Origin: Sphingobacteriaceae bacterium
GTDB taxonomy: Bacteria > Bacteroidota > Bacteroidia > Sphingobacteriales > Sphingobacteriaceae
Assembly: GCA_947460875.1 (NCBI GenBank)
Contig: CANHGR010000001.1
Coordinates: 232,681 to 288,123 of the forward strand
Direction: 5' to 3'
DNA: 55,443 nucleotides
The position numbers and the translations under genes are program-made. The notes beneath the pieces were generated by a model that saw only the letters and a list, made by a program, of their open reading frames with translations, ran no database searches and was not told where the DNA came from. Shown piece by piece: positions 1 to 55,443 of this stretch (positions within the stretch are counted from its first letter, which is position 1; each line of letters starts with the position of its first letter).

Positions 1-914
1 GAATCAACCATTGGAAGGCAAAAACGCTGGATCTATCCGGAATTATAGCTCCAGTCAAAGCTCCATTTGGAGGCACTTTATATAACAGCGAAGAGCAAGA
101 TCATGGCATTGACGCTGTTTTAGATTTGACGCTCATCGAGCAGTCAAAACAAGCTCTTGAGAATAAGACTCCTGTTTTCGGAACTTTTGATGTCAAAAAT
201 ACAGATCGTACGATTGGTACTATGCTTTCAAATGAGGTATCTAAGATATATGCGGGAGTAGGCTTGCCTGACAATACAGTAAATTTTAAATTCAACGGTT
301 CTGCCGGGCAAAGCTTTGGCGCATTTTGTGCAAAAGGCTTGTCGTTTGAACTTGAGGGAGAAGCGAATGATTATGTGGGCAAGGGATTATCTGGAGCTCA
401 GTTAGCTATATATCCTTCTCGGGATGTGAAATTCAAGCCCGCCGAAAATATAATCATTGGTAATGTTGCTCTTTACGGAGCAACGTCTGGCGAGCTATTT
501 GTCCGTGGGCAGGCTGGCGAACGTTTTGCTGTTCGAAATTCGGGCGCTACCACAGTAGTTGAGGGGATCGGCGATCATGGATGCGAATATATGACAGGTG
601 GTAGAGCGCTAATTCTTGGCGCAACTGGAAGAAATTTCGCTGCGGGAATGAGCGGTGGAATAGCTTGGATCTATGATCCCGACGGCGTCTTTCCAGAAAA
701 CTGTAATTTGGAGATGGTTGAACTTGATCCGCTTAGCTCTGATGATGAAGATCAAATTATTTCATTGTTACGCAAACATATATCGTTAACAAAGAGCCGT
801 TTAGCACAACGTCTTTTAGATAATTGGAAAGAAACTTCCTCTAAATTTATCAAGGTGTTTCCGATTGAATACAAGAAAGTTTTACAAAACAAACAATATC
901 AACCAGCACACTGA
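1..914 (+). CDS. gltB: glutamate synthase large subunit, C-terminal part (truncated by window edge)
   Basis: The frame is open from base 3 to the TGA at 912-914, so only the last ~303 codons are present. The visible part is the glutamate synthase alpha-subunit C-terminal beta-helix, with repeated G-x-x-G-x-x-x-G turns (for example GVGLPDNTVNFKFNGSAGQS, GEANDYVGKGLSGAQ, GGRALILGATGRNFAAGMSG). GltB takes the amide of glutamine and makes two glutamates with 2-oxoglutarate. The synthase active site lies upstream of the window. One base separates its stop from the gltD ATG, so the two are translationally coupled. Identity is firm; the amidotransferase and FMN domains cannot be inspected. Confidence 0.95.
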   Translation, partial: INHWKAKTLDLSGIIAPVKAPFGGTLYNSEEQDHGIDAVLDLTLIEQSKQALENKTPVFGTFDVKNTDRTIGTMLSNEVSKIYAGVGLPDNTVNFKFNGSAGQSFGAFCAKGLSFELEGEANDYVGKGLSGAQLAIYPSRDVKFKPAENIIIGNVALYGATSGELFVRGQAGERFAVRNSGATTVVEGIGDHGCEYMTGGRALILGATGRNFAAGMSGGIAWIYDPDGVFPENCNLEMVELDPLSSDDEDQIISLLRKHISLTKSRLAQRLLDNWKETSSKFIKVFPIEYKKVLQNKQYQPAH

Positions 915-915
915 A

Positions 916-2385
916 ATGGGAAAAGTGACAGGGTTTAAGGAGTTCGAAAGAGAATTGCCGGCTAAAAAGCCGGTCGCCGAACGCGTAGAGAACTATAATG
1001 AGTTTGTAGAGCATTACTCAGCAGATAAATTGAACAAACAGGCTGCGCGTTGCATGGATTGCGGCATTCCCTTTTGCCATAATGGCTGTCCGCTCGGCAA
1101 TATTATTCCAGAGTTTAATGATGCAGTTTATAAAGAAGAATGGGAAGAAGCCTACTTAATTTTAACTTCCACAAATAATTTCCCCGAATTTACCGGAAGG
1201 ATTTGTCCTGCACCCTGTGAAGCCGCATGTGTTTTAGGGATAAACAGGCCCCCTGTCGCTATCGAGGAAATCGAAAAACATATTATCGAGATTGCTTATC
1301 AAAAAGGCCTAGTTAAGCCTGACGCACCTATTTTACGTTCGGGCAAATCTGTTGCTGTAGTGGGTTCTGGACCTGCGGGCTTGGCTGCAGCGGCACAGTT
1401 AAATAAAGCCGGGCATACGGTAACTATTTTTGAGCGCGATGATCACCCGGGCGGTTTGCTTCGTTACGGTATACCGGATTTCAAATTGGAGAAATGGGTA
1501 GTCGAACGTCGTGTGCAGTTGATGAAAGAAGAGGGAATTATCTTTAAATGTAATACCGAAGTTGGGAAGGACATTAAGGCTGAAGAGCTTAGTAAGAATT
1601 TTGATGCCGTGGTCTTGTCGGGTGGTTCTACGATACCTCGAGATTTGCCCATCCCCGGACGGGATTTAAAGGGCATTTATTTTGCAATGGATTTCCTAAA
1701 ACAACAGAACAAGCGCGTCGCTGGAATTGCTCCTGAAGGCGAGGATATTCTTACTACAGGCAAGGATGTGATCGTTATTGGAGGTGGTGATACAGGATCA
1801 GACTGTGTTGGAACATCGAACAGGCAGAAGGCTAAATCGATCAGTCAGTTTGAATTGATGGTGCAGCCGCCTGCGCAGCGAACTGAAAATATGCCATGGC
1901 CCACTTATCCAATGCTGCTTAAGCAAACCAGTTCTCACGAAGAGGGATGCGAACGATTCTTTGGAATCAACACCAAAGAATTTATCGGTGATGAAAGCGG
2001 TAATCTTAAAGCGATCAAGGTAACCGATGTTTCTTGGGAAACGGATGTATTTGGGCGTCCGATAAAATTCGTTGAAATGGTAGAATCTGAGCGTGAACTT
2101 CCAGCACAAAGAGTGTTTTTAGCAATGGGATTTCTTCATCCGCAGCACCAGGGATTGTTGGAGCAACTTGGTGTTGAGATGGATGAACGTGGCAATGTTC
2201 AAGCCACAGAGCGTGAATTTAAGACGAGTGTAAACAACGTCTTCGCTGCTGGAGATATGCGCCGTGGTCAATCATTAGTGGTTTGGGCAATTTCAGAGGG
2301 TCGCGAAGCTGCTAGAAAAGTAGACGAGTTCTTAATGGGAAAAACTGCACTGCCAAGTAAAGATGCCGTGAGTATGTTTGCGTAG
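916..2385 (+). CDS. gltD: glutamate synthase small subunit
   Basis: A 489-residue protein from the ATG at 916. An upstream in-frame start at 865 lies inside gltB and is not needed, because the family begins near MGKVTGFKEFERE. The N-terminal third has the two 4Fe-4S Cys clusters (CMDCGIPFCHNGCPLGN and CPAPCEAAC). Next come an FAD-binding GSGPAGLAAA motif and a second Rossmann GGGDTGSDCVG motif for NADPH. The C-terminal FAAGDMRRGQSLVVWAI segment is typical. GltD passes electrons from NAD(P)H to GltB for glutamate synthesis. It is full length for the family and ends just before a rho-independent terminator. Confidence 0.96.
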   Translation: MGKVTGFKEFERELPAKKPVAERVENYNEFVEHYSADKLNKQAARCMDCGIPFCHNGCPLGNIIPEFNDAVYKEEWEEAYLILTSTNNFPEFTGRICPAPCEAACVLGINRPPVAIEEIEKHIIEIAYQKGLVKPDAPILRSGKSVAVVGSGPAGLAAAAQLNKAGHTVTIFERDDHPGGLLRYGIPDFKLEKWVVERRVQLMKEEGIIFKCNTEVGKDIKAEELSKNFDAVVLSGGSTIPRDLPIPGRDLKGIYFAMDFLKQQNKRVAGIAPEGEDILTTGKDVIVIGGGDTGSDCVGTSNRQKAKSISQFELMVQPPAQRTENMPWPTYPMLLKQTSSHEEGCERFFGINTKEFIGDESGNLKAIKVTDVSWETDVFGRPIKFVEMVESERELPAQRVFLAMGFLHPQHQGLLEQLGVEMDERGNVQATEREFKTSVNNVFAAGDMRRGQSLVVWAISEGREAARKVDEFLMGKTALPSKDAVSMFA

Positions 2386-2481
2386 AGCGGAGCGCCTAGA
2401 GCATGGCGTTTGGATGTCGAAAATGCAAGCAGAGCAATGCACGGCGCAGTAGAGCTAAATGAAGAAAATAGAAGTATTAAG

Positions 2482-2514
2482 GGATCCTACCGGAAACGGC
2501 GGGATTTTTTATTT
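2482..2514 (+). terminator. rho-independent terminator after gltBD
   Basis: A hairpin ATCCTACCG-GAAA-CGGCGGGAT with one internal A/C mismatch and a GNRA-type loop is followed by six T and then ATTT. It lies 97 bases after the gltD stop and closes the glt operon. Confidence 0.75.
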
Positions 2515-2536
2515 CCTGCTACTATTGTAATTCAAT

Positions 2537-3064
2537 TTAATAAATGGAATTCAATAAGCCAGTCGCGTATTCTACATCCAAGGCTGATGTTCTGTTTTTA
2601 TAAATGATCTCATTTAATTTAATCTGAGCGTTGATATAGCTTAGTTCCCTGCTGTTTATCATGAAAAGGGAACTTTCTCCAAGGTCAAAAAGACGTCTTT
2701 CGGCTTGCCAAAGCCGTTCATAATTGCTCAGGTTTCTGCTGTAGATTGTAATTTGATTGCGGAAGATATTGAATTCGTTGAGAGTGGCCTTGGTTTGATT
2801 AAGTAATTCGTTTCGTTTATTTATAATATCGAAGGCAGTGTTTTCGATTTTTATTTTCGTTTGTTGTAGCTCTCCTCTTTCTTTTCTTAAGAAGAGAGGG
2901 AAATTGAACGACAAACCGAATTTGTAGTTATTAAGGTAGCCGCCGTTTAGACTACTAGGATTAAATAAAGGGTTCAAAAATGGACCCTGATTTTGTTCAT
3001 ACCCACCTCTAAATGCAACTCCAAACCAAGTTGGAATCGAAAAGCTTCCTTTTCCAAGTTGGTA
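2537..3064 (-). pseudogene. TolC-family outer-membrane efflux protein, 5'-truncated remnant
   Basis: The minus-strand frame is open from 3064, just after a stop at 3065-3067, to the TAA at 2537. It has no ATG near its beginning. The translation contains GGYEQNQGPFLNPLF, NYKFGLSFNFPLFLRKERGE and a long amphipathic coiled coil with the late YERLWQAERRLFDLGESSLF segment. That is the C-terminal half of a TolC/OEP protomer as seen in Bacteroidota metal-efflux operons. About 175 codons remain of a usual 400-450, and the signal peptide and first repeat are missing. It cannot make a functional trimeric channel. Its broken end faces the broken end of a LysR-like remnant. Confidence 0.75.
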
Positions 3065-3089
3065 CTAATTTTTTGAGTGGTAGAATTAG

Positions 3090-3269
3090 TCGCATAATTA
3101 TGAGCTCCAAATTATCCCTATTAAAGGTCTTCCGATTAAAACAACTTGGAGGCTCATCTGGCTAAAAGGAAAAAAACATCCGCCGGTTGCGGTATCATTC
3201 CTAGAATACTTAAAAGCAAAAAAGGCGAAAATTGTCTAAGAGAAATTTAATTGGTATGAAGACTATTAG
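3090..3269 (+). pseudogene. LysR-type regulator, C-terminal remnant
   Basis: The plus-strand frame 3090-3269 translates to NYELQIIPIKGLPIKTTW, then LIWLKGKKHPPVAVSFLEYL and KAKKAKIV, a TAA at 3237-3239, then EKFNWYEDY and a final TAG. This resembles the end of the effector domain of Bacteroidota LysR-type regulators (the 'W..IWLK.K..SPVA..FLEYL' tail). There is no DNA-binding domain and there is one in-frame stop, so it is a fossil. The family call comes from pattern recognition only. Confidence 0.5.
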
Positions 3270-3327
3270 CTTTTTTGTAAAATGCCGATATTTTGGAATA
3301 AACTCCGATTGAATAGTTGACGCACCT

Positions 3328-3864
3328 TTAACTTTCTTTATTCAGTTTGTTGAAAAAATCCCAAAGTACAATCCCAGCTGTAACAACTACATTGAAGGAG
3401 TGCTTGGTGCCGAATTGGGGAATTTCAATACATTCATCTATGAGCTCCATCGCTTCATCTGAGACCCCATCTACTTCGTTACCCAATATTAGAGCATATT
3501 TTTGTTTTGAATCCGGCTGGAAATTATTGAGATGTATACTGCCTTCGGCCTGTTCTATCGCAATGATCTTATAGTTTTCTTTTTTAAGTTTAGTGATACC
3601 ATCCTTTATAGCTTCGAAATGTTTCCAGTTAACAGATTGTGTTGCTCCTAAGGCAGTTTTTTCGATCTCGCGATGAGGTGGTTGCGCAGTAATCCCGCAT
3701 AAAAACAGCTGCTCGATGGCAAAGGCATCGGAAGTGCGGAAAATGGAGCCTATGTTGTGCATGCTCCTAACATTATCAAGAATTACTGTGAGTGGAAGTT
3801 TTTTCTGCTTTTTGAACTCATCTATACCTGATCTTCCAAGCTCATCTAATTTCAATTTCCGCAT
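3328..3864 (-). CDS. TrmH/SpoU-family RNA 2'-O-methyltransferase
   Basis: A 178-residue SPOUT methyltransferase. The three SpoU motifs are present: NVRSMHNIGSIFRTSDAF near residues 28-45, ALILGNEVDGVS in the middle, and EIPQFGTKHSFNVVVTAGI near the end. These form the knotted S-adenosylmethionine pocket and the catalytic Arg. The protein methylates a ribose 2'-OH in tRNA or rRNA in the cytoplasm; the exact target cannot be read from sequence. It is short and lacks an N-terminal substrate-binding extension, like TrmL-type stand-alone catalytic domains. It follows galK by 9 bases on the same strand, so the two probably share a transcript. Confidence 0.88.
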   Translation of the reverse strand: MRKLKLDELGRSGIDEFKKQKKLPLTVILDNVRSMHNIGSIFRTSDAFAIEQLFLCGITAQPPHREIEKTALGATQSVNWKHFEAIKDGITKLKKENYKIIAIEQAEGSIHLNNFQPDSKQKYALILGNEVDGVSDEAMELIDECIEIPQFGTKHSFNVVVTAGIVLWDFFNKLNKES

Positions 3865-3873
3865 TTTCTTTCG

Positions 3874-5031
3874 TTAAATTGTTAGGCTTAGAACGCCGTC
3901 ACCTATTTTGGAAGCATAAACCGAGGGAGCGTATCCGATATGGGCAGTGTAAAAACTGGTGATTTTGTTGCTAAAGTCTTCAAAAGATTCTTTTTTAACC
4001 AAGGCAATGGCGCAACCCCCGAAGCCCGCGCCTGTCATTCGTGCACCCACAACTCCCGGATAGCTCAAACAGAATTCTACAATGGTATCTAGTTCGTGTC
4101 CTGACACTTCGTAAAGTTCTTTTAAAGAGGCATGCGATTGGTACATGAGTTTTCCGAATTCTTCTAGCCGGTTTGAGGCTAACGCCGCTGCCGCAAGCTT
4201 CACGCGTTGGTTTTCTTCGACAACATGTCTTGCTCTGTTCCTGATGGTGCTATTCTCAATCACGTGCTCGTACTTATTGAATGTTAGTGTATCGATTTCA
4301 CACAGGTTTTCAAGATTTAGTTCCTGTTTTAATAAGTTAAGCGCTGTCTGGCATTCATCAACTCGCTCATTATATTTTGATTCAGCTAGCTCTCTTGATT
4401 TGTTAGTGTTGATTATAGCTAGAATATGGTCGCCAAGGTTACTGTCTACTGCTTCATAGTCAAGTGTTTCGCAATTCAACATTAAGGCTTTTGATTTTTC
4501 CCCGAAGGTTACTGCAAACTGATCCATAATGCCACTATTAAGTCCGATGAACTCATTCTCTACTTTCTTAGCTAGTAGCACTAATTCAAGTTTTGATAAC
4601 CCGCATTTTAATATCTTGTTGAGCGCAAAGGCTGTCACAATTTCTATTGAAGCTGAGGAAGATAGGCCAGCGCCAATTGGCAAATCGCCATAATAAAGAA
4701 GGTCTAAGCCCTCAAGCGACTTTTTTTGTTCAAGCAAATAATTAATTACTCCCAATGGATAATTGTACCAATCATTACTTTGCTTTCGGTATTCATCCTT
4801 TAGAGGAATATCTAATGTTTCATCAAAGTTGATACTACGGAATCGGAAAACGCCTTTATGATTGGGTGCCGTAATGAGATAAGTGCCGAAGTTTATCGCG
4901 CAAGGCATTACTAAACCGCCGTTATAATCAATATGTTCGCCAATAAGATTCACTCTACCCGGAGCGAAAAAGAAATCCTGCGGCTGATGTCCGAAAATTT
5001 CAAAGAATTGGTATTTCAAAGAATCTAACAT
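3874..5031 (-). CDS. galK: galactokinase
   Basis: A 385-residue GHMP kinase that phosphorylates galactose at C1 with ATP, the first step of the Leloir pathway. The galactokinase signature GRVNLIGEHIDYNGG is at residues 25-39, with the catalytic-site Arg26. The ATP loop PIGAGLSSSAS is at 118-128, the catalytic Asp170 lies in GIMDQF, and the GHMP C-terminal motif MTGAGFGGCA is near residue 335. Length is normal. It is followed by the SpoU methyltransferase. No galactose transporter, epimerase or uridylyltransferase is next to it, so the rest of the pathway must be elsewhere. Confidence 0.95.
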   Translation of the reverse strand: MLDSLKYQFFEIFGHQPQDFFFAPGRVNLIGEHIDYNGGLVMPCAINFGTYLITAPNHKGVFRFRSINFDETLDIPLKDEYRKQSNDWYNYPLGVINYLLEQKKSLEGLDLLYYGDLPIGAGLSSSASIEIVTAFALNKILKCGLSKLELVLLAKKVENEFIGLNSGIMDQFAVTFGEKSKALMLNCETLDYEAVDSNLGDHILAIINTNKSRELAESKYNERVDECQTALNLLKQELNLENLCEIDTLTFNKYEHVIENSTIRNRARHVVEENQRVKLAAAALASNRLEEFGKLMYQSHASLKELYEVSGHELDTIVEFCLSYPGVVGARMTGAGFGGCAIALVKKESFEDFSNKITSFYTAHIGYAPSVYASKIGDGVLSLTI

Positions 5032-5129
5032 TGGTATAATTGGTCGCTAGACAAGATTCTGATGTAGCAATAGTCTGGCTTTTCTGCAGATTTACACGAT
5101 GGTTAGTACAGCTAAATGTTATCAAGCAG

Positions 5130-6371
5130 CTAGGCTACTTTTAATTTCTTTAGGTCGGATTTTGCAAATTTTTCAGTCGCATAATCAACTGTAATGTAAA
5201 GATTCTTATCGTTATCCTTAGCAGATGGTGATTCGAACATGGCATCAATCATAATCGCTTCACATATCGACCGAAGTCCGCGGGCGCCAAGTTTAAACTC
5301 CATTGCTTTGTCGACAATTAATTCAAGAACTTCTTTGTCAAACTCTAGGTTTATGTTTTCGTATTCAAACAGTTTTTTGTACTGCTTTATTATTGAATTT
5401 TTAGGCTCTGTTAGAATATTAAGTAAGGCACTGCGATCAAGGGGGTTCAAATGTGTAATTACGGGCAGGCGACCTATTAATTCAGGGATTAAACCAAAAG
5501 AACGTAAATCTTGTGGAGTAATATACTTGTATAGGTTCTTTAGATCGATGTTAAGATCTTCTTTATCTACTTTATAACCAACAGTTTGCGTCCTCAATCG
5601 GTTCGCAATCTTTTTTTCTATGCCATCGAAAGCTCCGCCACAGATAAATAAGATGTTGTTGGTGTCAACTGCGATCATCTTTTGATCAGGATGCTTACGT
5701 CCACCTTGAGGCGGTACGTTCACCATCGTGCCTTCGAGTATTTTCAGAAGCGCTTGCTGCACCCCTTCACCAGAAACATCTCTGGTGATTGAAGGGTTAT
5801 CGCTCTTGCGAGCAATCTTATCTACTTCATCAATATAAACAATGCCGCGTTCAGCAGCTGTAACGTCATAATCAGCAGCCTGAAGTAATCGTGTTAAAAT
5901 ACTTTCTACATCTTCACCTACGTAGCCGGCTTCAGTTAGAACAGTAGCATCACATATACAAAAAGGCACTTTAAGGGTTTTTGCCAGGGTTTTTGCTAGC
6001 AAGGTTTTGCCTGTACCAGTTTCGCCAACCATAATGATGTTTGATTTTTCAATCTCTACTTCATCCTTATCAACCTTCTGGTTCAATCTTTTATAATGAT
6101 TATAAACAGCAACAGAAAGTACTTTTTTTGCTTCATCTTGGCCAATAATGTATTGGTCTAGATGGGCCTTAATCTCTGTTGGCTTTAATAGCGTTACGTT
6201 AGACTGCGAGGTCTTATTTTTACGGGTAACTAATTCTTCTGATAGAATCTGATTGGCCTGAGCCACACACTTATCGCATATATGTGCATCTAGACCGGCA
6301 ATCAGCATTAGGGTGTCCTGTTTTCCGGAGCCGCAAAACGAACATTTTATATCTTTTGAATTTTTACTCAT
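5130..6371 (-). CDS. clpX: ATP-dependent Clp protease ATP-binding subunit ClpX
   Basis: A 413-residue AAA+ unfoldase that feeds substrates to ClpP. A four-Cys zinc-binding domain sits at residues 10-35 (CSFC and CDKC pairs). Walker A GETGTGKT is at 116-123 and Walker [12 protein letters not shown] near 185. The pore motif GYVGEDVES and the sensor-2 segment [12 protein letters not shown] are present. The ATG overlaps the clpP stop by one base (TAATG), giving tight coupling. Order clpP-clpX is the usual one. Confidence 0.97.
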
Positions 6372-7066
6372 TATTTTTCTTTGTTTCCAGCAAGGACTTC
6401 ATCAATCATGCCGTAGTCTTTAGCTTCACTCGCAATCATCCAGTAGTCACGGTCTGATGCCTTTTCAACCCATTCATAACTTTGACCTGAGTGACTTGAA
6501 ATGATATCGTATAACTCTTTCTTTATTTTAAGCATTTCCCTTAAGTTGATCTCCATATCTGAAGCGACGCCTTGAGCGCCTCCAGATGGTTGGTGGATCA
6601 TCACTCTTGAATGTGGTAACGCTGCACGTTTTCCTTTCGCTCCTGCACATAGTAAGACCGCCGCCATCGAAGCTGCCATGCCTGTACAGATAGTCGCTAC
6701 GTCGGGAGAAATGTACTGCATGGTATCATAAATCCCAAGGCCTGCGTAAACCGATCCGCCCGGCGAATTGATGTAAATTTGTATATCCCGCTTCGAATCT
6801 GTCGATTGTAGAAACAACAACTGAGCTTGGATAATGTTAGCATTAGAGTCATAAACGGCATCGCCGAGAAATATAATCCTGTCCATCATCAGTCGTGAAA
6901 ACACGTCCATTTGAGCAACATTTAATTGACGCTCCTCAATGATATAAGGCGTCATCGCGCGTGGGGCGTTGCTTTCAACTCTGCCAATGAAGCTGTCTAC
7001 ATGTTGACTGCCAATTCGGTGGTGCTTTACTGCGTATTTGCGGAATTCGTTTTTATCTATGTTCAT
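6371..7066 (-). CDS. clpP: ATP-dependent Clp protease proteolytic subunit
   Basis: A 231-residue serine protease that forms the tetradecameric ClpP chamber. The catalytic triad can be placed: Ser133 in [11 protein letters not shown], His158 in [12 protein letters not shown] and Asp207 in SDRDYWM. The Ser-Asp spacing of 74 equals that of Escherichia coli ClpP. An N-terminal extension of ~30 residues precedes the conserved body and is probably processed or disordered. It is the first gene of a clpP-clpX unit; tig lies further upstream, separated by a four-helix-bundle gene. Confidence 0.97.
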
Positions 7067-7153
7067 GATGGTTGCTTGGAGCTTGGCGCGAGGCGCTAAG
7101 CGTTTTACGTATGATAAATTATATTTAATTGAGCTATGGATTTCTAGATAAAT

Positions 7154-7516
7154 TTACGCTACCGATAGAGATTGAGAAAACTTTGTCAACATCCGTGATA
7201 AATGATCTAATTCTTCTTTTTTCTTATTTAGTAAATCTGCATTTATGTATCCCCTTTTATTGAAAACAATCAACATGTTTACAACTTCAAACAACGATCG
7301 ATGCGAATAGTTCAAAAATTTCTTAAAATCGGAATTCGAATTTGACCCCGTGCCCTCCGCAATGTTATTCGAAATACTTAACGTGGCAAATCTGAATTGT
7401 TCAGCGAATCGAAACTGCTTAATCGATTCCAAGTGATCTGCCGTATTAAATAGCTCATCTGATATTTCTATTGACTTTTGCCAAATGAACAATTCTTCAA
7501 TTCTAAATCTAATCAT
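7154..7516 (-). CDS. four-helix-bundle protein of the S23 / 23S rRNA intervening-sequence family
   Basis: A 120-residue, entirely helical protein with the family core FATLSISNNIAEGTGSNSN at residues ~63-81, plus the opening FRIEELFIWQKSIEISDELF and the closing LSRMLTKFSQSL. Such proteins are encoded in intervening sequences of 23S rRNA and as stand-alone genes; related proteins fold as pentamers of four-helix bundles. Their role is not settled. Here it sits between tig and clpP, which are normally adjacent, and so looks like a later insertion. It may be co-transcribed with tig or clpP. Confidence 0.85.
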   Translation of the reverse strand: MIRFRIEELFIWQKSIEISDELFNTADHLESIKQFRFAEQFRFATLSISNNIAEGTGSNSNSDFKKFLNYSHRSLFEVVNMLIVFNKRGYINADLLNKKKEELDHLSRMLTKFSQSLSVA

Positions 7517-7678
7517 ATTTAATGAGAGCGCTAACCCATTAATTAATGAACTAAATTCTAGTTTTTACTTTTTATCATTTCTGTTGAGGTACTACATTCG
7601 TCCAGTTGTGTTGTTCTGCGGTTTTTGTACTTGACATTTTGCTCTTATTCCGCAATGCGCCACTCGCCTTGCGCGCGG

Positions 7679-9025
7679 CTATTTCAACTCCAAAAACTTA
7701 CTATACTCTATATCCTGATTATCTAAAGTTACAATGGTTTTCAAATAATCAAATACATTTTGCGCTTTTACTTCCTCGATAATTCGGTTTGCGTTTTCTT
7801 TGTTTTGTAAAAATTGAATAGTGTATTGTGCAAGTTGTTCTTCTGTAAGTGCCTGCTGGCTATACATTCTGAACTGCGCATCTAAGCGTTTTTTTGCAGT
7901 CTGGAATATCTCTTCGTTTTTGATTTGGATATTATTATCCTGAATGATGCGGTTTTCAATTAAGGTCCACTTAAGGTTACCCGCAAAGGCATCGTAATCT
8001 TTTTCGATTTCTTCTTCGGTAACATTTTCGTTAGTAGCTTTTAGCCACCGCTTCAAGAATTGATCAGGAAGTTGAAAAGCGAGTTTATTCATCACGAATT
8101 TGTGAAGATCAGCTTGCAGTTTTTGGTCTGCATTTTGAACCATCATTGCTTCAAGTTCTTCAGTGATTTTTGCTCTGAATTCTACTTCAGTGGTAACCAG
8201 ATCCTTTCCAAATATTTTATCAAAGAACTCTTGGTTAAGATCAGATTCTTCAAGACGGTTAATGTTTTTCACCGTCAACTGAAATTTCGACCTTAATTCT
8301 CCTGCATCTTCCTCGCTGATGTTTAAAAGCTTAGCGACTAGAACAGCATCATCTTTAAACGCTTTTCTTATGTCGAACTCAACAACAGCATCTTTTTTCA
8401 GACCGATCAAAGATTTCTTAATATTTTCATCTTTAACAAGATCGAGTCTGATAGAAGCTGTATTCGATATTCCCTCTTCAAAAACAGAACCATTTGGCGA
8501 AAGTTGCTTTAATTCAGAATAAAGAACATCGTCGCCTGCCGATAAGTCAGGATTTGTCATCTTGCCATAGCTTTTACGGAGATTGCTGATCCTGGATGCT
8601 AACGTATCAGGATCGATTTTTACCGTATAGTAAGGCAATTCGTCTTTTGATGAAAATTCAAGGCTGAATTTAGGAGCCAATCCAAGTTCATAATTGAACT
8701 CAAACTCATCGTTATAATCCCATTTAAATTCTTTTTCTAATTCTGGCTTGGGCAATGGCTGACCAAGAACTTCAATTTTATTTTCGGCGATGTATTTATT
8801 TAAGGTATCGCTAAGCATGTTGTTAATTTCATCCACCAAAATGCTTTTGCCATACATTTTTTTAATGTGAGTTGCGGGCACCATCCCAGCGCGAAAGCCT
8901 GGAAGTTTAGCCTTTTTAGCATGGTCTTTAATCGCTTTCTCTACACGTGCTTGGTAGTCTTCGGGCTTGAGGATTATTTTTACTACTGAATTCAGGTTAT
9001 CAATTTTCTCCTGTGTAATATCCAT
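7679..9025 (-). CDS. tig: trigger factor (ribosome-associated chaperone)
   Basis: A 448-residue protein with the ribosome-docking signature LPGFRAGMVP at residues 41-50, then a weakly conserved middle region, then the long helical C-terminal chaperone arms. It binds at the ribosome exit tunnel and protects nascent chains. The middle segment does not look like a clear FKBP-type prolyl isomerase, which is common in Bacteroidota members. The gene comes just after the terminator of tRNA-Leu(UAG), so it needs its own promoter, which I could not identify. With clpP and clpX downstream it forms the familiar tig-clpP-clpX neighbourhood. Confidence 0.93.
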   Translation of the reverse strand: MDITQEKIDNLNSVVKIILKPEDYQARVEKAIKDHAKKAKLPGFRAGMVPATHIKKMYGKSILVDEINNMLSDTLNKYIAENKIEVLGQPLPKPELEKEFKWDYNDEFEFNYELGLAPKFSLEFSSKDELPYYTVKIDPDTLASRISNLRKSYGKMTNPDLSAGDDVLYSELKQLSPNGSVFEEGISNTASIRLDLVKDENIKKSLIGLKKDAVVEFDIRKAFKDDAVLVAKLLNISEEDAGELRSKFQLTVKNINRLEESDLNQEFFDKIFGKDLVTTEVEFRAKITEELEAMMVQNADQKLQADLHKFVMNKLAFQLPDQFLKRWLKATNENVTEEEIEKDYDAFAGNLKWTLIENRIIQDNNIQIKNEEIFQTAKKRLDAQFRMYSQQALTEEQLAQYTIQFLQNKENANRIIEEVKAQNVFDYLKTIVTLDNQDIEYSKFLELK

Positions 9026-9049
9026 TTCTTGATAAATTATTGTGTTTAT

Positions 9050-9083
9050 ACAAAAATTCCCCCCGTCTTGGGCGGGAGGAATA
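9050..9083 (-). terminator. terminator of tRNA-Leu(UAG)
   Basis: On the minus strand, ATTCCTCCCGCC and GGCGGGGGGAAT-like arms form a 12-bp stem with one mismatch around a short loop, followed by TTTTTG. It lies directly downstream of the tRNA and upstream of tig. Confidence 0.75.
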
Positions 9084-9089
9084 TTGTTG

Positions 9090-9171
9090 TGCGGAAGAAG
9101 GGACTCGAACCCCCACGCCGTGAAGCGCCAGATCCTAAGTCTGGTGCGGCTACCAATTACGCCACTTCCGC
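9090..9171 (-). tRNA. tRNA-Leu (anticodon UAG)
   Basis: The minus-strand sequence folds as a class II tRNA. The acceptor is GCGGAAG/CTTCCGC and the D arm starts TGGCGTAATTGGTAGC. The anticodon stem CCAGA/TCTGG holds the loop CTTAGGA, giving anticodon TAG. A long variable arm CGCTTCACGGCG follows, then a T arm with TTCGAGT. The discriminator is A. It decodes CUA and related Leu codons. Confidence 0.95.
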
Positions 9172-9191
9172 ATCTTGGTTTTGTTGGAGTG

Positions 9192-9222
9192 CAAAGGTAC
9201 TTTTTTTATCTATAACTGCAAA
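9192..9222 (-). promoter_or_regulatory. consensus Bacteroidota promoter of tRNA-Leu(UAG)
   Basis: On the minus strand, TTTG (9222-9219), a 19-base spacer and TACCTTTG (9199-9192) match the -33 TTTG / -7 TAnnTTTG consensus. It lies ~20 bases before the mature tRNA 5' end. Confidence 0.8.
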
Positions 9223-9242
9223 TATATAGACCTTTTTACAAA

Positions 9243-10034
9243 CTAAATGATAGAAATATGATCCTTTAATTTCATAAGATAGTCTGCGGTATATTTTAGA
9301 CGGCTACCATACCATGAGAACAGTTCTCCGTCTATAATAATCGTTTTGGCGTTTGGACATATTTCTTTGAATTCTTTAATATGTTTTTCTGCGAACGGAT
9401 AGGGTTCGGATGATAGAAATATCATGTCCGGAGATTTTCGGCGTAGATCATCGGCGGTAATGATGGGATATCGGGAATCTTTGAATACATTTTCCCATCC
9501 ACCGATTTTTAGTATTTCATTTATAAAGGTATTCCTGCCGGCAACCATGTACGGGTTTTTCCATATAAGATAGGCTACTGATGCTTTAGATTGCTTTGCA
9601 GAATTTAAAAGGTTGAATTTTTCAGAAATCTCTGCAGATAGATTTGACGCATTTGCTGACTTTCCCGTAAGTACACCAATCTTCTCAATCATGGAGATCG
9701 CGTCTTTTAAGGTATAAATATCACTCATCCAGACCGGGAATTCGCTCATCAAGCATTCTATTTGTTCTTTTTCGTTCTCTTCTTTATTCCCAATAATAAG
9801 GTCGGGCTTCAGTTTTCTTATTCTTTCAAGATCGAGTGTTTTTGTGCCTCCAATCTTTTGGGTGTGCTTAACGCGATGTTCGGGATGAATGCAAAATTTT
9901 GTAATACCAATTACTTCTTTTTCCAAGCCAAGATCAAATAAGAGCTCAGTTTGAGAGGGCACGAGGGAGATAATTCGCTTTGGCGTCGAAGATAAGATAA
10001 CAGGTCTGCCTAGCTGATCGATGAACTCATTCAT
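9243..10034 (-). CDS. BtuF-like helical-backbone metal/corrinoid-binding protein
   Basis: A 263-residue protein of the periplasmic-binding-protein-like II fold used by vitamin B12 and iron-chelate ABC transporters. It has KRIISLVPSQTELLFDLG near the start, a GGTKTLDLERIRKLKPDLI lobe motif and a W-K-x-P-Y-M segment in the middle. No signal peptide or lipobox is visible: the ORF starts MNEFIDQLGRPV, already inside the domain. It may therefore be cytoplasmic or the export signal may be missing. No BtuC/BtuD partners are adjacent. A TATCTTTG element precedes it. Family assignment is good; the ligand is inferred. Confidence 0.75.
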   Translation of the reverse strand: MNEFIDQLGRPVILSSTPKRIISLVPSQTELLFDLGLEKEVIGITKFCIHPEHRVKHTQKIGGTKTLDLERIRKLKPDLIIGNKEENEKEQIECLMSEFPVWMSDIYTLKDAISMIEKIGVLTGKSANASNLSAEISEKFNLLNSAKQSKASVAYLIWKNPYMVAGRNTFINEILKIGGWENVFKDSRYPIITADDLRRKSPDMIFLSSEPYPFAEKHIKEFKEICPNAKTIIIDGELFSWYGSRLKYTADYLMKLKDHISII

Positions 10035-10057
10035 ATCTATTAGAGATGTCCTACAGG

Positions 10058-10065
10058 CAAAGATA
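10058..10065 (-). promoter_or_regulatory. -7 element TATCTTTG of the BtuF-like gene
   Basis: TATCTTTG on the minus strand lies ~24 bases before the ATG at 10034. No clear -33 TTTG is found at the right distance. It diverges from the MBL hydrolase promoter. Confidence 0.5.
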
Positions 10066-10171
10066 TCTAATCTAGACGTTGTGGGATAAGGGACTAGGAC
10101 TTTTTCAATATTCTTCTAGTTCATCTTTTCTCAAAAGAATTTTTTATTCCGTTCGATGTAAGGTCTTCCGC

Positions 10172-10179
10172 TATATTTG
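10172..10179 (+). promoter_or_regulatory. -7 element TATATTTG of the MBL hydrolase gene
   Basis: TATATTTG matches TAnnTTTG and lies 16 bases before the ATG at 10196. This supports that start over the upstream TTG at 10079, which would lie before the promoter. The -33 element is weak. Confidence 0.5.
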
Positions 10180-10195
10180 CGCTAAAATCGATAAA

Positions 10196-11026
10196 ATGAC
10201 AAATAAATTAAAGCTACAGGTTTACCATGGAGTAGAAGCATCAGTAAATGCCTATATCTTTTCTGACGGCCAAAGCACCGTGTTAGTAGACTGTTTGCGC
10301 AATAGCGCTGAAGCAAGGCTTTTGGCTCAAAAGATCAAAGAAGAGGGAAAGCTTTTTACACATATTTTGATTACTCATGGTCACCCCGATCATTATACCG
10401 GGATGAATGTGCTCAAACAAGAATTTCCCGATGTGAAAATTGTAGTGAATACGCAGGAGATCAAAAATGATATAATAGGCTTTTCCAGCTGGATGGAAAG
10501 CGTTGGTTGGCTAGAAAAAGAGCCCGCATTAAAGCCGAAGTCTGAGTCAAATCCCCTGGGATTCGACTACCAGGAGCTTATTGAAGTTTTGGAGCGAAAT
10601 GAGCTGCGCCTTGTAGAGGGTTCAATATTAGAACTTAATAGTAATTATAGCAGCGCAGAATGTGCGCATCTAACTACTATTTATAGCGAGGACCTAAATG
10701 CATTTTTTGCGAACGACTTTTGCTACAATGTCGTACATCCTTGGCTTGCTATCGAAAAGCAAAGCATCGCCAATTGGAAAAACCAATTGGCGGAATTTAG
10801 TAAAACACTTGCCTTTGTGGATCCGGCAGTTTATCCCGGGCACGGGCAACCTGGCACTATTGCAATGTTTGATGATATGGCAAAATATATCACTGATTTC
10901 GAAGAAGTGGTTGCTAACGCGACATCCAGATCGGAAGCGATGGAAAAAATGCAATCGTTATATCCTGAGTATGCACAGGCCGACTTTCTATTAGTTTACT
11001 CGGTGAATGAGTTTGTGCGAGGTTAA
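10196..11026 (+). CDS. MBL-fold metallo-hydrolase
   Basis: A 276-residue protein from the ATG at 10196 (MTNKLKLQVYHGVEASVNAY). An upstream TTG would add 39 residues that do not resemble the family. The metallo-beta-lactamase metal motif ITHGHPDHYTG (H-x-H-x-D-H) is present. Further candidate ligands are AECAHLT, FFANDFCYN and the C-terminal PGHGQPG. It is likely a binuclear zinc or iron hydrolase. The substrate is unknown; a thioesterase or glyoxalase-II-like role is possible. The gene ends ahead of a strong terminator and stands alone on its strand. Confidence 0.82.
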   Translation: MTNKLKLQVYHGVEASVNAYIFSDGQSTVLVDCLRNSAEARLLAQKIKEEGKLFTHILITHGHPDHYTGMNVLKQEFPDVKIVVNTQEIKNDIIGFSSWMESVGWLEKEPALKPKSESNPLGFDYQELIEVLERNELRLVEGSILELNSNYSSAECAHLTTIYSEDLNAFFANDFCYNVVHPWLAIEKQSIANWKNQLAEFSKTLAFVDPAVYPGHGQPGTIAMFDDMAKYITDFEEVVANATSRSEAMEKMQSLYPEYAQADFLLVYSVNEFVRG

Positions 11027-11058
11027 CACTTAAAATGTTCTCAGTGACCACGCTAGTT

Positions 11059-11096
11059 AAAAAAGCGGCCCTTATTAAAAGGGCCGCTTTTTCGTT
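11059..11096 (+). terminator. terminator after the MBL hydrolase gene
   Basis: A perfect stem AAGCGGCCCTT/AAGGGCCGCTT around a short A/T loop is flanked by A-run and T-run (TTTTTCGTTTTT). It can work on both strands. Confidence 0.9.
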
Positions 11097-11470
11097 TTTA
11101 ATCCGAACCCAATCTTGTTGCATGTGATCTTCACTGTTATCATCAGCAAACAAAACCTTTAAATCCTTTATATACTTGCTTAAAATATCCCTTAGAACCT
11201 ATCATTAATGATGTTATTCTCTTGTTATTGTTACTGTAGCACCGACCGCTACTGCATTATGGGTAAATAATATGTGAGTAAATAGGCGTTTACTGATACT
11301 TTTTGAACTAGAATTCTAACGCTATATTGAATGAGTTTGCATTTTGTGGATAGGTAGAGTGTTAGCTTGGTTCTGTTTAAATAAACGTATTTTCTAAGTA
11401 ATATTAATGCTTCAAATCACTTCTAATCTCATTTATTTTTAAATTTGTAACATCAAAGAAATTAATAAGA
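11097..11470. other. intergenic region before the DUF3050 gene
   Basis: About 370 bases with no supported gene. A TAAATTTG element at 11440-11447 could be the -7 box of the downstream gene (start 11471), but no -33 partner is seen. On the minus strand, bases ~11175-11100 read KVLFADDNSEDH, which recalls the first strand of a response-regulator receiver domain. It is too short to call. Confidence 0.4.
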
Positions 11471-12241
11471 ATGTCAGTCGAAAGAATACAAAAAGCCATA
11501 CAGCCGCTCCGGGAGCAAATAATTAACCATAAGGCATATGCCGCGATAAAAGATTTAAACGACTTAAAGATTTTTATGAAATACCATGTTTATGCGGTTT
11601 GGGATTTCATGTCATTACTGAAGTCGCTTCAGACCAATTTAACTTGCACTTCTGTTCCCTGGTTCCCACATGGCTCCGCAGATACTAGACACCTCATCAA
11701 TGAAATTGTTGCGGGTGAAGAATCTGATGTTGATGCATTTGGACGTCGAACGAGTCACTTTGAGTTATATCTGGACGCGATGCAACAATCTGGTGCCGAC
11801 ACCAAAGAAATCAATATTTTTGTAAACGAGCTAAAAAATACGGGCAGCTTCAATTTAGCATTTGCAAAAGGCAATGTTCCAAAAGAGGCCCGTGAATTTG
11901 TTGATTTTACGTTTAGCATTATAAATAGTAAAAAAGATTATTTGCAATCAGCAGTATTCACCTTTGGACGCGAGGACCTAATACCTGGAATGTTTCTTTC
12001 GATTATCAACGACATTGATAAAAAGTTCCCCGACAGCATTTCAATCTTAAAATACTATCTGGAAAGGCATATCGAAGTGGACGGCGATGTTCATAGTAAG
12101 TTAGCTTTGCAAATGACATCGAATCTTTGCGGGAATAATGAGGTTTATTGGGCTGAAGCCGAACAGGCAACAGTAGTATCGTTGCAAAAACGTATTAGGC
12201 TATGGGATGGTGTATATGAAGAAATTACAAATAGAAGTTGA
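11471..12241 (+). CDS. DUF3050 family protein (haem-oxygenase-like fold)
   Basis: A 256-residue all-helical protein matching DUF3050, which is placed in the haem-oxygenase-like fold group. Conserved stretches are KYHVYAVWDFMSLLKSLQ near residue 37, the EIVAGEESDVD segment, FTFGREDLIPGMF and YYLERHIEVDGDVHSKLA near the end. The repeated His/Glu/Asp positions in these helices recall haem-oxygenase-like diiron enzymes, but this is inference and no substrate is known. The gene is monocistronic, with no neighbour that explains its role. Confidence 0.75.
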   Translation: MSVERIQKAIQPLREQIINHKAYAAIKDLNDLKIFMKYHVYAVWDFMSLLKSLQTNLTCTSVPWFPHGSADTRHLINEIVAGEESDVDAFGRRTSHFELYLDAMQQSGADTKEINIFVNELKNTGSFNLAFAKGNVPKEAREFVDFTFSIINSKKDYLQSAVFTFGREDLIPGMFLSIINDIDKKFPDSISILKYYLERHIEVDGDVHSKLALQMTSNLCGNNEVYWAEAEQATVVSLQKRIRLWDGVYEEITNRS

Positions 12242-12541
12242 TCCTGGTAATGAATGAGCCAGGCATGATAGATTTTGAGCACCTTTTCAATGAGTGAGCC
12301 TAAACGGGTGGGATATCTGATCCTATCTATAATTGAAAGTATCACATCAATCAACGGTACAATTGTCTCACTTTTTTGTAGTCGTTAAGTGAACTATACT
12401 ATCCCAATTTAGCAATAGTAGCTTGTTGTTATCCAAAGATCAGCACAACTTTCGAATGCCCTAGTAGTTAGTACTCAATTCCTATCTTAGTTCAATAGCC
12501 AAGTGTAGTATTATTGTAAACTGTATATATCAATGTATATA
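12242..12541. other. intergenic region between convergent genes
   Basis: About 300 bases between the DUF3050 gene and the terminator of the propeller gene. A small hairpin (CCTGG/CCAGG near 12242-12263) lacks a T-run. Nothing else is recognised. Confidence 0.4.
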
Positions 12542-12579
12542 CAAAATAAAAACGACCTGTAAAGATTTATCTTACAGGT
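12542..12579 (-). terminator. terminator of the propeller lipoprotein gene
   Basis: On the minus strand, ACCTGTAA-AGATAAATC-like loop-TTACAGGT (arms 12579-12572 and 12562-12555) is followed by CGTTTTTATTTT. It lies ~85 bases after the stop at 12665. Confidence 0.7.
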
Positions 12580-12664
12580 AGTTAACATTATTAAAAGTAC
12601 CCCCGACCGGAATAATGTCGAACTTTTTGAGCGATTTGAATTGTATTTCCGAATGTGATTTACC

Positions 12665-13624
12665 CTAGTTGCCTTTAAATTCCGTGAGGGTCTTTCCATC
12701 ATAACTATAACGTTCAGATCCAATCCAAATACTTCCATCATTAGCCCATAACAACCCAAAAGGCAGATTTCTACGCCCTTCATATTTTGTCTTTATTACG
12801 GTTAAATGTGGCTTTTTATCAGACAATGACTGTTCATCATAGCGGAAAATGGGGCCTCCTATACTAGTCAAGACATTTCCTTTTTTATCTTCGATTATAA
12901 CACCAGCACCCGTCTGATCAATTTGAGTAAAGGCACTCCCGTCATAGCGCCAAAGACCATCGGCACCGAACCAGATATTGCCTTTTCCGTCTTTTATTAT
13001 AGACCATACGTTCCTGAAAGTTTTGCCGTCTTTAGCGGTGAGAGTGGTAAATGTTTTTCCATCATAAATGGAGATATCACCCCGTGTTCCAAACCACATT
13101 TTTCCTGCCTTGTCTTGAACGATAGCATTAACAGAATTATTAGTCTGTCTATCCGATATTTTAAAACTTCGAAACGATTTTCCATCATAACGGCTTACTC
13201 CACCTGTAGTACCAAGCCAAATAATGCCATCTTTATCTTCATAAATAGGCATAACCCAATTATTTGCAAGCCCATCCCTAGATGTAAAATTTTGAAAGGA
13301 TTTCCCATCGTAATAATAAACACCTGAGCCATACGTACCGAACCAAAAATTTCCTTTTCTGTCTTCTAAAACAGAAAAAAAAGGCCTTGAGATTAGTTTA
13401 CCTGTGATTTTGGTAAACGATTTTCCATCGTATCGAAAAACACCATCACTTGTCGCAAACCAAATGTTCCCATTTCTACCTTGCTTGATATCCCAAACGT
13501 TAGAAGTGAGTGAATCTTTGGTTTCGGACTTGATATTTTCTCTTGGTACGTTTGTTTGGTTTTGCCCACAGGAAGTGAGAAAAATAGACATTAAGAACAA
13601 AGCATATACGTGTATGTGGTTCAT
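12665..13624 (-). CDS. two-component-regulator-type beta-propeller lipoprotein
   Basis: A 319-residue protein with a lipoprotein signal (FLMSIFLTSCGQ, Cys ~19). Then come at least six Reg_prop repeats of the form 'GNIWFATSDGVFRYDGKSF', 'GNFWFGTYGSGVYYYDGKSF', 'GIIWLGTTGGVSRYDGKSF'. Such repeats build the periplasmic sensor propeller of hybrid two-component systems. Here there is no membrane segment, kinase or DNA-binding domain, so it is a stand-alone lipid-anchored propeller. Ligand and partner are unknown. It has its own terminator and no operon neighbours. Confidence 0.85.
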   Translation of the reverse strand: MNHIHVYALFLMSIFLTSCGQNQTNVPRENIKSETKDSLTSNVWDIKQGRNGNIWFATSDGVFRYDGKSFTKITGKLISRPFFSVLEDRKGNFWFGTYGSGVYYYDGKSFQNFTSRDGLANNWVMPIYEDKDGIIWLGTTGGVSRYDGKSFRSFKISDRQTNNSVNAIVQDKAGKMWFGTRGDISIYDGKTFTTLTAKDGKTFRNVWSIIKDGKGNIWFGADGLWRYDGSAFTQIDQTGAGVIIEDKKGNVLTSIGGPIFRYDEQSLSDKKPHLTVIKTKYEGRRNLPFGLLWANDGSIWIGSERYSYDGKTLTEFKGN

Positions 13625-13791
13625 AATTTACTTGAGTTAATATTGGTTATGAAAATTGATTCAGCGAATCTACTTTGATAGTTTTCTGCGCGACGAATTT
13701 GGACTGTAAATAAAAATGTAAACTTTGTAAATAGTATGTTTGATTGCCTAAACCTCTCCGGGAAAAGCACGTACTGTGCGGATGATATTAA

Positions 13792-13825
13792 GAAAAAAGC
13801 CGTTCCAAATAGCATGAAACGGCTT
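13792..13825 (-). terminator. terminator of tRNA-Leu(CAA)
   Basis: On the minus strand, AAGCCGTTTC/GGAACGGCTT arms with a 9-base loop are followed by TTTT. It lies immediately downstream of the tRNA. Confidence 0.8.
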
Positions 13826-13828
13826 CAG

Positions 13829-13908
13829 TACCCAGCGCCGGAGTCGAACCGGCACGGTTTCCCACAGGTGTTTGAGACCAGCGCGTCTACCAATTCCGCC
13901 AGCTGGGC
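13829..13908 (-). tRNA. tRNA-Leu (anticodon CAA)
   Basis: A class II tRNA on the minus strand. The acceptor is GCCCAGC/GCTGGGT (first pair G-U) with discriminator A. The D arm is GCGGAATTGGTAGACGC, the anticodon loop CTCAAAC (anticodon CAA, reads UUG) and the T arm GCCGG-TTCGACT-CCGGC. The anticodon stem CTGGT/ACCTG has a U-U mismatch at the second pair. Otherwise it is canonical. Confidence 0.92.
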
Positions 13909-13990
13909 ATAAGTTCTATCATTAAGAACTACGGTGTAAACTTATATAAAATTTGCCTATTATTTCACAGAAATCCTTTTTTCACACAAA

Positions 13991-14518
13991 TCAGGATTGA
14001 AACTTTTTCAAGCTTTCACGTATGCGCCACAAATATTTCTGCCGGTAATACAAGTCCTTGATTTTGAGTAGGTCAGATATCTTTTCGTCGGCAGGCCGCT
14101 CAGCGTACTCAATTGTATATCGTTTTAATTCGCCGGAAAGGCCATCCTCAATCTCCTCAACTTCTTTCTGCACTGAATCTAGTATTTCCGTATCCCTCTC
14201 CATTTCCAAGTCCATCAACTTTTCGTTCACATTCATCATTTCCATTAAAAAGTCTGACGGTAACTGATATTTTTCTCCTTCTGAAATTAAATTGTGTTTA
14301 GTTAAAATATATTCTATTCGGCTCGTTGGATTTGAGAGTACTTGATAGGCTTTATTATTCACCGTTGATAGCTCAAGTATTTCCTGCTGTTTTTCTTGAG
14401 ACTCGTTGATGTAAAAATCAGGATGAAATTTCTTGCTCAGTTCATAGAACTTACGTTTCACCAAAGATTCATCAATGTCAAAAGATTCTTCAATATCGTA
14501 AAGTTCGAAATAGTCCAT
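13991..14518 (-). CDS. hscB: Fe-S cluster assembly co-chaperone HscB
   Basis: A 175-residue J-protein. The J domain at residues 1-75 has the HPD motif at 32-34 (KKFHPDFY). It is followed by a helical C-terminal domain (NEKLMDLEMERDTE and later) of the HscB type that binds the scaffold IscU. It stimulates the Hsp70 partner in Fe-S transfer. Length is typical. No hscA or iscU is adjacent. It is the last protein gene of the array dxr-rseP-hscB. Confidence 0.85.
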   Translation of the reverse strand: MDYFELYDIEESFDIDESLVKRKFYELSKKFHPDFYINESQEKQQEILELSTVNNKAYQVLSNPTSRIEYILTKHNLISEGEKYQLPSDFLMEMMNVNEKLMDLEMERDTEILDSVQKEVEEIEDGLSGELKRYTIEYAERPADEKISDLLKIKDLYYRQKYLWRIRESLKKFQS

Positions 14519-14594
14519 GGGAGCTTAAATATGAAGGTGTTAAGGGGGTACGATTAAGGCTATACGTTATAGGCTTTATCCTCCACCGTTTTTC

Positions 14595-15917
14595 CTACAC
14601 GTCAGTTACTGCTTTAAAAATATCGTTACCTAAAATAAATACCATCAAGGCTACAAGAATGCAAAAGCCAACTATCTGCGCGCGCTCCATAAATTTATCA
14701 CTCAATGGTTTTCCTTTTACGATCTCTACCAGCAAGAACACTGCGTGACCGCCGTCAAGAGCTGGGATAGGCAATAAATTCATCAATGCTAGTGCCATAG
14801 ACAATAAGCCTACAAGGCTCCAGAACCAAGGCCAGTTAACCGTTGATCCAAACATCCTAGCAATGCCAACTGGGCCTGTAAAGGCTTTATTTGCCTTTAC
14901 TTCGCCTTTAAACACCTTGCCAAGCCCTTTTGCATTATCCGTAAAGGATCCCCATGCTTTTGCAGCACCGATGGGGAGCGATTGGATAAATCCATATTGA
15001 ATGGTTTCCATGGGCGGAGGAAGAGGTGGGGTTGCAATGCCCATGATACCTGTTTTGTCGATTACTGGGTTCATAACCAAAACCTTGCCTTCTCGAAGAA
15101 CAGTAATTTCGACAGGTTTGCCTTTAAATTGCTGAAGTTCTTGCTGGAGTTGATCGTGATACATCACCGGTATTTGATTAACGCTCAAAATACTATCTCC
15201 GGCTTGTATTCCGGCAAGTTTAGCTCCGCCATAAACACTGTCGATCGCAAGCATTGCTGTTCGTGGTCTAATAAATTCGGCCATCCCGTAATCGGAGATC
15301 AGTTCTATAGCGTTAGTAGGTATTTTAACATACGCTGTACTTCCATTTCTTTCTACGGTTAATTCGGTATTTCCAAAAAGGACTTTTGAGCTCATCACTT
15401 CATTCAAGTACTCTACTTTTTTGCCATTTATCGCTAGGATACGGTCGCCTGCTTGTAGGCCAACTTCCTTTCCAACAATCCCTGGGCTGATACCTCCGAC
15501 TAATTTATCGTTCGGAATCACAGTTTCTCCATTCGTGAAAATTAACATCCAGAATATGAATATCCCTAAGAAAATATTGACTGTTACCCCGCCAAGCATG
15601 ACAATTAGTCGCTGCCAAGCCGGTTTAGACCGGAACTCCCAAGGTTGTGGCGGACCAGATAATTGTTCGGTATCCATTGATTCGTCAATCATTCCGGCAA
15701 TTTTTACATATCCCCCCAAGGGAAGCCATCCGATACCATATTCGCAATCTTTGTATTTGAAACTAAAGAGTTTAAATCCCCAAGCATCAAAAAAGAGGTA
15801 AAATTTTTCAACCTTTATTCCGAATGCTCGAGCAGTAAGAAAGTGCCCCAACTCATGCAATATAACCAAAATCGATAGGCCCAGAATTAACTGCCCTGTC
15901 ATAATCAATCCATCCAT
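14595..15917 (-). CDS. rseP: site-2 intramembrane zinc metalloprotease RseP
   Basis: A 440-residue membrane protease. The zinc motif HELGH is at residues 21-25 in the first membrane helix. A membrane-reentrant region and two PDZ domains follow (about 135-200 and 215-290, with GLQAGDRILAING and GIQAGDSILSVNQ). The second catalytic motif NLLPIPALDGGH is at 380-391. It cleaves membrane-embedded anti-sigma factors and leftover signal peptides. It lies 33 bases after dxr, the usual arrangement, and before hscB. Confidence 0.94.
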   Translation of the reverse strand: MDGLIMTGQLILGLSILVILHELGHFLTARAFGIKVEKFYLFFDAWGFKLFSFKYKDCEYGIGWLPLGGYVKIAGMIDESMDTEQLSGPPQPWEFRSKPAWQRLIVMLGGVTVNIFLGIFIFWMLIFTNGETVIPNDKLVGGISPGIVGKEVGLQAGDRILAINGKKVEYLNEVMSSKVLFGNTELTVERNGSTAYVKIPTNAIELISDYGMAEFIRPRTAMLAIDSVYGGAKLAGIQAGDSILSVNQIPVMYHDQLQQELQQFKGKPVEITVLREGKVLVMNPVIDKTGIMGIATPPLPPPMETIQYGFIQSLPIGAAKAWGSFTDNAKGLGKVFKGEVKANKAFTGPVGIARMFGSTVNWPWFWSLVGLLSMALALMNLLPIPALDGGHAVFLLVEIVKGKPLSDKFMERAQIVGFCILVALMVFILGNDIFKAVTDV

Positions 15918-15949
15918 ATTCTTAATTTGTGTATTTGATAGTCTGTTTT

Positions 15950-17107
15950 TTAATTTGTTACTAATGTATTTGCAAAAGTACGGGTCTCGCGATCGGTATC
16001 AATATAGTCTTCTAAAGAAGGCTTTTTGATAAATGAAACCCGGTTCATGCATGCTTCTATAATATCACTCATCTCAAGAAAGCCTAAACGGTTGTTCAAA
16101 AACTCTGCCACAACCACTTCGTTGGCAGCATTGATGATACATGGCATGTTCCCACCCATTCGCAACGCGTCAAAAGCAATATTAAGGTTACGAAATGTTG
16201 CAGTATCCGGTTTTTCAAAGGTCAATTCTGGATAGTCAAGAAAGTTAAATCTCTGCAAATTATTCTTGAATCTTTTAGGATACGATAATGCGTATTGAAT
16301 GGGTAACTTCATGTCGGGCAGACCCATTTGGGCTTTCATTGAACCATCTTCAAACTGCACGATCGAGTGGATAACTGATTGAGGATGAACAATAATATCG
16401 ATTTGCTCAACCGCCAGATTAAAGAGCCATCTTGCTTCTATTACTTCCAGCCCTTTGTTCATTAAAGTGGCAGAATCAATGGTTATCTTGCTTCCCATGG
16501 TCCAATTAGGATGCTTTAGTGCATCTTGGCTACGTACATTCGCAAGAAAATTACTGTCTCTGCCCCTGAAAGGACCTCCAGATGCTGTCAGGTAAATTTT
16601 TTCAACGACATTGCCGCTCTCGCCTTCCAAGCATTGAAATATTGCAGAGTGTTCAGAATCGACCGGTAGTATTTTTACCTTATGTTGAGAAGCTAGCCCC
16701 ATCACATATTCGCCCCCTACAACAAGGGTCTCTTTATTTGCTAGCGCGATATCCTTTCCGGCCTTTATCGCCGTAATAGTCGGCTTTAAGCCAGCAAATC
16801 CAACAAGGGCAACTAAAACAATATCTGTTTCAATTGCGCACGCGACGTCTGACAATGATTCGTTCCCCGAAAGGACTTCAACATCTAAATCTGAAAGTGC
16901 ATTTTTGACATATTCATAGTTACTCTCATCAGAAATTACAACTCGAAGTGGATTAAATTCACGGGCTTGTTTGATAAGTAAATCCGCATTGTATTGTGCA
17001 GTAAGCGTTGTTACATTGAACTTTTCAGGGTTTGCACGTATGACATCCAAAGCCTGAGTTCCAATGCTCCCCGTTGAGCCTAGAATTGCAATATTTCTAA
17101 AATTCAT
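15950..17107 (-). CDS. dxr: 1-deoxy-D-xylulose 5-phosphate reductoisomerase
   Basis: A 385-residue enzyme of the MEP isoprenoid pathway. It converts DXP to MEP with NADPH. The NADPH loop GSTGSIG is at residues 10-16. The metal-binding acidic residues Asp150 and Glu152 (LPVDSEHSAIFQ) and the MNKGLEVIEARWLF segment are present, as is the flexible loop HPQSVIHSIVQF. Full length. It is transcribed into rseP. Confidence 0.96.
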   Translation of the reverse strand: MNFRNIAILGSTGSIGTQALDVIRANPEKFNVTTLTAQYNADLLIKQAREFNPLRVVISDESNYEYVKNALSDLDVEVLSGNESLSDVACAIETDIVLVALVGFAGLKPTITAIKAGKDIALANKETLVVGGEYVMGLASQHKVKILPVDSEHSAIFQCLEGESGNVVEKIYLTASGGPFRGRDSNFLANVRSQDALKHPNWTMGSKITIDSATLMNKGLEVIEARWLFNLAVEQIDIIVHPQSVIHSIVQFEDGSMKAQMGLPDMKLPIQYALSYPKRFKNNLQRFNFLDYPELTFEKPDTATFRNLNIAFDALRMGGNMPCIINAANEVVVAEFLNNRLGFLEMSDIIEACMNRVSFIKKPSLEDYIDTDRETRTFANTLVTN

Positions 17108-17165
17108 TGATGTTAATCGATCGCTAGTTCAGTTATACCTATGAACTTTTTCATTGTTTAAGAGG

Positions 17166-18665
17166 CTAAAGGTCTAAATATTCTGTTAATTCTTCGGCAA
17201 TTTCTCGGTCATTTGATAGTCTCGGCATTTTATTCTGCCCGCCAAGCTTTCCTTTCGAACGCATATAGTTAATGAAAGCATTTTTCTTTAGTGTTCTTAA
17301 TATCAAGGGCCGTAATATTTTACCTTCAATCAAATCATCATAATAAACGTTTTTTCTTCTCAATTGGGCATCTACTTTTAAGCTGAATGAACTTAAGTCT
17401 GCCGGAGTTGTTTCAAATTCAACAAACCATTCGTGATAAGGGAGGCCTTCAACAGGATTCACCTGCGGCGCAACCGTAAATTCAGTCACTTCTAGGTTTT
17501 CCTCTTTGGCAACCGAAAGAAGTGCATGCTCCACTTCTTCTCCGATAACATGTTCACCAAAGGCAGAAATATAATGTTTAATTCTTCCCGTAACCAAAAT
17601 CCGGTAAGGGCGTTTTGAGACAAATTTGATGGTATCACCAATGCTATATCCCCAGAGGCCGGCGTTTGTGTTTAAAATTAATACATAATTCTTGTTTATT
17701 TCCACTTCAGCAAGTGAGAGTCTGGCAGGGTTCTCATCAAAATATTCTTCGGCAGGTATGAACTCATAGAAAATACCCGCGTCTGTCAATAGTAAAAGTC
17801 CGTTTCCCTTTTGTGTATCCTGAAAAGCAATAAAACCTTCCGAAGCTGGATAGGTTTCGATGGTATCTACCCTTTTTCCAATAGTTTGTTCTAGCCGTGC
17901 GCGATAAGGCTCAAAATTTACACCCCCATAGACCAACAAACTAAATTTTTTAAAGATGTCTTTAATCTTCTTTCTATCCGCTTTGACTAACAGGCGGTCG
18001 AAATACATCTGTATCCATGGTGGGATGCCTGAGATAAGCCTCATGTCCTCGTTGAGTGTTTCGTCAACGATTGCATTGACTTTTTCTTCCCAATCTTCTA
18101 TGCAATTGGTTTGATAGGATGGCATGCGGTTGGCTTGCAGATATTTAGGCACATGATGCGCAACAATACCGGATAGACGACCGGTTGCGATGCCTGCCTT
18201 GACAGTTAATTCAGGACTGCCTTGCAAAAAGATCATTTTACCGTTTACGAAATCCGTGTTGCCAGTTTCATGGATATAGCATAAAAGCGCGTTTCGTGCC
18301 GCTCGGATATGTTCGGGCATCGATTCTTTAGAAATTGGAATATATTTTACGCCGGAGGTGGTACCTGAAGTTTTAGCAAAATAAATTGGTTTAGCCGGCC
18401 ACAGCACATTCTCTTCACCATCAACGACACGCTCGATATAGCATTTCAATGCTTCGTAATCCCGCACAGGTACCTCCTGTTTAAAATCCGAATATGTTTT
18501 TATTGATTTAAAATTATGATCTTCCCCAAATGCTGTATTTTTGGCCTGAAGCACAAGTTTGATCAACAGGTCTTCTTGAGTTTGAACGGCGTTATTCTTC
18601 CATTTATTTATTTTTCGATAAACGGAAGCCGCAAACAGCCTACTAAGAGCGGATTTAATAGTCAT
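17166..18665 (-). CDS. GH3-family acyl-acid amido synthetase
   Basis: A 499-residue protein of the ANL-type adenylating superfamily, similar to plant GH3 proteins that conjugate amino acids to jasmonate or auxin. The ATP/AMP loop YFAKTSGTTSGVKYIPIS is at residues ~95-112. TYPASEGF forms the second adenylate motif, and GYSIGDTIKFVSKRPYRI the third. The C-terminal Lys-rich FINYMRSKGKLGGQNKMPRL tail is typical of the bacterial members. Its acid and amine substrates in Bacteroidota are not established. It is followed 58 bases later by dxr and preceded 11 bases earlier by a membrane-protein gene. Confidence 0.88.
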   Translation of the reverse strand: MTIKSALSRLFAASVYRKINKWKNNAVQTQEDLLIKLVLQAKNTAFGEDHNFKSIKTYSDFKQEVPVRDYEALKCYIERVVDGEENVLWPAKPIYFAKTSGTTSGVKYIPISKESMPEHIRAARNALLCYIHETGNTDFVNGKMIFLQGSPELTVKAGIATGRLSGIVAHHVPKYLQANRMPSYQTNCIEDWEEKVNAIVDETLNEDMRLISGIPPWIQMYFDRLLVKADRKKIKDIFKKFSLLVYGGVNFEPYRARLEQTIGKRVDTIETYPASEGFIAFQDTQKGNGLLLLTDAGIFYEFIPAEEYFDENPARLSLAEVEINKNYVLILNTNAGLWGYSIGDTIKFVSKRPYRILVTGRIKHYISAFGEHVIGEEVEHALLSVAKEENLEVTEFTVAPQVNPVEGLPYHEWFVEFETTPADLSSFSLKVDAQLRRKNVYYDDLIEGKILRPLILRTLKKNAFINYMRSKGKLGGQNKMPRLSNDREIAEELTEYLDL

Positions 18666-18676
18666 TCTTCAGAAAC

Positions 18677-19465
18677 CTAGATCAGATTGTGAATGATGTC
18701 GGGATCCGCATCGCCTACATATTCATTCATCATTTTTCGGTATGCTACCGCAATGGCGACACTCGAAAGGGGTACTATTAGAAATGAATTTACAATACTG
18801 ACCAATGCAGATATCATTGGGTATCCGGCGTAATTGAGGTAGAGCGACAATAAATGAAATATTGCAAAAAATATCAATAATAGTAGAAGCTTTGTAAAAT
18901 TCCCCCTTGTAATGGCAAGGCTAAATCGGATCGATTGAAAAGGCCAGGTGTTTCGATCGATAATGAAAAAGGGAAAGAAAGAGATTCTTACCCAAGTAAT
19001 CAACATTCCAATGATGCCTGTAGAAATTGCGATTTGAGCAATAATATTCACGCTAATGCCAGTATAGACAAACGGCAAAAGCAAAATTCCTATTAACAAG
19101 TATACCAGAACAATGCAGATGATAAAGTAAAGTGTACCTAATAAAAAAAATAATACTTGTTTACGGCTTGGTAGCGAGTTTTGAACCGTCACATGTACAT
19201 CGTTTTCATCTAATATTTTTAAAATATATTTGAATAGGGTTAGCTGTAGACCCACATAGAGAAGAATAAAAATAAACGCCATAAAAAGGTTAACTCCAAT
19301 GTTTATTTCGCCAAAATAAAGAGCCATGAAGCTCGATAGGTTCCATGTTACAAACATCATTAGTCCAATGCCGGCAATGGACAAGTACTCCTTTTTCAAT
19401 ATATCCCATGCAGTTCGAATAACATCGTTAACCGCAAACGTACTCTCCTTCAAAAAATCAATCAT
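18677..19465 (-). CDS. hypothetical multi-pass membrane protein
   Basis: A 262-residue protein with about six hydrophobic helices (for example GIGLMMFVTWNLSSFMALYF, LFMAFIFILLYVGLQL, LGTLYFIICIVLVYLLIGI, LLLLLIFFAIFHLLSLYL). I do not recognise the family. Its start overlaps the end of the upstream glycosyltransferase gene by 8 bases, so they are co-translated. A role in envelope assembly is only suggested by the neighbours. Confidence 0.75.
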   Translation of the reverse strand: MIDFLKESTFAVNDVIRTAWDILKKEYLSIAGIGLMMFVTWNLSSFMALYFGEINIGVNLFMAFIFILLYVGLQLTLFKYILKILDENDVHVTVQNSLPSRKQVLFFLLGTLYFIICIVLVYLLIGILLLPFVYTGISVNIIAQIAISTGIIGMLITWVRISFFPFFIIDRNTWPFQSIRFSLAITRGNFTKLLLLLIFFAIFHLLSLYLNYAGYPMISALVSIVNSFLIVPLSSVAIAVAYRKMMNEYVGDADPDIIHNLI

Positions 19466-20429
19466 TGTATTTTAAAATAACTCTTTTCCAAAAATCTTGG
19501 ATAAAACCTAGTCCGTATGCCGTTAACTGTATAAATGCTGCAATGATGCTTAAAAATCCAACCTTTATTGACCTGTTTAGCTGCCAAGAATGGATAAATA
19601 TTAGCATAAAGATAAGCAATAGTGTAAAATTACACAGGTACGCTAGCTTAGAATTTAGAATATTTAATAGGATAGAAAAAATTGCAAAAAAAGTAAAAGC
19701 TGCTGGAAAGAAATGGACGAGTTTTAATTCGGTAGGAAAGTGTTTGTAGATATTAATTCTGGCTCTGCCAAAGAAATGGAGCTGTCTGTAAAATTGGATG
19801 AAACTCGTGCGTCTTTTATGATAGACTATCGCGCTGGGTATTAAACCGATTTTAAAACCTAAAGAGTGAATTCTGATGCTAAATTCTACATCCTCCCCAA
19901 GCCTCGTTAATATAAATCCACCTGTATTCTCCCAAACTTCACGCGAAATTCCCATATTAAAGCTTCGTGGATGAAATTGACCGATATGATTCTTATTGCC
20001 CCTTATGCCACCGGTGGTAAATGGCGAGGTCATTGAATAACTGATTGCTTTCTGAATAGGCGTAAAAGATTCGTGTGCGGCATCTGGGCCACCATAGGCA
20101 TCTAATTTATGTTCAAAAAGGTAACTTCGAACAATTTCAAGGTAATCATCTGGTATTAAACAATCTGAATCAAACACTACAAAATAATCGCCTTTAGCCC
20201 GAGCGAAGCCATAGTTTCTCGTAAACCCTTGTCCTTCATTTGGTTTAACATAATAGCTAATGTCGAGTTTGTTCTTGTATTTTTCTACTATGCGCTGGGC
20301 ATCTATCACCGAGCCATCTTCAATAACAAGAACTTCAAATTGCGTATAGGTCTGCTTTGTGAGCGTAGCTAACAGCTCATCAATTTCTTGAGGACGGTTA
20401 TAAAGAGGAATTATGATAGAGAAAAACAT
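19458..20429 (-). CDS. family 2 glycosyltransferase with C-terminal membrane helices
   Basis: A 323-residue GT-A enzyme. It begins FFSIIIPLYNRPQEIDELL and has the nucleotide-sugar site VVFDSDCLIPDDYL (D-x-D type). A catalytic-region segment TRLGEDVEFSIRIHSLGFK carries the E-D-V acidic motif, followed by hydrophobic C-terminal helices from about residue 245. It likely transfers sugar to a lipid or polysaccharide acceptor at the inner membrane. The donor is unknown. Confidence 0.88.
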   Translation of the reverse strand: MFFSIIIPLYNRPQEIDELLATLTKQTYTQFEVLVIEDGSVIDAQRIVEKYKNKLDISYYVKPNEGQGFTRNYGFARAKGDYFVVFDSDCLIPDDYLEIVRSYLFEHKLDAYGGPDAAHESFTPIQKAISYSMTSPFTTGGIRGNKNHIGQFHPRSFNMGISREVWENTGGFILTRLGEDVEFSIRIHSLGFKIGLIPSAIVYHKRRTSFIQFYRQLHFFGRARINIYKHFPTELKLVHFFPAAFTFFAIFSILLNILNSKLAYLCNFTLLLIFMLIFIHSWQLNRSIKVGFLSIIAAFIQLTAYGLGFIQDFWKRVILKYND

Positions 20430-20452
20430 TATGAGGAACCGTTAAAGCGTAT

Positions 20453-21406
20453 TTACACTGTTTTCTCAATCTGATAGGCGTTCCTCTCTGGCGCGTTTCT
20501 AGAAACTAGTTCAGAAATAAATCCGGTTAAGAAAAGTTGAAATCCTATAATAACCGCTGCCAGAGCAATAAAAAACAAGGGCTGTTCGGTAATGTTCCGA
20601 TAGTTCGTTTCATTATTTGCTATCGCGATAAGTTTATCTGCGATCAACCAGATCGTAATCACAGTTCCGGTGATGAAGCTCAGCACGCCCATCGTTCCAA
20701 AAAAGTGCATCGGGCGTTTACCAAATTTGCCAACAAACATGATCGAAATTAGATCAAGCGGCCCGCGGATAAACCTACTTAATCCTCCAAATTTGGTCGT
20801 GCCAAATTTGCGCGCTTGATGTTGAACTACTTTTTCTCCTATCCTAGAAAATCCGGCCCATTTTGCAATAACCGGAATGTATCGATGCATTTCGCCATAG
20901 ACTTCAATATTTTTGACGACATTTTTTCTGTAGGCTTTCAGTCCGCAATTCATGTCGTGTAGCTTAACGCCGGACAAACGTCGCGTAACGCTGTTATAGA
21001 GCTTTGTTGGAATTGTCTTGCTGATCGGGTCATGCCTTTTTTTCTTCCAACCGCTAACCAGGTCGAATCTGTCTTCGGAAATCATGTTAAAGAGCGCAGG
21101 GATCTCGTCCGGACTGTCTTGGAGATCGGCATCCATGGTGATAATCACATCGCCCTGTGCAGCCTCAAATCCAACGTTCAAGCCCGCCGACTTACCATAA
21201 TTTCTTCTGAATTTAATTCCTCTGATCTGATGCATATCAGATTTAAGACTTTCAATAACCTCCCAGGATCTGTCATTGCTACCATCGTCAATAAGAATTA
21301 CTTCATACGAATACCTATTGGCATCCATTACCCTTTTTATCCAGGCCGTGAGTTCGGGTAGCGACTCTGCTTCGTTATATAAGGGGATTACGATGGAAAT
21401 GTCCAT
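20453..21406 (-). CDS. family 2 glycosyltransferase, polyprenyl-phosphate type (GtrB/DPM1-like)
   Basis: A 317-residue GT2 enzyme. It starts MDISIVIPLYNEAESLPEL and has IITMDADLQDSPDEIPAL with the catalytic D-x-D and QD. The GtrB-like LHDMNCGLKAYRKNV segment follows, then two transmembrane helices (about 232-256 and 275-297). Such enzymes attach a sugar to undecaprenyl phosphate for later transfer outside the membrane. It sits 23 bases before another GT2 gene on the same strand, so both may modify one envelope glycan. Confidence 0.9.
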   Translation of the reverse strand: MDISIVIPLYNEAESLPELTAWIKRVMDANRYSYEVILIDDGSNDRSWEVIESLKSDMHQIRGIKFRRNYGKSAGLNVGFEAAQGDVIITMDADLQDSPDEIPALFNMISEDRFDLVSGWKKKRHDPISKTIPTKLYNSVTRRLSGVKLHDMNCGLKAYRKNVVKNIEVYGEMHRYIPVIAKWAGFSRIGEKVVQHQARKFGTTKFGGLSRFIRGPLDLISIMFVGKFGKRPMHFFGTMGVLSFITGTVITIWLIADKLIAIANNETNYRNITEQPLFFIALAAVIIGFQLFLTGFISELVSRNAPERNAYQIEKTV

Positions 21407-21446
21407 TTCTTAATGTTGTAATAATATTTTTGTCGTGCAGCGTAGC

Positions 21447-22013
21447 TTATTCGTCTTCGTCCGCTACAAAGATTGGTGGATTTTTTTTGAAAATCGCAGC
21501 AAAAACTAACGACATAATAAATTCAATTAGGATTGCGATTCCTAAGTTCTTAGCAAGGTCTAGAGCTGAAGGATCGAACTGACTCTTTAGGCTTCGTTCC
21601 ATTTCAGGCACGATAGAATCAATTTGTTCCTGACTCATCCCCATTTTTTCGTAGCTGCTTACCATGCCATCAACAACATAGCCAGATATTTTGCTGTAAG
21701 CATCCGGTTCAATTAGCTTGTAAAAAAAAAGGTTGATCAATATTCCAACAATTCCGGCAATGAATGCCATGAGAAATATCTCTTTTAAAGCCTCTCTAAA
21801 TGTCCAATACCCGCCTCGTTTTTTTCGAAGGTCAAGCGTAAAAAGAATGTAAATGACTAGGGTTAACAGGCCTAAGCCTATTCCGAAAACAGTAGAACCC
21901 ATCATCGAAGGGGCCACATAATAGACAATTATGCCTATTACTGAGGTTATAATCGCGATAACTAAGCCGTTTGAGAGCGAATCATTGTTCTTGGTTTCTG
22001 AAATTATTTCCAT
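21447..22013 (-). CDS. DUF4199 family membrane protein
   Basis: A 188-residue protein with four hydrophobic helices (near residues 16-35, 42-60, 78-98 and 146-168) and a basic RKKRGGYWTFREALK loop. It matches the Bacteroidota-specific DUF4199 family. Function is unknown. It lies between a hypothetical gene and the GtrB-like gene, with 40 bases or less on each side, in a probable operon. Confidence 0.8.
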   Translation of the reverse strand: MEIISETKNNDSLSNGLVIAIITSVIGIIVYYVAPSMMGSTVFGIGLGLLTLVIYILFTLDLRKKRGGYWTFREALKEIFLMAFIAGIVGILINLFFYKLIEPDAYSKISGYVVDGMVSSYEKMGMSQEQIDSIVPEMERSLKSQFDPSALDLAKNLGIAILIEFIMSLVFAAIFKKNPPIFVADEDE

Positions 22014-22018
22014 AATGA

Positions 22019-22696
22019 TTAATTGTGATTTTGGTTATAGGTTATCAATAGCTGGTATAAAGCAGAATCAAAATCAGGCTGCATGCTGTGCTTTGTATAC
22101 TCAATCAACTGCTCTTGAGATGGATTCTGATCAAGAAAGAAGCTTAGTACCGGATAAAAAAGCTCTTTTACTTCGGAACTTTCTGGTAGCTTTTTAGCTG
22201 CCTTTGCTATTTCTTCATAAGAGCTTTCCACAAGAATCTGGTTTGCGATGATGTCTTCATAAATATGATGCTCATCTTGAAACTCGTCATCGTCAACTAA
22301 CAAAAACTCGTTTAGATAGTCGCTCAGCTCAGGTTCTATTTCTTCGTCATCACATTCTTTTAGGTACAGTAACAGGTTCAGAATCTCGGTTCCTCTTTCA
22401 AGAGTATCTTCTTCAATCGTTTCCCATTCTTTTGAATCTAGATAATATTCTTCGAGTTTTTTAACATCTTCGGCGAAAAAGTTGATCAGGAGTAAGTCAA
22501 AAAATAGTTCGCGCAAAATCTCAACCTTCGGTTCTTTATTAAAACAGGCATCCATGTCTGCGACCTTCTCTAAAAAGGTTTTGTGGCTTTTCAGTATTAC
22601 TAGAACGGCGTCGCAAAAATCAGTTGTGTCATACCTGGAAATCTTACTGAACTGCTTCAGGCAAGCCAATAGTGATTTTTCAACGTTTTTATCCAT
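22019..22696 (-). CDS. hypothetical acidic helical protein
   Basis: A 225-residue soluble protein, strongly acidic in its centre (ECDDEEIEPELSD, LLVDDDEFQDEHH) and predicted all-helical. No signal peptide, membrane segment or known motif is visible. It starts 3 bases after the dihydroorotase-like gene stop and ends 5 bases before DUF4199. Co-expression in the batA-DHOase-DUF4199 operon is likely; function is unknown. Confidence 0.75.
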   Translation of the reverse strand: MDKNVEKSLLACLKQFSKISRYDTTDFCDAVLVILKSHKTFLEKVADMDACFNKEPKVEILRELFFDLLLINFFAEDVKKLEEYYLDSKEWETIEEDTLERGTEILNLLLYLKECDDEEIEPELSDYLNEFLLVDDDEFQDEHHIYEDIIANQILVESSYEEIAKAAKKLPESSEVKELFYPVLSFFLDQNPSQEQLIEYTKHSMQPDFDSALYQLLITYNQNHN

Positions 22697-22699
22697 GTC

Positions 22700-23965
22700 T
22701 TAAAATTGCAAAAACTGATTGTTATTGTGCACAAAACTTACGCGTCCTTTAAAGTTTTGATCAATGAATGGCGAGTTATAAGATTTGGAGAGGTTATTTT
22801 GTCGGCTAAAAACCCAAGACGTTTCCGTATCGAACAACACCAAATTGGCATCTTGACCAATATCGAGCATTGGTATATCCAACTGTAATATTTTTCTAGG
22901 GTTTATTGAAAGTTTCTCAACGATATCTTGGGGTTTTAGTCCGGCTTGGATAATGATCGGTAAGACAGTTTGCAGGCTTGAAATTCCATAAGATGCGATT
23001 TCAAACTCTACATTTTTGTATTCGATTTCGTGAGGGGTATGTTGTGATACGATGGCATCAATTGTGCCGTCTTTAAGTCCTTTTAACAAAGCCTTTATAT
23101 CTGCTTTTGTTCTTAACGGAGGTTTGACTTTATAATTGCTGTCGAATCCTTCAACATCATCTTCCGTCAGCGCAAGATGATGTGCGGCAACGTCGCAAGT
23201 AACCTTGATACCTTTTTTCTTTGCCTCGCGGATGAGCTCAACACTATGGGCGGTAGAGATCGTGCAAAAATGAATTGGCGCATCATTATAGGCTGCAAGA
23301 TAGAGGTCACGAGCAACCATTACTTCTTCAGCGAGAGCTGGAATACCCTGCATGCCCAGATAAGTACTCATCTTACCTTCATTCATTTTTCCTTTGCCGG
23401 CCAAAAGTGGGTCTTCTGCGTAAGAAAATATTAAGCCATTAAAGCCTTTAGCATAAAGTAATGCGCGGCTCATTAATCCGGAATCTGCTACCGGGCGGTC
23501 GCCATCAGTAAATGCAATGGCGCCAGACAGGCTCATGTCATATAATTCAGCAAGATCTTTTCCTTTTCGCTCGTGACTTATTGATCCTAAAGGATACACG
23601 TCAACAAGGTTAAACTTGCTTTTGTTTACGATGTAAGAAACTTCTGCTTTGGTATGGATGGGTGGGTTAGTGTTCGGATTTACAGCTACGCCTGTAAATC
23701 CCCCTGCGGCCGCGGTTTGACAGCCTGAATCTAAATCTTCTTTGGTTTCTAAGCCAGGCTCGCCAAAATTGGCATTCATGTCAAAAAAGCCCGGAGCCAA
23801 GAATTTACCCTCGCCATTTATAATTAATATCCCTTTTTCATCTTCACTTATTTTGGAGCCAATCGACGCTATCTTTCCGCCATTGATAAGTACATCAAGA
23901 ATTTTGCCATTGTGTTTGGATTCAGGATGTAATATTGCGACTGACTTAAGTAGAATCTTTTTCAT
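22700..23965 (-). CDS. dihydroorotase-like amidohydrolase lacking metal ligands
   Basis: A 421-residue member of the class I dihydroorotase family, full length. The normal metal site is altered at every place I can align. The H-x-H position reads DMNANFGEPG (Asn64, Asn66), and the HCED position reads SYAED. The HvST position reads CTISTA. The catalytic D-H-A-P-H position reads SQHTPHE near residue 308. It is thus probably non-catalytic or has changed function, like the inactive DHOase partners of aspartate transcarbamoylase. Databases would name it pyrC. Its ATG overlaps the batA-like stop by one base. Confidence 0.8.
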   Translation of the reverse strand: MKKILLKSVAILHPESKHNGKILDVLINGGKIASIGSKISEDEKGILIINGEGKFLAPGFFDMNANFGEPGLETKEDLDSGCQTAAAGGFTGVAVNPNTNPPIHTKAEVSYIVNKSKFNLVDVYPLGSISHERKGKDLAELYDMSLSGAIAFTDGDRPVADSGLMSRALLYAKGFNGLIFSYAEDPLLAGKGKMNEGKMSTYLGMQGIPALAEEVMVARDLYLAAYNDAPIHFCTISTAHSVELIREAKKKGIKVTCDVAAHHLALTEDDVEGFDSNYKVKPPLRTKADIKALLKGLKDGTIDAIVSQHTPHEIEYKNVEFEIASYGISSLQTVLPIIIQAGLKPQDIVEKLSINPRKILQLDIPMLDIGQDANLVLFDTETSWVFSRQNNLSKSYNSPFIDQNFKGRVSFVHNNNQFLQF

Positions 23966-26019
23966 TAACTCAGTATTAGTTGAGGTTTCGGTACGTTATA
24001 AAATCGGATCAGTAAAATTTCAGCAGCAATGAAGATAAGTGCCAATGCCAGGCAAATCTTCCAGAGTTGTATTCCGTAATTCACCGCCTCTATGTCGTTT
24101 TGCAAAGAAGAACGCCCCGGACTGAATACCTGAAGCTTATTCCCAGGAAATTTTGCCTGTATTTCTGAATCGCCGGCATACGAAAGATCAGATTCAGAGC
24201 GGTCATCATTAAAGGCAACTCTCGCCAAAACACTGTCGTTTTTTACCAACTGATAGTTGCCCTGCTCGCGTATTTGGTCTGCGATATACAGCCTGCTGTT
24301 ATTCTCTGCTTGTTGTACATCCGGTATAGCTTCAAACTTGTCTTTGCGTATCTTAATCGTTTGGTTGGCTCCCAGACTGACTTTATTAATTTCCAATGAT
24401 TTATCTTTTCCAAGTGTGTAAAAAAGCCTATTGTCATGCATACTTAACAAAGCTACTTGATACATAATAGGTACAAAAATCGAGTGTCGTGCAAAGTTAC
24501 TGAAATCTTCATTCAATGGCACTGCGGATAAGTAAACACGTCCTTCTCCAACATTGTATTGACTGAAGAAATTTCCGCGACCCGGTAGTTCGAGAATAAG
24601 TTCTCTGTTTGTTTTACTCTGACTGCTGTAGCGGATGTATTTTTTGGCTACCGGGAGATCTAATTTCTGAGGAATTCGTTCAAATACGCCTTGAAAGAGG
24701 GAGTGATTCGTATTTATACTAGAAACTTTTATGTCCTGACTAATCACTTGTTCCGGAATGTCAACCCCAAGATTTTGCGCCAGCAATTTCAATGACTCTA
24801 CATCGCCGTTAACGGCCGGAAAAATCAATAGATTCCCACCTTGTTGTACATAAGTTTTCAATTCCTGTGAAAGTCCGTTCGAGATTGAGTTGATCTCGTT
24901 AAGCATAATTAAGGAATATGATGAAAGCGACGCATAGTTAATATTTCCTACAGGGGTATTTTGTAATGTAAAGAATGGATCTGAGCGATAAATTGCTTCC
25001 AGGTACTGGTTCGGTCCCGTTTCGTTAATCGCTAGCAGAGGCAAATTTCGCTTTACGTTAAATGAAAAATAGAATTTATCATCAAACACAACCGGGTAGT
25101 CAGCTATTTGAATCTCTCCCTGTTGCCACCCCGCAGTTGATTCGCTAAATGACAAGGTGTCTGAACTCACTGCCCGGGCTTCTAAGGTCAAACTTCCGAT
25201 AGCCTTTTGTTGTCCATTTATACTCAGTTTAACCGGAATATTATCAGCTTGTTTGTCTGAGTTGTTTCGGAGCTGAATAACAAGCTTCTCATTTTCGCCG
25301 GGTCTGTGAATAGGCGATACAAACCAAACAGAGTCGACCGAAACATTAGGCAATGGATTGGCTGTTACTCTTACAAAGCGGAGGGCAATACTGCTATCCA
25401 CGGTGGCCGATTCGGTCCCAAGCAAATTCTTTTGAAAGTCAGAAATAACGTATATGGACTTCTTTGAGGTGGGTTCTGAAGAAAATACATCTTGCTGCTT
25501 TCGAATAATCTGATCTACAGATCTGTTTACCCCACTAATTTTTATTTCCTCAACTGCAGAAAGAAAGTCTTCATAAGACAATAAGCGCTGATGTTTTCCT
25601 TCAAAATTATTAGTAAGAATCTGAAATTTGTCATTAATAGTGTAGGCTGCCGCAATTTCTTTCGCTCTTCGTTTAGCTTCGTCGAGCAAAGTGCCTTCCT
25701 TGTTCACGGTTTCCATACTGTAAGAGTTGTCGATGAAAATGCTAACAGCCTGTCTCTGGAAGCCATTTGACTGCTCCGATGCAGGAATGTAAGGCTTAGA
25801 AAATGCCAGTACCAAAAAAAATATCGCAAGTATTCTTGCGGCCAGAATGAGCAGACTTTTAATTTTTTGCTTCGAAGAGGTTTGTATTTCAATCTCTCGC
25901 AAAAACTTAACATTGCTGAAGTATACTTTCTTAAATCGCCTGAAATTAAACAGGTGAATAAGAATGGGAACGGCGACCGACAGCAGTGCAAATAAGAATC
26001 CTGGGAAGAGAAAATTCAT
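23965..26019 (-). CDS. BatA-type von Willebrand domain membrane protein
   Basis: A 684-residue protein with an N-terminal BatA domain (FLFALLSVAVPILIHLFNFRR, then KKVYFSNVKFLREIE) and a second helix near 57-77. A vWA domain with an intact MIDAS-type D-x-S-x-S (IFIDNSYSME) follows. The periplasmic middle resembles a glutamine-amidotransferase-like fold (YSLIMLNEINSIS, GGNLLIFPAV). A final membrane helix lies near residue 655. Bacteroides 'aerotolerance' operon proteins share this start, but the remaining Bat genes are not here. It heads a minus-strand operon. Confidence 0.85.
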   Translation of the reverse strand: MNFLFPGFLFALLSVAVPILIHLFNFRRFKKVYFSNVKFLREIEIQTSSKQKIKSLLILAARILAIFFLVLAFSKPYIPASEQSNGFQRQAVSIFIDNSYSMETVNKEGTLLDEAKRRAKEIAAAYTINDKFQILTNNFEGKHQRLLSYEDFLSAVEEIKISGVNRSVDQIIRKQQDVFSSEPTSKKSIYVISDFQKNLLGTESATVDSSIALRFVRVTANPLPNVSVDSVWFVSPIHRPGENEKLVIQLRNNSDKQADNIPVKLSINGQQKAIGSLTLEARAVSSDTLSFSESTAGWQQGEIQIADYPVVFDDKFYFSFNVKRNLPLLAINETGPNQYLEAIYRSDPFFTLQNTPVGNINYASLSSYSLIMLNEINSISNGLSQELKTYVQQGGNLLIFPAVNGDVESLKLLAQNLGVDIPEQVISQDIKVSSINTNHSLFQGVFERIPQKLDLPVAKKYIRYSSQSKTNRELILELPGRGNFFSQYNVGEGRVYLSAVPLNEDFSNFARHSIFVPIMYQVALLSMHDNRLFYTLGKDKSLEINKVSLGANQTIKIRKDKFEAIPDVQQAENNSRLYIADQIREQGNYQLVKNDSVLARVAFNDDRSESDLSYAGDSEIQAKFPGNKLQVFSPGRSSLQNDIEAVNYGIQLWKICLALALIFIAAEILLIRFYNVPKPQLILS

Positions 26020-26661
26020 TAACTAACAAAACTAATATTTCTCCAGTAAATATCATCAATCTGCATAGAATTTATTACTGAAGCGATGGTTTCTTTAATT
26101 GATAGGAAATTATTTAGTTGAGTAGTTGAAATCTATTTTACGCTAAATGTGTTATTACTCTAAAAGCCTTATGCAACTTAGTTTTCATGGCGCAGTCCGC
26201 GACGTCACAGGCATCTTTTGTATTTTTAATTATTCTTTTTCAGTAAATTTTTCTATTAGAGTATTAATTTCTGAATAATTAAAATATTCTGGGTCTTAGT
26301 CGTGATTGCTGGCTTTTGAATATTGCTCAGGCACCATTTAATTCCTCATCCGCAACAAAATTTACTATGAAATACGGCTCGTTATTGTTGCGTTGATAGA
26401 AGTGACTTATAAAGTTGGGATGACTGAAGCTATCTGTTCAGGCGGCCAAAACCTCGCTGAATACTTTGTAGTAGGCTGCGGAGTCGACTTTTTTAAATAC
26501 CCGGTTTTTTGTTTCCTTAAGCAAAACTGCACCGATGTCAGATCTAGATTTTTTGAATGATTGTTAGGTTGTAAATAGGATTAAAAATAGAATTTCGTGC
26601 CGTTTAATGGACTGTTTTAGAAACATATTGTGTTAAGATAGATGTTTGAAAAAGATAATAA
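26020..26661. other. gene-free region upstream of the his operon
   Basis: About 640 A/T-rich bases with no intact gene. The minus strand carries one protein-like frame with a single internal stop (listed separately at 26327-26563). The plus strand shows nothing up to the his promoter. Confidence 0.5.
26327..26563 (-). pseudogene. possible protein remnant of unknown family
   Basis: The minus-strand frame runs 79 codons with one internal TGA (26440-26438). It gives pieces that look protein-like (SDIGAVLLKETKNRVFKKVD, AAYYKVFSEVLAA, then SHPNFISHFYQR and EPYFIVNFVADEELNG). There is no start codon and I do not recognise a family. Chance opening in this frame cannot be excluded. Confidence 0.3.
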
Positions 26662-26693
26662 TTTGAGTTTTCAAGACGTATGACTTATATTTG
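26662..26693 (+). promoter_or_regulatory. consensus promoter of the his operon
   Basis: TTTG at 26662-26665, a 20-base spacer and TATATTTG at 26686-26693 match the Bacteroidota -33/-7 consensus exactly. Transcription should start near 26698, ~47 bases before the leader ORF and ~175 bases before hisG. Confidence 0.85.
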
Positions 26694-26744
26694 CATCAAA
26701 AGAATTTGAAAAGAGTTCTTGATATTAATCAGAAACCAAATAGC

Positions 26745-26846
26745 ATGCCAGTAGTATTCAGACATCACGCACATCTTCATCATCATCGCAAGAGCGATGA
26801 AAATATGATATGCTTGTTTCTTCGTGAAACTGTTTCTATTAAATAA
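26745..26846 (+). CDS. putative histidine-operon leader peptide (33 aa)
   Basis: ATG at 26745, TAA at 26844-26846. The peptide begins MPVVFRHHAHLHHHRKSDEN, with six His among residues 7-14 (codons CAT CAC GCA CAT CTT CAT CAT CAT). It lies between a consensus promoter and hisG, 26 bases before the hisG start. A dense run of His codons at this place is the hallmark of ribosome-stalling control by charged tRNA-His. The His codons also form the 5' arm of an RNA hairpin. No U-run terminator is seen, so the mechanism could be translational. Function is inferred; the sequence pattern is direct. Confidence 0.8.
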   Translation: MPVVFRHHAHLHHHRKSDENMICLFLRETVSIK

Positions 26847-26852
26847 TTGCGG
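26779..26852 (+). promoter_or_regulatory. RNA hairpin and alternative pairing in the his leader
   Basis: CATCGC (26784-26789) pairs with GCGATG (26794-26799) around loop AAGA. The stem is extended after a 5-base bulge by ATCAT (26779-26783) with ATGAT (26805-26809). The 5' arm is made of His codons. The alternative TCGCAA (26786-26791) with TTGCGG (26847-26852), one wobble included, excludes the first stem and lies ~20 bases before hisG. Confidence 0.5.
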
Positions 26853-26872
26853 TCTGATTAAAAAATAACAAC

Positions 26873-27724
26873 TTGAAAACACTCAAAATAGCTATCCAAA
26901 AATCGGGTAGGTTAAACGAAAAATCCGTAGAGCTTCTAAAGAATTGTGGATTAAGCTTTGAAAATTACAAAAGCTCTCTCATATCTCCCGTTTCAAATTT
27001 CCCTTTAGAAATACTTTTTCTGCGTGATGACGATATCCCTGAATATGTCCAAGACGGTATTGCCGACTTAGGTATCGTCGGAGAAAATGTGATTAACGAA
27101 ACAGAAGTAGATGTAGACTATTTACAACTACTAGGATTTGGAAAATGCGCGCTAAAAATCGCAGTGCCAAATAATAGCACGATAAACACTCTAGCGGATC
27201 TCAATGGAAAAGCCATCGCTACTTCTTATCCATCTATTCTTAAAAAATTCCTTGCCGAAAATAAGATTGAATGTGAGATCAGAACGATTTCCGGCTCAGT
27301 TGAAATTGCACCTGGCCTTGGGATGAGCGATGCAATTTTCGATATTGTTTCTACCGGTGGCACATTAAAAAGTAACGGTTTAAAAACTTTTACAGACGTA
27401 CTTTCATCGGAAGCGGTACTCATTGGTCGTAAAGGCGAAGCAAACAATCCTCTAGTTCAAGAACTTATTCAGCGGATCCAATCTGTACTTAGAGCCAAGG
27501 AAACCAAGTATGTTGTTCTTAATATTGAGAGTAAAAATTTGGAAACCATCAAGGCATTGCTTCCAGGTGTTAAAAGTCCGACGATCATACCATTGGCAGA
27601 AGAAGGCTGGGTAGCGGTACATACCGTAATTCCGGAGCAGGATTTCTGGGGCAAAATCAACAAACTTAAAGCTGCGGGTGCCCAAGGAATAGTGGTAATG
27701 CCAATTGAAAAAATAATACTGTAA
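26873..27724 (+). CDS. hisG: ATP phosphoribosyltransferase, long form
   Basis: A 283-residue enzyme of the first histidine step, joining ATP and PRPP. It starts at TTG 26873 (KTLKIAIQKSGRLNEKS); an in-frame TGA at 26855 excludes any upstream start. It includes the catalytic bilobal region (GIADLGIVGENVI; GLGMSDAIFDIVSTGGTLKSNG with the PRPP loop) and the C-terminal ~75-residue regulatory domain typical of HisG-long (GVKSPTIIPL, VVMPIEKIIL). That domain usually mediates feedback inhibition by histidine. It is the first gene of the his operon. Confidence 0.96.
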   Translation: MKTLKIAIQKSGRLNEKSVELLKNCGLSFENYKSSLISPVSNFPLEILFLRDDDIPEYVQDGIADLGIVGENVINETEVDVDYLQLLGFGKCALKIAVPNNSTINTLADLNGKAIATSYPSILKKFLAENKIECEIRTISGSVEIAPGLGMSDAIFDIVSTGGTLKSNGLKTFTDVLSSEAVLIGRKGEANNPLVQELIQRIQSVLRAKETKYVVLNIESKNLETIKALLPGVKSPTIIPLAEEGWVAVHTVIPEQDFWGKINKLKAAGAQGIVVMPIEKIIL

Positions 27725-27757
27725 TCGCTGTTTTCATCTGTATCTTAACAGTACTTT

Positions 27758-29053
27758 ATGCTTAAAGCGTATCAATATAATCAGCTCTCTCATAGTGATT
27801 TACAAGAGCTGATACAGCGGAATTCGGATTCAGACGATCAGGTTAAAGAAATAGTCGAAGGCATCATCGAACGGGTACGCCTTGAAGGAGATGCTGCATT
27901 AAAGTCTTTTGCTCTCCAATTCGATGGAACTGAACTTGACCATTTGGCAGTCGAAAAAGAAGAGATTGCTTTGTTAGCCACAACACTTCCTGATTTTCAA
28001 CAAGAAGCTCTACGCACGGCTTTTACTAATATACATAAATTTCACCTTGCGCAGCTCAGAAAGGAAGAGGCTGTAGAAACGATGGAAGGAGTTAATTGCT
28101 GGCGCGAGATGCGTGCAATTGAAAGGGTAGGTCTTTACATCCCCGGTGGAACAGCCGTATTGCCAAGTACATTTTTAATGTTAGGGATTCCAGCGCGTCT
28201 AGCCGGATGTAAAGAAATAATCGTTTGCTCGCCCGCCCGGCAGGGGAGATTAAATGCGGCGATTGCTTATTGCGCGCAACTTCTAAACATCGATCGAATT
28301 TTTCTAACCGGCGGAGCTCAAGCGATCGCTGCAATGGCATATGGAACGGAAAGCATCTCTAAAGTGGATAAAATATTTGGTCCCGGAAACCAATTTGTCA
28401 CGAAAGCTAAAACGATCATTCAATCCAGTACACAAACAGCAATTGATATGCCGGCAGGTCCTTCTGAGGTGCTTGTCATTGCAGATGACACTGCAAATCC
28501 GACTTTCATAGCGGCCGATCTGCTTGCGCAAGCCGAGCATGGTATAGACAGTCAGGTCGTTCTGGTTTCAACTTCCGGAGAAATGGTTGAGAATGTTAAA
28601 AAGGAAATGGAGAAACAGTTGCCGCTGCTACCCCGATGCGAAATCGCTGCAAAGGCAATAGCAAATTCATATGCAGTTATTCTGAGTAGTCTATCTGAAG
28701 CGATGGATTTCAGCAACTTGTATGCCCCCGAACATCTTATATTGGCAACTGATAACTGGCAACAAATAACCGGTAAAATAGTTAATGCTGGTTCTGTTTT
28801 TCTGGGGCACCTGACTCCCGAGAGCGTAGGCGATTATGCATCAGGCACGAACCATACTTTGCCAACAAGCTCGTATGCCCGCTCATATTCAGGAGTTTCT
28901 GTTGATTCTTTTGTAAAAAAGATCACCTTTCAGCATATTACAGAAATTGGAATAAAGAATCTAGGTCCCACGGTAGAGATATTAGCGGATCTGGAAGGAC
29001 TGCAAGCCCATAAGAATGCAGTGACTGTAAGACTTAATAAAATAGATAATTAA
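27758..29053 (+). CDS. hisD: histidinol dehydrogenase
   Basis: A 431-residue zinc enzyme that makes the last two oxidations from histidinol to histidine with NAD. Motifs are GLYIPGGTAVLPST, FGPGNQFVTKAK, IDMPAGPSEVLVIADD, LAQAEHGIDSQ and the catalytic Glu-His of YAPEHLIL near residue 325, plus SVGDYASGTNHTLPT. Full length. It lies 33 bases after hisG. Confidence 0.97.
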   Translation: MLKAYQYNQLSHSDLQELIQRNSDSDDQVKEIVEGIIERVRLEGDAALKSFALQFDGTELDHLAVEKEEIALLATTLPDFQQEALRTAFTNIHKFHLAQLRKEEAVETMEGVNCWREMRAIERVGLYIPGGTAVLPSTFLMLGIPARLAGCKEIIVCSPARQGRLNAAIAYCAQLLNIDRIFLTGGAQAIAAMAYGTESISKVDKIFGPGNQFVTKAKTIIQSSTQTAIDMPAGPSEVLVIADDTANPTFIAADLLAQAEHGIDSQVVLVSTSGEMVENVKKEMEKQLPLLPRCEIAAKAIANSYAVILSSLSEAMDFSNLYAPEHLILATDNWQQITGKIVNAGSVFLGHLTPESVGDYASGTNHTLPTSSYARSYSGVSVDSFVKKITFQHITEIGIKNLGPTVEILADLEGLQAHKNAVTVRLNKIDN

Positions 29054-29107
29054 GTGATTCGTAGGTTGGGCGCCAAGTCTCAATACGCAAAACGCAATAC
29101 CAACAAA

Positions 29108-30163
29108 ATGTTCAACTTAAACAGCATCCTTAGAGAAAATATCAAAAATCTTGTCCCATACTCCTCAGCGCGCGATGAGTTTAACGGAGGCGATAAAGGT
29201 TCATGGATCTTTTTAGATGCAAACGAAAATAGCTTTGGTTCTCCGCTACCTGTTTCGTATAACCGGTATCCGGATCCTCTTCAATTGCAGCTGAAACAGA
29301 AGATCAGTGCCATTAAGGGTGTACCGCTTCAGAATATATTTCTTGGAAATGGTAGTGACGAAGCAATTGATATCCTATTCAGAGCGTTTTGCCGCCCGGG
29401 TATTGATAACGTCATCCTTGTTCCTCCCACCTATGGCATGTATGAGGTTTCTGCCAACATTAATGATGTCGCTACTCGCAAAGTTCCGCTTACGACTGAT
29501 TTTCAATTAAATCTCGAAGGAATCGCGGAAGAAATCGATCAGAACACTAAGCTTGTATTTATCTGTTCACCGAATAATCCTACCGGGAATTCTATAGACA
29601 GGGCGGCCATTGAAACTATTTTGGCCAATTTTGAAGGCGTAGTAGTGATTGACGAGGCCTATATCAATTATTCAAAGCAAAAATCCTTCATCCAGGAGCT
29701 GACCGAATATTCTAATCTGGTTGTATTACAAACGCTTTCTAAAGCTTGGGGATTGGCAGCTTTACGTTTGGGTATGGCCTTTGCAAGCGAAGAGATTATT
29801 GAAGTCTTCAATAAAGTAAAGCCCCCTTATAATATTAACCAGGCATCACAAACACTTGCGCTCGAAGCGTTGGACAATGTAGCACAGGTTAACGAATGGA
29901 TTAAGCAAATTATCGCCGAGCGGGATAAATTGATTTCAGATATTAAAACACTTAGCTTTGTTAACTATATTTATCCTTCGGATGCTAATTTTATTCTTGC
30001 AAAAACTTCGGATCCTCGAAAAATCTATACTTATTTGGTAGAGCAGGGCATTATCATACGCGATCGTTCAAAGGTTGAACTTTGCGAAGGTTGTTTACGC
30101 ATTACAATTGGTACTCCTGCCGAAAATCAAGAACTAATTAAGGCCCTAAGAAATTTCAAATGA
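29108..30163 (+). CDS. hisC: histidinol-phosphate aminotransferase
   Basis: A 351-residue PLP enzyme from the ATG at 29108 ([15 protein letters not shown]). A GTG at 29054 would add 18 residues derived from a CAATACG-like intergenic repeat and is unlikely. The PLP Lys lies in [18 protein letters not shown], with SPNNPTGN and [11 protein letters not shown] upstream. It transfers the amino group from glutamate to imidazole acetol phosphate. Its TGA overlaps the hisB ATG (ATGA). Confidence 0.96.
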
Positions 30164-31296
30164 GAAAAGTACTATTCATAGATCGCGACGGAACATTAAT
30201 CCGCGAGCCGGAAGATGAGCAAATAGATTCTTTTGCAAAGCTTGAGTTTTATCCAGGGGCATTACAATATCTGCCTCGTATCGCTAAAGAGCTTGATTTT
30301 GAGTTGGTTATGGTTACTAACCAAGACGGACTGGGAACAGCGTCGCACCCTGAAGAAAATTTCTGGCCGGTGCACAATTTTATCTTGACAACTTTTAAAA
30401 ATGAAGGGGTCGGCTTTTCAGAAGTGTTTATCGACCGTACGTTCCCACACCAAAATGCAGCGACCCGTAAGCCGGGAACAGGACTGCTAACGAAATTTTT
30501 TATTGAAGCCGAGTATGATCTGGCGGGTTCATATGTGATTGGAGATAGAATAAATGACGTGATCTTGGCAAAAAATCTTGGATCCAAAGTTATTTGGCTG
30601 CGCAATAATGAAAATTTGGGGGCTAAAGAAGAATTGGAAATACCTGAAAACTTAGCGGACACAGTCGCCCTTGAAACCGGCGATTGGCAAAAAATTTATG
30701 AATTTTTGAAACTTGGTCAACGACGAATAAATCATGTTCGGGCGACGAAGGAAACGAATATTGAAATTTCGATTAACCTGGACGGGCAGGGGGATGCAGA
30801 AATCTCAACCGGATTGAATTTCTTCAATCACATGCTCGATCAGATCGCGCGTCACGGTAGTATCGATCTGAAAATTAAAGCCCTCGGTGATCTGCATATT
30901 GATGAACACCATACCATTGAAGATACCGGAATCGCACTTGGTGAAGCATTCGCAAAAGCCCTGGGCGATAAAAGGGGAATTGAGCGATATGGCTTTTCCC
31001 TTCCAATGGACGATTGCCTGGCACAAGTTGCCCTAGATTTCGGTGGACGAAACTGGATTGTTTGGGATGTGGAATTTAAACGCGAAAAAGTGGGAGATGT
31101 GCCTACCGAAATGTTCTATCATTTTTTCAAATCCTTTTCTGATGCTTCGAAAAGCAATCTGAATATTAAGGCAGAAGGTGAAAACGAACACCATAAAATT
31201 GAAGCCATTTTTAAAGCTTTCGCGAAGGCTATAAAAATGGCATTGCGGCGGGATATAACTAATATGGTCTTGCCAAGTACTAAAGGTGTGTTGTAA
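30160..31296 (+). CDS. hisB: bifunctional histidinol-phosphatase / imidazoleglycerol-phosphate dehydratase
   Basis: A 378-residue fusion. Residues 1-165 are a HAD phosphatase (FIDRDGTLI with Asp8 and Asp10; [23 protein letters not shown]). Residues ~190-378 are the dehydratase ([48 protein letters not shown] with metal-binding His). It therefore carries out steps 7 and 9 of the pathway. Start overlaps hisC by four bases. Confidence 0.97.
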
Positions 31297-31422
31297 GAGC
31301 TTGGAATTAAGAACAATAAAGACAAAAGGCTGATCCCCCAACCCTATGCTCTTTGCGCTATGCCAATAAAACCTACAATTTATCACCTACAAACTACAAA
31401 ATAAAACCACGCACAACCCACC

Positions 31423-32019
31423 ATGATCGGGATTATTAACTACGGAGCCGGAAATATATTTTCATTAACGGCAGCACTCGAAAGGCATGACATTCCTTAC
31501 GGGATGGTAAATAAGCCTGAAGATTTCGATCAATACGACCGTTATATTATCCCCGGAGTTGGTCATGCCGGTTCGGCAATGCATAAACTGGAAGAGACAG
31601 GACTTGTTCCAATGATAAAGGGTCTAACAAAGCCGATTCTTGGAATTTGTGTAGGTATGCAACTTTTAACGCAATTTTCGGAGGAGGGAAACTCCGTATT
31701 ATTGGGCATTCTTCCAGGGAAAACTTTACATTTTAGCGATAGAAGTAAATTAAAAGTTCCTCATACCGGTTGGAATAAAGTACAAATACAGAGAGAGGAT
31801 GCTTTATTTGACGGAATAGACGACGGAACTTACTTTTACTTTGTCCACTCTTTTTATGTCGAATATAATACTAATTTTACATCTGCGCTTTCGGAATATG
31901 GAATACAATTTTCAGCTGCCGTAAAGCAAAATAACTATTACGGTGTGCAGTTTCACCCAGAAAAATCAGGTGAATCGGGAGAAAAATTATTAATAAATTT
32001 TGCACAAAAAATAGCATAA
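31423..32019 (+). CDS. hisH: imidazole glycerol phosphate synthase glutaminase subunit
   Basis: A 198-residue class I glutamine amidotransferase. The catalytic Cys is at residue 76 (GICVGMQLL), with His and Glu in GVQFHPEKSGESG. It supplies ammonia to HisF. It follows a 126-base spacer after hisB and lies 3 bases before hisA. Confidence 0.96.
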   Translation: MIGIINYGAGNIFSLTAALERHDIPYGMVNKPEDFDQYDRYIIPGVGHAGSAMHKLEETGLVPMIKGLTKPILGICVGMQLLTQFSEEGNSVLLGILPGKTLHFSDRSKLKVPHTGWNKVQIQREDALFDGIDDGTYFYFVHSFYVEYNTNFTSALSEYGIQFSAAVKQNNYYGVQFHPEKSGESGEKLLINFAQKIA

Positions 32020-32022
32020 ACC

Positions 32023-32772
32023 ATGTACATCATTCCAGCAATTGACATTCTTGATAAAAAGGTTGTCCGTCTAAGAGAAGGCGATTATAAGCAAGCTACT
32101 TTTTATGATGTCACCCTAGAAGGAATAGCAGAAACCTATCAATCCAACGGTACAGAATTCGTCCACATCATCGACCTCAATGGTGCTAAAGGTGATTTTA
32201 GCAATCAGCAGTATTTATTCGATATCATCAGAAAAACTGACATGAAAGTACAGTACGGTGGGGGCATTAGGAGCATTGACAAAGTCAAAGAGCTCATTGA
32301 CGCAGGCATCCATCGCGTTATTGTGGGTACACAGGCTATTGCGAATCCTGAGTTTTTAGACGATCTCAGTAAAGAGATTTGTGGAATAGATAAATGTTCA
32401 GACCAGGTTGTGGTGGCTATCGATGTGCTAGACGAAGTGATCAAATATTCTGGTTGGATGGAAAGTTCTCCAGTCAAATTGATGGATTACGTTGACCGGT
32501 GTTTGTCTCTTGGATTTTTCCGTTTTCTTTGTACAGATATAGATAAAGACGGAAAGATGGGCGGCGCCGGAGTGGATCTCTATAAGAAACTTCTGGATCA
32601 TTCACCTTTTATAAAGTTGATCGCATCGGGTGGAATAAGCTCAATGGACGATATCGAGCAATTGCAAAATATAAAAGTCGAGTCATGCGTAGTTGGTAAG
32701 GCTATTTACGAAGGTCTTATCACAATAGAAGAAATTAAAGACTGGAATTTAAAGGCTTTGATTTCGTTTTAA
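32023..32772 (+). CDS. hisA: ProFAR isomerase
   Basis: A 249-residue (beta/alpha)8 barrel with the catalytic Asp8 in IPAIDILDKKVVRL. Phosphate loops VQYGGGIRSIDKV and LIASGGISSMDDI, and the acid region CTDIDKDGKMGGAG, are present. It isomerises ProFAR to PRFAR, the HisF substrate. Full length. Confidence 0.96.
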   Translation: MYIIPAIDILDKKVVRLREGDYKQATFYDVTLEGIAETYQSNGTEFVHIIDLNGAKGDFSNQQYLFDIIRKTDMKVQYGGGIRSIDKVKELIDAGIHRVIVGTQAIANPEFLDDLSKEICGIDKCSDQVVVAIDVLDEVIKYSGWMESSPVKLMDYVDRCLSLGFFRFLCTDIDKDGKMGGAGVDLYKKLLDHSPFIKLIASGGISSMDDIEQLQNIKVESCVVGKAIYEGLITIEEIKDWNLKALISF

Positions 32773-32796
32773 AGAACAGCACACGAATTCATTATT

Positions 32797-32892
32797 GTCA
32801 TCCTGACGCCTGAATGGCGGAGGGATCTTGGTCGTTAATTTGAGTAATACCGATAGAATACCAAGATCCTACTTTGTGCATCATCGGGATGG
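32797..32892. repeat. palindromic REP-like intergenic element between hisA and hisF
   Basis: Starts GTCATCCTGACG and ends CATCGGGATGG. Inside, GGATCTTGGT (32823-32832) is mirrored by ACCAAGATCC (32860-32869). The outer CATCC/GGATG arms and inner arms form an imperfect long hairpin. It resembles the GTCATCCTGA...GGATCT dispersed palindromes often seen between genes in Bacteroidota. Only one copy is in the window. Confidence 0.6.
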
Positions 32893-32917
32893 CTTACAAC
32901 CGGTAGAAAACTATTAA

Positions 32918-33670
32918 GTGGTAGCCAAACGTATCATTCCTTGTCTTGACGTTAAAGACGGTCGCACAGTTAAAGGCGTTAATTTCGTAGATATTCGAGA
33001 TGCCGGTGATCCTGTCGAGCTTGCCTGGCAGTATTCAAAGCAAAATGCAGACGAATTAGTTTTTCTAGATATTACAGCCACACACGAACGTAGAAAAACG
33101 ATGGTTGAATTAGTAAAGGCTGTCGCTAGAAATGTCAACATCCCTTTTACCATCGGTGGTGGAATTGTTGAAATTTCTGATGCTGATGTACTTTTAAATT
33201 CTGGTGCCGATAAAATTTCAATAAATTCTGCTGCTGTTCGTAACCCCGCCTTTATTGATGAACTTGCCGCAGCATTTGGAAAGCAGTTCGTAGTAGTTGC
33301 GGTAGACACAAAATTCGTCAATGGTAAGAACTGGGTACATTTAAATGGTGGCCGCATACAAACCGAAATTGAGACAGAAGACTGGATTAAAGAGGCTCAG
33401 GAAAGAGGAGCCGGAGAAGTTCTGCTAACGTCGATGGATCACGATGGCACTAAATCCGGCTTCGACAATATGTTACTCAAAAAAATAAACGACAGCATTT
33501 CTATCCCTCTAATAGCTTCTGGCGGAGCAGGAAACGTGCAGCATTTTATTGACGTCTTCCGCGAAAGCGATGTAGATGCAGCTCTTGCCGCTTCAGTCTT
33601 CCACTACGGCGAAATTCTCATCCCCGATTTGAAAGAGGAGCTTAGAAAGAATAACTTTGCGATAAGGTAG
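32918..33670 (+). CDS. hisF: imidazole glycerol phosphate synthase cyclase subunit
   Basis: A 250-residue barrel enzyme from GTG 32918 ([20 protein letters not shown]). The catalytic Asp of CLDVKDG and the second acid region VVAVDTKFV, with phosphate loops [13 protein letters not shown] and [12 protein letters not shown], are present. It uses HisH ammonia to close the imidazole ring. It is separated from hisA by a 145-base spacer that holds a palindromic repeat. Confidence 0.96.
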
Positions 33671-33777
33671 AAGGAGATCTGAGATTTCAGATTTAACTTA
33701 TTGCACAGGTAAAAAATAGTATGCGTCATTCGCTATGCACTTAGTCGCAGTACGCAATACTCATATCTCAATACTAT

Positions 33778-34383
33778 ATGAAACTTGACTTTAAAAAAGA
33801 AAATGGTCTTATACCAGTCATCATTCAAGATGAACAGACTTTGGAGGTATTGATGCTTGGCTTCATGAATGAAGAAGCGTATCAGAAGACTGTTTCTGAG
33901 AACAAAGTGACGTTCTTTTCTCGCACGAAAGGGCGTTTATGGACGAAAGGGGAAGAGAGTGGTAATTTTCTTCACGTAAAAAGTATAGTCGCCGATTGTG
34001 ATAATGATACTCTTTTAATTAAGGTAAAACCCGAGGGGCCGACCTGTCATACCGGAAATCGAAACTGCTTCCGTACCGGTTATAATCAAAATTTTATTCT
34101 TCAGTTAGAAGCCATTATAAAAGACCGTTACGAAAATCCGACAGAAGGGTCGTACGTTGATAAACTTCGAGGCAAAGGATTAAACAAGATTGCGCAGAAA
34201 GTAGGCGAGGAGGGTGTGGAGACTGTCATTGCGGCACTTGCAGAAACCGAAACCGACCTGATCAATGAGAGCTCAGACCTCGTTTTTCACCTGCTGGTTT
34301 TATTGAAAGAAAAGAACATAAGTTTGGAAACCGTTGCTAAAAACCTCGAAGGAAGGCACTCAAAAAAAAATGATCTCAGTTAA
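33778..34383 (+). CDS. hisIE: bifunctional phosphoribosyl-AMP cyclohydrolase / phosphoribosyl-ATP diphosphatase
   Basis: A 201-residue fusion for steps 2 and 3. The HisI part (1-105) has metal residues in VADCDNDTLLIKVK and CHTGNRNCF. The HisE part (~110-201) has SYVDKLRGKGLNKIAQKVGEE and ESSDLVFHLLVLL. Its last 14 bases overlap the start of the WD40 gene. Confidence 0.96.
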   Translation: MKLDFKKENGLIPVIIQDEQTLEVLMLGFMNEEAYQKTVSENKVTFFSRTKGRLWTKGEESGNFLHVKSIVADCDNDTLLIKVKPEGPTCHTGNRNCFRTGYNQNFILQLEAIIKDRYENPTEGSYVDKLRGKGLNKIAQKVGEEGVETVIAALAETETDLINESSDLVFHLLVLLKEKNISLETVAKNLEGRHSKKNDLS

Positions 34384-35284
34384 GCAGATTGCTGAGTTCT
34401 CAGGGCATCAAAACCCAATTTTTACGGTCGATAATTCCCAAAAGCCGCATATCTTTTTTACCGCCGGTAACGACAAGGGAGTCGTAGAGTGGAGCATGAA
34501 AACGATGACACTTGTAAAGGTATTAATGCCTGTCAAGACATCTGTTTATTGTTTACATTCGCCTAAAAATCAGAGTTTTATTGCCGTAGGCGAGCGCAGT
34601 GGTAGCGTCAGCATATTCAATTTTGAACAGCAGGAAGTGGTAGAAATTATCAATCATCACCAACTTCCGGTATTCGATATTAAGTCCGTTTTATCTAAAC
34701 AGGAACTCCTGCTTTCATCCGAAGATGGCTCTGTGTCTGTTTGGAGTCTAGTGGATTTTAAATTTATCTATAAGTTTGCCGTTTCCGGGGATACAGTACG
34801 AGTGATTGCCATCAGCGCGGACGAAAAATATGTCGCATTCGGATGTAAGGATGCTGTTATTAGAGTTTACAGCCTGGAAGACTATTCCCTCCACATCGAG
34901 CTAAAGGATCATACAATGCCTATTACGTCCCTGCAGTTTTCGCCCGATGGACGATATCTGCTCAGTGGCAGTCGGGATGCGCAGCTAAAGGTATGGAGCT
35001 ATGGCGATTTCACGCTTTTCAAAAGTATTCCGGCGCATCTTTTTACTATTTATGACATAAAATTTCATCCCACGTTAAATATATTCGCTACTGCCAGTCG
35101 GGATAAAAGTATTAAAATATGGGATGCCGATAATTTGAATCTTTATAAAACGATTAGTAGAGAAAAGGGATTTCCAATGCATCGGCTCTCTGTAAACAAA
35201 ATTGCTTGGAGTACTTATAATGAAGCTTTAATTTCGATTAGCGACGATAAGCTTATTATGGCATGGGATATAAAGTTCGAGTAA
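34370..35284 (+). CDS. WD40-repeat protein coupled to the his operon
   Basis: A 304-residue protein from the ATG at 34370 (MISVKQIAEFSGHQNPIF), which overlaps hisIE by 14 bases. A longer frame start at 34334 is not needed. It holds about seven WD repeats, the clearest being LKDHTMPITSLQFSPDGRYL-LSGSRDAQLKVW and AHLFTIYDIKFHP...ATASRDKSIKIW. No signal peptide is seen, so it is a cytoplasmic propeller, likely a protein-binding scaffold. A link with histidine synthesis is suggested only by the overlap. Confidence 0.88.
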   Translation: MISVKQIAEFSGHQNPIFTVDNSQKPHIFFTAGNDKGVVEWSMKTMTLVKVLMPVKTSVYCLHSPKNQSFIAVGERSGSVSIFNFEQQEVVEIINHHQLPVFDIKSVLSKQELLLSSEDGSVSVWSLVDFKFIYKFAVSGDTVRVIAISADEKYVAFGCKDAVIRVYSLEDYSLHIELKDHTMPITSLQFSPDGRYLLSGSRDAQLKVWSYGDFTLFKSIPAHLFTIYDIKFHPTLNIFATASRDKSIKIWDADNLNLYKTISREKGFPMHRLSVNKIAWSTYNEALISISDDKLIMAWDIKFE

Positions 35285-38200
35285 TTACATATTTCGACGG
35301 TACTGCCCACCGACTTCGTAAAGCGCCTTAGATATTTGTCCTAAAGAGCAATATTTACACGCTTCCATCAGACTCTCAAAGATATTTCTGTTTCCAATCG
35401 CTGTTTTTTGAAGTTCCCTTAGCAGATCTGGAGCTCTATCAGAATTTTTATCTTTGAATACTTCCAACGTTTCTATTTGGTATTTTTTCTCTTCTTCAGT
35501 TGCACGGATTACTTCGGATGGAACAATCGTTGGCGAACCATTCTTGTTCAAAAAGGTGTTAACGCCAACAATCGGATATTCACCATTATGCTTCAAAGTT
35601 TCATAATACAAAGACTCTTCCTGAATCTTGCTACGTTGATACATGGTTTCCATAGCGCCGAGAACACCGCCACGTTCATTTATGCGATTAAATTCTTCGA
35701 GCACGGCATTCTCAACCAGATCGGTCAGTTCTTCTATGATAAAAGCTCCTTGTAAGGGATTTTCATTTTTTGCAAGGCCGAGTTCTCGGTTAATAATTAG
35801 TTGGATAGCCATCGCCCTGCGCACAGATTCTTCTGTTGGAGTGGTAATTGCTTCATCATAAGCGTTGGTATGGAGCGAGTTGCAGTTGTCATATATCGCG
35901 TAAAGCGCCTGAAGGGTTGTTCGTATATCATTAAAGTCAATCTCTTGAGCATGGAGAGATCTTCCTGAAGTTTGAATATGGTACTTTAGCTTTTGCGAAC
36001 GCTCGTCTCCGTTGTACTTATATTTCATTGCCTTTGCCCAAATCCTTCGAGCGACTCTGCCTATGACAGAATATTCCGGATCGGTTCCATTAGAGAAGAA
36101 AAAAGATAGATTTTGAGCAAAATCATCAATATGCATTCCCCGGCTCAGATAATATTCTACAAACGTAAATCCATTGCTTAAGGTAAACGCAAGCTGAGTA
36201 ACAGGATTTGCACCCGCTTCCGCGATATGATAGCCCGAAACAGATACTGAATAGAAATTTTGCACCTTATTGTCAATAAAATATTGCTGTATATCGCCCA
36301 TCATCCGCAAAGCGAACTCGGTCGAAAAAATACAGGTATTTTGCGCCTGATCTTCTTTTAATATATCAGCCTGTACCGTTCCGCGCACGGAGGATATCGC
36401 ATGTTTTTTGATTTTTTCATAAACATCGGGTGGCAAAACCTGATCGCCCGTCACGCCGAGAAGCATCAATCCAAGTCCGTCATTTCCTTTCGGCAATTCA
36501 CTGTTATATTTGGGGGCACTGATGCCTTTAACTTTAAAAATGTCGTTAATCTTATGCTGTATTGTTTCAGTAAGTCCGTTTTCACGAATATATTTTTCAC
36601 ATTGCTGATCAATTGCTGTATTCATGAAAAAGCCCAGCAGCATGGGTGCTGGTCCGTTGATCGTCATAGAGACTGATGTGGCCGGGTGACAAAGATCAAA
36701 TCCCGAATAAAGCTTTTTAGCATCATCAAGCGTTGCAATACTAACGCCGGAATTGCCAATTTTGCCATAGATGTCTGGCCTCAAGCCCGGGTCTTCGCCG
36801 TAAAGTGTTACAGAATCAAATGCCGTTGATAAGCGATGTGCTGGTTGTTCAAAAGAAACATAATGAAAGCGTTTGTTAGTTCGCTCCGGACCACCTTCTC
36901 CGGCAAACATCCTAGTAGGATCTTCGCCCGCGCGCTTTAACGGAAAAACACCTGCTGCGTATGGAAATTCTCCGGGCACGTTTTCCGTTAATATCCAGCG
37001 TAAAATATCGCCCCAAGCTTTATATTTTGGAAGCGCAATTTTAGGGATTTGCAGTTTCGATAAAGATTCATAATACATTGCCTGTCGTATCTCTTTATCA
37101 CGCACCTTATATACAAATTCGTTCGCTGTGTATTTCTTAACCGTTTCAGGCCAATCTTGGAGCAATCGTTTACATTCTCCATTCAGGTTCTCTTCAAACT
37201 GTTTATAGAGAGTTTGAAGCTCGGCTGTTAGCTTTGTTTCGCCGATATCCAGAACTCCTTTTATATTATATAGCTGTTGCGCGATTATACATTGTCCATT
37301 AACCCATTCCGAATAGGTGCGATTCGCTTCGATTATCTCAGCGAGGTATCTGTTTCTGTTTGGAGGAATGATGTGAATTTTCTCAGATTGCTCCTTTGAA
37401 GCTTTGGATACGATTTTAAAATCAGCTCCAGTCTTTTCTTTGATCGTTTGAATCAGGGCTGTAAAAAGACTATTCATGCCCGGATCATTAAACTGCGAGG
37501 CCATCGTTGCAAACACCGGCAGGGTTTCATCCTTAGCGCCGAAAAGTTGATGGTTGCGCTTGTATTGCTTCCTCACGTCGCGTAAAGCATCTTCGGCGCC
37601 CCTTTTGTCGAACTTGTTGATCACAACAAGATCTGCAAAGTCGAGCATGTCAATCTTTTCCAGCTGCGTGGCTGCACCGAATTCGGGCGTCATTACATAT
37701 AAAGATACATCACAATGATCGGTGATCTCAGTATCTGATTGGCCAATACCCGAAGTTTCGACAATGATCAGATCAAAGCCGGCGGCTTTACAGGTGTCAA
37801 CAGATTCCTGCACATTTTTGGATAGCGCAAGGTTTGCCTGTCTTGTCGCTAGAGAACGCATATAAATTCGCGGGTTATTGATAGAATTCATCCGAATGCG
37901 ATCACCCAGCAGCGCACCACCGGTTTTACGTTTGGACGGATCTACTGAGATAATCGCAAGAGTTTTTTTTTCTTTTTCTGTAGCGATGAGGTAACGTCTC
38001 ACAAGCTCATCAACTAATGAAGATTTACCTGCACCACCGGTACCAGTAATTCCCAGAACCGGAATGGTTTTGCTGGAAATCAATTTATGAATCTGCGGAA
38101 GAATATTATCCGTTTCATCGGGATTGTTTTCAATGACAGAAATAGCCGTAGCTATAGCTTTTGGATCTTTTTTTGAAAGTTTAGCAAGTTCGCCGTTTAA

Positions 38201-38650
38201 TTTATGCAATGCCGGGCGATCGCATTTTTGAAGCATATCGTTAATCATTCCCTGCAGACCCATTTTTCGGCCATCATCCGGAGAATAAATTGAAGTTATC
38301 CCGTATTTCTTTAGTTCCTGAATTTCATGTGGCAGAATCACTCCCCCGCCACCGCCAAAAATTTTTATATGAGATGCCCCGCGTTCTTTTAGCAGGTCAT
38401 GCATATACTTGAAATATTCGAGATGACCTCCTTGGTAAGAAGTTAACGCAATCCCTTGCACATCTTCCTGAATGGCACAGTTAACAACTTCTTCGACAGA
38501 TCGGTTGTGGCCAAGATGAATAACCTCTGCACCCGAAGATTGCAGTATTCTTCGAATAATATTTATCGTAGCGTCATGCCCGTCAAACAACGAAGTTGCG
38601 GTTACAAAACGGATTTTATTTTTGGGTTTATATATTTCAACTGCTTCCAA
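35285..38650 (-). CDS. icmF: fused isobutyryl-CoA / methylmalonyl-CoA mutase (IcmF)
   Basis: A 1121-residue three-part enzyme. Residues 1-140 are a B12-binding domain with the cobalt-ligand His25 of [10 protein letters not shown]. Residues ~195-420 are a MeaI-type G domain (P-loop [12 protein letters not shown] at 200-211, [30 protein letters not shown]). The rest is the mutase barrel ([20 protein letters not shown]). A Phe in AGVFPLKR, where methylmalonyl-CoA mutases carry Tyr, fits isobutyryl-CoA mutase. It rearranges branched acyl-CoAs. Start is a TTG at 38650; no in-frame ATG is upstream. It abuts the WD40 gene with no spacer. Confidence 0.93.
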
Positions 38651-38760
38651 TGCTGTTCGACTAATTTGACTGGATGAATAGCGTCATCCAATGATAAAGG
38701 TACAAAGAAATAACTGTTCTATTGGTTTTGAGCACTGTAAGCCATCGCCTTTCTAAATCG

Positions 38761-38768
38761 TATCTTTG
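38761..38768 (+). promoter_or_regulatory. -7 element TATCTTTG of the radical SAM gene
   Basis: TATCTTTG matches TAnnTTTG and lies 17 bases before the TTG start at 38786. No -33 TTTG at 19-21 bases is seen. It supports the non-ATG start. Confidence 0.5.
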
Positions 38769-38785
38769 CAAAAAAAATATATAAT

Positions 38786-39748
38786 TTGGGAACCCCATTA
38801 GACTTCGGACAAAAGCCATATAACTCTTACGGAGCATATCTTAAAGAAAAGTATGATGGCAAGCGGGTTTTTAAAATAATCGCCGATGGCGGATTTACTT
38901 GCCCGAATCGCGATGGGAGCAAGGGGTATGGTGGATGCACGTATTGCAATGTAGATTCTTTTACACCTGAGCTTTCAAGATCTCTTCCAACTATTAGGGA
39001 GCAGATAGAGCAGGGCATGGAACGTGCAATTAAAGGCTATGCTGCCGAGAAGTTTATTATTTACTTTCAGCCCAATACCAATACCTATGCGCCCATTCAT
39101 TATCTAAAAATGCTTTATGATGAGGCCCTTAGCATTAATACCGAAAACATTGTAGGTCTTTCGGTAGGTACTCGCCCAGATTGTATCGATGCTGAAAAGG
39201 TTTCTTTGCTTGAAAGTTATTCCGATCGTTTCGATGTAGATCTGGAAATGGGGATGGAATCTATATATAACGAAACATTAGTAAAGATAAATCGGGGCTG
39301 CTCGCACGAAGAGCTTGAAAAGGCATTGACTCTTGCCAATAATTCGAAGCTTGACCTCTGTGTACATACGATATTTGGCTTCCCCTGGGAGACTCATGAG
39401 ATGATGTTGCGCTACGCGGATGAAATCAACCGCTTTCCACAGATAAAATTTATCAAATTGCACCATTTACACATAGTTGAAGGCTCAATTATGGGAGTGA
39501 AATACAAGAAAGAGCCATTTCATGTATTTTCTCTTGAAGAATATACGGATTTTTTATGTGAATTTATCCCACTACTGCGTCCAGATATTGTTATCCAACG
39601 ATTATTTGGAATTTCAGATTATGATCTACTTATTGCGCCAAACTGGAAGTTAAAGAAGTCCGAAATTCAACGATTTATCGACAAGGAGCTGGAAAACAGG
39701 GGAGCTTCGCAAGGATCTCATTATACAAAATTTCAAAAAGCGGTTTAA
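38786..39748 (+). CDS. radical SAM protein of the YhcC / TIGR01212 family
   Basis: A 320-residue protein starting at TTG 38786 (GTPLDFGQKPYNSYGAYLKEKY). The [4Fe-4S] Cys motif is the long-spaced CPNRDGSKGYGGCTYC of this family, not the usual C-x3-C-x2-C. Then come FIIYFQPNTNTYAP, SVGTRPDCID and HTIFGFPWETHEMM. The family binds S-adenosylmethionine; its substrate is not known. It stands alone on the plus strand, divergent from icmF. Confidence 0.88.
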   Translation: MGTPLDFGQKPYNSYGAYLKEKYDGKRVFKIIADGGFTCPNRDGSKGYGGCTYCNVDSFTPELSRSLPTIREQIEQGMERAIKGYAAEKFIIYFQPNTNTYAPIHYLKMLYDEALSINTENIVGLSVGTRPDCIDAEKVSLLESYSDRFDVDLEMGMESIYNETLVKINRGCSHEELEKALTLANNSKLDLCVHTIFGFPWETHEMMLRYADEINRFPQIKFIKLHHLHIVEGSIMGVKYKKEPFHVFSLEEYTDFLCEFIPLLRPDIVIQRLFGISDYDLLIAPNWKLKKSEIQRFIDKELENRGASQGSHYTKFQKAV

Positions 39749-39877
39749 GAGTATCATTTCGTTTCGACACATAAATTTAGAGCACTTTAGCGATATAATT
39801 TGGTATCCGCCTGGATTTCGATATAAAATTCTGTTATTTTTCTAATAAATTCTCGTTTTAATAACTAAATTTCTTTT

Positions 39878-39960
39878 ACAAACTTTTCTTTGGTCTTTTT
39901 TTGACTTTTTTTTTGACTTTTTGTCAAAAAATAGACCAAAAAATTAATAAAAGAGTTTGT
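39878..39960. repeat. nested inverted repeat upstream of amtB
   Basis: An outer ACAAAC (39878-39883) / GTTTGT (39955-39960) pair encloses TTTGGTC (39889-39895) / GACCAAA (39934-39940). Within these, TTTTTTGAC (39909-39917) and GTCAAAAAA (39923-39931) form a perfect 9-bp hairpin with loop TTTTT. A second TTTTTTTGAC copy at 39896-39905 can compete for the same partner. It could be a DNA operator or an RNA structure. Confidence 0.7.
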
Positions 39961-40048
39961 TTTATCTTGTTAGCTTCTTGAAAATGAGTAATTATTGAGT
40001 TTTTTTTCATAAAAAATTGAAATAAGTGTAAAATATTTAAAAATTTTG

Positions 40049-40056
40049 TACTTTTG
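40049..40056 (+). promoter_or_regulatory. -7 element TACTTTTG of amtB
   Basis: TACTTTTG matches TAnnTTTG and lies 53 bases before the amtB ATG. The -33 TTTG is lacking at the right distance, which would fit a promoter needing an activator. Confidence 0.55.
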
Positions 40057-40109
40057 TTGCCATAAACACATAGATCATCTTCACAATTCAAAACAAAAGA
40101 AAATCAAAC

Positions 40110-41510
40110 ATGAGTAAAAATACCTTGAGGCAAATTTTGCCATTTGTGATACTCTCTGCAGTAGCTGTTGCTTCAATTTTTGTTCCTTCCTTGCCGGATT
40201 TTGATGATGGAGGGGAAATGTATAATGGCGCCGACGTAGCTTGGATTATTGTTGCAACAGCACTTGTCTTTTTAATGACGCCTGGCCTTGCTTTCTTCTA
40301 TGGTGGAATGGTGCATAGGAAGAACGTAATCTCAACAATGATTAAAAGTGTGGTCGCAGCGGGTGTTGTAAGTGTGATGTGGATCGTAGTCGGCTTTAGT
40401 TTATCTTTTGGAAATTCAATAAATGGTATAATTGGGGATCCAACAACATTTTTATTTTTTAAAGGAGTAAACTCTGGTGCGCCTTGGAGTCTCGCGCCTA
40501 CCATCCCGCTTACATTATTTGCATTGTTTCAATTAATGTTTGCCATTATAACTCCCGGCCTGGTAGTCGGTGCTGTGGCTGAGCGGATACGTTTTACATC
40601 ATACACGCTTTTCATTGTTCTTTTTGGATTGTTTGTGTATGCGCCGCTTGCACATTGGAGTTGGCATCCAGATGGATTCCTCTTTCAGATGGGTGCACTG
40701 GATTTTGCTGGTGGAACGGTTGTGCACATTTCAGCTGGGTGTGCGGCATTAGCAGGTGCAATGGTTTTGAAGCGACGTAAAGCACATTTAGAACACCGAG
40801 AGATTCCACCGGCTAATATCCCATACGTGCTAATAGGTACTGGTTTGCTTTGGTTTGGCTGGTTCGGCTTCAATGCTGGTTCGGCACTCGGAGCAAACTC
40901 TTTAGCTGTTTCAGCGTTTGCTACTACGAATGTAGCAGCAGCTGCAGCGGGCTTGTCATGGATGTTTTTTGATGTTATCAGAAATAAAAAGCCTTCAGTT
41001 CTTGGATTTTGTATCGGTGCGGTTGTTGGTCTGGTGGCAATTACCCCCGGAGCAGGCTTTGTTGCAATACCGCAAAGTATTTTTATCGGCGCATTTGCGG
41101 CAGTAATTTCTAATCTGGCAGTTTACTGGAAATCTAAGTCAACACTTGATGATACCCTGGACGTTTTTCCATGCCATGGACTTGGCGGTATCGTTGGGAT
41201 GCTTTTAACAGGAGTTTTCGCAACAAAGACAGTAAACAGCGCCGGGGCAGATGGCTTGTTTTATGGTAACGTAGATTTCTTCCTGATACAACTAAAGGCA
41301 GTTACTATTGTCGTTGTGTACAGTTTTGTCGTATCGTACGGCATCTTTAAATTGATTAATTTGATTCAACCGATCCGCGTGTCAGAAGAGGACGAAGAAT
41401 TGGGCTTGGACGCATCTCAGCATAATGAGAAATATACTCAAGGAACCTTGTTGCTTAATGAAAACGGAAGGGTAATCGAAAAGGAAATAAAAATTTACGA
41501 AAAAGAGTAA
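40110..41510 (+). CDS. amtB: ammonium transporter
   Basis: A 466-residue AmtB/Mep/Rh channel with an N-terminal hydrophobic segment and about eleven membrane helices. The twin-histidine pore pair is His206 (GGTVVHISAG) and His356 (CHGLGGIVGM). The phenylalanine-gate segment and the motif GFNAGSALGANSLA are typical. It moves ammonium across the inner membrane. No glnK/PII gene is adjacent. The next gene, 53 bases downstream, is an outer-membrane porin-like gene, so uptake across both membranes may be coupled. Confidence 0.96.
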   Translation: MSKNTLRQILPFVILSAVAVASIFVPSLPDFDDGGEMYNGADVAWIIVATALVFLMTPGLAFFYGGMVHRKNVISTMIKSVVAAGVVSVMWIVVGFSLSFGNSINGIIGDPTTFLFFKGVNSGAPWSLAPTIPLTLFALFQLMFAIITPGLVVGAVAERIRFTSYTLFIVLFGLFVYAPLAHWSWHPDGFLFQMGALDFAGGTVVHISAGCAALAGAMVLKRRKAHLEHREIPPANIPYVLIGTGLLWFGWFGFNAGSALGANSLAVSAFATTNVAAAAAGLSWMFFDVIRNKKPSVLGFCIGAVVGLVAITPGAGFVAIPQSIFIGAFAAVISNLAVYWKSKSTLDDTLDVFPCHGLGGIVGMLLTGVFATKTVNSAGADGLFYGNVDFFLIQLKAVTIVVVYSFVVSYGIFKLINLIQPIRVSEEDEELGLDASQHNEKYTQGTLLLNENGRVIEKEIKIYEKE

Positions 41511-41563
41511 TCAATGAATCACCCTTAATTAATATAAATCTTAAACAATTTAAACACTTTATC

Positions 41564-42559
41564 ATGCTTAGAAAATTTACCCTAGTAGCCCTTTTGATGT
41601 CAAGTGTATCACTTGCTATGGCTCAAGACGAACCTCTCGCAATTTCAGGTTCTGTTGACACTTATTACAAATATGATTTTGCAAATGTTGCAAATATCGC
41701 AACAAGTTTTGCGTCAGATCACAATTCTGTTTCGTTAGGTATGCTTGATTTGGCACTCAAAAAGACCACCGGAAAAGCGTCTTTTGTGGGCGAATTGTCT
41801 TTCGGTCCAAGAGGTCAAAGTCAGTCTATTCCTGATGCTGATGCTGCCGGAAGCTCATTTAATATACAGAATCTGTATGCTTCATATGCATTCAGCGATA
41901 AATTCTCAATGACTGCTGGTTATATGGGGACTTTCGTAGGGTATGAAGTAATTTCTCCGGTTGGCAACTTCAATTACTCTACCTCTTATTTATTTACTAA
42001 TGGCCCATTCCAGAATGCCGGTATCAAAGCAAATCTTGCTCTTTCTGATAAAGTAGGGGTGATGGTAGGCTTGTTTAATGATTGGAACGTATATTCTGAT
42101 AACAACGGTGTTTCTGATTTTGGCGCACAATTATCACTTTCTCCGGCAGAAGGATGGTCTGCATATTTGAACGTTGTTACAGGAAAGCCATCAGGTACTA
42201 TTTTGGATTTGACAACTTCTTACCAAATAACTGATAAGTTTAAGTTGGGACTAAACCTTGCTGATTATGATGCTGCTACTACAGGTGGTTTTTCCGGTGG
42301 TGCACTTTATGCGCAATATGGTGTTATCGGAGTAAGAGCTGAAAGCTTTAAAGCCAAGGCTGGTTCTGGTTATACCTTTATAGCCGCTGATGAATCAGTT
42401 CTGGGTTTGACTTTTTCAGCTAATCTTAAATCTGGTGGTTTAACGTTCATTCCTGAGTTCAGAATTGACAATGGCTCTGCTGATATGTTCGTTAAAGAAG
42501 ATGGTTCAGCAACTAAGAGTGCTTCTCAGTTCTCTCTTTCTGCTGTATACGCGTTCTAA
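41564..42559 (+). CDS. outer-membrane beta-barrel (porin-like) protein
   Basis: A 331-residue protein with signal peptide MLRKFTLVALLMSSVSLAMA and cleavage before QDEPLAISGSVD. The rest is alternating strands typical of a barrel (ISGSVDTYYKYDFANV, ASFVGELSFGPRG, FSMTAGYMGTFVGYEVI) ending in a C-terminal aromatic (SLSAVYAF). It belongs to the Bacteroidota outer-membrane proteins often found next to amtB. Ammonium or small-solute passage is an inference from context. It is closed by a strong terminator. Confidence 0.85.
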   Translation: MLRKFTLVALLMSSVSLAMAQDEPLAISGSVDTYYKYDFANVANIATSFASDHNSVSLGMLDLALKKTTGKASFVGELSFGPRGQSQSIPDADAAGSSFNIQNLYASYAFSDKFSMTAGYMGTFVGYEVISPVGNFNYSTSYLFTNGPFQNAGIKANLALSDKVGVMVGLFNDWNVYSDNNGVSDFGAQLSLSPAEGWSAYLNVVTGKPSGTILDLTTSYQITDKFKLGLNLADYDAATTGGFSGGALYAQYGVIGVRAESFKAKAGSGYTFIAADESVLGLTFSANLKSGGLTFIPEFRIDNGSADMFVKEDGSATKSASQFSLSAVYAF

Positions 42560-42578
42560 TTAATAGATGGCATATTTG

Positions 42579-42611
42579 AAACCGCCGGCTTAATCCGGCG
42601 GTTTTTTTTTG
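42579..42611 (+). terminator. terminator of the amtB-porin unit
   Basis: AACCGCCGG / CCGGCGGTT stem with loop CTTAAT followed by nine T. A clear intrinsic terminator ~20 bases after the porin stop. Confidence 0.92.
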
Positions 42612-42613
42612 CT

Positions 42614-43198
42614 TGTGAAAGTCTACTTAATAATTTAGTTTCCCTAGTCGCTTCCGCTTCTTTTGCTCAAGTTACTTTACCGCTTGATGAGTGTGGTAAG
42701 TATATTTCTTACGAAGTGGTATAAGTAAGAGGACTATTGAAGGAATGTGTGGCTGGTAAGACCAAACGCTTTTCTCAAACCTTAGAGGGTATATCTCTGA
42801 GAGTTAAAAACTAAACCGATAGCAGCGTCAGTGGCAGCGGAGAAGTTATACTAACAAAACGCATTACGCTCTTGAGCCGACCTCTTGGGGCGCTTTTTTA
42901 TAATTTCGTATTTGAAATGAAGGATAATAGGGATTGGATGACAGATTTTAACTTTAGTCTTTACCATCGAAACCGTTATGGAAATTTTGTTCCTGTTTCA
43001 ACTTGAAGCATAGCATTTGAAACCGCACCTGGTAAACTTGGGAAGAAAGAGTGGGAGGGTTACATAGAACATACCTTAGAAAAGGCACAGCAATTTGGTG
43101 TCAGGTTTAAGGAGCAGGTGTTAATTGCCGAAATAAAGCCTACTGAGAATAGGGTAATTGCGACCGATAAACGGTATTCTACTGTACTATTTTGTTAG
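42614..43198 (+). pseudogene. secreted DUF4468-domain protein, decayed
   Basis: One reading frame runs from 42614 to the TAG at 43196-43198 with three internal stops but no frameshift. It reads ESLLNNLVSLVASASFAQVT (a lost-start signal peptide), PLDECGKYISYEVV, stop, LLKECVAGKTKRFSQTL, stop, VSGSGEVILTKRITLL, PLGALFYNFVFEMKDNRDW, FSLYHRNRYGNFVPV, stop, ETAPGKLGKKEWEGYIEHTL. The order 'signal peptide, PL.DENGKY..YEVV, ..VxxKDNRxxx' fits the DUF4468 family. The start codon is gone. Its 3' end overlaps the stop region of the YkuK-family gene on the other strand. Confidence 0.6.
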
Positions 43199-43652
43199 CG
43201 CAGGCAGAACTAGCAAAAGCCTCTGGCTTAGCTTTAAACACAAATCCCATACTTAGAATGTATCCCATTGCTTCGTGTAGAGCTTGATTGGATTTAAACA
43301 TAGGATTTGTATTGATATCAGCGTGGACTTCTAGATCTACATCATAAAGGTCTAATAAGTTGCAAAGCGAGTACGCTATTTCGATAGACTTTTGTACTTC
43401 CGTTAGCATACGTTCTTTAATACTCATTTTATGAGAACTGCGCTCTTGGTGGATAAACATAAAGCCCCCTTTTTGTTCTCGTAGAAAGACGATAACAGTT
43501 GCAAAATCTGTCATCGTGCCCTTTACCTGTGAATCTGTTCCAATGCAAACTTTAAGTTTATTGCCAAGCGCGTATTCACGTTCAATAACTTTTTCTACCT
43601 CCTGATGGATGGGCGTTTGGAGAATTTCTCCATTGAATTTCTTCCAGGTCAT
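43179..43652 (-). CDS. YkuK / DUF458 family RNase H-like protein
   Basis: A 157-residue protein with the DUF458 (YkuK) signature. KVCIGTDSQV near residue 35 carries the first acidic residue of an RNase H-like fold. ATVIVFLREQKGGFMFIHQE and DVDLEVHADINTNPMFKSNQ supply further acids. It probably binds or cuts nucleic acid, but the family has no settled function. It is intact between two decayed genes. Its last bases overlap the end of the DUF4468 remnant, so its stop may have been created by that junction. Confidence 0.82.
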   Translation of the reverse strand: MTWKKFNGEILQTPIHQEVEKVIEREYALGNKLKVCIGTDSQVKGTMTDFATVIVFLREQKGGFMFIHQERSSHKMSIKERMLTEVQKSIEIAYSLCNLLDLYDVDLEVHADINTNPMFKSNQALHEAMGYILSMGFVFKAKPEAFASSACANKIVQ

Positions 43653-43836
43653 GTCTGTTTAGCTAATGACCTTATTTACTGCAATATGCAATGAATTTGA
43701 GGTCTTCTAAAGATATACGATATCAACATCAAAAAGGGTAGAGTTTACTTTAAATATTTGTTAACATTTTAACCTTGGAAACCATTTGATGTAACGAAAC
43801 GTATTTAAAAAAGTAGTTCGCTGTAGATTAAAATAC

Positions 43837-44673
43837 ATGAAAAGCAGGTTCTTGCTATCATTAATTCTCTTTTTTACAGTTATATCTTGACAGACTGATA
43901 CGGAAAAGGACGTGTTAATTTCTCAAGGTCTGACTGAGATGGCTGATACCGAAAATTAACTGAATAGAATGAATATTTAGTTGCCGGCAAACCATAACTC
44001 GAACTATTATGTTAGTTGATAGAGGATTCTGATACGCAGGAAATAAAAATGAGTTAGTACTGACTCCAGCTATTTCATAGATCAAGGTTTTGCATGCATT
44101 TCCATGAATTATAAGCTAACTCAAACAGCTGATAATCATGCATATCCTGCACAAATAGACATGTTGCGAAGGCAATTTAATTTCTTAGGTATCTGCAGAA
44201 GCATCTGAATTTAGTATATCATCCAGTGAATTTGGCCTAATGGGTGTAAGCGCGGGCGCATAAATTGCTATGTTATATAGCTATACTGCTAACTCAAACG
44301 GAAAAGCGTAATAGTGCTCGCAGGCCTCCAAGATCCTGCCAATTTACGTAATGTTTCACCGGCATTGGTTCAAGTTGTAACTTGTTTCGTTGTTGTGGCC
44401 CCGGAAAAAATCACGGTGTAGGTGCTCAATCAAGTCCAGATTTTCATGTTAAACCATCTTACGTTCCAACCCTAATTTTCCATGGTAACCTCGACAGCAT
44501 CGTGCCTTATCAGCAATCGAACACCCTAAAAGCCAAAATCAAGAGTTTTAATGTGAAAACGAACGGCGTTTCTTAGACAAAGTTTAGTATGACTTCAAAG
44601 ACCCATCGATCGTTAAATGATATACTTGAAGAATCAGCCGGTCGGTTTGAAGATAGGATAAATTTTCTGCCGG
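43837..44673 (+). pseudogene. alpha/beta-hydrolase lipoprotein gene, decayed
   Basis: The frame starts with an intact signal peptide (MKSRFLLSLILFFTVIS), then a TGA at 43888-43890 exactly where a lipobox Cys (TGC) would be, then QTDTEKDVLISQGLTEM. Later pieces read YKLTQTADNHAYPAQIDM, SEFGLMGVSAGA (nucleophile elbow G-x-S-x-G), IAMLYSYTANSNGK and VPTLIFHGNLDSIVPYQQS, the acid-loop region of secreted esterases. Many stops and frame changes separate them. Intact parents are lipid-anchored carboxylesterases. The exact 3' end is uncertain. Confidence 0.65.
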
Positions 44674-46353
44674 CTAAGTTAGTTTCTTGTATCGAATTCT
44701 ATGAGGTGTTATATCTCCAGTTCGTTTTTTTCTATTTTCCTCATATTCCGAGTAGTTTCCTTCAAAGAAGTACACTTGTGAGTTTCCTTCGAATGCCAGT
44801 ATATGAGTGCATATCCTGTCAAGAAACCACCGGTCGTGAGAAATAATTACGGCACATCCCCCAAAATTCTCCAGACCTTCCTCTAGAGCCCGCAGCGTAT
44901 TGATATCAATGTCATTTGTTGGTTCATCAAGCAGTAACACATTTGAGCTTTTCTTTAAGGTAATAGATAAATGAACTCGATTTCTCTCCCCTCCTGAAAG
45001 TATGCCGACCTTTTTTTGTTGGTCGGAACCATTAAAATTAAACTTAGAAACATAAGCCCTGGAGTTGACAGGTCGGTTACCTAACAGAATAGTTTCCTGT
45101 CCGTCGGTAATGTTTTCCCAGACTGATTTCTCAGCATTCAGATCGTCATGCATCTGATCCACGTATCCCAAAACTACAGTTTCTCCAACCCTAAAGGTTC
45201 CACTATCAGGCTGTTCCTGGCCGGTAATCAATCGAAATAATGTAGTTTTTCCTGCTCCGTTCGGGCCAATTATGCCAACAATCCCGGCAGGTGGAAGCGA
45301 AAAGCTTAAGCTGTCAAACAGTACTTTGTCATTATATGCTTTGCTCACGTTCTGCGCTTCAATAACTAAGTTCCCTAATCGCGGACCAGGTGGAATAAAT
45401 AGCTCTAGTTTATCTTCGCGCTCCTTTGTTTCTTCAGATGCAAGTTTCTCATAATTCGCTAATCTTGCTTTTGACTTTGCGTGCCGTGCTTTCGGCGCCA
45501 TACGAACCCATTCAAGCTCTCTTTCAAGAGTTTTCTGACGTTTACCTTCTGATTTTTCTTCCTGAGCAAGACGTTTTGCTTTTTGCTCTAGCCAGGAAGA
45601 ATAATTCCCTTTCCAAGGGATGCCTTCACCGCGGTCAAGTTCGAGAATCCATCCGGCTACGTTATCCAGAAAATATCTGTCATGTGTTACCGCTATAATT
45701 GTTCCTTTATACTGTTGTAGATGTTGCTCCAACCAGTCGATACTCTCGGCGTCTAAGTGATTGGTAGGTTCGTCAAGCAGTAATACATCAGGCTCCTGCA
45801 GCAATAAGCGACATAATGCTACACGTCTACGCTCACCTCCTGACAATGTGGCAATTTTAGTTTCCGGTTCCGGACATCTCAAGGCATCCATTGCTCTTTC
45901 GAGTTTTGAGTCTAATTCCCAAGCATTGGTCGCATCTATTTTATCTTGCAATTCACCTTGGCGAGCGAGTAGTTTATCCATCGCATCTGCATCCTCATAC
46001 ACTTCGGGCAAACCAAATTTTTCATTGATTTCTTCATATTCTTTTAAAACCGAAGTGATTTCCGCGACACCTTCTTCTACTACCTCACGTACAGTTTTAT
46101 TAGGGTCTAATTCAGGCTCTTGCGCAAGATAACCCACACTATATCCAGGAGAAAAGACAACTTCTCCTTGATGAGATTTATCTAAGCCGGCAATTATCTT
46201 GAGTAAAGAAGATTTTCCTGAGCCGTTTAAACCGATCACCCCAATTTTAGCTCCAAAGAAAAAGGAGAGGTAGATATTTTTTAAAACTTGTTTTTGTGGA
46301 GGGTAAATCTTGTTGACCCCCGCCATTGAGAAAATGATTTTTTCGTCTGCCAT
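44674..46353 (-). CDS. ettA: ABC-F translation factor EttA
   Basis: A 559-residue soluble twin-ABC protein. Walker A motifs are GLNGSGKSS (41-49) and GPNGAGKTT in the second half. Both ABC signatures LSGGERRRVAL and LSGGERNRVHL and both LLLDEPTNHLD / LLLDEPTNDID Walker B motifs are present. The linker is EttA-like (EWVRMAPKARHAKSKARL). It binds the ribosomal E site and gates the first elongation step according to ATP level. Length matches the family. Confidence 0.94.
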   Translation of the reverse strand: MADEKIIFSMAGVNKIYPPQKQVLKNIYLSFFFGAKIGVIGLNGSGKSSLLKIIAGLDKSHQGEVVFSPGYSVGYLAQEPELDPNKTVREVVEEGVAEITSVLKEYEEINEKFGLPEVYEDADAMDKLLARQGELQDKIDATNAWELDSKLERAMDALRCPEPETKIATLSGGERRRVALCRLLLQEPDVLLLDEPTNHLDAESIDWLEQHLQQYKGTIIAVTHDRYFLDNVAGWILELDRGEGIPWKGNYSSWLEQKAKRLAQEEKSEGKRQKTLERELEWVRMAPKARHAKSKARLANYEKLASEETKEREDKLELFIPPGPRLGNLVIEAQNVSKAYNDKVLFDSLSFSLPPAGIVGIIGPNGAGKTTLFRLITGQEQPDSGTFRVGETVVLGYVDQMHDDLNAEKSVWENITDGQETILLGNRPVNSRAYVSKFNFNGSDQQKKVGILSGGERNRVHLSITLKKSSNVLLLDEPTNDIDINTLRALEEGLENFGGCAVIISHDRWFLDRICTHILAFEGNSQVYFFEGNYSEYEENRKKRTGDITPHRIRYKKLT

Positions 46354-46542
46354 TTCTTCTTAAAGATGAGCGTCAAATATCGTGATTTCGGTCAGATAGC
46401 CGTAATTTTTATTATCTTATACAAAGAGCAAACTTTTTCCACTGAAATGGCGTAATTGTTGATAACTTGTTACAAACAGCGTCCCAGTATTAAAAAAACA
46501 AATTGATACATTAGGCTGTTGAAACGCGAAGAAAGGTATAAT

Positions 46543-49074
46543 ATGGAAGCTAAATTTTCACCACGGGTTAAAGATGTAATACAGTACAGCAGAGAGGAAG
46601 CACTCAGGTTGGGTCATGATTATATCGGAACAGAACATTTACTGCTAGGTCTTATCCGTGAAGGAGATGGAATGGCTATAAAAATATTAAAGGCGCTTGC
46701 GGTAGACACAGCACGACTTCGACGCTCTGTTGAAGATGCGGTAAAAGGAACTTCAAGTACTACTGTTAATCTTGGAAACATCCCCTTGACAAAACAGGCA
46801 GAAAAAGTTTTAAAGATTACTTATTTAGAGGCAAAAATATTTAAAAGTGATATCATCGGTACTGAACATTTGCTACTGTCGATTTTGAGAGACGATGATA
46901 ATATAGCGTCTCAGATTTTGGTACACTACAATGTCAATTACGATGTTTTTAAAGCAGAAGTTGAACAGAATAAAGACGGTTTTCGTGATGAAGCATCCGG
47001 CTCTGCTGCAGGAGATGATGATTTTAGAGAAGAAGAGTCATTTAGCCAGCCGAAAAAGGTATCAGATATCAAATCAAAAACACCAGTATTGGATAATTTC
47101 GGACGTGATTTGACTAAAGCAGCCGAGGAAGGTAGACTTGATCCGGTAGTCGGCAGAGAGAAAGAGATCGAACGGGTTTCACAGATTTTATCACGTCGCA
47201 AAAAGAACAATCCAATCCTAATTGGAGAGCCTGGTGTGGGTAAATCAGCAATTGCTGAAGGACTTGCCCTACGCATTGTTCAGCGAAAGGTATCGCGTGT
47301 GTTGTTTGGAAAGCGTGTCGTAACTTTAGATTTAGCTTCGATTGTTGCCGGCACGAAATACCGTGGACAGTTTGAAGAACGGATGAAGGCGGTTATGAAT
47401 GAGCTTGAGAAATCGCCTGATGTTATTTTGTTCATCGATGAAATACATACTATTGTAGGCGCTGGGGGAGCTTCCGGTTCTTTGGATGCTTCAAATATGT
47501 TCAAGCCAGCACTAGCGCGCGGAGAAATTCAATGCATCGGCGCTACTACGCTTGATGAATATCGTCAATATATAGAAAAGGATGGCGCTTTGGACCGCCG
47601 TTTCCAAAAAGTAATGGTAGAGCCGGCTACGCCTGATGAAACTATTGAGATCCTGAACAGGATAAAAGAGAAATATGAGGAGCATCATGGTGTAACCTAT
47701 ACTGATGAGGCAATCCTTGCATGCGTGAGTTTGACTGCACGCTACATTACAGATCGCTTCCTTCCCGACAAAGCGATTGATGCTTTGGATGAGTCAGGAT
47801 CGAGGGTGCATCTTACCAATATCCATGTGCCGCAGAATATTATTGATATCGAGCAAAAGATAGAAGAAATTAAGGTAGAGAAGAACAAAGTCGTACGCAG
47901 TCAGAAATATGAGGAGGCCGCTAAACTAAGGGATACCGAGAAGCATCTTCTTGAAGAGTTAGATCGCGCCAAGCTTGTATGGGAGGCTGAAACAAAAACC
48001 AAACGTTATATCGTTTCTGATGATAACGTTGCAGAGGTTGTTTCTATGATGACCGGAATTCCGGTGCAACGAGTTGGTCAGACAGATAGCCAAAAATTAT
48101 TGGCGATGGCTGATAAAATAGGGTCGAAAATTATTGGCCAGGAAGATGCTATCAAGAAGCTAACTAAGGCAATACAAAGGACTAGAGCTGGATTAAAAGA
48201 TCCAAAGAAGCCGATAGGTTCATTTATATTTCTCGGACCGACGGGAGTGGGTAAAACTGAACTTGCAAAAGAGTTAGCAAGATTTATGTTTGACACAGAT
48301 GAGGCGCTTATTCAGATTGATATGAGCGAGTACATGGAAAAATTCGCGATTTCAAGACTGGTGGGTGCGCCTCCTGGATATGTAGGCTATGAAGAAGGTG
48401 GGCAGTTAACTGAAAAAGTTCGCCGAAAGCCCTATTCTGTTGTGCTCTTAGACGAAATTGAAAAGGCGCATCCAGATGTATTTAATATACTGCTTCAGGT
48501 TTTGGATGAAGGTCAGTTGACAGATAGTTTGGGACGTAAAGTAGATTTTAGGAATACAATCGTGATCATGACTTCCAATATCGGTGCACGTCAATTGAAA
48601 GATTTCGGACAAGGAGTTGGTTTTGCAACCACTGCAAAGGCGGGGCAAGCTGATACACATTCCCGTACGGTCATCGAAAATGCTTTAAAGCGTGCTTTCG
48701 CTCCTGAATTCCTTAATCGTGTAGATGATGTTATCGTTTTCAACTCACTTGGAAAGGAAGAAATATTCAAGATAATCGACATAGAGTTAAAGTCATTATT
48801 TAACCGAGTTAGCGCGCTAGGGTATTCGATCAATCTGACAGAAGCTGCCAAAGAGTTTATTGCCGAAAAAGGTTATGATTCGCAATTTGGCGCTCGTCCT
48901 TTGAAGAGAGCTATTCAGAAATTTCTCGAAGACCCAATCGCCGAAGAAATTTTAAAAGGCGAGATAGTAGAAGGAGATACGATGGAAGTGGACTATAACA
49001 AGGAAATGGAGCAAATTGTGATCTCCCGGAAAGCGAAAGGTAAAAAGAAGAAGGAAGAGAAAAAGGAAGAGTAA
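46543..49074 (+). CDS. clpC: ATP-dependent Clp protease ATPase ClpC
   Basis: An 843-residue Hsp100 from the ATG at 46543 ([20 protein letters not shown]). A TTG at 46519 would only add eight residues. It has two Clp-N repeats (1-145), first P-loop GEPGVGKS at ~228-235, a UVR-like middle domain ([18 protein letters not shown]) and second P-loop GPTGVGKTE at ~565. [20 protein letters not shown]-terminal D2 region follows. It unfolds proteins for ClpP. The very basic end ([12 protein letters not shown]) is typical of Bacteroidota. A terminator follows. Confidence 0.96.
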
Positions 49075-49095
49075 TTTATATTTTCTTATAAAATT

Positions 49096-49131
49096 AAAGC
49101 GGGTATCGATTGTAATCGGTACCCGCTTTTC
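49096..49131 (+). terminator. terminator after clpC
   Basis: AAAGCGGGTATCGATT and AATCGGTACCCGCTTT arms pair with one G-U, tight loop, then TTCGT. It can also work from the minus strand, towards fabI. Confidence 0.8.
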
Positions 49132-49186
49132 GTATGACAGAAATGAAAGCCCATAGGCCTTCATAAACGCTAGAACGTCTTTCGAG

Positions 49187-50011
49187 TTAGCCGTTATCTT
49201 CTACTCCCAAACGTTTCATGACATCGTCGCTTACGCCCGTAGAGGAGTAACCGCCGTCATGAAATAGATTTTGCATCGTCACCATCCGAGTTAAATCAGA
49301 AAACAAAGTAATACAGTAATCTGCGCAAGATTCGGCGTCTGCATTACCTAATGGCGCAATCGCGTTAGCAAAATCATAAAAGTCGCCAAATCCTTTTATC
49401 CCAGTGCCAGCTGTTGTTTTTGTTGGCGATTGGGAAACGGTATTAATCCGAACTTTCTTATCGATTCCATAATGATAGCCAAAACTGCGCGCAATTGACT
49501 CAAGCATAGCTTTAATATCTGCCATGTCGGTGTAGAAAGGATAAGTACGTTGCGCCGCCATGTAGCTTAAAGCCACAACGCTTCCCCATTCATTGATAGC
49601 ATCAAGTTTTTTAGCAACTGCAAGCATTTTATGCAATGACATTGCGGATACATCAATCCCTTTCGCGAAATACTCGTAGTTAGATTCAGTGTAAGGTATT
49701 TTTTTACGAATGTTGACGCTCATCCCAATAGAATGTAATACAAAGTCTAATTTGCCCCCTAGAATTTCCTGAGATTGTGTAAAAAGATGCGTAAGTTCCT
49801 CTATATTGGTTGCATCAGCAGGGATAATTTGAGATCCTGTCTTTTCGGCAAGCGCATTTATTTCACCCATACGCATTGCAATTGGAGCATTTGTTAAAAC
49901 GAATGTTGCCCCTTCTTCATGTGCCCGTTCTGCAACTTTCCAAGCGATAGAATTTTGGTCTAACGCTCCGGTAATAATTCCACGTTTCCCTTTTAGCAAG
50001 TTGTAAGCCAT
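49187..50011 (-). CDS. fabI: enoyl-[acyl-carrier-protein] reductase (NADH)
   Basis: A 274-residue short-chain dehydrogenase that reduces enoyl-ACP in fatty acid elongation. The NADH loop is GIITGALDQNSIAW. The active-site pattern Tyr150, Tyr160, Lys167 (SYMAAQRTYPFYTDMADIK) keeps the same spacing as the E. coli enzyme (Tyr146, Tyr156, Lys163). Full length. Confidence 0.95.
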   Translation of the reverse strand: MAYNLLKGKRGIITGALDQNSIAWKVAERAHEEGATFVLTNAPIAMRMGEINALAEKTGSQIIPADATNIEELTHLFTQSQEILGGKLDFVLHSIGMSVNIRKKIPYTESNYEYFAKGIDVSAMSLHKMLAVAKKLDAINEWGSVVALSYMAAQRTYPFYTDMADIKAMLESIARSFGYHYGIDKKVRINTVSQSPTKTTAGTGIKGFGDFYDFANAIAPLGNADAESCADYCITLFSDLTRMVTMQNLFHDGGYSSTGVSDDVMKRLGVEDNG

Positions 50012-50069
50012 AATTTTGATTAATTTTTCAAAGGTTATAAAAAATGAGGAATATAGGATATAATTTCAA

Positions 50070-51731
50070 CTAGATTGATAATAATTCTTTAGCAGTTTGG
50101 ATTGCAAACTCACCCGGACTGGCTCCACTAAGCATGATGGCAATCTCTTTCACCCTTTCGTCTTGGTTCAGTAGAACGATATTCGTTAAAGTCCTTTCGC
50201 CCTCATCGTCCTTATAGACTTTGTAATGCGCCGAACCTTTACTTGCAATCTGAGGTAGATGGGTAATTGCAATTACCTGCATGTTTTCAGCTAGTTTGTC
50301 CATAACTCGGCCAACTCTTAGAGCAACTTCTCCGGAAACACCGGTATCTATCTCATCGAAAATAATCGTAGGCAATGCTGTATGCCTGGAAATAAGAGAT
50401 TTTACACTCAACATTAATCTTGAAAGCTCACCGCCTGATGCTATTTTATTCATTGGTGCAGGGTCCTGGCCCTTATTCGCGCTAAAAAGGAATCTGATTT
50501 CATCTTGACCATTTAAATTGAATTGACCTCTTTCCAATTGCTTATTTTCAATTTTGAGAATAGCATTAGGCATTCCTACCTCAGAAAGGATCTCGACTAT
50601 TTTCGTTTCTATGCTTGGAATAGCGTGCATACGACTAGCAGATAATGAATCGGCCAGTGAAGTCAGTTCTTTAGTAAGTTTATTTAGTTCCAATTCAAGA
50701 CTTTGAATTTTTTCATCTGCAAATAAGATCGACACCAGTTTTTCTGAGTACTCAAGCTTCAGTGCCATTAGTTCGTCTACTGTGCTAACGCGATGCTTTT
50801 TTTGTAAGCTATAAATACTATTAAGTCTTTCGTTAATTTCTGTCAAGCGGGATTCGTTAAATTGTATCTGCTGTTCGTTTTTCTTTGTTTCTGCTGAGAT
50901 GTCCTTAATCTCGATCAAACAGGCCTCAAGGCGTTCAGCTATGGGACTGATTCCTAAATTAAATTTCTGAGCGTGATTTAACTGCTGAAGAACCTCCTTT
51001 AACCTTATGATTACAGATCGCTCGTCATCATTCAACAAATAATTAGCGTCGACCAGATTTCGTTTTATTTCTTCAGCATGCGACAGAATATTAAGCTCCT
51101 GCTCAAGGTTGTCTTGTTCTTCGGGAACGAGGTTGAGATCGTTCAATTCATTAAATTGAAACTGAAAATAATCCGCATCTATTTTCGCTTTATTGCTTTC
51201 ATTAATCAATCCCTCCAATTCTTTCTCAACTTTCCTTCGCAACCTGTACGCTGCCTTGTACTGAGCGAAAAGCGTTTCGTGACCAGCTAGGGTGTCAACG
51301 ACAAGAAGTTGAAAATCTTCATTGTTAATTTCTAGAGTTGCATGTTGTGAATGGATGTCGATTAGCCTTTCGCCCAACTGCTTAAGAATTGCCAGGTTAA
51401 CAGGAGTATCGTTTACGAAGGCTCTGGATTTGCCATCTGCAGATATCTCGCGACGTAATACCGTTTCTTCTTCATAATCGAGATCGTTCTCTGCAAAAAA
51501 ATCTGAAAGATAGAAGCTGTCAATGTTAAAGAATCCTTCAATCACGCATTTTTTTTGTTGGTTGAAAAAGTATTTGCCCTCTATCCGCTGCCCCAGGATG
51601 AGTGATAGCGCACCGAGTATGATCGATTTTCCAGCACCAGTTTCACCAGTTAGAATATTTAACTCTTTGGAAAAAGAAATATCGAGGGTATCGATAAGCG
51701 CATAATTGCGAATAGACAAGCGACTAAGCAT
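50070..51731 (-). CDS. recN: DNA repair protein RecN
   Basis: A 553-residue SMC-like ATPase. Walker A GETGAGKS is at residues 29-36, two long coiled-coil arms follow, and the C-terminal signature region ASGGELSRLML and Walker B TIIFDEIDTGVSGEVA are intact. It acts at double-strand breaks and stalled forks. It lies downstream of the DUF4835 gene in a bamD-rpoZ-coaBC-DUF4835-recN run. Confidence 0.95.
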   Translation of the reverse strand: MLSRLSIRNYALIDTLDISFSKELNILTGETGAGKSIILGALSLILGQRIEGKYFFNQQKKCVIEGFFNIDSFYLSDFFAENDLDYEEETVLRREISADGKSRAFVNDTPVNLAILKQLGERLIDIHSQHATLEINNEDFQLLVVDTLAGHETLFAQYKAAYRLRRKVEKELEGLINESNKAKIDADYFQFQFNELNDLNLVPEEQDNLEQELNILSHAEEIKRNLVDANYLLNDDERSVIIRLKEVLQQLNHAQKFNLGISPIAERLEACLIEIKDISAETKKNEQQIQFNESRLTEINERLNSIYSLQKKHRVSTVDELMALKLEYSEKLVSILFADEKIQSLELELNKLTKELTSLADSLSASRMHAIPSIETKIVEILSEVGMPNAILKIENKQLERGQFNLNGQDEIRFLFSANKGQDPAPMNKIASGGELSRLMLSVKSLISRHTALPTIIFDEIDTGVSGEVALRVGRVMDKLAENMQVIAITHLPQIASKGSAHYKVYKDDEGERTLTNIVLLNQDERVKEIAIMLSGASPGEFAIQTAKELLSI

Positions 51732-51785
51732 TATTGAAATTTCACGCTAAAATATATAATTAATTAGAGCTTTCGGTTGCCCTTG

Positions 51786-52682
51786 CTAGTTTTTGAGCAT
51801 CTCATATTTTCCAATATTTGCGGGGTCAATTTCAGAAAGGATGCTGAACGCTTTTAGTTTTTCCTGAGGATTTGCTTGTTCAATAACGTTTATAAGTTCA
51901 GTTGCTTTTGCGGTAAAAAACATTTGATTTAACATCGATCCTTGCTTTTGCTTTTCAATTTTTTGAAAATCTGGAAGCAAACTCAGTATTTGTTTTCTTG
52001 CTTTTAATGAATTCTCTGCCATAAGATCCAGGCCATTTCTGTGGTATTCATATAAGATTTCTCTTACGGGCGTGTAAGATTTGTTGTTGAGGTTTTCAAT
52101 TAACCAATACCTGTTACGCAAGTCGTCGAAAGCTTTCCATCCTGCAAAAGGTGTGTTCTGAGCGTTATCGACGATATTTCGAGCTTTAATGTAATATGGA
52201 GTTCCGCCGAGTTTTGAGAAGGAATCATAATCTAGTCCAATAATTGTGTAAGCATAGTAGGCGAGTATTGCACTCAGATTATTCATAAAAATTTGATCAG
52301 AAAATTCCAGTGGCTGTCCTTCAAAATAGCTGAAATTAAAGTCTTTGTCGCTCAAATTCAAAATCGTGCTGCCATAAGTGCTGCCATAAATTGGCCTGCT
52401 TGATTGAATTTGAGCTTCTGCTTTGAAATTTGAAGACCCATCCCAGGAAGTGATGTTCAAAATAAAGCTGCAATCAATCCGCTCTTGTGTTTTATAATTA
52501 TCAGTACTCCATTTGCGGTTATTGAGAAAATCCCGCATGGTTATTTCCAGTTCATCAATAGCCCGTTTGTTTGTGATTTGAATTTTGGGCGATAAAATTT
52601 GCACGCGTGCGTTCAAGTCCTGTGCGCTTGCCGAGACCAGCCCAAAAACAAACAAGTTTAACAGGTAAGTATATTTTCTCAT
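51786..52682 (-). CDS. DUF4835 secreted protein (type IX secretion-associated, PorD-like)
   Basis: A 298-residue protein starting at the ATG at 52682 (MRKYTYLLNLFVFGLVSASA, cleavage before QDLNARV). This start overlaps the coaBC TGA as ATGA. A longer frame up to 52709 exists but loses the clean signal peptide. The rest matches DUF4835 (NYKTQERIDCSFILNI, ILAYYAYTIIGLDYDSFSKLGG). Some databases link this family to type IX secretion as PorD. No other secretion genes are near. Confidence 0.82.
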   Translation of the reverse strand: MRKYTYLLNLFVFGLVSASAQDLNARVQILSPKIQITNKRAIDELEITMRDFLNNRKWSTDNYKTQERIDCSFILNITSWDGSSNFKAEAQIQSSRPIYGSTYGSTILNLSDKDFNFSYFEGQPLEFSDQIFMNNLSAILAYYAYTIIGLDYDSFSKLGGTPYYIKARNIVDNAQNTPFAGWKAFDDLRNRYWLIENLNNKSYTPVREILYEYHRNGLDLMAENSLKARKQILSLLPDFQKIEKQKQGSMLNQMFFTAKATELINVIEQANPQEKLKAFSILSEIDPANIGKYEMLKN

Positions 52683-53878
52683 TTTACAAGTTCTGCAATT
52701 CGTGCGCAAATATCGGACGCGACCTGTTTTTTTGATTTCAGCGGATAGCTTTTTTTGGCGAGGCTTCGATCGATAATCGTAATCTTATTTGTGTCGCCTT
52801 TGAATCCGGCCCCTTTGTCTTTCAAAGAATTTAGCACAATTAGATCCAAATTTTTTTTCTCTAATTTTCTTATCGCGTTAGCTTCTTCGTCGTTTGTTTC
52901 CAAGGCAAAACCTACCAATATTTGGGCGCCTGTCTTTATTTCGCCTAAGCTGCTAAGAATATCCTTAGTTTTTACAAGCTGAATGCTAAGTCCTTCATCG
53001 TTCTTCTTAATCTTTTGTGTCTCGATAAATTCTGGTTTATAGTCGGCTACTGCAGCATTCATTACCATGATATCGCAGTTCTGAAAATGTGTATGCACTT
53101 GCGCATACATTTCGTCTGAACTGGTTACCTGTATAAAATCAATTCCATCCGTTGGGGTTTCTAAGGAAGTTGGTCCGCTGACTAGCGTTACATTTGCGCC
53201 CATATTAAACAATTCTTCTGCGATGGCGAAGCCCATTTTCCCAGAGGAATGATTACCAATAAACCTGACAGGATCTATGGATTCGTATGTTGGGCCCGCA
53301 GTTACAAGTGCTTTTTTATTTTTTAAGAGAAGTTTTTTTTTAAACGAATCTTCTAGAATCTTAATAATTTCTTGCGGCTCAGTCATTCGACCTTCACCAG
53401 TAAGTCCACTTGCAAGTTCTCCGAAAGCCGGTTGGATTTGAATATTCCCGAATGATTCGAGTTTGTGAATATTAAGGCGTGTAGCCGAATGCTTCCACAT
53501 ATCCAGATCCATCGCAGGTGCAAAATAAACCGGACATTTTGCAGAGAGATAAACTGCAGTTAAAAGATTATCGCACAAGCCATTGGCACATTTCGATAAT
53601 GTATTCGCACTGGCAGGAGCAATCAAGATAAGATCTGCCCAGAGCGCTAGTTCTACATGATTATTCCACTCGCCATTTTTTGCGTTGAAATAATCTGTAA
53701 GAACAGGTTTTTTTGAAAGGGTGGATAAAGTTAAAGGGGTGATAAAATTTCTGGCATCAGGGGTCATGATCACTTGAACATTAGCCCCAGATTTGATCAG
53801 CAAGCGTATTAAAATGGCCGCTTTGAAAGCCGCTATGCTGCCACAAACGCCTAAAAGTATGTTTTTATCTTTGAGCAT
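52679..53878 (-). CDS. coaBC: bifunctional phosphopantothenoylcysteine decarboxylase / phosphopantothenate-cysteine ligase
   Basis: A 399-residue fusion for CoA synthesis. Residues 1-180 are the FMN flavodoxin-like decarboxylase (His74 in NHVELALWAD; SANTLSKCANGLCDNLL). The P-x-M-N-x-x-M motif reads PAMDLDMW (Asp124 for Asn), and Ser157 takes the place of the classic Cys (GELASGLTGEGRM). Residues ~190-399 are the ligase (ALVTAGPTYESIDPVRFIGNHSSGKMG, VMNAAVADYKPE, KTKDIL). A perfect 18-bp inverted repeat covers its start codon. Confidence 0.95.
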   Translation of the reverse strand: MLKDKNILLGVCGSIAAFKAAILIRLLIKSGANVQVIMTPDARNFITPLTLSTLSKKPVLTDYFNAKNGEWNNHVELALWADLILIAPASANTLSKCANGLCDNLLTAVYLSAKCPVYFAPAMDLDMWKHSATRLNIHKLESFGNIQIQPAFGELASGLTGEGRMTEPQEIIKILEDSFKKKLLLKNKKALVTAGPTYESIDPVRFIGNHSSGKMGFAIAEELFNMGANVTLVSGPTSLETPTDGIDFIQVTSSDEMYAQVHTHFQNCDIMVMNAAVADYKPEFIETQKIKKNDEGLSIQLVKTKDILSSLGEIKTGAQILVGFALETNDEEANAIRKLEKKNLDLIVLNSLKDKGAGFKGDTNKITIIDRSLAKKSYPLKSKKQVASDICARIAELVK

Positions 53879-53900
53879 AAGGTTATGCTCAAAGATAAAA
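53863..53900. repeat. perfect 18-bp inverted repeat over the coaBC start
   Basis: TTTTATCTTTGAGCATAA (53863-53880) and TTATGCTCAAAGATAAAA (53883-53900) are exact reverse complements around GG. The first arm on the minus strand encodes M-L-K-D-K of CoaBC. The second arm fills the gap to the rpoZ stop. TATCTTTG appears on both strands, so each arm also carries a -7-like element. Confidence 0.9.
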
Positions 53901-53904
53901 CAAA

Positions 53905-54231
53905 TTAAGCTTGTTCTTTTGTTGGATTGCGATAATAGACTTTATCATTAAGAAATTCATCAACAGCAATAAGCGTTGCTTTAGGCATGCGCTCATAATG
54001 CTTGGATATTTCAATTTGTTCGCGGTTTTCAAAAACCTCTTCAAGGTTATCATTGGCCGAAGCGAATTCAGCTAACTTTCCATGAAGATCTTCTTTCATA
54101 TTATTTGCAATTTGGTTTGCCCGCTTAGAAATTACAACGATTGACTCGTAAATATTTCCGGTTTTAACATCCAATTCACGAACATCCCTCGTAACGGTTG
54201 TTGTTGGTATTGTGCTCTTGTTAGTAGTCAT
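53905..54231 (-). CDS. rpoZ: RNA polymerase omega subunit, Bacteroidota type
   Basis: A 108-residue protein with the RpoZ-like core (GNIYESIVVISKRANQIANNM near residues 26-46, then KEDLHGKLAEFASAND). It binds the beta' subunit and helps assemble RNA polymerase. It starts one base after the bamD stop and ends four bases before the coaBC palindrome. Confidence 0.9.
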   Translation of the reverse strand: MTTNKSTIPTTTVTRDVRELDVKTGNIYESIVVISKRANQIANNMKEDLHGKLAEFASANDNLEEVFENREQIEISKHYERMPKATLIAVDEFLNDKVYYRNPTKEQA

Positions 54232-54232
54232 T

Positions 54233-55126
54233 TTATTTATTTATTTGCTCTTCTGGATTTTGTTTTATTTTTTGACTTGTTTGTCCGGCTGTTAAGAGTT
54301 CCCGAACCTCAATAATACTTTGCTCGGCGTCTTTTTTATAAACTTCTGCTTCAGTTAAAAACTTGCTTTCAGGGTAATGGCTTTTAAATTCATCATACAA
54401 CATGATAGCCTCATTGAAACGTTCCTCTTGTTTCGTTTCAAGGCTATTTTTAGCATAAAGATATTGAGCTTTTATGGTGAGGAATTCCATTTCTTCAGCA
54501 TATTTGATATCCGGATAGTCTCTTAAGGCATTTTTAAACGCAATCGCTGCAGATCTATAGTATGTTATATCATTACTTGCGATGTCTAAATACAGTTTTG
54601 CATTTAGAAAAGCCTTAGTTTCCAGCTTATCGCGGAGGTCGTCGATAAGCCTTGATGCTTCTGCTACTCGGTCACTTTTAGGGTAAAGATTAATAAAAAG
54701 CTGAAGAGATTCTATAGCTTTTAATGTATTTCCTTGATCTAAAGAATACTTCGGAGATTCTAAGTAATAACAATACGCTCCCATGTAACGGCATTCTTCA
54801 GCTTTATCACTATTAGGATATGTGTCAGCGAAAAGTTTAAATTGGTAACGGGCAGTTGTATAATCCAGAAGATGATAGTTAGTATAGGCAAAATAGTATG
54901 CAAGGTCCTGGGCTTCGTCCGTCCCTCTGTATCGTTCTAGAAGGTCATTGAATAGGATGAGCGCTTTGGAATAACTTTTTTTATTATACAAGCGTAATCC
55001 TTCCTGGTATTTTTTTGCTGTAGCATTACTTGCAAGGAGTTTTTCAAACTGGCTTTTGCATCCTGAAAACGTAACTGATAAGCATAGAAATAAGCCGAAT
55101 AGAAATAAACGCTTGTTTTTTAACAT
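54233..55126 (-). CDS. bamD: outer membrane protein assembly factor BamD
   Basis: A 297-residue lipoprotein with signal FLFGLFLCLSVTFSGCKS (Cys23) and tetratricopeptide-type helices (YQEGLRLYNKKSYSKAL, YHLLDYTTARYQFKLFADTYPNS). It belongs to the Bam complex, which folds beta-barrels into the outer membrane. The predicted transcription start falls at or next to the ATG (see promoter), so the mRNA may be almost leaderless. Confidence 0.92.
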   Translation of the reverse strand: MLKNKRLFLFGLFLCLSVTFSGCKSQFEKLLASNATAKKYQEGLRLYNKKSYSKALILFNDLLERYRGTDEAQDLAYYFAYTNYHLLDYTTARYQFKLFADTYPNSDKAEECRYMGAYCYYLESPKYSLDQGNTLKAIESLQLFINLYPKSDRVAEASRLIDDLRDKLETKAFLNAKLYLDIASNDITYYRSAAIAFKNALRDYPDIKYAEEMEFLTIKAQYLYAKNSLETKQEERFNEAIMLYDEFKSHYPESKFLTEAEVYKKDAEQSIIEVRELLTAGQTSQKIKQNPEEQINK

Positions 55127-55130
55127 TCTG

Positions 55131-55161
55131 CAAAGATAGGTTAAATCGAATTATCCGTCAA
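55131..55161 (-). promoter_or_regulatory. promoter of bamD, almost at the start codon
   Basis: TTG (55161-55159), 20-base spacer and TATCTTTG (55138-55131) on the minus strand match the consensus. Only four bases lie between its G and the ATG at 55126, so transcription should begin at or just before the start codon. Confidence 0.7.
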
Positions 55162-55282
55162 TAAATTTAATAGTCAACCCGAAAGTATGCATATTTGAGA
55201 TGCTGAATAGAGGTTTAACAAATTTTAACATATTGTAAATCAAGTGCGCAAGGAAATATCTCAATCTTTTTTTGAAACGGTC

Positions 55283-55313
55283 TTGCATAAGAATAAAACT
55301 TCTTCTACCTTTG
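55283..55313 (+). promoter_or_regulatory. consensus promoter of an unidentified plus-strand transcript
   Basis: TTG at 55283-55285, 20-base spacer and TACCTTTG at 55306-55313. Transcription should start near 55318 and run out of the window. Confidence 0.7.
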
Positions 55314-55317
55314 CAAT

Positions 55318-55443
55318 CCCAAAACGGGGGGGGATAGAAATTGGAGATTGAGACTTAGGGAGCGATTCCTTGGGTTAAACAGAAAAGAAGTATTGACCTT
55401 TACGGAGGTAGGATATAAGTCCGAAGCGTGAGCGGGTGGCGCA
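55318..55443 (+). other. start of an unidentified transcript, cut by the window
   Basis: About 125 bases after a consensus promoter. It begins with AAAACGGGGGGGG, has no start codon with a convincing frame, and contains a small hairpin ACCTT-TACG-GAGGT near 55399-55412. The G-rich end looks more like a structured RNA than coding DNA. I cannot assign a family. Confidence 0.4.

Follow-up and report, generated by a model that had tools for sequence, protein, structure and literature searches.

Leader Peptides and Attenuation of his Operons

In Proteobacteria, the control of his operons by leader-peptide attenuation is a classical mechanism, and it has been predicted in some Firmicutes (PMC9413887). 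In the enterobacterial his leader (Rfam RF00514), a short His-rich peptide is encoded directly before hisG, ribosome stalling acts as the sensor, and the RNA can adopt mutually exclusive structures. The locus described here shares the peptide, its position and the mutually exclusive structures, and presumably also stalling as the sensor, but it has no intrinsic terminator and uses different helices, one of which reaches the hisG initiation region. To the knowledge of Naville and Gautheret in 2010, leader-peptide systems had been shown only in Proteobacteria and Actinobacteria (PMC2965389). Leader-like sORFs have been noted in B. theta (PMC7366714), and a term search of a his-gene survey covering the Bacteroidota superphylum yielded no leader peptide there and attenuation for enterobacteria only (PMC8305728). 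No description of a Bacteroidota His leader was found in the literature searched. The abstract of Vitreschak et al. (2004) reportedly lists Bacteroidetes/Chlorobi among the groups with some candidate attenuators, and Bacteroidota his leaders may have been predicted in that earlier work. The sensor is of a known kind in a little-charted phylum; what is new is the predicted switch without a terminator.

The Bacteroid-trp RNA precedes trp operons. Like the leader described here, this RNA (RF01692) is a predicted cis-regulatory element of Bacteroidetes (PMC2864571), although it concerns tryptophan rather than histidine. The actinobacterial LEU element is a predicted combination of a leader peptide with an RNA structure that reaches the initiation site of the first gene in the absence of a terminator (PMC1262725), and in this respect it is similar to the present system. 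In the LEU element, however, the amino acid is leucine and the Leu codons pair with a Shine-Dalgarno box and there is a pseudoknot, whereas the leader described here has no Shine-Dalgarno sequence and its long-range helix (P1) joins the leader 5' UTR with the region upstream of hisG.

The his Leader and Operon of the Window

The window is the whole 55,443-nucleotide stretch of Sphingobacteriaceae DNA that was analyzed, and the leader features described below all lie on its plus strand. A Bacteroidota-type promoter can be read directly at 26662–26693 (TTTG at 26662–26665, N20 and TATATTTG at 26686–26693), exactly as the first-pass annotation had proposed, and TATATTTG is kept in aligned relatives. 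The promoter is followed by an ATG-started ORF of 33 codons (26745–26846, with the stop codon TAA at 26844–26846) that encodes the peptide MPVVFRHHAHLHHHRKSDENMICLFLRETVSIK. Residues 7–14 of this peptide read HHAHLHHH, again as claimed, and the His control codons (residues 7, 8, 10, 12, 13 and 14) occupy 26763–26786. The leader stop lies 26 nt before the TTG start of hisG (ATP phosphoribosyltransferase; 26873–27724, plus strand), the identity of which is backed by matches to TIGR00070 and TIGR03455. This is the first gene of a hisGDCBHAF-hisIE operon, in which it is followed by hisD, hisC, hisB (bifunctional), hisH, hisA, hisF and hisIE.

A cluster of six His in eight codons far exceeds what chance would give. 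When the 250 nt upstream of hisG were subjected to 20,000 dinucleotide shuffles, an ATG ORF with at least four His in eight codons arose in 18 of them, one with at least five in a single shuffle, and one with at least six in none. The window has the short ORF, rich in codons for the end product and placed right before the operon, by which an amino-acid attenuator is recognized. Upstream of the promoter, between a BatA-like gene on the minus strand and the his promoter, there are approximately 600 nt (26020–26640) with no recognizable gene, and three small ORFs tested within this interval have no match to a Pfam family.

The RF00514 covariance model gave no match in the window at the gathering threshold and none in 10 relatives at E≤5, and RF01692 likewise gave no match in the window or ten relatives. 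At gathering and relaxed thresholds alike, no Rfam family was found for the Sphingobacteriaceae leader. Sub-threshold RF00514 matches (36.7 and 33.9 bits, cut-off 49) were obtained for two Bacteroidota relatives that carry a terminator (L197 and L203, respectively).

Conservation of the His Leader

Relatives were collected through hisG, comprising 80 named relatives and further Sphingobacteriaceae genomes. Sampling at the order level yielded Sphingobacteriaceae only, and other lineages were covered by sampling at the class and phylum levels. A short ATG ORF with at least four His in eight codons precedes hisG in 113 of the 119 regions from Sphingobacteriaceae, as compared with 0.2% of shuffles, and at least five in 99 of the 119, as compared with 0% of shuffles. 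Among other Bacteroidia, 42 of 59 regions have at least four (0.08% of shuffles). Absence of a His-rich ORF from close relatives had been named as the observation that would speak against a leader peptide; instead, almost every member of Sphingobacteriaceae has the ORF, and so do many other families of Bacteroidota. Class- and phylum-level sampling placed His leaders before hisG in many other Bacteroidia families and in some other lineages, while none were found in several of the phylum-sampled families (f63–f66, f68–f71, f76, f77, f79, f81 and f86). Two Sphingobacteriaceae upstream regions (L120 in G008 and L131 in G066) contain no recognizable His leader. A group of small Sphingobacteriaceae genomes (G005, G010, G055 and related genomes) have no hisG match at all and may belong to histidine auxotrophs.

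Across the Sphingobacteriaceae leaders (for example, MILVFTHHMHAHHRHCGDR, MNKVFTHHVHFHHRFAAMVK and MNGIALHHLHLHHHHVVIS), the His cluster is kept while the peptide flanks differ, which is the pattern expected of a sensor. These results support the reading of the ORF as a leader peptide that senses histidine, and such a sensor is nearly certain, with ribosome stalling as its presumed mechanism.

RNA Structures Within and Beyond the Leader

The RNAalifold consensus contains covariation in hairpins H and E, the only two helices that it found. Hairpin H (26783–26800; TCATCGC-AAGA-GCGATGA) is located in the last His codons, and in 8 of 20 relatives G-C/A-U changes on its two sides compensate each other. 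Hairpin E (26816–26830; GTTTC-TTCGT-GAAAC) shows a two-sided C-G to G-C change in 6 of 20 relatives, and most relatives have the loop UACGU or UACGC. The long-range helix P1 is formed by a 5' strand upstream of the leader ORF (TTAATCAGAAACC, 26725–26737) and by segment F (GGTCTGATTAA, 26851–26861), which lies 12–22 nt upstream of the hisG start. In the window, the minimum-energy fold (z of −2.4 versus shuffles) has P1 as its outer helix. The alternative helix P4 has as its 5' strand segment N, corresponding to leader codons 2–6 in the window (26748–26762), and as its 3' strand segment E3 (26824–26832), the switch segment common to E and P4 that was identified by the pairing test and the footprint model. 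The absence of P1 and P4 from the RNAalifold consensus is explained by their changing too fast to be aligned.

Consequently, P1 and P4 were probed using an own-versus-swapped test, in which the pairing of leader segments is computed both within a leader and between leaders of different species; the own combination is expected to be the stronger one only where selection has maintained the pairing. In a comparison of 21 segment pairs, the leader 5' UTR with positions −34 to −8 of hisG (S1:F, corresponding to P1) gave p=1.2e-4 with 25 representatives, and leader codons 2–10 (S2) with the stretch right before E gave p=5.7e-4. A finer division into 36 pairs, with N defined as leader codons 2–7 and E3 as the 3' arm of hairpin E, left S1:F (p=1.2e-4), N:E3 (p=4.3e-4) and E5:E3 (p=4.6e-5) as the sole three pairs that stand out both by the Wilcoxon test and by permutation (2e-4 each). 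Since E (E5:E3) and P4 (N:E3) share segment E3, the two helices are mutually exclusive. Compensation between N and E3 can also be seen by eye, as UUUCAC-type segments face GUGAAA (L002, L005), CUUGAA faces UUCAAG (L136), ACUCGC faces GCGAGU (L128) and GUUUUGA faces UCAAAAC (L150). P1 is weak in several Mucilaginibacter loci.

Terminators and the Mode of Output

The His leaders of other Bacteroidia occupy the same place and encode the same His-rich peptide as those of Sphingobacteriaceae, and in several of them the early codons can, by eye, pair with a segment after the stop (for example, L153). They differ in having GGCTTACC..GGTAAGCC-type terminators with antiterminators and a hisG that starts with ATG. 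Outside Sphingobacteriaceae, a G+C-rich hairpin followed by a U-run (for example, AGGGCTTACC..GGTAAGCCCT-TTTTTT) is present after 55 of 74 leaders. An antiterminator, defined as a leader-stop segment (for example, GGGTAAGC) that pairs with the 5' arm of the terminator better than 95% of shuffles (p≤0.05), is found in 32 of these 55 loci. This is the anatomy of a classical attenuator. His leaders with no recognizable terminator also occur outside Sphingobacteriaceae (L184 and L186 in f15, L177 in f2, L221 and L244 in f74), and some of these have a palindrome resembling CATTCCTCTTGAGAGGAAT at their stop. The terminator may have been lost more than once.

By the same and by looser criteria, a G+C-bearing hairpin with a U-run after the leader was found in 0 of 118 Sphingobacteriaceae loci, and the window, where no such element lies between leader and first gene, is one of these. 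The three raw matches obtained in one of the scans correspond to hairpin H within the leader. Hairpin E was considered as a terminator and rejected, as most loci, including the window, lack a U-run behind it. Classical transcription attenuation through an intrinsic terminator, for which the anatomy outside Sphingobacteriaceae offers a precedent as enterobacteria do, is consequently an improbable account of the family, even though six loci (L013, L134, L137, L141, L143 and L145) have an A+U-rich E of 6–7 pairs followed by four to seven T. The first-pass annotation had seen the same logic here as in enterobacteria. As regards sensing this is correct, but it does not extend to the output in this family, where no intrinsic terminator follows the leader and the conserved RNA points to the initiation of hisG.

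The start codon of hisG also sets the family apart, with TTG (51) or GTG (47) in 98 of 102 compact Sphingobacteriaceae loci, as opposed to ATG in 55 of 59 loci of other members of the class. The start codons bear on a further alternative, namely Rho-dependent attenuation, in which translation of the leader would expose or hide a Rho loading site between the leader stop and hisG. A role of Rho has been proposed for mycobacterial cys leaders that likewise have no terminator (PMC1262725), and it would fit both the missing intrinsic terminator and the C-rich stretches found behind E in many relatives. At this place the window lacks a C-rich stretch, however, and Rho would explain neither why the long-range helix P1 to the initiation region of hisG is maintained nor why the TTG/GTG start is near-universal. 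A Rho-dependent output is thus considered unlikely, and the output in Sphingobacteriaceae is most likely translational.

A second terminator-less design occurs in the Sphingobacteriaceae genus g5 (L130, L132, L135 and L138), which has a long His leader (for example, MITKKHIALHHRTHHHGHHHHCA), a conserved ATCGCAGCGAGTTTTAGTATCAATC after the leader stop, and a hairpin (for example, GGTTGG..CCAACC in L132 and L138) immediately before an ATG-started hisG. The evidence is evenly poised as to whether Sphingobacteriaceae turned an ancestral, terminating His attenuator into a translational one, a change in which the terminator would have been lost, the E/P4 switch and helix P1 would have taken over, and hisG would have moved to TTG or GTG in a phylum that lacks Shine-Dalgarno sequences.

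Proposed Switch and Modeled Ribosome Positions

The reading that we favor, and consider somewhat probable, is a terminator-less his attenuator of Sphingobacteriaceae in which stalling at His codons flips the E/P4 switch and thereby controls initiation of hisG translation. When charged tRNA-His is plentiful, the ribosome would reach the leader stop, which in relatives precedes E by about 5 nt, and mask the 5' arm of E, leaving leader codons 2–7 to pair with the 3' arm of E as P4. P4 and P1 together would form a long rod, the base of which would occupy the 12–22 nt upstream of hisG and make initiation poor. When histidine is short, the ribosome would halt on the His codons and cover segment N, so that P4 would be lost. 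Hairpin E would then take the 3' strand, the middle of the rod would disappear, P1 would weaken, and hisG, with its weak TTG or GTG start, would be translated.

The spacing of the leader elements is consistent with this scheme. Histidine is first encoded at codon 7 (median), directly after N, and the leader stop lies 5 nt (median) before E; N is covered by a ribosome whose A site holds the first His codon, and E5 by one at the stop. With footprints modeled in 89 loci, the expected number of E pairs is 1.2 with no ribosome, 4.4 with a stall at the first His codon and 0.4 with a ribosome at the stop. The corresponding values are 5.0, 0.25 and 4.3 for P4, and 11.9, 7.9 and 11.4 for P1. In this computation, mutually exclusive structures are set by the position of the ribosome, as E and P4 flip with the modeled footprint. 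Stalling gives E and run-through gives the P4/P1 rod, which is physiologically the right sign provided that the rod is inhibitory, as we infer it to be.

P1 pairs with positions −22 to −12 of hisG and is maintained, and its effect on initiation was modeled. The opening energy of the hisG region falls on average from 5.76 to 5.26 kcal/mol upon a modeled stall, so that in this static model a stall alone yields a small gain at hisG, and P1 recovers to 10.5 expected pairs when the stall sits one codon further on. Given these two results, the link from the switch to hisG is a presumed one. A modeled ribosome at the leader start lowers the opening energy to 4.38 kcal/mol, more than the stall does, suggesting that ribosomes queued behind the stalled one may matter. 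In Flavobacterium, which has no Shine-Dalgarno sequence, secondary structure around the start codon tunes initiation (PMC6847099).

With these leaders, Bacteroidota gain a widespread His attenuator. Leaders with and without a terminator, responding to the same signal before the same gene, form a natural pair in which a change from transcriptional to translational output is directly testable, and the Sphingobacteriaceae leader would be a defined example in which initiation is regulated although there is no Shine-Dalgarno sequence.

The Window as an Outlier

The leader length of 33 codons and the 26-nt gap to hisG, both of which the first-pass annotation reported correctly, are peculiarities of this genome rather than properties of the system. 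The median leader of Sphingobacteriaceae relatives has 19.5 codons and the median gap is 68 nt, and a gap below 50 nt is seen in the window only (1 of 118 loci). The alignment indicates that the usual stop just past hairpin H is gone, leaving the frame open through hairpin E and the stop shifted downstream. Loss of the stop by a frameshift arising from a shorter hairpin loop was considered and rejected, since the alignment keeps the frame through hairpin H and the stop is lost after it.

Because the stop lies past E, the rod logic is probably weaker in the window, where a terminating ribosome would open P1. In the opening-energy model, a ribosome at the leader stop of the window lowers the value for the hisG region from 8.5 kcal/mol to 2.8 kcal/mol, an effect that the relatives compared do not show. 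Such opening could suggest translational coupling, in which ribosomes would reach the end of the extended ORF, 26 nt short of hisG, open P1 there and initiate anew, and leader translation would itself drive hisG. Coupling of this kind is very unlikely, however, as it has the wrong sign, giving less hisG when histidine is short, and the leader stop of every relative is far away from hisG (68 nt upstream in the median). It is still less probable that the leader is a decaying relic in a 2.2-Mb genome that has lost the leader stop and with it is losing regulation. Its length and gap are indeed outliers among the 118 loci, but the genome retains all six His codons as well as P1, H and E, and formation of P4, with a bulge, is still possible.
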